A stretch of DNA of 29,432 bases, from positions 1 to 29,432 of the IMG/VR virus record IMGVR_UViG_3300042289_000372; one strand, 5' to 3'. Below the pieces are notes generated by a model. That model did not search any database. It saw only the letters and a list, made by a program, of their open reading frames with translations, and was not told where the DNA came from. The DNA is from a virus. This document shows, one piece after another, positions 1 through 29,432 of this stretch. How positions within the stretch are numbered: position 1 is the stretch's first letter; every line of letters begins with the position of its first letter. Position numbers and translations under genes: made by a program.

Positions 1-23
1 GACAAAATGTGCATCGGGTAAGA

Positions 24-374
24 CTACGCAACACGTTTGAGCACCCTCACCCCAGGTGACAGCCCCTGGTTGTGGTACCCCGGAATATCCTCACCGATCA
101 TAGTTGCGTCACGTATGTCGATGGTGACTGGCCTGAAAAACGTTTCCATCGACACGCCACACAGACGCGCCAACACGTACAGTTCGTCAGCACCCCAACG
201 AACCCGCCCGGCCAGACGATGCGAAACATTTGACTGGGAATAGCCGATCGCATCGCCCAACTCGACCTGTGTAACTCCGCGTGCCTTCATGATCTGAAGC
301 ACTGTCCGATTGTTCACCGTTTCACGTGACGCATTCATAACCAAAGACACTAGTAGTTCTCGAACCATCCACAC
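24..374 (-). CDS. XRE-family helix-turn-helix regulator, probable repressor
   Basis: This is the only convincing minus-strand gene in the window and it is divergent from everything to its right, the usual position of a phage repressor. The helix-turn-helix lies around residues 25-70: a leading helix (TVLQIMKARG), the turn VTQVELGDAIG, the recognition helix YSQSNVSHRLAG, then a helix ending in ARLCGVSMETFF. This layout matches the Cro/C1-type XRE fold. No peptidase or oligomerisation domain is visible in the short C-terminal part, so it is not a LexA/CI-type self-cleaving repressor. Possible starts are GTG at 374, ATG at 368 and ATG at 338 (residue 13); the last would leave about 60 bases for an operator. 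It probably represses the rightward promoter for the genes from 400 on, but that is inferred from position only. Confidence 0.75.
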   Translation of the reverse strand: MWMVRELLVSLVMNASRETVNNRTVLQIMKARGVTQVELGDAIGYSQSNVSHRLAGRVRWGADELYVLARLCGVSMETFFRPVTIDIRDATMIGEDIPGYHNQGLSPGVRVLKRVA

Positions 375-399
375 GCCAATACAGATTATTTGCTAGAAC
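339..399. promoter_or_regulatory. Divergent control region between repressor and rightward genes (weak)
   Basis: The short interval between the two divergent genes must hold at least one promoter. It contains a small interrupted dyad, GTTC-TC-GAAC at 356-365, a palindromic ACTAGT at 349-354, and another GAAC at 396-399. On the minus strand TAATCT (within 380-390) could serve as a -10 element. No clear -35/-10 pair was found for the plus strand. The dyad lies inside the longest reading of the repressor gene, and would be free only if that gene starts at 338. Confidence 0.25.
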
Positions 400-618
400 G
401 TGTGCATGGACCAAACGACCCAGGCGCTCATTCAACTAAATGATGCCGCTGACCTATTGCAGCAGGCGCAGAAAACCCTTACAGAACAAGGCTTTCTGTC
501 GGACATGCAACGTGCTCACCTGTTAAAGGCAGCGTCATCGTTGGTGACGGTGGTTGCGCAGATAGCACCACGACTACTCAATGTCAACACCCATCCTGCG
601 GCTGGTGAATACGTATGA
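400..618 (+). CDS. Small helical protein of unknown function
   Basis: A 72-residue protein from GTG 400, or 70 residues from ATG 406. It is mostly amphipathic helix (residues 5-58, rich in Ala, Leu and Gln) with no recognised motif. It is the first plus-strand gene after the repressor and its stop overlaps the start of the next gene by 4 bases (ATGA), so the two are translated together. No ribosome binding site is obvious and the gene could be leaderless if transcription begins near 390-400. By position it could be a Cro-like or antirepressor partner, but nothing in the sequence shows that. Confidence 0.6.
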   Translation: MCMDQTTQALIQLNDAADLLQQAQKTLTEQGFLSDMQRAHLLKAASSLVTVVAQIAPRLLNVNTHPAAGEYV

Positions 619-824
619 GTGTTTACAACCGGAAGGGCTACCGGACGACCGGTCAGGCCGCCACGATCCTCGGGGTACATCCCGCGACTGTCAACAACTG
701 GTGCAACTCGGACATCATCGAATATGTCGTGACGCCTGCCGGGTGGCGGCTGATCCCGGACAAAGAGATCGAGCGGATGCGCAAAGTGTTAGCGCAGCGG
801 ACGAAGGGTCGTCGCACCGCATAA
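615..824 (+). CDS. Excisionase/MerR-like helix-turn-helix protein
   Basis: A 69-residue DNA-binding protein of the winged-helix HTH_17/AlpA/Xis type. Evidence is the start of the fold YRTTGQAATILGVHPATVNN (a helix, a turn, and a recognition helix), followed by a wing with the typical ending GWRLIPDKEIERM, and a basic tail (KGRRTA). Proteins of this size and layout act as excisionases or as small transcription factors in temperate phages. There is no integrase in the window, so a regulatory role is at least as likely as an excision role. It overlaps the preceding gene by 4 bases and is followed at once by a strong hairpin. Confidence 0.65.
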   Translation: MSVYNRKGYRTTGQAATILGVHPATVNNWCNSDIIEYVVTPAGWRLIPDKEIERMRKVLAQRTKGRRTA

Positions 825-828
825 GACC

Positions 829-863
829 GTGCGCCCGACCCACCTTTCCCCGGTTGGGCGCAC
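829..863 (+). terminator. Strong RNA hairpin after the regulatory genes
   Basis: GTGCGCCCGACC (829-840) pairs with GGTTGGGCGCAC (852-863): 12 base pairs with one G-U, loop of 11 bases. It begins 4 bases after the preceding stop codon. There is no T-run behind it, so by itself it is a poor intrinsic terminator; it may be an attenuator, a processing site or an mRNA-stabilising structure. Confidence 0.5.
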
Positions 864-887
864 ACCTGGGCAACACACAAATAAGCA

Positions 888-935
888 GAAACCGACCGCC
901 ACATCCCGCAAAGAACAGACGGCCGGTTTCCTTTT
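888..935 (+). terminator. Second hairpin with a short T-tract
   Basis: GAAACCGACC (888-897) pairs with GGCCGGTTTC (921-930) with one A-C mismatch; the loop is long (23 bases) and CTTTT follows. It could be a weak intrinsic terminator that limits transcription from the regulatory genes into the early operon. The next gene starts 18 bases later behind a good ribosome binding site. Apart from these two hairpins the 825-953 gap shows no convincing promoter. Confidence 0.4.
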
Positions 936-953
936 AGAAAGGAACACCGTTAG

Positions 954-1100
954 ATGTCCCATCCCACGTTAACAGACAGGCTGCTAGTTCTCGCGGCCCT
1001 ACTCCTAGCCGCCTCACTCCCGATTATTGGCGTCTTGCACTACCGGCACACCGGCACCGCCCCGTTGACCACGAACGTCTACTGCGGCGAGGTGTGCTGA
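954..1100 (+). CDS. Small single-span membrane protein
   Basis: A 48-residue reading frame, ATG 954 to TGA 1098-1100, preceded by AGAAAGGAA (936-944), the clearest ribosome binding site in this part of the window. After a short polar start it has one hydrophobic helix, roughly residues 9-28 (LLVLAALLLAASLPIIGVL), then a short tail ending in YCGEVC. Its TGA overlaps the ATG of the next gene (TGATG). It is first in the early operon and belongs to a scattered set of small membrane proteins (3474, 4189, 5987, 11230). Function unknown. Confidence 0.6.
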   Translation: MSHPTLTDRLLVLAALLLAASLPIIGVLHYRHTGTAPLTTNVYCGEVC

Positions 1101-1699
1101 TGGGACGCGTAATCCAACGAGTCCCATTGGACTTCAACTGGCCGGTAGGCGAAACCTGGCTGGGCTACAGCGTGCAGGTCCAGTATCCAAAGTGCCCTGA
1201 CTGCACTGATCGTGGCACACCATCCGGCTACAGCGAACTGTACAGAACGATCTATATCGAGCTTGACAAGGGCACCGTTAAATGGCCAGACGGTGTGCCG
1301 CATTGGGACATGTTCAAAGCGGTTCGCCACGTTGGAGAGTCACGTGGGTTGTCGGTTGAAAACGACCTTCACTGCTCGCGTTGCAAAGGGTACGGCGATC
1401 TAGCAACCGACGAGCTACGCGCGTGGGAAGAAGCAATGCCAGAAACGCCGATTCCTAAGGGTGATGGCTGGCAGCTTTGGGAGACCGTCGGTGACTCACC
1501 GATGTCACCAGTGTTCGCTACTGACACTGAGCTTGTTGACTGGATGATGGTCAACGACTGGGCGTCTTTTGGTCGTCGATTCAACCGCGAGGACACAGAA
1601 CACTTTGTGCGCGCAGGGTACGCCCCAAGTTTTGTCGTCATGGTGAAAGCTGGCGAAACCCAAATTGTCGACGGTGTGACTGCGACGGTGCAGCAATGA
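1100..1699 (+). CDS. Hypothetical protein with two Cys pairs (zinc-ribbon-like)
   Basis: A 199-residue protein. The ATG at 1100 overlaps the preceding stop and is preferred to the in-frame GTG at 1094. The N-terminal half holds two CXXC pairs, CPDC near residue 32 and CSRC near residue 93, each followed by a small Gly-rich stretch, which suggests one split zinc-binding module resembling the DnaJ central domain. The rest is an acidic, Trp-rich domain (WQLWETVGDS, DWMMVNDWASF) with no known match. It overlaps the nuclease gene downstream by 4 bases. Possible roles are nucleic-acid binding or partnership with that nuclease; neither is shown. Confidence 0.7.
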   Translation: MGRVIQRVPLDFNWPVGETWLGYSVQVQYPKCPDCTDRGTPSGYSELYRTIYIELDKGTVKWPDGVPHWDMFKAVRHVGESRGLSVENDLHCSRCKGYGDLATDELRAWEEAMPETPIPKGDGWQLWETVGDSPMSPVFATDTELVDWMMVNDWASFGRRFNREDTEHFVRAGYAPSFVVMVKAGETQIVDGVTATVQQ

Positions 1700-2484
1700 C
1701 CGCGCCCGCATTGGCGAAACAGGTAGGCGACGAACGTTTCTACAACGTTGACGGTGTTGACCTGCCGTCGGTGTCAACAGTCAAATCGGTTGTTGCTGCG
1801 AAGGCCATTGAGACTTGGAAGCAGAAGCGGATTGCTGCTGCGTTGGCTGCTGACCCTGAGCTTCTTGCTATGGCTGCTGATGAGCGGACGTTGTATCAGG
1901 CGACGAGGTTGGCCCTGGAGTCCGGTAATGAGGCCGCAGATTTTGGGACGGCCGTTCACGCAGCGGTCGAACATTTTGAGGCTACTGGCGAGATCGCACA
2001 CGTAGGCGACGACGAGTCCATTGCGGACCGTGTGACGGCCTGTGTCCGTAACTATGTCGCACTCAAACATGAAGTCGACTTTGAGACGGTACAGGTTGAG
2101 CGCACTGTTGCGAACATGACGGTTGGCTATGCGGGGACGTTGGATCAGATGATCCGCATCGGCTCAGCGTTGATGATCGGCGACGTTAAGACAGGTTCAC
2201 GCAAAGCAATCAAAGAAAAGATCGGCGGGTTTGCCTATCAGCTTGCCGCCTATGCGAACGCGGAAGGCTGGGTAACCGAGACCAGCAGCCTGCAACCGTT
2301 CACCGACGAGGAACGTCCGATCGCGCATCGTGGCGCGATCATCTGGCTCGACCCCGACTTTGCCGAACTTTGGCTAGTCGAACTTGGTGAGGCTTGGTGC
2401 GCGTTGCGGGCGCAGCGTGTCCTGTGGATGGCAGAGCAGGGCAAGGGTGCCTGGGCGACTGAGGCTTGGCGGGTCGACCAATGA
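1696..2484 (+). CDS. RecB/Cas4-like PD-(D/E)XK exonuclease
   Basis: A 262-residue nuclease of the RecB/Cas4 type. The ordered motifs are all present: GTAVHAAVEHF with the metal-site His near residue 88, GYAGTLDQM with Asp 150, GDVKTG giving the D163-x-K165 core, and YQLAAYANA giving the Q182-x3-Y186 motif that defines the RecB group. No Cys cluster for an iron-sulphur centre is seen, which separates it from true Cas4. Such phage enzymes resect double-stranded DNA ends for recombination or process replication intermediates. With the RusA-like resolvase and the probable ssDNA-binding protein downstream it forms a recombination set. It overlaps both neighbours by 4 bases. Confidence 0.85.
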   Translation: MTAPALAKQVGDERFYNVDGVDLPSVSTVKSVVAAKAIETWKQKRIAAALAADPELLAMAADERTLYQATRLALESGNEAADFGTAVHAAVEHFEATGEIAHVGDDESIADRVTACVRNYVALKHEVDFETVQVERTVANMTVGYAGTLDQMIRIGSALMIGDVKTGSRKAIKEKIGGFAYQLAAYANAEGWVTETSSLQPFTDEERPIAHRGAIIWLDPDFAELWLVELGEAWCALRAQRVLWMAEQGKGAWATEAWRVDQ

Positions 2485-2810
2485 CCGTATTTCGCTACGC
2501 AGACGAACAACGCGCCGCTGTACTAGAAGCGCTAGGCGAAGGCTGGCAAGCGGACGCCGACTCTCATAACAGTTGGTCATACCCCAGGAACAACGCCACC
2601 TATCTTTACGGTCCGCGTGTCAACAGCTACCACTGGCTTGGTGAACTTTGGCTAACCGCTGGGTTAGACGAGGACAAAGTTTGTGAGAACAATGAGCTGT
2701 CGTTGACACAGGTTGAACAGCTTGCAAAAGAGGCAGCAGAGGTTGCTGGCTTGTTGCGTGTTGCTGCGGTTCGTCTACGTGCTGCCGGTTTCCTTCAGGT
2801 GCAGCGATGA
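2481..2810 (+). CDS. Hypothetical early protein
   Basis: A 109-residue protein from ATG 2481, which overlaps the nuclease stop in the standard ATGA arrangement; the in-frame TTG upstream at 2466 is less likely. The first half is aromatic and polar (YRxNATYLYGPRVNSYHWLG region), the second half is one long amphipathic helix (about residues 72-105: LTQVEQLAKEAAEVAG and on). No family recognised. Co-expressed with the recombination genes, so a role near DNA metabolism is possible but unsupported. Confidence 0.65.
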   Translation: MTVFRYADEQRAAVLEALGEGWQADADSHNSWSYPRNNATYLYGPRVNSYHWLGELWLTAGLDEDKVCENNELSLTQVEQLAKEAAEVAGLLRVAAVRLRAAGFLQVQR

Positions 2811-3292
2811 GCGCGCCGATCCGAGGCCGTCATATTCTCTGGCGGCAAGAACCCCTACGCCACCCGTCAACCCTCGCATCAAAAGCAGAGGTCCGTAGCT
2901 TCTACTGGCTACTCAAATCGTTGTCACCGGATGCACAGCAACGTGTCCTAGCAATCTGGCCCGAGGGTGTCCGCTTGGCCGCACCGTATGAGGCGACCGT
3001 CGACGACCTAGCCGCCGCAAAGAGAGCGTTGCAGCGTGCGTCGTTTAACGACGGCGACAAGCCTCACTTCCTCATCCCCGACCCTGAACTGTCAGAGATG
3101 CGTAACCGGCTGATCAGCGCACGTTTCCACATGATGCCCGCCGACCTTGTGCAGGTTGCTCTCTACGAGTTTGACCAGATCTGCCCTACCCCACACCGCA
3201 GCACACGTAACGGGTTCACACACCTACACGCGTTAGCCGTCGAAGGCATACGCATAGGGCAGCTGCGAGGTCAACAGGAGCTTGCCGTATGA
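2807..3292 (+). CDS. Hypothetical early protein
   Basis: A 161-residue, mostly helical, basic protein. The N-terminal 15 residues are basic (RGRHILWRQEPLRHPS); helices rich in Leu and Arg follow, and the C-terminal part is His-rich (HLHALAVEGIRIGQLRG). No catalytic motif was recognised. Four-base overlaps tie it to both neighbours. From here to about 8.2 kb the coding strand becomes visibly C- and A-rich compared with the previous two genes. Confidence 0.65.
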   Translation: MSAPIRGRHILWRQEPLRHPSTLASKAEVRSFYWLLKSLSPDAQQRVLAIWPEGVRLAAPYEATVDDLAAAKRALQRASFNDGDKPHFLIPDPELSEMRNRLISARFHMMPADLVQVALYEFDQICPTPHRSTRNGFTHLHALAVEGIRIGQLRGQQELAV

Positions 3293-3477
3293 GTCCGCGC
3301 GAACTACGTGACCGTCAACCAAACGTCGACTATGTCAGCCGCAAAGAACTCGTCAACTGGCTAGACGACCGCATACACGAACACACCCACTATCAAGGCG
3401 ACTACGTCACAAAACGCGAACGCAGCGCATATGTCACCTGCCGTGCCTACGTCCTACAAATGGAGCTACACCAATGA
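3289..3477 (+). CDS. Small hypothetical protein
   Basis: A 62-residue charged protein, with many Arg, Asp and Tyr and several His residues (DDRIHEHTHYQGDYV). No motif recognised. It overlaps the upstream and downstream genes by 4 bases each, which supports it as a real gene in the operon. Confidence 0.6.
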   Translation: MSPRELRDRQPNVDYVSRKELVNWLDDRIHEHTHYQGDYVTKRERSAYVTCRAYVLQMELHQ

Positions 3478-3770
3478 TCCAAACATTCATCGCCACCCTC
3501 GCAGTCGGCTTGGCAGCCTATGGGCTGATCTGGACAACACGACAGACAAATGCGTATGCACGCGACGCGGAACGATACCGGCACGCAACCAGCCTCTACG
3601 ACCAGTCCATCGTCGCCTCTATGAACCTTGTAACCGGCCGTACCGCAATCGTCCACAACATTACATTCGACGTTAAAGAATCGAAAACTGTTGAGGGACA
3701 AACCGTTGTCACCGGAACGTCGTCTACAGGTCATGTGTTGACCGCAACAGTCTGGCCAGGCCAACAATGA
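3474..3770 (+). CDS. Single-span membrane protein with extracytoplasmic domain
   Basis: A 98-residue protein with one N-terminal hydrophobic helix (about residues 3-21, FIATLAVGLAAYGLIW) followed by a soluble tail with Thr/Val-rich beta strands (residues 50-95). The tail has no Lys/Arg-rich retention signal near the helix except TTRQ, so topology is uncertain. Overlaps both neighbours by 4 bases. Function unknown; it is one of several small membrane proteins in the early operon. Confidence 0.6.
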   Translation: MIQTFIATLAVGLAAYGLIWTTRQTNAYARDAERYRHATSLYDQSIVASMNLVTGRTAIVHNITFDVKESKTVEGQTVVTGTSSTGHVLTATVWPGQQ

Positions 3771-4192
3771 TCATCCGCGTAACAGGACACCCCATGCCCA
3801 AAGGGTCGTGGACATCTATCAGGCGAGGACAGCACAACGTCCTAATCCCCGCAGGCACAAAGAAGTCACGTGAACTGTACGCAGACTGGGCTTACAGGGT
3901 AGAGCAGGCCGGCGTCGAAACAGTCACCGACGATCGTTACTACCCGACCGTGCACGCAGTCTCCGTCAACGTCGACTTTCGACTACACCGCGGCAAAACA
4001 GTCAAACGGATCATGCACACCGTCGCACCAGACGTTGACAAGCTGGCACGCGCCGTACTCGACCCGCTCACCGGCATCGTCTGGAAAGACGACAGCCAAG
4101 TCGTCGACCTACAAGCAACGAAACGATACGCCCGTGCAGACGAACAACCCGGCGCAACCATCTACATCACAACACTCGGAGAAGAACAATGA
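3767..4192 (+). CDS. RusA-like Holliday junction resolvase
   Basis: A 141-residue endonuclease of the RusA family, which cuts four-way DNA junctions as a dimer. Diagnostic pieces are the N-terminal HPMPKGSW, and the catalytic stretch in which PDVDKLARAVLD (residues 88-99) is followed by LTGIVWKDDSQV (residues 101-112) and a Lys at 119. The acidic residues D89, D91, D99, D108 and D109 would bind the metal. In most RusA proteins the position after the second Asp is Asn (DxDN); here it is Lys. The length is close to the family norm. It probably clears branched DNA before packaging. Confidence 0.88.
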   Translation: MIIRVTGHPMPKGSWTSIRRGQHNVLIPAGTKKSRELYADWAYRVEQAGVETVTDDRYYPTVHAVSVNVDFRLHRGKTVKRIMHTVAPDVDKLARAVLDPLTGIVWKDDSQVVDLQATKRYARADEQPGATIYITTLGEEQ

Positions 4193-4407
4193 CCCTTGCA
4201 ATCGTCGTCAACACGATCATCAGCATCACAGCCGCATGGATCTCGGCAGCCGCATATCAGAAAGCCACACGCACCCGACAACAATGCGCGCGACAAGTCA
4301 ACCAGCTACGCGTCGAAACAGCCCACAAGTACCAGCGCAAACCCGCCGCCCGATACCAGCCCCGCCCACACAAAACATTCAACCGAGAGAAAGGACAATT
4401 CGAATGA
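4189..4407 (+). CDS. Small membrane-anchored basic protein
   Basis: A 72-residue protein with one N-terminal hydrophobic helix (about residues 2-22, ending ISAAAY) and a strongly basic, Arg/Gln-rich tail (residues 25-70). The tail would remain in the cytoplasm by the positive-inside rule and could touch nucleic acid or membrane lipid. Four-base overlaps on both sides. No family recognised. Confidence 0.6.
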   Translation: MTLAIVVNTIISITAAWISAAAYQKATRTRQQCARQVNQLRVETAHKYQRKPAARYQPRPHKTFNREKGQFE

Positions 4408-4583
4408 GCGACCAGCTCGAACAAGAAGTCATACGGCTACGCATCGCCAACACGCTACGACCCCTAATCAGTCAGGCCGTATACGACGGAGTACGCGAAG
4501 CATTCCCATCAATCCCACCGTTAGACGCATACGACAAGTCACAAGTAATTGTTCGCAACATCCCCATACAAACCCACCAATAG
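4404..4583 (+). CDS. Small hypothetical protein
   Basis: A 59-residue protein starting at ATG 4404, which overlaps the upstream stop (ATGA); GAGAAAGGAC lies just upstream (4386-4395). A longer reading of the same frame runs back into the RusA gene and is not needed. It is helical (residues 3-34) with a conserved-looking SIPPLDAYDKSQ stretch. No family recognised. Confidence 0.55.
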   Translation: MSDQLEQEVIRLRIANTLRPLISQAVYDGVREAFPSIPPLDAYDKSQVIVRNIPIQTHQ

Positions 4584-4599
4584 AAAGAGACACACAATC

Positions 4600-5007
4600 A
4601 TGGAATACAAAAAGTACAGCGAGAACACCGGCGACTTCGCAGACGCCTGGACACCAGAACCCGACGAAAAGATTGAAGGCGTCGTGCAGGAGATCGCCAC
4701 GATCGAAGGTAAGTTCGGACCCTACCCCTGCATCACCATCGTCACAGCCGACGGGACACGAGTCGCCGTACACGCCGCACGCAGCGTCCTACGCGACCAG
4801 ACAAACGGGTTGATCAACAAGCATGATCTGAAGGTTGGCGACACTTACGGTGCACATTATGTCGGCCCCGTCAAATCAAAGACAGGCAACACATATCATG
4901 ATTACAACGTCGCATACGAACCAGCCTCCGCCGGTACACCCGCACCCGAAGCCGCCGCGCCTGTAGCCACACCTGCTGCTGCTGCTGATGAGGGGCCGGA
5001 CTTCTAA
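4600..5007 (+). CDS. Probable single-stranded DNA-binding protein (OB-fold-like)
   Basis: A 135-residue protein from ATG 4600, behind AGAAAGAG (4582-4589). Residues 22-112 read as short alternating beta strands (KIEGVVQEI, CITIVTADG, RVAVHAARSVL, KVGDTYGAHYVG) consistent with an OB-type barrel. An Ala/Pro-rich flexible linker (113-128) leads to an acidic tip ending DEGPDF. An acidic tail with a terminal Phe is the hallmark of bacterial and phage SSB proteins, where it recruits replication partners. The fold is inferred by eye and the classical SSB sequence signature is not obvious, so a different OB-fold protein remains possible. Position between the resolvase and primase genes agrees with the call. 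Confidence 0.55.
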   Translation: MEYKKYSENTGDFADAWTPEPDEKIEGVVQEIATIEGKFGPYPCITIVTADGTRVAVHAARSVLRDQTNGLINKHDLKVGDTYGAHYVGPVKSKTGNTYHDYNVAYEPASAGTPAPEAAAPVATPAAAADEGPDF

Positions 5008-5264
5008 TGCGACTACGACGACAACCCAAAGAGGCACCGCAAGCAGGCGTACCAACAATGAATCTGACAAACGTGCCAGACAACTTGTTTAACGAGGCAG
5101 TACGTAACACGCTGCTTGACTCACTCGGCGAAAACGTCAAAGGCATCCAGTTCGACATGGACGGCGTCTACGACCAGCTACGCACACTCCGCGCAACCGT
5201 CATCGACCTCAACACCCGGCTCATGCAACTAGAAGGCGACGAATACGAGGACAACGATGAGTGA
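5007..5264 (+). CDS. Hypothetical protein with coiled-coil region
   Basis: An 85-residue protein; its ATG at 5007 overlaps the preceding TAA (TAATG). An internal ATG at 5058 (before NLTNVPDN) is an alternative start that would remove a basic, less regular N-terminus. Residues 20-75 are heptad-like (DQLRTLRATVIDLNTRLMQL), and the C-terminal end is very acidic (EGDEYEDNDE), like the tail of DNA-mimic or SSB-interacting proteins. No family recognised. Confidence 0.6.
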   Translation: MRLRRQPKEAPQAGVPTMNLTNVPDNLFNEAVRNTLLDSLGENVKGIQFDMDGVYDQLRTLRATVIDLNTRLMQLEGDEYEDNDE

Positions 5265-5514
5265 CAGTCACCACGCCGAACGCCCGGAACGGGCAGAGCA
5301 AGAGTTGGCCCGCCCATATCCGTTCGGCGAACGAGTCGAACACGTCCAAGCATGGATGAGTCAGCAAGCAGACGCCGCACGCAAAATCAGCTACAGCGCC
5401 CACGACGACGACCAAGCCGCCCGCTGGTACCACGGATACGCACACGGCATGAGTGTGGCCGCAGAACACCTAGCCCACCTAATCGACAACGCACACAAAG
5501 GAGACAAACAGTGA
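5257..5514 (+). CDS. Small His-rich hypothetical protein
   Basis: An 85-residue protein with many His, Ala and Asp residues (SHHAERPERAEQ; RWYHGYAHGMSVAAEHLAHL). Helical throughout. Overlaps the upstream gene by 8 bases, and its end carries the ribosome binding site AAAGGAG (5498-5504) of the next gene. No family recognised. Confidence 0.6.
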   Translation: MSDSHHAERPERAEQELARPYPFGERVEHVQAWMSQQADAARKISYSAHDDDQAARWYHGYAHGMSVAAEHLAHLIDNAHKGDKQ

Positions 5515-5990
5515 ACCCATCTGAGATGACCGTATGGGACCGGCTCGCAATGCACTTCCCTGACTGCACAGCCGACGAGATCAAGACGTGGGCAGACGGC
5601 AGGTTCGACAAATACTGCTACGACATAGTCAAACACACGATCCGCCGCATCGACCATGACGAGTGGGGCTGGCTTGACGAAGAAGGTTTGCGGGCAGCAA
5701 TCGACGCCATGAAACCCAAGCCCTGGCATGTAGTCGCACAAGAAGCCCTAGCCGACTGGGCCAAAGGTATTGATTTAACGTTTAAGTACGACGATATCAG
5801 CGACGCCATTAGATACGAGCTCGAAGGCGAAGCATTCGTCAATGTCTACTCAAACGGCAACATCAGCAGGTTTGACAGCTACTCCGCACAAGACGCTCGT
5901 GACAATCACAACGAGATTGCATCGTTACTTCGTGCCGCCGGACTCACACAGTTCAAGACGTACAAGCTCGTCGAGGACACCGACGAATGA
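5511..5990 (+). CDS. Hypothetical early protein
   Basis: A 159-residue protein. The GTG at 5511 is chosen because AAAGGAG sits 6 bases upstream and the start overlaps the preceding stop (GTGA); the frame is open further upstream but through another gene. It is acidic, rich in Trp and Tyr in the first half (WDRLAMHFPDC, DEWGWLDEEG) and mixed alpha/beta in the second (FVNVYSNGNISRFDSYS). No family recognised. Immediately upstream of a membrane protein and the primase-helicase. Confidence 0.65.
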   Translation: MNPSEMTVWDRLAMHFPDCTADEIKTWADGRFDKYCYDIVKHTIRRIDHDEWGWLDEEGLRAAIDAMKPKPWHVVAQEALADWAKGIDLTFKYDDISDAIRYELEGEAFVNVYSNGNISRFDSYSAQDARDNHNEIASLLRAAGLTQFKTYKLVEDTDE

Positions 5991-6181
5991 GCCTCAGCGA
6001 TCGGCTCCCACCACGCGACACATGGTGGATGTACCTCCTATTTGGACTCATGGTCGGCATGTTTGCGTTTCTTGGATTCGCAGTCGCAAACGACGATGTT
6101 TCAGACGACACACCAAACGTTTACTGTCAGCCAATGGTTGTTGGTAAAACAATCATCTGTCAGCCGCTTGTAGTCCCATGA
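5987..6181 (+). CDS. Small membrane protein
   Basis: A 64-residue protein with one hydrophobic helix at about residues 13-34 (WWMYLLFGLMVGMFAFLGF), then a short Cys-containing tail (YCQPMV; ICQPLV) in which the CQPxV motif is repeated, which could bind metal or form a disulphide outside the cell. Four-base overlaps with both neighbours. Function unknown. Confidence 0.6.
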   Translation: MSLSDRLPPRDTWWMYLLFGLMVGMFAFLGFAVANDDVSDDTPNVYCQPMVVGKTIICQPLVVP

Positions 6182-7992
6182 CAGACGCCTATCAGACCGT
6201 CGTCGAATCGTTAGAACGTCACGGGCATCCATTAAACAGCCGTGGGCAGGCACGCTGCCCCGCACATGCCGACACCACACCCTCGTTATCAGTTACCCGC
6301 GCAGCGGATCGAGTGTTATTGCACTGTCATGCGGGCTGCACCGTCGACGCGGTATGCCAGGCAATCGGCTTACAGGCCCGCGACCTCTACAACCCCAAAC
6401 CCAGAGAAGCCGCCCCAGTGTTGACACACACCTACACGTACCGCAACACCGACGGCACCCCCGTCTACGAGAAACTCCGTTATCAGCCCAAAACGTTCAA
6501 ACAGCGTGCAATCATCAACGGCACCCACCGATGGGGACTACAAGGCGTCGACCGTGTCCTATACAACCTCGACAAGTTCGCCACCTGGGCAACAACCGGC
6601 AAACCCCTATTCGTTGTTGAAGGCGAACGCGACGCCGACACCCTCACCAAACACGGATATCAGGCCACCACGTTGACAGACGGCGCAGGCAAATGGAGAG
6701 GCGAATACACCCAGCAGATCACAGAGGCAGGGTTTGACTGGGTAGTAGTCATCGCCGACAACGACCAGCCAGGCCGCCAACACGCCGCCCACGTAGCCCG
6801 AGCGTTAGAGGCAGTAGGCATCGCGGTGACCGTCACGTTGCCAACGCATGGCAAGGACATCACAGATCAGATCTCAGAGTTGGGCGCCCTCAACCTGGCA
6901 GACGCGCTCGAGTATCCAACCGACTGGACTACGTGGGACCAGCTCGAGCAGCCTGACACCCTTGAGACAGTCGACGCGCTCGAGGACTCGAGCAGCTACA
7001 CCTGGATTGACATCTCCAGCTACCTCGACGGCACCGCACCCGACATCATCACCACAATCGGAGCAACCGACACAAACCCCCTACTATACCCCGGCCGCAT
7101 CCACACCATCGCCGGAGAGCCAGGCATGGGCAAAACGTGGATCGCCAACATCATCACGTCACAAGAACTCGCCGCCGGCAACACCGTCGCCTGGATCGAC
7201 CTAGAAGACAACCCTCAAACCCTGATCAAAAGGCTCCGACAGCTCGCCACCCCAAACCTCCACCTACTCAAATACGCCGACCCCCAGGCACGCGGCCAAA
7301 CCCTCAACTTGCACACCCAACTAGACGGCATCACGCTGATCGTCATCGACGCAATGGCCGAAATCGCCTCACAATTCGGCGCAGACCCCAACGACAACGC
7401 AGGCATCGCCCAAGTCATCACACAAGTCCTCAGGCCCCTCACAGCCGCCGGCGCAGCCCTCCTAATCATCGACCACGTATCCAAACAGACAGGCGAAAAC
7501 AACCGTTGGGCAATCGGCGCACAACACAAGCTCGCAGCCGTCGACGGAGCCGCCTACATCCTCGACACCGAAGAAGCCGTATCACGCGGACGCCAAACCA
7601 CGCTCAAGTTGAAGATTGCCAAAGACCGACCCGGCCACGTCGGACCCATGAAAACCTTGGCACGACTACTCCACGTGGCAGCAACCGAGTCAGGTGACAT
7701 CACCTGGCAATGGCAAACCCCCGAACCAGACACCCCCACAGCCCGCATCAACCGACGCCGCCACGACATCTACGAATACGTCGCCTCGTCCCTAGATCCT
7801 GTCTCACAACGCATGATCGAACGCGACATCAAAGGCAAACGCGAAGACATACGCGACGACGTAAGAGCACTCATAGCACACGGATACCTACACACAGAGA
7901 ACGGAACCCGAGGGTCAATGATGATAAAAACAGCCAAATATCTCGGCCCAAACAGTGACATAAGTCACAGCGACGAGGACGAAAATGTTTGA
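6178..7992 (+). CDS. Bifunctional DNA primase-helicase (zinc finger, TOPRIM, RecA-like ATPase)
   Basis: A 604-residue replication protein. Domain order: a CHC2-like zinc finger with C27, H30, C50 and C54; a TOPRIM fold with the catalytic Glu 148 (FVVEGERDAD) and the metal pair D194/D196 (VIADNDQPG); an acidic linker around 250-285; a RecA/RepA-like hexameric ATPase core with Walker A GEPGMGKT (313-320), Walker B LIVID (387-391) and a following His 433 (IDHVSKQTGE). The C-terminal 80 residues resemble a winged-helix region. It would unwind DNA and lay primers at the fork. No DNA polymerase was seen in the window, so host polymerase is probably recruited. It is the longest early gene and sits just before the repeat-rich whiB-like gene. 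Confidence 0.9.
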   Translation: MTDAYQTVVESLERHGHPLNSRGQARCPAHADTTPSLSVTRAADRVLLHCHAGCTVDAVCQAIGLQARDLYNPKPREAAPVLTHTYTYRNTDGTPVYEKLRYQPKTFKQRAIINGTHRWGLQGVDRVLYNLDKFATWATTGKPLFVVEGERDADTLTKHGYQATTLTDGAGKWRGEYTQQITEAGFDWVVVIADNDQPGRQHAAHVARALEAVGIAVTVTLPTHGKDITDQISELGALNLADALEYPTDWTTWDQLEQPDTLETVDALEDSSSYTWIDISSYLDGTAPDIITTIGATDTNPLLYPGRIHTIAGEPGMGKTWIANIITSQELAAGNTVAWIDLEDNPQTLIKRLRQLATPNLHLLKYADPQARGQTLNLHTQLDGITLIVIDAMAEIASQFGADPNDNAGIAQVITQVLRPLTAAGAALLIIDHVSKQTGENNRWAIGAQHKLAAVDGAAYILDTEEAVSRGRQTTLKLKIAKDRPGHVGPMKTLARLLHVAATESGDITWQWQTPEPDTPTARINRRRHDIYEYVASSLDPVSQRMIERDIKGKREDIRDDVRALIAHGYLHTENGTRGSMMIKTAKYLGPNSDISHSDEDENV

Positions 7993-8545
7993 CCGCGCCC
8001 CCGAAAATACGCGGGGCGCACTCGGGGCGCACTCGCGGGGCGCACTCGCGCACACCCGTCAAGTTGACCGCGCCCCCGCCCCCCCCTCTAGGGGGGGCGC
8101 GGCGCAGTCAACGGGCACGGCCAACAAACATAACGATCAAAAAGAAGTTCCACCGCGCCCCAGAAAATGGACACCACCCGCACCAAGAAAATATTTTCCC
8201 GTAGCCGACGGATGGCATCTGAAAGCGTCATGTCGAGGCATCGACGTCGAGCTGTTCTATCCCGACCAACCCGGCTTGCGTACTCCTGGATCGCGTAACC
8301 CGGCGAACCACACCGTCGACGTTATCCACAGCATGTGTCGGTCGTGTCCTGTCCGCGTTGACTGTCTCAACTCTGCGTTGAACGAACGTGAAGAACATGC
8401 GATCCGTGCCGGTGTTGAGTTCAACCAGCGTCACCACCGTCAGTGGGCGTACCGGGTAGCGGTCGCCCACAGCAAACAACCCAATCTTGCCCGACTCACC
8501 CACCATCTCGACAACCCACCGAAAGGCAAACCACGTGCGCTCTAA
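7985..8545 (+). CDS. WhiB-family iron-sulphur transcription regulator
   Basis: A 186-residue protein with the four WhiB cysteines: C83, then C118-x2-C121-x5-C127, which in the family bind a 4Fe-4S cluster and contact the sigma factor. Family members normally carry a G(V/I)WGG turn after the last Cys; here the matching stretch reads AIRAGVEF, so the Trp is missing. A basic region follows (RHHRQWAYR), suitable for DNA binding. The N-terminal 70 residues are low-complexity and are encoded by repeated GC-rich DNA; no in-frame start lies between the ATG at 7985 and the Cys region, so this leader must be translated. Overlaps the primase-helicase gene by 8 bases. Phage WhiB proteins are known to antagonise host WhiB regulators; that role here is inference. 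Confidence 0.85.
   Translation: MFDRAPENTRGALGAHSRGALAHTRQVDRAPAPPSRGGAAQSTGTANKHNDQKEVPPRPRKWTPPAPRKYFPVADGWHLKASCRGIDVELFYPDQPGLRTPGSRNPANHTVDVIHSMCRSCPVRVDCLNSALNEREEHAIRAGVEFNQRHHRQWAYRVAVAHSKQPNLARLTHHLDNPPKGKPRAL
7992..8198. repeat. GC-rich direct repeats, C/G hairpin and AT palindrome (iteron-like)
   Basis: Three copies of GGGGCGCACTCG lie at 8013-8024, 8024-8035 and 8037-8048. A second unit, ACCGCGCCCC followed by C/A and mostly GAAAAT, occurs at 7992-8008, 8067-8083 (tail diverged) and 8152-8168. Between them a hairpin of C8-TCTA-G7 spans 8079-8097. A perfect 12-base palindrome GAAAATATTTTC follows at 8187-8198. The set sits inside the first part of the whiB-like gene, right after the primase-helicase. 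Clustered direct repeats beside an AT-rich palindrome are typical of a replication origin, but no initiator binding site is known here. Confidence 0.5.
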
Positions 8546-9017
8546 GACCCGATCCGCCAAACAGATTGAGTTACGCATCCAATGGATCATCGCTGACCTG
8601 TCTAAGGCAGCGACGATTGCGCCTGACCGTCTGCAACGTCTGGCGGAATGGGAGTCTGACGGGCTTGCACGTCATGGTGAGCCTGGACCACACGCACCAG
8701 GCTCTATATCCGATCGGACGGGTATGGCGGCTGTGAACGCCACTACGAAGCCCAACGTTGACAACCTGAGGTCACGGCTAGAACGCGACCTGCGACGCCT
8801 CCACGCCGAAGTCAACAACCTTGTTGCCGAGTTAGACGGCCTGGCACCCGCCGCACACGTCGTATCACGAGGCGCATTTGTCCGCTGCGCCAACCATCAC
8901 GGCTGTGACAACCTCGCCACCTACTTTGTCAAAGACAAACGCGAACGCCGCTGCGCGACGTGTTATCAATACAGGGCACGCAACAACGGTAAGGATCGTG
9001 GCGCGCCAAGAACTTGA
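8535..9017 (+). CDS. Zinc-ribbon protein with coiled coil
   Basis: A 160-residue protein. GTG 8535 overlaps the whiB-like stop by 11 bases and has GAAAGG (8521-8526) upstream; an in-frame TTG at 8487 is less likely. The N-terminal half is helical (KQIELRIQWIIADLSKAA). A coiled coil spans roughly residues 75-102 (LRSRLERDLRRLHAEVNNL). The C-terminal part carries four Cys in two pairs, C118/C124 and C140-x2-C143 with basic residues between, which looks like a zinc ribbon. It may be a transcription factor or a nucleic-acid chaperone acting with the WhiB protein; the family is not recognised. It is the last gene before the early/late boundary. Confidence 0.65.
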   Translation: MRSKTRSAKQIELRIQWIIADLSKAATIAPDRLQRLAEWESDGLARHGEPGPHAPGSISDRTGMAAVNATTKPNVDNLRSRLERDLRRLHAEVNNLVAELDGLAPAAHVVSRGAFVRCANHHGCDNLATYFVKDKRERRCATCYQYRARNNGKDRGAPRT

Positions 9018-9042
9018 CAGCCCCGCCCCCACCTGATAAATA
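9014..9042 (+). promoter_or_regulatory. Candidate sigma70-type promoter for the late genes
   Basis: TTGACA at 9014-9019 matches the -35 consensus exactly and lies 17 bases before TAAATA (9037-9042), a moderate -10. TACATT at 9041-9046 is another -10 candidate but at 21-base spacing. The TTGACA overlaps the stop codon of the zinc-ribbon gene. This is the best promoter candidate in the window and sits where transcription of the packaging and virion genes would be expected to begin. Confidence 0.45.
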
Positions 9043-9055
9043 CATTAGGTAGCCT

Positions 9056-9071
9056 CGGCATTTCTGTGCCG
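9056..9071 (+). other. Small leader hairpin
   Basis: CGGCA (9056-9060) pairs with TGCCG (9067-9071) around a 6-base loop TTTCTG, and TCCCCCCTT follows. It would be close to the 5' end of a transcript from the promoter candidate just upstream. Too short for a terminator; possibly a 5' stabiliser. Confidence 0.25.
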
Positions 9072-9106
9072 TCCCCCCTTATCGACCCAGCCCCGGCGGT
9101 CAACAT

Positions 9107-9355
9107 ATGCCTACACAGGCGGGCGACCCGCGTAAGACTTCACGCTGGCAACGGATACGCAAACAGATACTTGTCGAGAACGACATTTGCTGGTTGTGTG
9201 GGCATCCCGGTGCTGACTCGGTGGATCATGTGGTGCCTATCCGTAAGGGTGGCGAGGCGTACGACCTAGCGAACCTGCGACCAGCACACTTCAGCTGCAA
9301 CAGCAGGAAAAAAGACAGGGCTATTCAGCCAAACCATACGTCGCGGCTCTGGTAA
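9107..9355 (+). CDS. HNH endonuclease, packaging-associated
   Basis: An 82-residue compact HNH nuclease. C28-x2-C31 (CWLCG) and C64 with a nearby residue form the structural zinc site; the catalytic core is D40-H41 (VDHVVPIRKGG), N56 (LANLRP) and H61 (AHFSCNSRKK). This arrangement matches the small HNH proteins next to terminase genes in HK97-type phages, which are known there to work with the terminase at the cohesive-end site. Its place directly before the small terminase gene and the inverted-repeat cluster supports that role. The gene is not overlapped by neighbours, so it is not a typical homing insertion inside another gene. Confidence 0.88.
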   Translation: MPTQAGDPRKTSRWQRIRKQILVENDICWLCGHPGADSVDHVVPIRKGGEAYDLANLRPAHFSCNSRKKDRAIQPNHTSRLW

Positions 9356-9361
9356 CCGAAT

Positions 9362-9415
9362 CCAGGGTGTTTGTCCTGGTCAGGGCTTTTTTAGGTGACC
9401 AGGGTCTCCAGACCC
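9362..9415. other. Nested inverted repeats between HNH and terminase (possible cos or attenuator)
   Basis: Three dyads overlap. CCAGG 9362-9366 pairs with CCTGG 9375-9379. CCTGGTCA 9375-9382 pairs perfectly with TGACCAGG 9396-9403 around a loop holding six T. GGGTC 9403-9407 region pairs with GACCC 9411-9415 around TCCA. The first two share CCTGG and cannot form together, as in an attenuator. Phages of this layout often have their cohesive-end site between HNH and small terminase genes, so this could also be the terminase binding or nicking region. The 9356-9526 gap holds nothing else recognisable except the terminase ribosome binding site. Confidence 0.4.
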
Positions 9416-9526
9416 CGCACGCTTTGTCGGGATGATTTCTCTCTCAGGGTTTGTGGGGGGATTTGGTTGGCTGGCAGTGGTGCCTGTGGTGCTCTGTGGG
9501 CGTCGATTTTTGAGGGTGGGCCTGTT

Positions 9527-9847
9527 GTGGCGTCGAAAAGTGGAAAGCCTGTTAGTGACGATCCTGAGGGAAGCGAAATAAGTGTCGGTCAGGGGCCTGT
9601 TTCGGCGGCTACGGCTGAGCTTGTTGGGTCGTTGAAGAAGCAGGGTTTGTTGACTGACCAGTTGGCTCCGTTGGCGGCTAGCGCGCTGGTGCTGGCTGCG
9701 ACGTTGGATGCGGGTGCGGGTTTGGCGGTTGCGGCGGTTGCTCGTGAGCATCGGGCGTTGGTGGCGGCGTTGTCGTCTCAGATTGAGGTTGTGAGTGACG
9801 GTTTCGACGATTTCCTTAACGGACTGTCCGCCCCGCTTCGCGACTAG
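9527..9847 (+). CDS. terS: Terminase small subunit
   Basis: A 106-residue protein from GTG 9527, preceded by GAGGGTGG (9512-9519). The frame is open back to 9395 but that part reads as non-protein-like and crosses the inverted repeats. The sequence is helical: an N-terminal segment TAELVGSLKKQGLLTDQLAP, then a long Ala-rich helix pair suitable for ring oligomerisation (LAASALVLAATLDAG, VAAVAREHRALVAALSSQ). These match the short actinophage small terminases, which recognise the packaging site and load the large subunit. The call rests also on position before the large subunit; the two overlap by 53 bases in different frames. Confidence 0.7.
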   Translation: MASKSGKPVSDDPEGSEISVGQGPVSAATAELVGSLKKQGLLTDQLAPLAASALVLAATLDAGAGLAVAAVAREHRALVAALSSQIEVVSDGFDDFLNGLSAPLRD

Positions 9848-11225
9848 GCGGCGTTTGGAGCGTCGGACATATGGTGGTGCGGTTGCTCAGATTGCGACGG
9901 TGCTTGGTACTCCACTTGACCCGTGGCAACGGTATGTCGCTGATGTTGCGTTAGAGGTTGATGGTGATGGGCGGCTCTGTTATCGCGACGTAATTTTTAC
10001 GGTGCCGCGTCAGTCGGGTAAGTCGACGCTGATCTTGCCGGTGATGGTGCATCGTGCGGTTGGGTTTCCTGACAGGCAGAAAATCACTTATACGGCGCAG
10101 ACCAGGAATGATGCGCGCAAAAAGTGGATTGAAGAATACCTTTACCGGTTGCAGCGTTCGCCGTTCAAGTCAAAGTTTCAGACTCGGTTGGCTAATGGTG
10201 GCGAGTCGATCCTTTGGGATAACGGGTCGATGCAAGACTTGTTGGCTACGCGCCGGGATTCGGGTCACGGTTTCACGTTGGACCTTGGTGTTGTTGACGA
10301 GGCGTTCGCGCTCTATGACGACCGTGTTGAACAGGCGATGAAGCCTGCGATGGTGACGCGGCTGATGGCGCAGATGTGGATTACGTCAACGGCTGGTGAT
10401 GAGCAGTCCACGTGGTTGCGGTCAAAGATTGAGCTTGGCCGTGAGGCTGTTGAGGCTGATTCTGGTGGCGGGGTTGCATTCTTTGAGTGGTCGGCTCCTG
10501 ATGATGCTGACCCTGATGATGAGGCGACGTGGCGTGGGTGTATGCCTGCGTTGGGGTCGCGTGTGTCGGTGGATACGATCCGGTCTGAGCGTCAGTCGTT
10601 GCCGGATTCGGTGTTTCGTCGTGCGTATCTGAATCAGTGGCCGGTGGCCCGTCATGAGTCGGTATTCGCCGAATCTGACTGGGTCAAATGTGAGGATAAG
10701 AAGTCGGCGCTGGTTGGCACGGTTGGGTTTGCGGTTGATATGACGCCGGACCGGTCGTCGGCTGCGATCGGCGTTTTCGGTTTGAATGCGGCTGGCCGGT
10801 CGCACGGTGAGGTTGTTGATAAGCGTGATGGTACGGCGTGGGTTACGGATCGTCTGGTTGAGCTTGCGTCTCGTTGGTCTGCGTCTGTCGGCATTGATCC
10901 GGTTGGGCCTGCGTCGTCGCTGATTGAACCGTTACGTCAGCGTGGTGTTGACGTGATTGTGATTGGCCTGCGTGAGCATGCGCAGGCTGCGGGTTTCTTG
11001 TTTGATGCGGTGCGTAATGGTGAGTTTGTGCATATTGGTCAGCCGTTGTTGACGGAGTCGGCTTTGTCTGCTCGTCAACGGCAGGTTGGTGATGTGTGGT
11101 TGTGGGCGCGTGGTAAGGGTGGCGTTGACGTGTCTCCGTTGGTGTCGGTGACGTTGGCGTCTCGTGTGTTTCAGATTGCGTCCCGTGGCGGACCTGAGGT
11201 TGAGGATTTGTCGTTTGTCTGGTAG
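9795..11225 (+). CDS. terL: Terminase large subunit
   Basis: A 476-residue packaging motor. The ATPase half has Walker A PRQSGKST (71-78), Walker B LGVVDEA (164-170, catalytic D168-E169) and the coupling motif TSTAG (197-201). The nuclease half starts with GFAVDMTPDRSSAAI (metal-site Asp 315) and continues with SVGIDPVGP, consistent with the RNase H-like nuclease that cuts concatemers. Length is normal for the family. The GTG start at 9795 lies inside the small-subunit gene; TTG 9855 is a later alternative that would still keep all motifs. Confidence 0.95.
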   Translation: MTVSTISLTDCPPRFATRRRLERRTYGGAVAQIATVLGTPLDPWQRYVADVALEVDGDGRLCYRDVIFTVPRQSGKSTLILPVMVHRAVGFPDRQKITYTAQTRNDARKKWIEEYLYRLQRSPFKSKFQTRLANGGESILWDNGSMQDLLATRRDSGHGFTLDLGVVDEAFALYDDRVEQAMKPAMVTRLMAQMWITSTAGDEQSTWLRSKIELGREAVEADSGGGVAFFEWSAPDDADPDDEATWRGCMPALGSRVSVDTIRSERQSLPDSVFRRAYLNQWPVARHESVFAESDWVKCEDKKSALVGTVGFAVDMTPDRSSAAIGVFGLNAAGRSHGEVVDKRDGTAWVTDRLVELASRWSASVGIDPVGPASSLIEPLRQRGVDVIVIGLREHAQAAGFLFDAVRNGEFVHIGQPLLTESALSARQRQVGDVWLWARGKGGVDVSPLVSVTLASRVFQIASRGGPEVEDLSFVW

Positions 11226-11229
11226 CCGT

Positions 11230-11361
11230 GTGAACAGGTTTGAGGTTGTGGAGCTTGTTGGCGTCCTACTGGTTGCAATCGGCTTGGGCCTGATTTTTGC
11301 GCCGCTGTTTCTGATTGTTCTGGGTGTTGCGTTGACTGTGATTGGTTGGGTGAAGTCATGA
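11230..11361 (+). CDS. Very small hydrophobic membrane protein
   Basis: A 43-residue protein from GTG 11230, ending in ATGA with the portal start at 11358. Almost the whole chain is hydrophobic: residues 6-40 form one long or two close helices (VGVLLVAIGLGLIFAP, LFLIVLGVALTVIGW) split at Ala-Pro. Only the ends are charged. It sits between large terminase and portal, an unusual place for a membrane protein; a similar tiny gene in other phages is often left unannotated. Function unknown. Confidence 0.55.
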   Translation: MNRFEVVELVGVLLVAIGLGLIFAPLFLIVLGVALTVIGWVKS

Positions 11362-12632
11362 GTCTGTTTCGTCGTGACCAGCCTGTAGAACGTAGTTTTA
11401 CGATGCAGCAGTTGGGTGCTCAGATGGCGACGATTGCCAGGTCTAATCCTGGGGTTGTGACGCAAGAGTCGGCGTTGAAGAATGCGGCCGTGTTTTGTGC
11501 GGTGGACTTGTTAGCGTCGTCTGCGGCTGAACTGCCTGTTGACGCGGTGCGGGTTATGTCGGCTGATCGTTCGCCTGTGTCGCCTGCACCTCGGCTTGTC
11601 TCTGATCCGTCTGGCCTGGTTGAGCCTGACGTCTGGGTGTACCAGTTGGTGCATTCGATGGCGACTGATGGTAATGCGTTCGGCAAGATTGTTGCGGTTG
11701 ATGGGGCTGGCTATCCGACGCAGATTGAGACGTTGCATCCGTCGACGGTGACGAATCGTCGCACTGAGGACGGTGTGGCTGCGGTTGACGTTGAAGGCAA
11801 GTCGATGTTGCGTTATCCGTTTGGCGACCTGTTTCATATCCCCGGCAAGATGGTGCAGGCAGGTTCCCCGTTTGGTCTGTCGCCGGTTGAGCAGGCGTCT
11901 AATTCGATTGCTGCATCTCAGTATGCGGAACGTTTCGGTGTGAACTTTTTTGCTGACGGCGCACATCCAACAACGTATGTGTCCGCTGCTGAGGGTGTTG
12001 ATCAGGCTAAGGCCGAGACGTTGAAAGCGCGGATCTTGGAGGCGACACGCGGTAACCGTGAGCCGCTGATCTTGGGTTCAAACTTTGACCTGAAACAGAT
12101 ACAGACAAACCCGGATGACTCACAGTTCATCGACCTGTTGCGTTTTGAAATTGAGCAGGTTTCACGTTTCTGGCGGGTGCCACCGTCCATGATTTATGCG
12201 GCTGTGTCGGGCCAGGCTGTCACCTACTCGAACGTCAGCCAGGGTGACCTTCAATACTTGAAGCATTCGTTGCAGGGTTATCTGTCACGTATTGAGCGTG
12301 CCTGGTCGCGGATGCTGCCAGATCGGATCGTTGTCAAGTTCAACCTGAACGCTCTGTTGCGTTCTGATGTTGAGACACGTAACAAGGTTTACGACATGCG
12401 GTTGAAGAACGGCTCAATGACCGTTAACGAGGTTCGTGCGTTGGAGGATGAGCCGCCGCTTCCCGAACTGTCTGACATCAGCGCACGTGAGTTGGCCGAG
12501 ATTGTGCAGAAGGTTTATCTGGGTGTTGATGTTGTTCTGACTTCTGATGAGGCCCGCGAGATTGTGAACCGTGCGGGTGCTGGTCTGCCAATTCCTGGCG
12601 GGATTGTCCCGGCCGCTAAACCAAATCTGTAG
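11358..12632 (+). CDS. Portal protein (HK97 type)
   Basis: A 424-residue portal, the dodecameric ring through which DNA enters the head. Typical HK97-portal features are the N-terminal stretch with TQESALKNAAVFCAVDLL (near residue 39), the helix ending SSAAELPVDAVRV, the GxPFGLSPVE segment, and the crown motif WRVPPSMIYAA followed by YSNVSQGDLQYLKHSLQGY. The C-terminal part contains GSMTVNEVRALEDEPPL, standard in this family. The ATG at 11358 overlaps the preceding stop and is preferred over the in-frame TTG at 11346. Confidence 0.93.
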   Translation: MSLFRRDQPVERSFTMQQLGAQMATIARSNPGVVTQESALKNAAVFCAVDLLASSAAELPVDAVRVMSADRSPVSPAPRLVSDPSGLVEPDVWVYQLVHSMATDGNAFGKIVAVDGAGYPTQIETLHPSTVTNRRTEDGVAAVDVEGKSMLRYPFGDLFHIPGKMVQAGSPFGLSPVEQASNSIAASQYAERFGVNFFADGAHPTTYVSAAEGVDQAKAETLKARILEATRGNREPLILGSNFDLKQIQTNPDDSQFIDLLRFEIEQVSRFWRVPPSMIYAAVSGQAVTYSNVSQGDLQYLKHSLQGYLSRIERAWSRMLPDRIVVKFNLNALLRSDVETRNKVYDMRLKNGSMTVNEVRALEDEPPLPELSDISARELAEIVQKVYLGVDVVLTSDEAREIVNRAGAGLPIPGGIVPAAKPNL

Positions 12633-12650
12633 CCCTCGGAGGGTTTCTTT

Positions 12651-13457
12651 ATGACCACACAACTGATTGACGTACCTCGGGACAACCTGTTTCGTGGTCT
12701 GACTGAAACTCCGATTGAGCTGCGTGACGGTGAGCAGTCTGACGGCACGACCATGTTTGGTCATTTCACAAAGTTTGAGGCGTGGACTGAGATCGACTCG
12801 TGGTATGAGGGCCGCTTCTTGGAGCGTTTCGTCCCTGGGTCGTTTAAGAAAACAATTAACGAGTCGCGTGACCGTGTGCGCGTCCAATACGACCACGGCT
12901 ACGACGTGTTTGTTGGGTCAGCGATCCTTGGTCCGATCGACGTCCTACGTGATGAAGAGGACGGCGTCTACTACGAAGTCCCGTTGCTGGACACGGACTA
13001 CAACCGTGACCGGATTCTGCCGATGTTGCGTGGCCAGTTGATGACTGGTGACAAGGCCGGCAGTGTCTTGGGTGCGTCGCACCGTTTCCGTGTGGTGAAA
13101 GAGGAGTGGGTTGAGCCGTCTAAGGCGACGGATTACAACCCTGAAAAGTTGCCTGAGCGGACGATCCGTGAGGCCTCACTCTACGAGTTTGGGCCGGTTG
13201 CGTTTCCGGCTCAGCGTGCCGCCACGTCTGGTGTGCGTTCTATTTCTCTGACAGATCATTTCAACGAGTTGGCGTTGGTCCGTAGTGGCCGTGCGCAACG
13301 TGCGGTTGAACGTCTGTCGTCCCTGATCCTGCCAGCCGCCTCGGGCACTGGAAGCGAACAAGAAGTCGAGCCGCTTGCAGAGCACTCGCCACGTCAAACG
13401 TCTGTTGCGTTTGCCCGTGCCCAACTTGAAATCCTAAAGACTCGAAAGGTCCACTAA
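12651..13457 (+). CDS. Prohead maturation protease (HK97, peptidase S78)
   Basis: A 268-residue serine protease of the herpesvirus-assemblin fold that removes the capsid delta domain during maturation. Family signs: the N-terminal barrel FGHFTKFEAWTEIDS, then FLERFVPGSFKKT; catalytic His 82 in VQYDHGYD; the Ser segment LGASHRFRV (Ser 143, with Ser 138 as the alternative); and the final core REASLYEFGPVAFPAQ. The C-terminal 60 residues are a charged tail probably used to enter the prohead. A strong ribosome binding site, GGAGG (12637-12641), precedes ATG 12651. Confidence 0.92.
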   Translation: MTTQLIDVPRDNLFRGLTETPIELRDGEQSDGTTMFGHFTKFEAWTEIDSWYEGRFLERFVPGSFKKTINESRDRVRVQYDHGYDVFVGSAILGPIDVLRDEEDGVYYEVPLLDTDYNRDRILPMLRGQLMTGDKAGSVLGASHRFRVVKEEWVEPSKATDYNPEKLPERTIREASLYEFGPVAFPAQRAATSGVRSISLTDHFNELALVRSGRAQRAVERLSSLILPAASGTGSEQEVEPLAEHSPRQTSVAFARAQLEILKTRKVH

Positions 13458-14905
13458 TGAAATATCTTGAACTGTTGCGCGCTAAGCGTGCAGAAATGGA
13501 AGAGCAGCGCGCTGCTCAAATCGCGGCGATGGAGTCGGTACTTGAGGCAGCTACGGCTGAATCACGTAGCGCACTTGAGCCAGAAGAAGAGGCACAAGCT
13601 ACAGAGCTTCGTTCCAGTGTTGCGACGATTGACGCTGAGCTTGCCAAGGTCGATGCGCAAATTGCCGACTTTGAGAAGATTGGTGAGCGTGCAGTTTCGG
13701 CTGCTAAGGCTCCACAAGTCATGAAGCAGGTTGCTACCGGCTTTGATGGTGACGTCCGTTACATGCGTCCGTCCGAGGCTCGTGACATTGCCCGCAAAGT
13801 CATCGACGATGCGAAGAACACTTCACATCTTCGTGATGATCAGCTTGAAAAGGTTGAGTCACTGTTGGGTCGTTCGGATGCGAACATCAACGGCGCTGAG
13901 CTTGCCAAGATGATCCTTGTTACTGAAACTGATGCCTACCGCTCGGCGTTTGCCAAGGCGACTTTGCAGACTCAGCCTGTGTTTACGTCGGATGAGGCGC
14001 AAGCGTTGATCCGTTTCAACGAGCTGCGTGCAGCGTCGTTGACGAACGCTTCGGGTGGTTTCGGTGTGCCTGTGTTGATCGACCCGACCGTGATCTTGAC
14101 GGCGCAAGGTTCGTTGAACCCATTCCGTCAAATCTCACGTGTTGAGACAATCACCACCAACATCTGGAAGGGTGTTAGCTCTGCCGGTGTGACCTGGTCG
14201 TTTGATGCTGAAGCGTCTGCGGTTTCTGATGACGCGGCAACGTTGGCGCAACCATCGGTTGACACGTACATGGCCCGCGGTTTCATTCCTTACTCGCTTG
14301 AAATTGGCGACGACTACCCCGATTTTGCGGGTCAGATGTCAATCTTGCTGACTGCTGGTTACGACGAGCTTCAAGCGTCGGCGTTTTGCACTGGTAACGG
14401 CACGACCGCTCCTCGCGGAATCTTGACGGCACTTGATGCAAACACGTTCTCTGAGGTCACACCTACTACTGACGGTGCTTTTGGCGCTGTTGATATTGCG
14501 AAGGTGTGGGGTCAGTTGCCTGACCGTTACAAGACCAACGCTACCTGGATGATGAATCATGACACGGGTAACGAAGTGTCGTCGTTCTCAACTTCGGGCC
14601 AAGGCTCCTTCTACACGGTTGACCTTTCACAAGGTAACGCACCGCAGTTGAAGGGACGTCCTGTCGCGTTCTCTAGCTACTTCCCCGATTTCACTGGTAC
14701 GACCGGCGCTAGCAACATTCTTGTTGTTGGTGACTTCCGTAACTATCTGATCGCGGATCGTGTCGGTATGACTGTTGAGCTTGTTCCACATCTTTTCGAT
14801 GTGACGAACAATCGTCCTACTGGTCAGCGTGGCTGGTTTGCACGTGCACGTGTTGGTGCTAACTCCATCAACGATTTGGGTTTCCGCGTTCTTCAGAACC
14901 AGTAA
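13457..14905 (+). CDS. Major capsid protein, HK97 fold with N-terminal delta domain
   Basis: A 482-residue capsid precursor. Residues 1-75 are a charged coiled coil (LRAKRAEMEEQRAAQ, EEEAQATELRSSVATID) that serves as the built-in scaffold; the protease just upstream would cut it off, probably in the region before residue 120. The mature part has the HK97 signs: GGFGVPVLIDPTVI, FRQISRVETITT, the E-loop strands, and near the end RNYLIADRVGMTVEL and RGWFARARVG. Its ATG overlaps the protease stop (TAATG). A strong terminator follows, which lets this gene be the most abundant late transcript end. Confidence 0.95.
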   Translation: MKYLELLRAKRAEMEEQRAAQIAAMESVLEAATAESRSALEPEEEAQATELRSSVATIDAELAKVDAQIADFEKIGERAVSAAKAPQVMKQVATGFDGDVRYMRPSEARDIARKVIDDAKNTSHLRDDQLEKVESLLGRSDANINGAELAKMILVTETDAYRSAFAKATLQTQPVFTSDEAQALIRFNELRAASLTNASGGFGVPVLIDPTVILTAQGSLNPFRQISRVETITTNIWKGVSSAGVTWSFDAEASAVSDDAATLAQPSVDTYMARGFIPYSLEIGDDYPDFAGQMSILLTAGYDELQASAFCTGNGTTAPRGILTALDANTFSEVTPTTDGAFGAVDIAKVWGQLPDRYKTNATWMMNHDTGNEVSSFSTSGQGSFYTVDLSQGNAPQLKGRPVAFSSYFPDFTGTTGASNILVVGDFRNYLIADRVGMTVELVPHLFDVTNNRPTGQRGWFARARVGANSINDLGFRVLQNQ

Positions 14906-14920
14906 CCCTTAGTTAGAACG

Positions 14921-14960
14921 CAGCTGGCGGCGTACCGCTTTCCGCCGCCAGCTGTTTCTC
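14921..14960 (+). terminator. Intrinsic terminator after the capsid gene
   Basis: CAGCTGGCGGCG (14921-14932) pairs perfectly with CGCCGCCAGCTG (14943-14954), a 12-base-pair GC-rich stem with a 10-base loop, followed by TTTCTC. It is the best terminator in the window. It ends the head operon or lowers expression of what follows. Confidence 0.85.
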
Positions 14961-14994
14961 ACCCATGAAAGCGAAATGTTGAAAGCGAGTTGTT

Positions 14995-15222
14995 ATGTCG
15001 TACAAGTTTGCTAATGCGCAGTCTGTTGTTTCTTGGAATGGTCTGCGTCTGCGTTTGAATCCGGGTGAGGTTTGGGCAGCGGATGATCCGTTTGTTCGTG
15101 CGAATCCGGGACTGTTTGCTGATGTGCCGCCGGTTGTTTGTTCGTCGGGGTCTGCGCCTGTGAGTCGGGTTGAGCAGGCGACGGCTATGCCTGGTGAGCG
15201 TCGGACGACTCGCCGTGGCTAA
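14995..15222 (+). CDS. Small protein following the capsid gene, unknown
   Basis: A 75-residue protein behind GAAAGCGAG (14981-14989). The first part looks like a small beta domain (SVVSWNGLRLRLNPGEVWAA), then DDPFVRANPGLF, and a Ser/Pro/Arg-rich tail (CSSGSAPVSRV; GERRTTRRG). Small genes after the capsid gene in actinophages are sometimes head decoration or connector-related proteins, and the N-terminal domain would suit that. It directly precedes, and overlaps by 8 bases, the glycosyltransferase gene; its Ser/Thr-rich tail could be a modification target, which is speculation. Confidence 0.6.
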   Translation: MSYKFANAQSVVSWNGLRLRLNPGEVWAADDPFVRANPGLFADVPPVVCSSGSAPVSRVEQATAMPGERRTTRRG

Positions 15223-16582
15223 CAAGGTTTGTTTGGCGTATGTGCGTGGTACGGATGTTTCCGATTCGTGGCATTCGTCTTGGTTTGATCAGATCAACTT
15301 TTTGCAGCAGGTCGACGGGATTCTTGACGGCGGCTTTATCCGTATGCGTTACGGCACCGGCGGAATTGTTGAGGCGCGTAACAAGGCTGTTGACGCGTTT
15401 ATGCAGACCGACGCTGACTGGCTGTGGTGGGTTGATACGGATATGGGCTTTGCGCCTGACACGGTTGTACGCCTTCTAGAGGTTGCTGATCCGGTTGAAC
15501 GCCCGATTGTTGGGGCTCTCTGTTTCGCGATGAAAGAGACTGGTCCTGACGGGTTTGGCGGCTATGTGACTGCGCCACGCCCAACGATCTTTGACTGGCG
15601 TGAGAATGCTCAGGGTCAGACGGGGTTTATGGGCCGGGTCGACTATATGGCGAACAGTGTTGTTCGTTGTGCGGCGACGGGTTCTGCGTGCGTTCTGATT
15701 CACCGGTCGGTGTTTGAGAAGCTTGGGCCGAATCCTTATAACCAGCTTTTTAACGAGTCGACTCAGACGATGCAGGGTGAGGACATGTCGTTTTGTGCGC
15801 GAGCACAGCAGGCAGGGTTCCCTGTCTACGTGCATACGGGTGTGCGTACGACGCATCATAAAGAGGTTTGGCTTTCGGAGTCTGACTATCTGGCCTGGTT
15901 TCAGCCGCCGCCTGCTACTGAAGGCGTAACGGTGATTGTGCCGGTGTTGAATCGTCCCGGCAACGTGCAGCCTTTGATGGAGTCATTGCAGGCGTCAACC
16001 GGGTTGGCTCAACTTTTGTTTGTTGTTGAGGAAGATGACAAAGCTGAGCGTGACGCACTTTTCCAGGCGGGCGCAGAGTATTTGCTTACGAAGCGTCGGA
16101 CGTTTGCTGAGAAAGTGAATGATGCTTGGGGGCAAGCACAAGGCGCGCCTTGGATCATGCTGGCTGGTGATGACGTACGTTTTCGTCCGGGTTGGCTGAA
16201 TCATGCGATGCACGTTGCACGTGTTTCTGGTGCTGACGTGGTTGGCACTAACGACTTGGGCAATCCGGCTGTGATCGCGGGCCGTCACGCGACGCACATG
16301 TTGTTGCGTAACGACTATGTGCGTGAGGTTGGCGGGTCGTGGGATGGTCCTGGCATTGTCTGCCATGAGGGTTACCGTCACAACTTTGTTGACAACGAGA
16401 TTGTTGAGGCTGCCCGGCAGCGTGGTGTTTGGGCACCGTCGCTTGGCGCGATCGTCGAACATCTGCACCCGGCATGGAATAAGAACACGCCGGATGATGT
16501 GTATGCGTTGGGCAACGAGTCGTATGAGTCGGACCGTGAACTGTTTGTGAGCCGTTTGGAGGCGCAACGTGTGGCTGTCTGA
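15215..16582 (+). CDS. Glycosyltransferase with two tandem GT-A domains
   Basis: A 455-residue protein from GTG 15215. Domain 1 (about 1-230): nucleotide-binding start VCLAYVRGTDVSDSW, conserved GGIVEARNKAVDAF, the metal motif WWVDTDMGF (D74-T-D76), and a GEDMSF segment (E189-D190) in the acceptor site. Domain 2 (about 237-420): a fresh family-2-like start VTVIVPVLNRPGNVQPLMESL, a GDD metal motif (318-320, IMLAGDDVRF), and EHLHP near 415-419. Both halves look complete, so it could add two sugars or be a fused relay enzyme. Virion glycosylation by phage-encoded transferases is known in mycobacteriophages. The gene sits between capsid and connector genes and overlaps the oxygenase gene by 14 bases. 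Confidence 0.85.
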   Translation: MANKVCLAYVRGTDVSDSWHSSWFDQINFLQQVDGILDGGFIRMRYGTGGIVEARNKAVDAFMQTDADWLWWVDTDMGFAPDTVVRLLEVADPVERPIVGALCFAMKETGPDGFGGYVTAPRPTIFDWRENAQGQTGFMGRVDYMANSVVRCAATGSACVLIHRSVFEKLGPNPYNQLFNESTQTMQGEDMSFCARAQQAGFPVYVHTGVRTTHHKEVWLSESDYLAWFQPPPATEGVTVIVPVLNRPGNVQPLMESLQASTGLAQLLFVVEEDDKAERDALFQAGAEYLLTKRRTFAEKVNDAWGQAQGAPWIMLAGDDVRFRPGWLNHAMHVARVSGADVVGTNDLGNPAVIAGRHATHMLLRNDYVREVGGSWDGPGIVCHEGYRHNFVDNEIVEAARQRGVWAPSLGAIVEHLHPAWNKNTPDDVYALGNESYESDRELFVSRLEAQRVAV

Positions 16583-17168
16583 CCCGTTTCCGCACGCAGT
16601 GTTTGACGGCCTGTTTGACGTCGGACTCCTTGACCGTGTGATTGAGGAGTTTCCGGCGACGGATGATCCGCGTTGGCAACGTTTCTCGAACGGTAATGAG
16701 CAGAAGCTTGCGGGTACGCCTGCGATGTTGTCGTCTGCTGCGGTCGAATATTTCGAGCAGCTTGCCGGGATGTCGGATTGGTTGTCTGATCTGACGGGGA
16801 TTCCTGAGCTGTCTATGGAGTTGATTGGTGGTGGGTATCATCTGATCCCGCCGGGTGGCAGGTTGGCGATGCACACCGACTTCAACAAGTCTCCTAAGAC
16901 TGGCCTGTTTCGTCGGTTGAACGTGTTGACGTATCTGAACTACGGCTGGACTGATGAGGGTGGCTGCCTGTATTTGGGCGCTAACCGTGAGGTGACGGTT
17001 GTGCCGGAGTATGGGCGCACCGCGATTTTCGAGACATCTGACGTGTCTTGGCATGGTCACCCGTTGCCTGCGGAACGTAACCGGTATTCGGTTGCTGCCT
17101 ATTTCTTTTCACCCGAACAGCCGGCCGGTTATCGGGCGGATCATTCGACAGTTTGGTTGGGCGAATAG
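16569..17168 (+). CDS. 2-oxoglutarate/Fe(II)-dependent oxygenase (prolyl-hydroxylase type)
   Basis: A 199-residue oxygenase. The iron ligands are H102-x-D104 (LAMHTDFNK) and a distal His at 162 (SWHGHP; H164 is the alternative); R172 (ERNRYSVAAYFF) would bind 2-oxoglutarate. Further family signs are LNVLTYLNYGW and GGCLYLG on the double-stranded beta-helix. Relatives hydroxylate Pro, Lys, Asp or small molecules. The GTG start lies inside the glycosyltransferase end and the stop overlaps the methyltransferase start, so the three enzymes are translated as one unit. It may create a hydroxyl group on a virion protein or glycan; the substrate cannot be read from sequence. Confidence 0.88.
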   Translation: MWLSDPFPHAVFDGLFDVGLLDRVIEEFPATDDPRWQRFSNGNEQKLAGTPAMLSSAAVEYFEQLAGMSDWLSDLTGIPELSMELIGGGYHLIPPGGRLAMHTDFNKSPKTGLFRRLNVLTYLNYGWTDEGGCLYLGANREVTVVPEYGRTAIFETSDVSWHGHPLPAERNRYSVAAYFFSPEQPAGYRADHSTVWLGE

Positions 17169-17662
17169 TGCATCCTGAGGCGTTTGACTTTGTCAAAGAG
17201 TGTGTGCATGAGCACGGACCGTTTACCGACGTTGTTGAGATCGGTGGCCGTGACGTTAACGGCAACGTCCGTAGCCTGTTTGGTGACGCCGCATATGTGA
17301 CAACAGATATTGCTGAAGGTCCGGGTGTTGATGTTGTGGTCAACGGCAAAGACTTTGTGCCCGCTACCGCACCGGATTGTGTTGTGTGTACTGAGGTGTT
17401 GGAGCATACGGCTGACGCTAAGGCGATTGTGGAGAACATGGCCAAGATGTTGCGGCCTGGTGGTGTCGGAATCATTACGTGTGCTGGTCCTGGCCGTCAT
17501 CCGCACAGTGCGATTGACGGCAACGCGTTGCAGCCTGGCGAGTTCTACGAAAACGTCGAGGGTGAGGACATTCTCCGTTGGGTTGATCCTTGGGTGTCGT
17601 TCACGTTGAACAGTCCGCAGGGTCGTGATACGCGGGTGATGTTTGTGAAGGGTGATGTCTAA
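17168..17662 (+). CDS. SAM-dependent methyltransferase, class I
   Basis: A 164-residue methyltransferase from GTG 17168, which overlaps the preceding TAG (TAGTG); TTG 17153 is a possible earlier start. Motif I is VVEIGGRDVNG (22-32), an acidic residue for the ribose follows at D47 (VTTDIAEG), motif IV-like TEVLEHT at 75-81, and LRPGG at 95-99. This is the Methyltransf_11 pattern, usually small-molecule or sugar O-methylation rather than DNA methylation; no DNA-methylase NPPY/DPPY motif is present. As third member of the modification cassette it may cap a sugar added by the glycosyltransferase. It ends in TAATG with the connector gene. Confidence 0.85.
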   Translation: MHPEAFDFVKECVHEHGPFTDVVEIGGRDVNGNVRSLFGDAAYVTTDIAEGPGVDVVVNGKDFVPATAPDCVVCTEVLEHTADAKAIVENMAKMLRPGGVGIITCAGPGRHPHSAIDGNALQPGEFYENVEGEDILRWVDPWVSFTLNSPQGRDTRVMFVKGDV

Positions 17663-18285
17663 TGGCTTATGCGTCGTTGACTGATTTGAAGTCGTGGTTG
17701 AAAATCGACGACTCTGAGGACGATGCGTTGTTGTCGTTGGCGTTGGCTAACGCTGAGTCTGCGATTGACCGTTATACGGAGCGGACGTTTGTGCTGTCGT
17801 CAACCCAGTCTGCGACTGCGCGCACGTATGGGACGCGTGTTGCGGGTGCTGTCTGGGTTGACGACATCGGTGACACGACGGGTCTGATTGTCAAGATTGA
17901 TGATAACGACAACGGCGTGTTTGAGACGACGTTGACGTTGGGTACGGATTTCGTGTTGGACCCGCCAACCGGCCAGTATCAGGCGGGCGGCGTGTGGCCG
18001 TCGACACGTATTCTGACGATTGGTAGCCGTCTGCTGCCTACCTTTTCGGAGTCGAATCGGCGTCGTGTCGAGGTGACTGCTAAATGGGGTTGGCCTCTCG
18101 TGCCGTCCGAGGTTCAGCTTGCAACCTTGTATCTGGCTGCTGACTTGTATCGTCGTAAGGACGCGCCGTTTGGTGTTATCGGCTGGGGTTCTGAGATGGG
18201 TGTTTCTCGGATTGGTTCTAATCCGATGAAGGCCGTCGCGGGCCTGTTGGAGCCGTACCGTAAGTCGATGGTTGTGGTCGCCTAA
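17662..18285 (+). CDS. Head-to-tail connector (HK97 gp6-like adaptor)
   Basis: A 207-residue adaptor that docks under the portal. The N-terminal helices match the gp6/phage-connector family: YASLTDLKSWLKIDDSEDDALL, then LALANAESAIDRYTERTF. A beta insert with a Ca-like DDNDNGVFE loop sits in the middle, and the C-terminal helix pair VPSEVQLATLYLAADLYRR closes the fold. It overlaps the methyltransferase and the next gene by one base each (TAATG). Confidence 0.85.
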   Translation: MAYASLTDLKSWLKIDDSEDDALLSLALANAESAIDRYTERTFVLSSTQSATARTYGTRVAGAVWVDDIGDTTGLIVKIDDNDNGVFETTLTLGTDFVLDPPTGQYQAGGVWPSTRILTIGSRLLPTFSESNRRRVEVTAKWGWPLVPSEVQLATLYLAADLYRRKDAPFGVIGWGSEMGVSRIGSNPMKAVAGLLEPYRKSMVVVA

Positions 18286-18725
18286 TGGACCTGGTCAAGC
18301 TACGTCAGGCGGTCGCAGAGCGGATCAAGATTGTTACGGGTCTGCGGACGTATGCGTATGCGCCGGATGCGTTTGACGCACCGTGCGCGATTGTCTACCC
18401 GGCCAACGACTATGTCGCTGACTATCACGTGACCTCTGGCGCTAACGGCCAGGTGCTGATCAACCTGATTGTTGTGTTGTTCTTGTCTAAGTCGACTGAT
18501 CGTGCGGCGCAGAACAAGATTGACGACTACGTGTCAGGTCAGATACAAGAGGCGATCGAGCAGGTTACGACTGCGCCTGATGGGTCGAGCGGGTCGAATC
18601 TTGGGTTGAACGATACGACGGTGTGGGTCACTGGGGCGTCTGGCATCAAAACATATGAGCCGTCTGCTGACCGAATCTTTTACGGCGTTGATTTCACGCT
18701 CCGTGTTATCCAAAGGAAGGGCTAG
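18285..18725 (+). CDS. Tail terminator / connector protein
   Basis: A 146-residue protein with the pattern of actinophage tail terminator proteins: an opening helix LVKLRQAVAERIKIVTGLRTY, a strand APCAIVYPANDY, a central hydrophobic strand pair GQVLINLIVVLFLSK, and a closing strand RIFYGVDFTLRVIQ. It would cap the tail tube and join it to the head. A head-completion (stopper) role cannot be excluded since no other gene here fills that place clearly. Confidence 0.6.
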   Translation: MDLVKLRQAVAERIKIVTGLRTYAYAPDAFDAPCAIVYPANDYVADYHVTSGANGQVLINLIVVLFLSKSTDRAAQNKIDDYVSGQIQEAIEQVTTAPDGSSGSNLGLNDTTVWVTGASGIKTYEPSADRIFYGVDFTLRVIQRKG

Positions 18726-18728
18726 CTA

Positions 18729-19463
18729 ATGGCCGCATATTCGCTGATTTCGCCAACTGCTCATGTTGGCGCTGTTGATCTGACCGCGTTTACTACGTCG
18801 ATGGATGTTTCGTTGAAAGCGAACGTTGCCGAGTCGACCACGTTCGGGTCTGCCGGATACGTCACCAAAGTCGTCGGTCTTGAAGATTCGGATTTCAGTT
18901 TTACGGTGAACCAGGATTTTGCGGCTGCTGGTGTTGGCACGTTGTTGCCGTCGTCGTCGGTGGGTTCGACGTATCCGGTGACGGTGTGTCCGTCGACTGG
19001 GTCTGCGTCTGGTGATCCTGCGGTGTTGTTGTCTGGTATTTGGACTGCCAGTACTCCGGTTGCTGGGTCGACTGGTGAACTGTCAACCGACACGCTGCCG
19101 TTTGCTGGTACTGCCCCGTTTGGTCGTGGCCAGTTGGCACACCCTTCTGCTGCACGTACCGCGACGGGTACCGGAAACGTGTTGACGATGACTGGGCCGA
19201 CTTCTGGTCAGACCTTGGTTGCGCACCTCCACGTGTTCAACGTGTCAGGCACAACACCGTCAATGACGGTAGCTGTGCAGTCTGCGACGCTGGTTGGGTT
19301 CGGTTCGCCCACTACACGCGCCACGTTTACCGCTGCGACCGGCGTTACGTCGGAACGCGTCGTTCTCGCCGGACCCGTCACAGACGGATTTTGGCGGGTC
19401 ACGTGGACAATTAGCGGCACTACGCCGTCGTTCACGTTTGCTGCCGCTATCGGCATCTACTAA
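18729..19463 (+). CDS. Major tail (tube) protein, copy 1, with C-terminal domain
   Basis: A 244-residue protein behind GGAAGGG (18715-18721). The first 130 residues resemble the next gene product: both start MAA-aromatic-x-L-x-SPT, share FTTS-[MI]-D, TTFGS-x-GY-x-T and x-NQDFA. This is the tail-tube type found in actinophages (a beta-barrel ring subunit). Residues about 135-244 form a second, beta-rich Ser/Thr domain absent from copy 2 (TGTGNVLTMTGPTSG, VAHLHVFNVSG, FWRVTWTISG), like the Ig-type or carbohydrate-binding decorations that stick out of phage tail tubes. Confidence 0.75.
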   Translation: MAAYSLISPTAHVGAVDLTAFTTSMDVSLKANVAESTTFGSAGYVTKVVGLEDSDFSFTVNQDFAAAGVGTLLPSSSVGSTYPVTVCPSTGSASGDPAVLLSGIWTASTPVAGSTGELSTDTLPFAGTAPFGRGQLAHPSAARTATGTGNVLTMTGPTSGQTLVAHLHVFNVSGTTPSMTVAVQSATLVGFGSPTTRATFTAATGVTSERVVLAGPVTDGFWRVTWTISGTTPSFTFAAAIGIY

Positions 19464-19486
19464 CCACACAATAGAAAGGCCAAACA

Positions 19487-19966
19487 ATGGCAGCCTTTAC
19501 ACTTCTTAGCCCTACGATCCTTGCCGGTGTCGCGTGGACCGGTACTGCTCCTGGCGGTACTTCGGCGCCGTCTGGCACGATCACATCTACGTCTGACCTT
19601 TCGCCGTTCACTACGTCGATCGACTTGGGCGAGGAGATCGCGACGAACGAGACAACCACATTCGGTTCCGGTGGCTACATCACACGTATCACTGGTCTGC
19701 GTTCGGCGTCGATCGGTTTGACGTTCAACCAGGATTTCGCGTCGTCACAGTTGGATTCAATCCTGTTTACGACCCTTGGTGGTGTGGGTGCGTCAATTTA
19801 CCTAGATATCAAGGCGACGTCGGCTTCACGTTCAGCGACTAACCCGTCATTCGTCTATCAGGCGATCATTACCGAGTTGATGCCGATTACGGGTGGTGTT
19901 GGTGACACTGCCGAGTTTTCGGTTAGCTGGGAGATCACCGGCCGGTTTGGACGTCTGACCAGCTAG
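19487..19966 (+). CDS. Major tail (tube) protein, copy 2
   Basis: A 159-residue paralogue of the preceding protein, with its own ribosome binding site AGAAAGG (19474-19480). It shares the tube motifs (DLSPFTTSIDLG, TTTFGSGGYITRITGL, FNQDFASSQL) and ends with a strand that looks like a complete tube domain (AEFSVSWEITGRFG). It lacks the C-terminal decoration domain and has a 20-residue insert near its start. Two adjacent tube genes suggest a tube made of two kinds of subunit, or one tube protein and one tail-end or initiator protein. Stop overlaps the next start (TAGTG). Confidence 0.75.
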   Translation: MAAFTLLSPTILAGVAWTGTAPGGTSAPSGTITSTSDLSPFTTSIDLGEEIATNETTTFGSGGYITRITGLRSASIGLTFNQDFASSQLDSILFTTLGGVGASIYLDIKATSASRSATNPSFVYQAIITELMPITGGVGDTAEFSVSWEITGRFGRLTS

Positions 19967-20436
19967 TGGTTGATGTTTATCGGGCTGATATTCGTGAGGC
20001 TCAGAAACTGTTGAAAGAGCTTGCCGACTTGGATGAGGCACGCGAGTTTAAGGCGGCGTTGGCTTGGTCTGCGGACAAGGTCATGTTTGCGGCGAAACGT
20101 AAGGTGCCTGTTGTTACGGGTACTGCACGTGCCGCGATCAAGTCGTCTGTTTCTAAGAACAGTGCGCAGGTGTATGTGAACCGGCGGGTTCCGATCTACT
20201 ACGGATGGTTGGATTTCGGTTCGCGTACACCGTCGCGTGTTGTGCGTCGTACGACGGGTGCGGGTGGTCGAGAGACTGGGCGTAGTGGTCCGTGGGCGAA
20301 CTCTGGCAAGGGTCCGCCCAACGGACGTTTCCTGTTCCCTGCGTTGGAAGAACAACGCGAAAACGTCAACCTGATTATGAGAGATGCGATTGATCGCATC
20401 GTAGAGAAAGCGGACAAGAATGTTACAGCAGGCTGA
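19966..20436 (+). CDS. HK97 gp10-like tail completion protein
   Basis: A 156-residue basic protein. The pattern LKELADLDEAREFKAALAWSADKVMFAAKRKVPVVTGTARAAIK is characteristic in parts of HK97 gp10 family members: a helix pair followed by the near-invariant VPVxTGxxRxxIK motif (about residues 48-60), then YYGWLDFGSRTP and a C-terminal PNGRFLFPAL helix. The protein joins head and tail. Its position after the tube genes rather than before them is a little unusual. Confidence 0.75.
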   Translation: MVDVYRADIREAQKLLKELADLDEAREFKAALAWSADKVMFAAKRKVPVVTGTARAAIKSSVSKNSAQVYVNRRVPIYYGWLDFGSRTPSRVVRRTTGAGGRETGRSGPWANSGKGPPNGRFLFPALEEQRENVNLIMRDAIDRIVEKADKNVTAG

Positions 20437-20701
20437 GATTGAGTTTTTGGACGGCACCAAGTCTGTGATACGTATTCTGCCGTACGACATGATCTGCTAT
20501 GAGCGGACGTCAAAGAAGCCGTTTGCGTCGAAAGATGGCGAGTTCTTTTTTGAGTCGGTGTTCATGTTGGCTTGGTTGGCGGCTTGTCGTGCAGGTCAGA
20601 CAACGATGACGTTTGACGCGTGGATGCAGACCGTCGCAACGGTCGACATGGATATGAGTACGGCCCCAAAAGAGTCCACGTCAACGGAGTTGTCGACCTG
20701 A
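20420..20701 (+). CDS. Tail assembly chaperone, short form (G-like)
   Basis: A 93-residue protein between tube and tape measure genes, the standard position of the G/T chaperones. It begins with a small beta region (AEIEFLDGTKSVIRILPYDMICYER) and continues with helices (FMLAWLAACRAG, TFDAWMQTVATVD). The frame carries a CCCAAAA slip site 30 bases before its stop, so some ribosomes make the longer GT product instead. It binds the tape measure protein during tail assembly and is absent from virions in known systems. Confidence 0.78.
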   Translation: MLQQAEIEFLDGTKSVIRILPYDMICYERTSKKPFASKDGEFFFESVFMLAWLAACRAGQTTMTFDAWMQTVATVDMDMSTAPKESTSTELST

Positions 20702-20835
20702 TCGCTGCGGTCGCGGTGAATCATTCGCTGTCGCCGCGTGACCTTGTCTGGTGTGCCGAGCATGCGCCTGACGTGTTTGAGGCGGTTGTCGGGTTCGCTG
20801 CCCGTGTTGCAAAAGAGCAGTCAAAGAAACGTTAG
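20420..20835 (+). CDS. Tail assembly chaperone, frameshifted GT fusion
   Basis: The long chaperone form: 84 residues read in the G frame up to AAA at 20669-20671, then 54 residues in the -1 frame (starting RVHVNGVVDLIAAVAVNH and ending AKEQSKKR), about 138 in total. The T part is helical (SPRDLVWCAEHAPDVFEAVV) and has no start codon of its own with a usable ribosome binding site after the slip site. A fixed ratio of G to GT is required for tail assembly in phage lambda and its relatives. The stop is followed at once by the tape measure gene. Confidence 0.78.
20665..20671 (+). other. Programmed -1 ribosomal frameshift site CCCAAAA
   Basis: In the G frame the codons read GCC CCA AAA GAG, so bases 20665-20671 form a canonical X-XXY-YYZ heptamer (C CCA AAA). 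After slipping back one base the next codon is AGA at 20671, and the new frame stays open to 20835. No strong downstream pseudoknot was seen; only a weak CAAC-GGA-GTTG stem lies about 12 bases on (20682-20692). Confidence 0.8.
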
Positions 20836-20844
20836 AGGTCTGTG

Positions 20845-22674
20845 ATGGCAAGAATTAGTATCGACATTTTTGCTAACACGAAAGACTTGAAAAAGTCGTT
20901 GGCTGATGCCGAAGGCGAACTGTCAACGTTTCGCGACAAGGTCTCTGCCACCGGCAAGAAGATGATGCAGGTCGGTGCGGGTATGACTGCCGGTCTGACT
21001 GTTCCGATTCTGGCGATGGGTAAGTCGTTTGTTGACGCCGGCTCTGATATGGCTGAGACAGCGTCGAAGGTTCAGACACTTTTTGGTGATCAGGCCGACG
21101 AGATTAATGCTTGGGCGGATACGTCAGCTAAGTCGTTTGGCCAGTCGAAGAAGGCTGCTTTGGATGCGGCTGGCACGTTTGGCAACATGTTTTTGCAGCT
21201 TGGGATTGGCCGCAAAGAAGCGGCCCAGATGTCTAAGAGCATTACCGAGTTGGCGTCGGATTTTGCGTCGTTTCATAACACGTCACCTGAAGAAGCTATC
21301 CAGGCGATTGGCGCTGCGTTTCGTGGCGAGTTTGACTCGGTGCAAAAGTATGTGCCGACAATTACGGCTGCTGCGGTAGAGCAAAAAGCGTTGTCGATGG
21401 GTTTGAAGCGGACGACGAAAGAGTTGACCGCGCAGGATAAGGCGCTGGCGACTAATGCCTTGCTGTTTGAGGGTGCTGGCGATGCTGTTGGCGACTTTGA
21501 TCGGACTGCTGGTGGTGCTGCGAATACGCAGCGGACACTTGCGGCAGAGTTCGCGAACCTGCGTGCCGAGTTGGGCGAAAAGTTGTTGCCGGTATATCAA
21601 CGCCTGCAAGAGATTGTGCGTGGTCTGATCGACTGGTTTAGTGGTCTGACTGATGGTCAGCAAAAGCTGATCTTGGCGTTTGGTGGTGTGATTGCGGTTG
21701 TTGGTCCGCTGATCGTGTTGATGGGTGCGTTGGCGGTTGCGGTTACTGCTGTGTCGTGGCCTGTGTTGGCGGTGATTGCGGGTATTGCCGCGTTGACTGC
21801 CGGTGTGATTTATGCGTATCGGGAGTGGGACTGGTTTCACGAAGCGGTGAATGCGACGGGTCGGTTTATCCGTGACAAGCTGATACCTGCGCTGAAAGAA
21901 ATGTGGGCTTGGTTTCAAGAAAACATTGCACCGGCTGTTGAGAAGGTTGCTGCGTTTGTCAGGGACAAGCTGCTGGTTGCGTGGGATGCGTACTACCAGT
22001 TCATGGCTAACTATGTGATGCCGGTTGTTAAGGAACTGTGGCATTGGTTTGAGAATGAGCTGATGCCCGTTATGCGGGTGTTGATTGATCTGACTGGGCA
22101 GATGGCGTCGGCTATCTGGTCTGTGTTGGGTCCGGCGTTTGAGCGTCTTGGTGGTCAGATTTCTTGGGTTGTGAACACGTTTAAGACCCTGTGGCAGTGG
22201 TCTGAGCCTGCTCGTGAGGCTGGGCTTCGGCTTGCTGGCGCGTTTGGTGGTGAGATGGTCGACTCGTTTCGTCGTCTTGGCGCGATTATTGGCACGGTTG
22301 TCGATGCAATTCGTAGCGTTGTTTCGTGGGCTGATCGTGCGATCGACAAGGTCCAGGGTTTGACGGACAAGACAAAGTCGATGCTTGGCGGCAGTATTCC
22401 TGGGAAAATTGTTGGTGGCATTGGCAGTGTGATTCCTGGTCGTGCTGCTGGTGGCCCGGTGTCTGGTGGGTCTCCGTACATGGTTGGTGAGGCTGGCCCA
22501 GAGTTGTTTGTGCCTGGCCGTAGCGGGACGATTGTGCCGAACCATGCGCTCGGCGGCGGGGGTAACAGTTATTACACGATCAACGTGAACGGTGGTGATC
22601 CGCAGCAGGTTGTTGCCGCGTTACGTCAATACACGCGTGATAACGGGGCGTCTTGGATGACGTCGGTTACATGA
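20845..22674 (+). CDS. Tape measure protein
   Basis: A 609-residue protein from ATG 20845 behind AGAGG (20834-20838); GTG 20842 is an adjacent alternative. Family signs: an N-terminal helix region (SLADAEGELSTFRDKV, GKKMMQVGAGMTAGLTVPI), then TxLFGDQADEIN and TSPEEAIQAIGAAFRGEF; a membrane-like hydrophobic block at about residues 274-325; Trp-rich helical repeats (about 330-420); and the usual C-terminal GGxVxGGxPYMVGEAGPELFVPG motif, after which the scaffold is closed. From the length a tail of about 90 nm is inferred (about 1.5 angstrom per residue), short for a siphovirus. Confidence 0.93.
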   Translation: MARISIDIFANTKDLKKSLADAEGELSTFRDKVSATGKKMMQVGAGMTAGLTVPILAMGKSFVDAGSDMAETASKVQTLFGDQADEINAWADTSAKSFGQSKKAALDAAGTFGNMFLQLGIGRKEAAQMSKSITELASDFASFHNTSPEEAIQAIGAAFRGEFDSVQKYVPTITAAAVEQKALSMGLKRTTKELTAQDKALATNALLFEGAGDAVGDFDRTAGGAANTQRTLAAEFANLRAELGEKLLPVYQRLQEIVRGLIDWFSGLTDGQQKLILAFGGVIAVVGPLIVLMGALAVAVTAVSWPVLAVIAGIAALTAGVIYAYREWDWFHEAVNATGRFIRDKLIPALKEMWAWFQENIAPAVEKVAAFVRDKLLVAWDAYYQFMANYVMPVVKELWHWFENELMPVMRVLIDLTGQMASAIWSVLGPAFERLGGQISWVVNTFKTLWQWSEPAREAGLRLAGAFGGEMVDSFRRLGAIIGTVVDAIRSVVSWADRAIDKVQGLTDKTKSMLGGSIPGKIVGGIGSVIPGRAAGGPVSGGSPYMVGEAGPELFVPGRSGTIVPNHALGGGGNSYYTINVNGGDPQQVVAALRQYTRDNGASWMTSVT

Positions 22675-24008
22675 GTGTTACCGGATGGTTTAACGCGGCT
22701 GGTGACAAGTCTGTAACCCTGACCGTCGAAATGGGTTTTGGGTCTGCGGATTCGACGTCGCTGTGGAATACGGCACTGTGGGATACGACGGCTACGTGGG
22801 GTTCGGACATTGTCTGGACTGACGTGACCGAATATGTGATGGGCTTTTCGACTCGTTCGGGTCGTAACCGGTCGGTTAACCAGTTTGATGCGGGTACGGC
22901 GTCGGTGACGTTGCGTAATACTGATGCACGGTTTTCGCCGTGGAATCTTGCGGGCCCGTATGTGACGGCGGGTAGGACGAATATTCGTCCGTGGCGTCCG
23001 ATCCGTATTAGCCGTGTCCACGAACCTGCCGTTGTCGGTATCCCGTCGCGTGAATACTTGTTCTACGGCTACATGACCGGGTTTACCGAGTCATATTCGA
23101 ACAATGCGATGAACGTTGTGACGGTTTCCTGTGTCGATGAGCTTGGCCGGCTTGCACGTTTTAACGGTTTCGAGCAGACACCGCAGGGTGCGGGTGAGAC
23201 AACGATTCAACGTGTCCGCCGTATCTTGAACAATGCTGGGTTTACTGGCGACTTGTTGGCCGCGTTCACTACGTCGGTGACATGTCAGGCGACAACGTTG
23301 GCGCAGAATGCGTTGACCGAGTTGAAGTTGACTGCGGATACTGAGGGCGGCTGGATTTATGCGCTGCCCGATGCGCGTCCTGCGATCATGTTCAAGGGCC
23401 GTGTTGATGCTGCTGCTGACACTCGTCCGCCTGTTGAGCTTTACGATTCGTCGAATACTGATCCGTTGGCGTTCAAATATACGGGGTTTACTCAACAGTA
23501 TTCGGGTGATCTTGTTGCTACGTCTGCTGCGGTTGGTCGGGTTGGTGGTACGGCGCAACGTTATGTTGACCAGTCTGCCCGTGCTCTCTACGGCGACTTG
23601 CAGTATTCGCGTACTGATCTGGTGGCCGAGTCTGATGCGCATTGTTTGTCGTTGGCGACGCAGCGTGTGGACACGTATAAGGATGCTGAACAGTTGGTGA
23701 CGTCGGTTACGTTGCGTCCGCGGATGGGTCCGCATGTGACGCCGACTGGTCCGACGATGCCTCAGAACATGTGGGTTTTGGCGGCTAGCGCTGATGTTTT
23801 GTTGCGTCGTGTGAATGTGACGTCTCGTCCGCCTGGTATGCCGTCGGCGGTTACTGGCGAATATTTGGTTGATTCGGTTCAGCATGATGTGACGATGGAT
23901 GACTGGTCGGTTACGTGGGGTCTTGCTCCTACGAAAGTGTTTGTTACGACTGCCGGGATTTGGGATTCTGGTCTGCGTGGCTGGGATTCGGCGACCTGGT
24001 TTTACTAG
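22671..24008 (+). CDS. Minor tail protein / tail tip protein
   Basis: A 445-residue protein whose ATG 22671 overlaps the tape measure stop (ATGA). It begins with Trp-rich strands (SLWNTALWDTTATWGSDIVW) that also appear at the very end (GIWDSGLRGWDSATWFY), then a tip-like region with GRNRSVNQFDAGTASVTL and RNTDARFSPWN, followed by PWRPIRISRV and a long beta domain. This layout is common in actinophage minor tail proteins that combine the distal-tail and tip roles; no separate Dit gene was seen. It would join tube to receptor-binding parts. Confidence 0.8.
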   Translation: MSVTGWFNAAGDKSVTLTVEMGFGSADSTSLWNTALWDTTATWGSDIVWTDVTEYVMGFSTRSGRNRSVNQFDAGTASVTLRNTDARFSPWNLAGPYVTAGRTNIRPWRPIRISRVHEPAVVGIPSREYLFYGYMTGFTESYSNNAMNVVTVSCVDELGRLARFNGFEQTPQGAGETTIQRVRRILNNAGFTGDLLAAFTTSVTCQATTLAQNALTELKLTADTEGGWIYALPDARPAIMFKGRVDAAADTRPPVELYDSSNTDPLAFKYTGFTQQYSGDLVATSAAVGRVGGTAQRYVDQSARALYGDLQYSRTDLVAESDAHCLSLATQRVDTYKDAEQLVTSVTLRPRMGPHVTPTGPTMPQNMWVLAASADVLLRRVNVTSRPPGMPSAVTGEYLVDSVQHDVTMDDWSVTWGLAPTKVFVTTAGIWDSGLRGWDSATWFY

Positions 24009-24039
24009 GCCGATCTGCCTTCTTCTTTTAGGGGTTTCT

Positions 24040-24321
24040 GTGATCACTTTGTATGTGCATCCGATCGACGCAGTGTTGCGGCCTGATCAGGCGGGTTGGC
24101 GTTGGGCTGTTCATTTGGATGATCAGCCGTCGTCGTTGACGTGGTGTGTGAATGCGGGTCATGCGGCTGATCGTCGTGAGGCTGTCGCTTTGGGTGACAT
24201 GTGTGCCGCAACGTTGGCGCGTGGCCTGTCGATGTCGGGCCGGTCGGTTGGCTATGCGGGTGTTGTTGTTTTGGATTCTGACCCAGTACCTGCCGGTGCT
24301 GACACTGTCAGCTTTGTTTAG
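24040..24321 (+). CDS. Small hypothetical tail-region protein
   Basis: A 93-residue protein from GTG 24040, behind TTTTAGGGG (24026-24034); the frame is open further upstream but overlaps the previous gene. Mixed alpha/beta (LYVHPIDAVLRPDQAGWRW, GRSVGYAGVVVLDSDP), no signal and no membrane helix. No family recognised; position suggests a tail-tip accessory protein. Confidence 0.6.
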   Translation: MITLYVHPIDAVLRPDQAGWRWAVHLDDQPSSLTWCVNAGHAADRREAVALGDMCAATLARGLSMSGRSVGYAGVVVLDSDPVPAGADTVSFV

Positions 24322-24332
24322 GAGACATTGAT

Positions 24333-24938
24333 ATGGCGTATACAACGGTTGTTTCTGGTACTGCGATCACGGCAACGTGGGGTAACTCTGACGTACGCGA
24401 TCAGGTTATTGTCCCGTTCGCGTCGACTGCTGCACGTGACGCTGCGATCACATCACCCGTTAACGGTATGCGTTCGTATACGACCGACACTGGTACCGCG
24501 TGGATTTATAACGGGTCTGCGTGGGTTGAGTGGGGTACGACGGGTGCGTGGAAGTCGTGGACGCCAACGTTGACAAACATGACGTTGGGCAACGGGACAC
24601 TTGACTGTCAATATTTTAAGATTGGTCGGACGGTTCATTGGAAGTTCAAGTTCACGTTGGGGACGACGTCGACTGTTGGTACTAGCCCATATTTTTCTGT
24701 GCCGTTTGCCTACTCGGATGGTACTGAGATTGAGGGTGGTTTTGCGTTGGCTGTTGACCAGTCAGCGTCGACACGTTATCCGTTGAACACGTATGGCGTG
24801 GCCAGCGGTATTGGTTTCTACTGTTTGAACAGCGGCGGCACCTACCTATCAGCATTTGGGATTACGGCCACTATCCCCTTCACTTGGGCCAATACTGACG
24901 TGTTCTTTGCATGGGGCACCTATGAGGCCACTAGCTGA
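24333..24938 (+). CDS. Tail fibre / receptor-binding-like protein
   Basis: A 201-residue beta-rich protein behind AGGAG (24321-24325). An N-terminal attachment-like part contains NGMRSYTTDTGTAWIYNGSA, then a module beginning WKSWTPTLTNMTLGNGTLD and YFKIGRTVHWKFKF, which recurs at the ends of many phage fibre and minor tail proteins and is thought to form a trimeric beta sandwich. It would contact the host surface. Ends one base before the endolysin start. Confidence 0.7.
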   Translation: MAYTTVVSGTAITATWGNSDVRDQVIVPFASTAARDAAITSPVNGMRSYTTDTGTAWIYNGSAWVEWGTTGAWKSWTPTLTNMTLGNGTLDCQYFKIGRTVHWKFKFTLGTTSTVGTSPYFSVPFAYSDGTEIEGGFALAVDQSASTRYPLNTYGVASGIGFYCLNSGGTYLSAFGITATIPFTWANTDVFFAWGTYEATS

Positions 24939-25738
24939 TGCGTGCTCTGTGGTTGGCTGACGTGTTGCGTCAGGCTGGCCTGCCGGTTGTGGAGGTTGCT
25001 GGCTGGCGTGAGCGTGGCGGCTCTCTGTTCGCACCAAGCATGGTGTTTATGCATCATGACGCGTCACCAACAACGGCGTCGGAAGCGGAGATGGTGAACG
25101 TGGTAACGCACGGCCGTGCCGGGTTGCCCGGTCCGATCGGTAACGTGTACATCGGTCGGAGCTGCACGGTGTACGTGATCGCGTCGGGTAAGTCGAATCA
25201 CGCAGGCACTGGCAAGGTGACGTTGGCGAATCAACGGTCGATTGGTATTGAGGTTGGCAACAACGGTGTTGGTGAGCCTTGGTCCGTCGAGCTGACTGAC
25301 ATTTACAGGCGGGTTGTGTTGGCACTCTGCGGCAAGCTTGGTGTTGGTGTTGACCGTGTGTATACACACGCAGCACATACCAGCCGAAAGATTGACCCTG
25401 CTGGTCCGACAACGGTGCGGGGGCTTGGTCCTGGCACCTGGAACCTGGACAACGTACGCGCCTGGCTTGCTCAGAGCGCACCGGTTACCCCACCTACCCC
25501 TGCACCGATCCCTTTGGAGGATGACGACATGGCACCCGAGTTTCTAAAAGACAACGTCAGCTTGGACGTGTGGATGGTCGGCTACGGCAACAACACGTGG
25601 ATGCGTAACGAACAAGTGTTGGCAAACTTCCAAAACTTTCATGCCGCCCGCCTGAAACGTCCGCTCAGTGATTTTGCGGTGCGCACGATTGGTGTTGCAG
25701 AGATGGACTGTATCCGTAACGCAGGCGTCAAACCGTAG
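24938..25738 (+). CDS. Endolysin: N-acetylmuramoyl-L-alanine amidase (Amidase_2)
   Basis: A 266-residue lysin that cuts the amide bond between muramic acid and the stem peptide. Catalytic domain about 1-180: Zn ligands from FMHHDAS (H39 or H40), H144 (VYTHAAHTS) and D154 (RKIDP) with K151; further family signs HAGTGKV, SIGIEVGNNG with E105. A Pro-rich linker (about 182-192) and an acidic EDDD lead to a C-terminal domain of about 69 residues (198-266), probably for wall binding. A strong ribosome binding site and ATG lie in frame at this junction (see the 25529 entry). It sits between tail fibre and holin-like genes rather than at the end of the virion genes. Confidence 0.92.
   Translation: MRALWLADVLRQAGLPVVEVAGWRERGGSLFAPSMVFMHHDASPTTASEAEMVNVVTHGRAGLPGPIGNVYIGRSCTVYVIASGKSNHAGTGKVTLANQRSIGIEVGNNGVGEPWSVELTDIYRRVVLALCGKLGVGVDRVYTHAAHTSRKIDPAGPTTVRGLGPGTWNLDNVRAWLAQSAPVTPPTPAPIPLEDDDMAPEFLKDNVSLDVWMVGYGNNTWMRNEQVLANFQNFHAARLKRPLSDFAVRTIGVAEMDCIRNAGVKP
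25529..25738 (+). CDS. Internally started wall-binding domain of the endolysin
   Basis: GGAGG (25516-25520) lies 8 bases before the in-frame ATG 25529, exactly between the linker and the C-terminal domain. Translation from there would give a free 69-residue protein (MAPEFLKDNVSLDVWMVGYG onwards) equal to the C-terminal domain. Internal starts at the same kind of junction are established for several Gram-positive phage lysins, where full-length enzyme and free domain assemble into one complex. Here the evidence is the sequence alone. The domain has no known family that I recognise; it is aromatic, with NNTWMRNEQV and a helix NFHAARLKRPLSDF. Confidence 0.55.
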   Translation: MAPEFLKDNVSLDVWMVGYGNNTWMRNEQVLANFQNFHAARLKRPLSDFAVRTIGVAEMDCIRNAGVKP

Positions 25739-25740
25739 AC

Positions 25741-26070
25741 ATGGAACCGTTCGGATTCTTTGACGTGTGGGAAAACACGTTTGCAGACGAATGGGTAATC
25801 AAGACCGCTGGCGTGCTACTCGCGTTGGGCGTCATGTGGCGTTACGTGTTTCGTCCAACGATCAAGTTTCGCCGGCGTGTATTGCAAGGCGTGAAACGTG
25901 TTCTAGAAGTTATCGAACTTGTTGAACATGAGTTGAAGCCGAACAGCGGGGCGACGTTACGTGACGCCGTTGACCGTATCGAGGCGCGTCTTGCAATCGT
26001 CGAACAGGCCCGCGACCCGCATAACCGTACCCGTTCAACCGACCAGGAGACACCCGATGAAGATTCTTGA
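25741..26070 (+). CDS. Membrane protein, holin candidate 1
   Basis: A 109-residue protein with one hydrophobic helix (about residues 20-37, VIKTAGVLLALGVMWRYVF), then a basic segment (KFRRRVLQGVKRVLEVIE) and the characteristic KPNSGATLRDAVDRIEARL stretch, known from a family of actinophage membrane proteins in lysis regions. The C-terminal end is charged. It sits directly after the endolysin and overlaps the next membrane protein by 14 bases. Role as holin, or as a regulator of it, is inferred from position. Confidence 0.65.
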   Translation: MEPFGFFDVWENTFADEWVIKTAGVLLALGVMWRYVFRPTIKFRRRVLQGVKRVLEVIELVEHELKPNSGATLRDAVDRIEARLAIVEQARDPHNRTRSTDQETPDEDS

Positions 26071-26269
26071 CCGAGAGTTAGGCGCACGACTACGTGCGAT
26101 CGTTTCAATATCAACCGCGGCCACGACCGCGTTGACCTTGCTGGCTGAACAGTTGGACGCGTTGCCGGATGGTGCTGATACCGCATCGGTGGGTCTGCTG
26201 ATCGTGTCTGCGTTGATTACGTTTGTTGGCCGGTTTACGTCACTCGGCGACAAGACAGAGGAAAACTAA
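26057..26269 (+). CDS. Membrane protein, holin candidate 2
   Basis: A 70-residue protein from ATG 26057 behind GGAG (26046-26049). It has two hydrophobic segments, about residues 14-32 (AIVSISTAATTALTLLAEQ) and 42-60 (ASVGLLIVSALITFVGRF), separated by a short acidic loop, with a charged tail (SLGDKTEEN). Size and two-helix hairpin match class II holins, so of the two membrane proteins here this is the better holin candidate. The stop overlaps the next start (TAATG). Confidence 0.65.
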   Translation: MKILDRELGARLRAIVSISTAATTALTLLAEQLDALPDGADTASVGLLIVSALITFVGRFTSLGDKTEEN

Positions 26270-26703
26270 TGGCACAGGTTTTTTACAACCGTTTCAAGCA
26301 ACGTGTGTTGACTGCACAGATCGACTTGGATTCGGCAAACATTCGTTGCCTGATTCTGGAAGCTACCGCGGCGGGCGCTTTTGACCCTGATCTTCATACT
26401 GTCGCAAACTTGTTGGCTGTTGGTTCTGTTGTTGAGGCTACAGGTACGGGCGCTGTTCGTAAGACAGCAACGCTGGATGTTACTCACGATGATGTGAATA
26501 ATCGTGCGGACATTTCGTTGACTGCTGACATTGTTTGGACCGGCGCGAACTGGGGTGATGCGGTGGCTGTTGTCTTCTACGACGAAGGTGGCGGCACGGA
26601 TGGGACACGTCAACTGATTGCCTACTACGACACGGGTCTGCCTATTACTACTAACGGTGGCAGTCTTACGATTGTTGCTGCGAAGATTGCGGAGCTTGTC
26701 TAA
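26269..26703 (+). CDS. Phage structural/appendage protein
   Basis: A 144-residue beta-rich protein. Its start, with the pattern YNRFKQRVLTAQIDLDSANIR, is shared by a widespread family of phage proteins encoded beside tail appendage genes, in which a short helix is followed by an Ig-like or jelly-roll barrel (RCLILEATAAG, KTATLDVTHDDV, VVFYDEGGGTDG). The exact role of the family is not settled. Next to two further virion-like genes. Confidence 0.65.
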   Translation: MAQVFYNRFKQRVLTAQIDLDSANIRCLILEATAAGAFDPDLHTVANLLAVGSVVEATGTGAVRKTATLDVTHDDVNNRADISLTADIVWTGANWGDAVAVVFYDEGGGTDGTRQLIAYYDTGLPITTNGGSLTIVAAKIAELV

Positions 26704-27140
26704 TGGCTGACAATTCCACGCTTCCTGCTACGGGCGATATTGTTGCAGCCGACGAGATTGCAGGCGTCAAATATCAGCGCGTGAAGCCGACGTTTGGTGA
26801 CGATGGTTTTGCTGTTGACGTGTCGGATACTAACCCGATGCCGATTGTGTTGACGCAGGGCGAGGTTGTTGAGGCGTTGGAGGCGATGCGGATGGCGGTG
26901 CAGTCGCTCACCCGTTCGATCGGTCAGTCGATGCCCGACGTCGCCGGTCGCCTGCGTGTCGTGGTCGATGCGATCACGGCGTCGCTGACCCTCGCCACGA
27001 TCACCACGGTCGGCACCGTGACCACGGTCAGCACCGTGACGAACCAGACACAGATTGGCGGTAACGCCGCTTTTGAGCAGATTCCCGCCCTGATGCGCCT
27101 CGGCGCTGATTCCCTTCGACGAAATGTGAGCGTGACCTGA
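26703..27140 (+). CDS. Phage virion-associated protein (ADNxTLPATG type)
   Basis: A 145-residue protein starting with MADNSTLPATGDIVAADEIA and GVKYQRVKPTFGDDG, a family found in the tail-appendage region of many unrelated phages. The second half switches sharply in base composition to about 67-70% G+C by hand count (26881-27000) and reads as a helical/Thr-Val-rich stretch (TTVGTVTTVSTVTNQTQIGG). It ends with a short helix. One base overlap with the next gene (TGATG). Confidence 0.7.
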   Translation: MADNSTLPATGDIVAADEIAGVKYQRVKPTFGDDGFAVDVSDTNPMPIVLTQGEVVEALEAMRMAVQSLTRSIGQSMPDVAGRLRVVVDAITASLTLATITTVGTVTTVSTVTNQTQIGGNAAFEQIPALMRLGADSLRRNVSVT

Positions 27141-28582
27141 TGCCAACTACGAACGGCAACCGTAAGATCCTTGACCTGAAGCGGTGGGAGTTTTGCACCC
27201 CTGCCCCTGCGGCGACCGTGGCGGGTGCGTTCATCGCCTCGTCGCGTCATTACCGTCAGCAGCAGCTGTACGTCGTGTCGGCAACGGTGCAGTATCTTTA
27301 CAACCCCCAAGAGGACGCCTGGGTACAGATCCCGTCAGGCGCTCTTGCTGGCACTTTCGCCGTCGGCGCGTGCGGCACGGCCACGTCCGTTGGCCCGTCC
27401 GGCACGGCGACTGCTGGTACGACATCGACGATTACGACAAACCTTACTTTGGCTCGCGACCTTCGTGGCTACAGCATCCACATTACGGGCGGCCCAAACG
27501 CTGGCGTCACCCTCGCTATCAGCAGCAACACGGTCGGCACTAACTCGGTCATTACCGTTCCGGCGCAAGCGTCGGCGTTTACCGCGTCAACCACGTTCCG
27601 ACTTTTAACGCCTCGCTGGTATGTGCTTAATGCGATTACGGCGGCGGGTACCACTACGGCCAACGTGTTCCGGTTCTACGATTTTGCGTTGAACACCTGG
27701 GCGAGCGCCGAGACTGGCGCAACTGACGGCATCGCCCCAGCAGCGGTGATTGGCACCGACTCGAAACTGATCGCTACTCCGTCATGGATGGGCGACAATT
27801 ACGCCGCCTTCGCTACCGGTACTGCTACGGCGGGTGGTGCGACGACACTGACTAACAGTGCCAAGACGTGGACAACGAACCAGTGGGCGAACAGTCAGGT
27901 CCGCATCGTGTCGGGTACGGGCGCAGGGCAGATTCGCACTATTGCCAGCAATACGGGCACCGTCCTGACGGTTTCGGCGGCGTGGACAACTAACCCTGAT
28001 GCGACAAGCGCCTATTCGATTGAGGGTAATGACGACTTCATCTACTATATGGGGTCGGCAGCCGTGACGCTGTTTCGCTACAGCATCTCGGCGGGTACTT
28101 GGACGACGCTTACGCCAACGGCTGCTCGAGCTGCTGCCCCGGCAGTTGGCATGTCAGGCCATTGGGTTTGGGAAGCGACCGACTCGGCGTGGACGAACGA
28201 GTCAGCTATCCTGAATGGCCGCTACATTTACTCGTTCCGTGGCGGCGCTGGTGCCGTACTGGACCGTTACGACATTGCGCTGAACACCTGGGCGAGCGGC
28301 CTGACGTATGCCCCTGCGACCGAAGTGTTCGGCGCTGGCACTAAGTATGCGTATCGCAACAACGCCATCTACATGCAGAAGGATGCGACGGGCAGATGGT
28401 TCAGATACAACGTCGTCACCGGCGAACAGGACGGATGGTCAACGATGACCTACACGCAGGGTGCAGCCATCGCTGGCGACACGAGCTTTGACGTCCACTA
28501 CGCCGATGGTGCTACGAAGATCGACTACGTGTACATGGTTTTGAACACGTCAAACGTGATGCTGCGGGCGATGGTGATCTGA
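27140..28582 (+). CDS. Large appendage protein with Kelch-like propeller and repeat module
   Basis: A 480-residue protein. Kelch-like blades recur as an aromatic strand plus Asn/Thr-Trp: FYDFALNTWASAE, FRYSISAGTWTTL, DRYDIALNTWASG and FRYNVVTGEQDGW. Two copies of another module of about 50 residues, GGPNAGVTLAISSNTVG... and SGTGAGQIRTIASNTG..., are placed between the blades (near residues 113-153 and 254-293). No signal peptide. Probably an exposed virion protein that binds glycans or a wall component. G+C reaches about 77% at 27361-27420, far above the flanks. Confidence 0.7.
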   Translation: MPTTNGNRKILDLKRWEFCTPAPAATVAGAFIASSRHYRQQQLYVVSATVQYLYNPQEDAWVQIPSGALAGTFAVGACGTATSVGPSGTATAGTTSTITTNLTLARDLRGYSIHITGGPNAGVTLAISSNTVGTNSVITVPAQASAFTASTTFRLLTPRWYVLNAITAAGTTTANVFRFYDFALNTWASAETGATDGIAPAAVIGTDSKLIATPSWMGDNYAAFATGTATAGGATTLTNSAKTWTTNQWANSQVRIVSGTGAGQIRTIASNTGTVLTVSAAWTTNPDATSAYSIEGNDDFIYYMGSAAVTLFRYSISAGTWTTLTPTAARAAAPAVGMSGHWVWEATDSAWTNESAILNGRYIYSFRGGAGAVLDRYDIALNTWASGLTYAPATEVFGAGTKYAYRNNAIYMQKDATGRWFRYNVVTGEQDGWSTMTYTQGAAIAGDTSFDVHYADGATKIDYVYMVLNTSNVMLRAMVI

Positions 28583-28743
28583 TGACAATCGACGACCTTA
28601 TTCATCAGGCCCGCATATGGCATGCAAGGCAGACAATGTTACGCAACGAGGCGTTGCGTCTTGGCGATACGGCGGCCATTGCGGCTGCCGACGCCGAAAT
28701 TACAGTCACCGAGGCAACGCTTGCACAGTTAGAAAGCATTTAA
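28582..28743 (+). CDS. Small helical protein
   Basis: A 53-residue protein, ATG 28582 overlapping the previous stop (TGATGA), TAA at 28741-28743. It is one helical hairpin (IDDLIHQARIWHARQTMLRNEALRLG, then DAEITVTEATLAQLESI). Similar short Ala/Gln-rich helical proteins lie between appendage genes in other phages. Function unknown. Confidence 0.6.
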   Translation: MTIDDLIHQARIWHARQTMLRNEALRLGDTAAIAAADAEITVTEATLAQLESI

Positions 28744-28758
28744 TAAAGGAGGCAGCAA

Positions 28759-29241
28759 ATGGGCCTTCTGCTTCTTTATAGGGGAGCTGCTAGCGGTGTA
28801 GGTCAATCAGTAACGCTGACGCCGCAAACGTTGACGTTAACGCCGCAAGCTTTGTCGTTTGCGATTGGGCCTAGGTCCGTTACGTTGACCGCGCAGACGC
28901 TGACGTTGACGCCAAACTCGTTGACGTTTGCGATCGGGCCTAGGTCCGTTACGTTGACGCCGCAGATGTTGACGTTGACGCCGCAAGCTTTGACGTTTGC
29001 GATTGGGCCTAGGTCCGTTACGTTGACGCCGCAGACGTTGACGTTGACACAGCAAGCATTGTCTTTTACAGGCGGCACATATTATGTGATCGTTGGCAAA
29101 GCCGAAACTTTGACAACGATAAGCCGCGAATCTTTGTCCGTTACCGGTTCAGAGAATGTGCGCGGTGCAACAAGTGTCGAATCGTTGAACATCAACCTTG
29201 TTGACGTGCTTGTCAACAATAAAGAAAGTGTGCTGATGTGA
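28759..29241 (+). CDS. Repeat-containing beta-rich structural protein
   Basis: A 160-residue protein behind a very strong ribosome binding site (AAAGGAGG, 28745-28752). After a short hydrophobic start (MGLLLLYRGAAS), residues 17-107 consist of nearly identical 23-residue units SVTLTPQTLTLTPQALSFAI + GPR, three full and one partial. The remainder (VIVGKAETLTTISRESLSV and on) continues the same alternating pattern with weaker similarity, so the repeats may be older than they look. Alternating Thr/Leu suggests stacked beta strands in a fibre shaft. Confidence 0.7.
   Translation: MGLLLLYRGAASGVGQSVTLTPQTLTLTPQALSFAIGPRSVTLTAQTLTLTPNSLTFAIGPRSVTLTPQMLTLTPQALTFAIGPRSVTLTPQTLTLTQQALSFTGGTYYVIVGKAETLTTISRESLSVTGSENVRGATSVESLNINLVDVLVNNKESVLM
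28807..29079 (+). repeat. 69-base tandem repeat, three full units and a partial one
   Basis: Units begin at 28807, 28876, 28945 and 29014 (the last diverges towards 29079). Each full unit ends with GCGAT(T/C)GGGCCTAGG and restarts with TCCGTTACG, with the short internal repeat TTGACG found two or three times per unit. High identity at DNA level indicates recent duplication, with potential for unit-number change by slippage. Confidence 0.9.
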
Positions 29242-29432
29242 TCTTTTACAAGTCAGGCGCTGAACTGCCAGCATATACGCCAACGTTAAGAGTCAACGAT
29301 TCGGCCGTTGACTTGTCGTCGGGTTACACGTTCAACGTGACCATCGACTTTCCGACACCGCTTGTCAAGACGACCGGCATCACGGGTGCTGCGTCTGAGC
29401 CAAATCTGAATGTTGCCTGGTCTGCTGGGGAG
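29238..29432 (+). CDS. Structural protein, N-terminal part only (runs off the window)
   Basis: An open frame from GTG 29238, overlapping the preceding stop (ATGTGA), 65 residues visible: MIFYKSGAELPAYTPTLRVN, then VDLSSGYTFNVTIDF. The pattern resembles the N-terminal beta-sandwich of tail appendage or baseplate proteins (BppU-like). The rest lies beyond the window, so the family is only a guess. Confidence 0.5.
   Translation, partial: MIFYKSGAELPAYTPTLRVNDSAVDLSSGYTFNVTIDFPTPLVKTTGITGAASEPNLNVAWSAGE

What the first reader, a model, noticed from the sequence alone, without database searches (positions are those of the whole stretch)
15215..17662. Three-enzyme modification cassette (glycosyltransferase, 2OG-Fe(II) oxygenase, methyltransferase) embedded between capsid and connector genes
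The sequence shows three complete enzymes with intact catalytic motifs (DTD and GDD; HxD...H...R; SAM motif I), joined by 14- and 1-base overlaps, so they are expressed as one unit. Virion glycosylation by phage glycosyltransferases is established in mycobacteriophages, but a set with hydroxylase plus methyltransferase is not something I know as a defined system. Inference: the oxygenase creates or modifies an attachment site, the two-domain transferase adds one or two sugars, the methyltransferase caps them, giving a masked virion surface. Alternative: the enzymes alter a host wall glycan or a small molecule.
Basis: partly seen in the sequence, partly recalled or inferred. Interest (0 to 1): 0.78.

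Follow-up and report, generated by a model that had tools for sequence, protein, structure and literature searches.

The report
Phage glycan-decorating three-enzyme cassette
Next to its capsid gene this phage, probably of actinobacteria, carries a sugar-adding enzyme, an oxygenase and a methyltransferase, and the same trio recurs in 36 other sequence-distinct groups of phages, so it looks like a real, unnamed pathway that probably builds and trims sugars on the virus particle.

Summary
In detail: at 15215-17662 lie an intact two-domain GT2 glycosyltransferase, a PF13640 2OG-Fe(II) oxygenase (OXY) and a PF13489 methyltransferase (MT), packed with 14- and 1-base overlaps between a small head protein and the head-tail connector. 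The trio is not a one-off. Apart from the window, 36 of 64 viral OXY clusters (90% identity) have both a GT2 and a homologous MT within 3 kb; among OXYs at least 45% identical to the window's, 25 of 32. All triads but one fall in one 42-cluster OXY clade (support 100/99). It occurs in the capsid-connector slot of siphophages and an Amycolatopsis prophage and, rearranged, in the isolated Streptomyces phages Zuko and KimJongPhill, where OXY is annotated 'hypothetical'. In OXY-less relatives the slot still holds a GT2, often with epimerase, acyltransferase or methyltransferase genes; bacterial OXY homologues lie in polysaccharide clusters. Best reading: a late virion-glycan cassette in which OXY and MT tailor what the GT builds. 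Whether OXY acts on sugar or protein is open; the acceptor is unknown; nothing is experimental. Known kind (phage virion glycosylation), new and recurrent variant.

The parts
13457..14905 (+). HK97-type major capsid protein (context; possible acceptor, untested)
   Evidence: PF05065 E=1.7e-30, phrog_10 E=2e-42
14920..14955 (+). 13-bp hairpin followed by a U-rich stretch, between the capsid gene and the cassette genes; terminator-like
   Evidence: fold -30.5 kcal/mol, z -5.3, 0 of 200 shuffles as stable
14995..15222 (+). 75-aa small head / head-tail connector protein (p75); conserved C-terminal VExATAxPGExR
   Evidence: phrog_9538 E=7e-5; alignment; also in GT-less Gordonia phages Eyre and Kita
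15215..16582 (+). tandem two-domain GT2 glycosyltransferase (GT); N-domain about 15224-15898, C-domain about 15926-16564
   Evidence: Pfam, invariant catalytic residues in 26 homologues, confident model pLDDT 94.5
16569..17168 (+). 2OG-Fe(II) oxygenase (OXY), prolyl-hydroxylase-like fold
   Evidence: PF13640 E=2.5e-13; HxD...H...R invariant in 60 of 60; model pLDDT 97.6; OGFOD1 Z 19.5
17168..17662 (+). SAM-dependent methyltransferase (MT), class I
   Evidence: PF13489 E=2e-8, phrog_32762 E=6e-19
17662..18285 (+). head-tail adaptor/connector that closes the slot
   Evidence: PF05135, phrog_442 E=1e-20

Best explanation
A phage-encoded glycan cassette, translated with the late head genes. Shown: the three enzymes are intact, packed in one overlapping gene run, and recur together as a set across many phage lineages. 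Inferred: the tandem GT uses host nucleotide sugars to build a one- to two-sugar glycan on a virion protein; OXY hydroxylates that glycan (or, less likely, the acceptor residue); MT O-methylates a hydroxyl. The result is a decorated virion surface. The GT is the constant core; OXY and MT are paired tailoring enzymes that occupy the same place as epimerases, acyltransferases and other methyltransferases do in relatives.
For: Co-occurrence: 36 of 64 viral OXY clusters (window not counted) have GT2 and MT within 3 kb; 25 of 32 for OXYs at least 45% identical to the window's. A 42-cluster OXY clade (100/99) holds 36 of the 37 triads; 40 of the 42 have a GT2 within 3 kb, and L021, one of the other two, has GT and MT elsewhere in the same locus. 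Gene order differs between lineages (GT-GT-OXY-MT in the slot; OXY-GT-MT-GT in Zuko-like phages; OXY upstream of the protease in L021), so the set holds together through rearrangement. Position: GT2 in all 30 capsid loci examined; Pontimonas phage phiPsal1 has capsid-GT-MT-GT-neck. In OXY-less relatives the region also holds NDP-sugar epimerase, hexapeptide acyltransferase, cytidylyltransferase and methyltransferases. Bacterial OXY homologues lie in polysaccharide clusters with Wzx-type flippase, DegT aminotransferase, epimerase and GT genes. OXY presence goes with MT presence in capsid loci, 12/13 against 5/17, Fisher p=0.0008. Virion glycosylation by phage GTs is published for mycobacteriophages (Freeman 2023, doi 10.1016/j.chom.2023.05.028, not held here; cited in PMC11256854 and PMC13313380).
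Against: No virion mass data; no acceptor identified. In Zuko-like phages the cassette is far from structural genes, next to tRNA genes, so a place beside the capsid is not universal and the target need not be the virion. The Fisher test ignores shared ancestry and mixes loci gathered by different queries. GT2, MT and 2OG folds are generic, so substrates cannot be read from them. The capsid C-terminus has no Ser/Thr-rich tail.
Confidence: 0.6

Rival explanations
1. Hydroxylate-then-glycosylate: OXY hydroxylates a Pro or Lys side chain of a virion protein, the GT attaches sugar to the new hydroxyl, and MT caps it, as in Dictyostelium Skp1 or collagen.
For: OXY fold is closest to peptidyl prolyl hydroxylases: OGFOD1 Z 19.5, P. 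putida PHD Z 19.4, HIF-PHD2 Z 18.8, Dictyostelium PHD Z 17.9; profile hit to OGFOD1 E=3.5e-13 over the full length. The whole-GT Foldseek list is headed by collagen hydroxylysine galactosyltransferase COLGALT1, with LH3 and mimivirus R699 below.
Against: GT2 without OXY is common in capsid relatives (17 of 30 loci). The same oxygenase fold acts on sugar nucleosides (PolD, PasI). The COLGALT1 match has rmsd about 17 A and TM 0.3, so it shows two GT-A domains and no specific kinship; K4 chondroitin polymerase matches as well. No collagen-like repeats near OXY (1 of 112 loci).
Confidence: 0.22
2. The cassette changes a host wall or surface glycan, or a secreted one, for example to block superinfection, rather than the virion.
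For: GT2 enzymes commonly act on wall polymers (C-domain resembles TarP and RmlT); Zuko-like phages keep the set away from structural genes; bacterial OXY homologues are in surface polysaccharide clusters.
Against: In the window lineage the genes lie inside the late head gene run, overlapping the small head protein and the connector, and a GT2 follows the capsid in every capsid relative examined. Late expression would leave little time to remodel the wall of a cell about to lyse (inference).
Confidence: 0.13
3. DNA base hypermodification (oxidised base plus glycosyltransferase, as in TET-bearing phages).
For: Oxygenase plus GT pairs occur in such systems (own knowledge); weak GT hit to phrog_842, an HMC alpha-glucosyl family, E=0.045.
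Against: OXY has no TET/JBP match at E up to 1 and is P4H/OGFOD1-like; MT is Methyltransf_23, not a C5-cytosine enzyme; position in the head gene run.
Confidence: 0.03

Closest known systems
Phage virion glycosylation in mycobacteriophages (Che8, Rita and others; Freeman et al. 2023)
   Same: Phage-encoded glycosyltransferases; actinobacterial siphophages. A citing paper reports glycans on major capsid proteins (PMC11256854); another reads a GT plus a methyltransferase in Rhodococcus phages as a sign of glycosylated virions (PMC13313380).
   Different: No 2OG oxygenase of this family was found in any mycobacteriophage of the 50,697-record phage set; [quoted passage not shown]
Streptomyces phages Zuko and KimJongPhill, genes 109-106 / 110-107
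   Same: The same families: OXY (about 40-43% identical), GT2, MT (36-39%), GT2, overlapping genes.
   Different: Order OXY-GT-MT-GT, GT domains as separate genes, located near tRNA genes away from the head genes; OXY annotated 'hypothetical'.
Pontimonas phage phiPsal1 genes 010-012
   Same: GT, MT and GT between capsid and neck protein, the same slot.
   Different: No OXY; MT on the opposite strand; one GT is a group I enzyme.
Prolyl-hydroxylase-fold oxygenases (OGFOD1/Tpa1, P. putida PHD, HIF-PHD2; PolD and PasI)
   Same: Same fold and metal/2OG ligands.
   Different: About 15-21% identity; substrate unknown; forms its own phage subfamily tied to GT2 and MT.
Skp1 and collagen hydroxylation-glycosylation pathways
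   Same: A 2OG oxygenase paired with a glycosyltransferase; two-domain GT-A architecture in COLGALT1.
   Different: No sequence kinship shown for the GT; no collagen acceptor nearby; GT occurs without OXY in relatives.

Membership tests
Phage virion glycosylation system | phage encodes glycosyltransferase(s) | tested here: met
   two GT2 domains with invariant DxD and ED
Phage virion glycosylation system | glycans covalently attached to capsid or tail-tube protein | not testable with these tools
   needs virion mass spectrometry
Phage virion glycosylation system | modified residues near the C-terminus of capsid or tube (own recollection of Freeman 2023) | tested here: inconclusive
   capsid C-terminus not Ser/Thr-rich; tube2 residues 25-44 have 12 Ser/Thr of 20, but near the N-terminus
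Conserved GT-OXY-MT triad (Zuko-type) | all three families within 3 kb | tested here: met
   36 of 64 viral OXY clusters besides the window; isolated phages Zuko and KimJongPhill
2OG-Fe(II) oxygenase, prolyl-hydroxylase-like | HxD...H iron triad and basic 2OG residue | tested here: met
   H102, D104, H162, R172 in 60 of 60
2OG-Fe(II) oxygenase, prolyl-hydroxylase-like | double-stranded beta-helix fold of the P4H/PHD type | tested here: met
   OGFOD1 Z 19.5 over 182 residues at 2.6 A
2OG-Fe(II) oxygenase, prolyl-hydroxylase-like | hydroxylates protein-bound proline | not testable with these tools
   same fold also contains sugar-nucleoside enzymes PolD and PasI
TET/JBP DNA hypermodification | Tet_JBP domain | tested here: not met
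   no such Pfam match at E up to 1
Collagen hydroxylysine glycosylation | collagen-like Gly-X-Y acceptor | tested here: not met
   runs of six or more GXY found in 1 of 112 OXY loci, none in the window

The most novel reading that the evidence does not exclude
A hydroxylation-dependent glycosylation pathway in bacterial viruses: a prolyl-hydroxylase-fold oxygenase creates a hydroxylated residue on a virion protein, a tandem GT glycosylates it and a methyltransferase caps the sugar, the logic of Skp1 and collagen modification evolved in phages.
Probability: 0.2. Interest if true: 0.85.

Novelty: new variant of a known kind. Interest (0 to 1): 0.62.

Why it matters
Phage virion glycosylation is a recent and little-charted field. 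This work shows that a three-enzyme set, including an oxygenase not linked to it in the literature I could search, is a recurrent module across many phage lineages, and that the capsid-connector slot of one siphophage lineage is a standing place for glycan genes. Because two carriers, Zuko and KimJongPhill, are isolated phages, whether their virions carry hydroxylated and methylated sugars can be measured directly.

Tried and rejected
p75 as cassette-specific acceptor: its VExATAxPGExR tail is conserved in GT-less Gordonia phages. Collagen-like acceptors: absent near OXY. Anti-phage defence: only a generic 2OG model and a weak mads_2 match in PADLOC. DNA hypermodification: no TET/JBP domain. 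DNA similarity of the region to known phages: none by blastn. GT kinship by sequence to any solved structure: only marginal galactofuranosyltransferase hits, E about 0.01; fold lists dominated by generic GT-A enzymes. Distance correlation between OXY and capsid was weak with 12 loci (Spearman 0.34), so no claim of co-inheritance with the capsid is made. A first gene-calling pass picked wrong frames in GC-rich loci and was replaced by a codon-usage caller and profile searches. No paper in the held library combines phage, prolyl hydroxylase, glycosyltransferase and capsid; searches turned up no description of this module. Freeman 2023 itself could not be read.

Full report
Observation. The window is an IMG/VR virus record of 29,432 bases with a siphophage layout: terminase, portal, protease, HK97 capsid, connectors, tube, tape measure, endolysin and a WhiB-like regulator, which points to an actinobacterial host. 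Between a 75-aa small head protein and the head-tail adaptor lie three overlapping genes. GT (15215-16582) has two GT2 domains; OXY (16569-17168) is a PF13640 2OG-Fe(II) oxygenase; MT (17168-17662) is a class I methyltransferase. The overlaps are 8, 14, 1 and 1 bases. A strong hairpin separates the capsid gene from this run.

Intactness. Across 60 OXY homologues the iron ligands H102, D104 and H162 and the 2OG-binding R172 (roles inferred from the family) never vary; across 26 fused GTs D74, D76, E189 and D190 never vary and the second domain's GDD is kept in nearly all. AlphaFold models are confident (OXY pLDDT 97.6; GT 94.5).

What the slot holds in relatives. A search with the capsid gave 28 loci, one of them (L007) near-identical to the window. 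In 25 of the other 27 a GT homologue is found after the capsid; an MT homologue in 6; OXY in 1. Other genes there are NDP-sugar epimerases, hexapeptide acyltransferases, a cytidylyltransferase, a DHBP synthase and other methyltransferases. Gordonia phages Eyre and Kita have the same small head protein followed directly by the adaptor, the slot being empty. Pontimonas phage phiPsal1 has GT, MT and GT there.

Does the triad recur? Searching with an OXY alignment found 80 viral loci (best of 122 confirmed) and 20 bacterial loci. Profile scans of their surroundings, after clustering OXY at 90% identity and leaving out the window, give 64 viral clusters: 44 with GT2, 48 with MT and 36 with both within 3 kb; for OXYs at least 45% identical to the window's, 29, 26 and 25 of 32. 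A maximum-likelihood tree puts 36 of the 37 triads (window included) in one 42-cluster clade (100/99); the label 'triad near head genes' against 'triad elsewhere' changes several times within it. So the set was moved or reshuffled more than once and stayed together. The Amycolatopsis pretoriensis DSM 44654 genome holds a prophage with capsid-p75-GT-GT-OXY-MT (L119). In the annotated phage collection only Zuko, KimJongPhill and two marine records have the OXY; in the first two it heads an OXY-GT-MT-GT run. In 30 capsid loci with enough downstream sequence all have GT2, and MT is present in 12 of 13 OXY-positive against 5 of 17 OXY-negative loci (p=0.0008, not corrected for ancestry).

What OXY acts on. 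Fold and profile searches place it with peptidyl prolyl hydroxylases (OGFOD1 Z 19.5, P. putida PHD 19.4, HIF-PHD2 18.8; profile E=3.5e-13 to OGFOD1), but the same lists hold PolD and PasI, which work on sugar nucleosides. Bacterial homologues from Bradyrhizobium, Methylomonas, Methylophaga and Methylococcaceae lie in polysaccharide gene clusters. GTs without OXY are common in the slot. I therefore prefer sugar tailoring over making the attachment site, but only moderately.

What the GT acts on. The fold list is headed by COLGALT1 and K4 chondroitin polymerase, both tandem GT-A enzymes, with large rmsd; the C-domain resembles polypeptide GalNAc-transferases, TarP and WrtF, and the N-domain resembles the archaeal-virus protein A197. 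None of this fixes donor or acceptor.

Mechanism proposed. Late in infection the GT builds a short glycan on a virion protein from host nucleotide sugars; OXY hydroxylates and MT methylates it. Shown: the enzymes, their integrity, their linkage and their recurrence. Inferred: virion target, order of steps, chemistry, and shielding as the benefit.

Known or new. Virion glycosylation by phage GTs is published (Freeman 2023, read only through citing papers PMC11256854 and PMC13313380). PMC13313380 already suggests that a GT plus a methyltransferase in Rhodococcus phages points to glycosylated virions. The oxygenase as a steady third member, and the slot as a glycan locus, I found nowhere in the held library, which is incomplete. 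I file it as a new variant of a known kind.

Noticed in passing
14920-14955: Very stable hairpin (-30.5 kcal/mol, z -5.3) with a U-rich tail between the capsid gene and p75; may lower or process transcription into the cassette.
   Followed up: partly
15150-15222 (p75 C-terminus): Motif VExATAxPGExR is conserved at the C-terminus of this small head protein across nearly all relatives, including GT-less Gordonia phages; its role is unknown.
   Followed up: partly
28813-29061: 69-bp tandem repeat (3.6 copies) encoding a Thr/Pro-rich SVTLTPQTLTLTPQALxFAIGP repeat protein; a conceivable glycan acceptor.
   Followed up: no
18729-19966: Two tail-tube homologues in a row (30% identical); the first has a long C-terminal extension. 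The pair recurs in several OXY-bearing relatives.
   Followed up: partly
L022:6504-9549: The slot of this relative holds a GT2, DHBP synthase (riboflavin pathway), a cytidylyltransferase and a collagen-like protein.
   Followed up: no
L099, L102, L105, L106, L107, L110, L111: A separate OXY subclade in other phages is paired with an MT but with no GT2 that my profile sees; portal genes are nearby in several.
   Followed up: no
L070-L072: OXY lies between terminase and portal, away from the capsid slot; no GT2 seen before the held stretch ends.
   Followed up: no
L002 (IMGVR_UViG_3300042518_000211): A second contig nearly identical to the window across the whole head region (99-100% protein identity).
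   Followed up: yes
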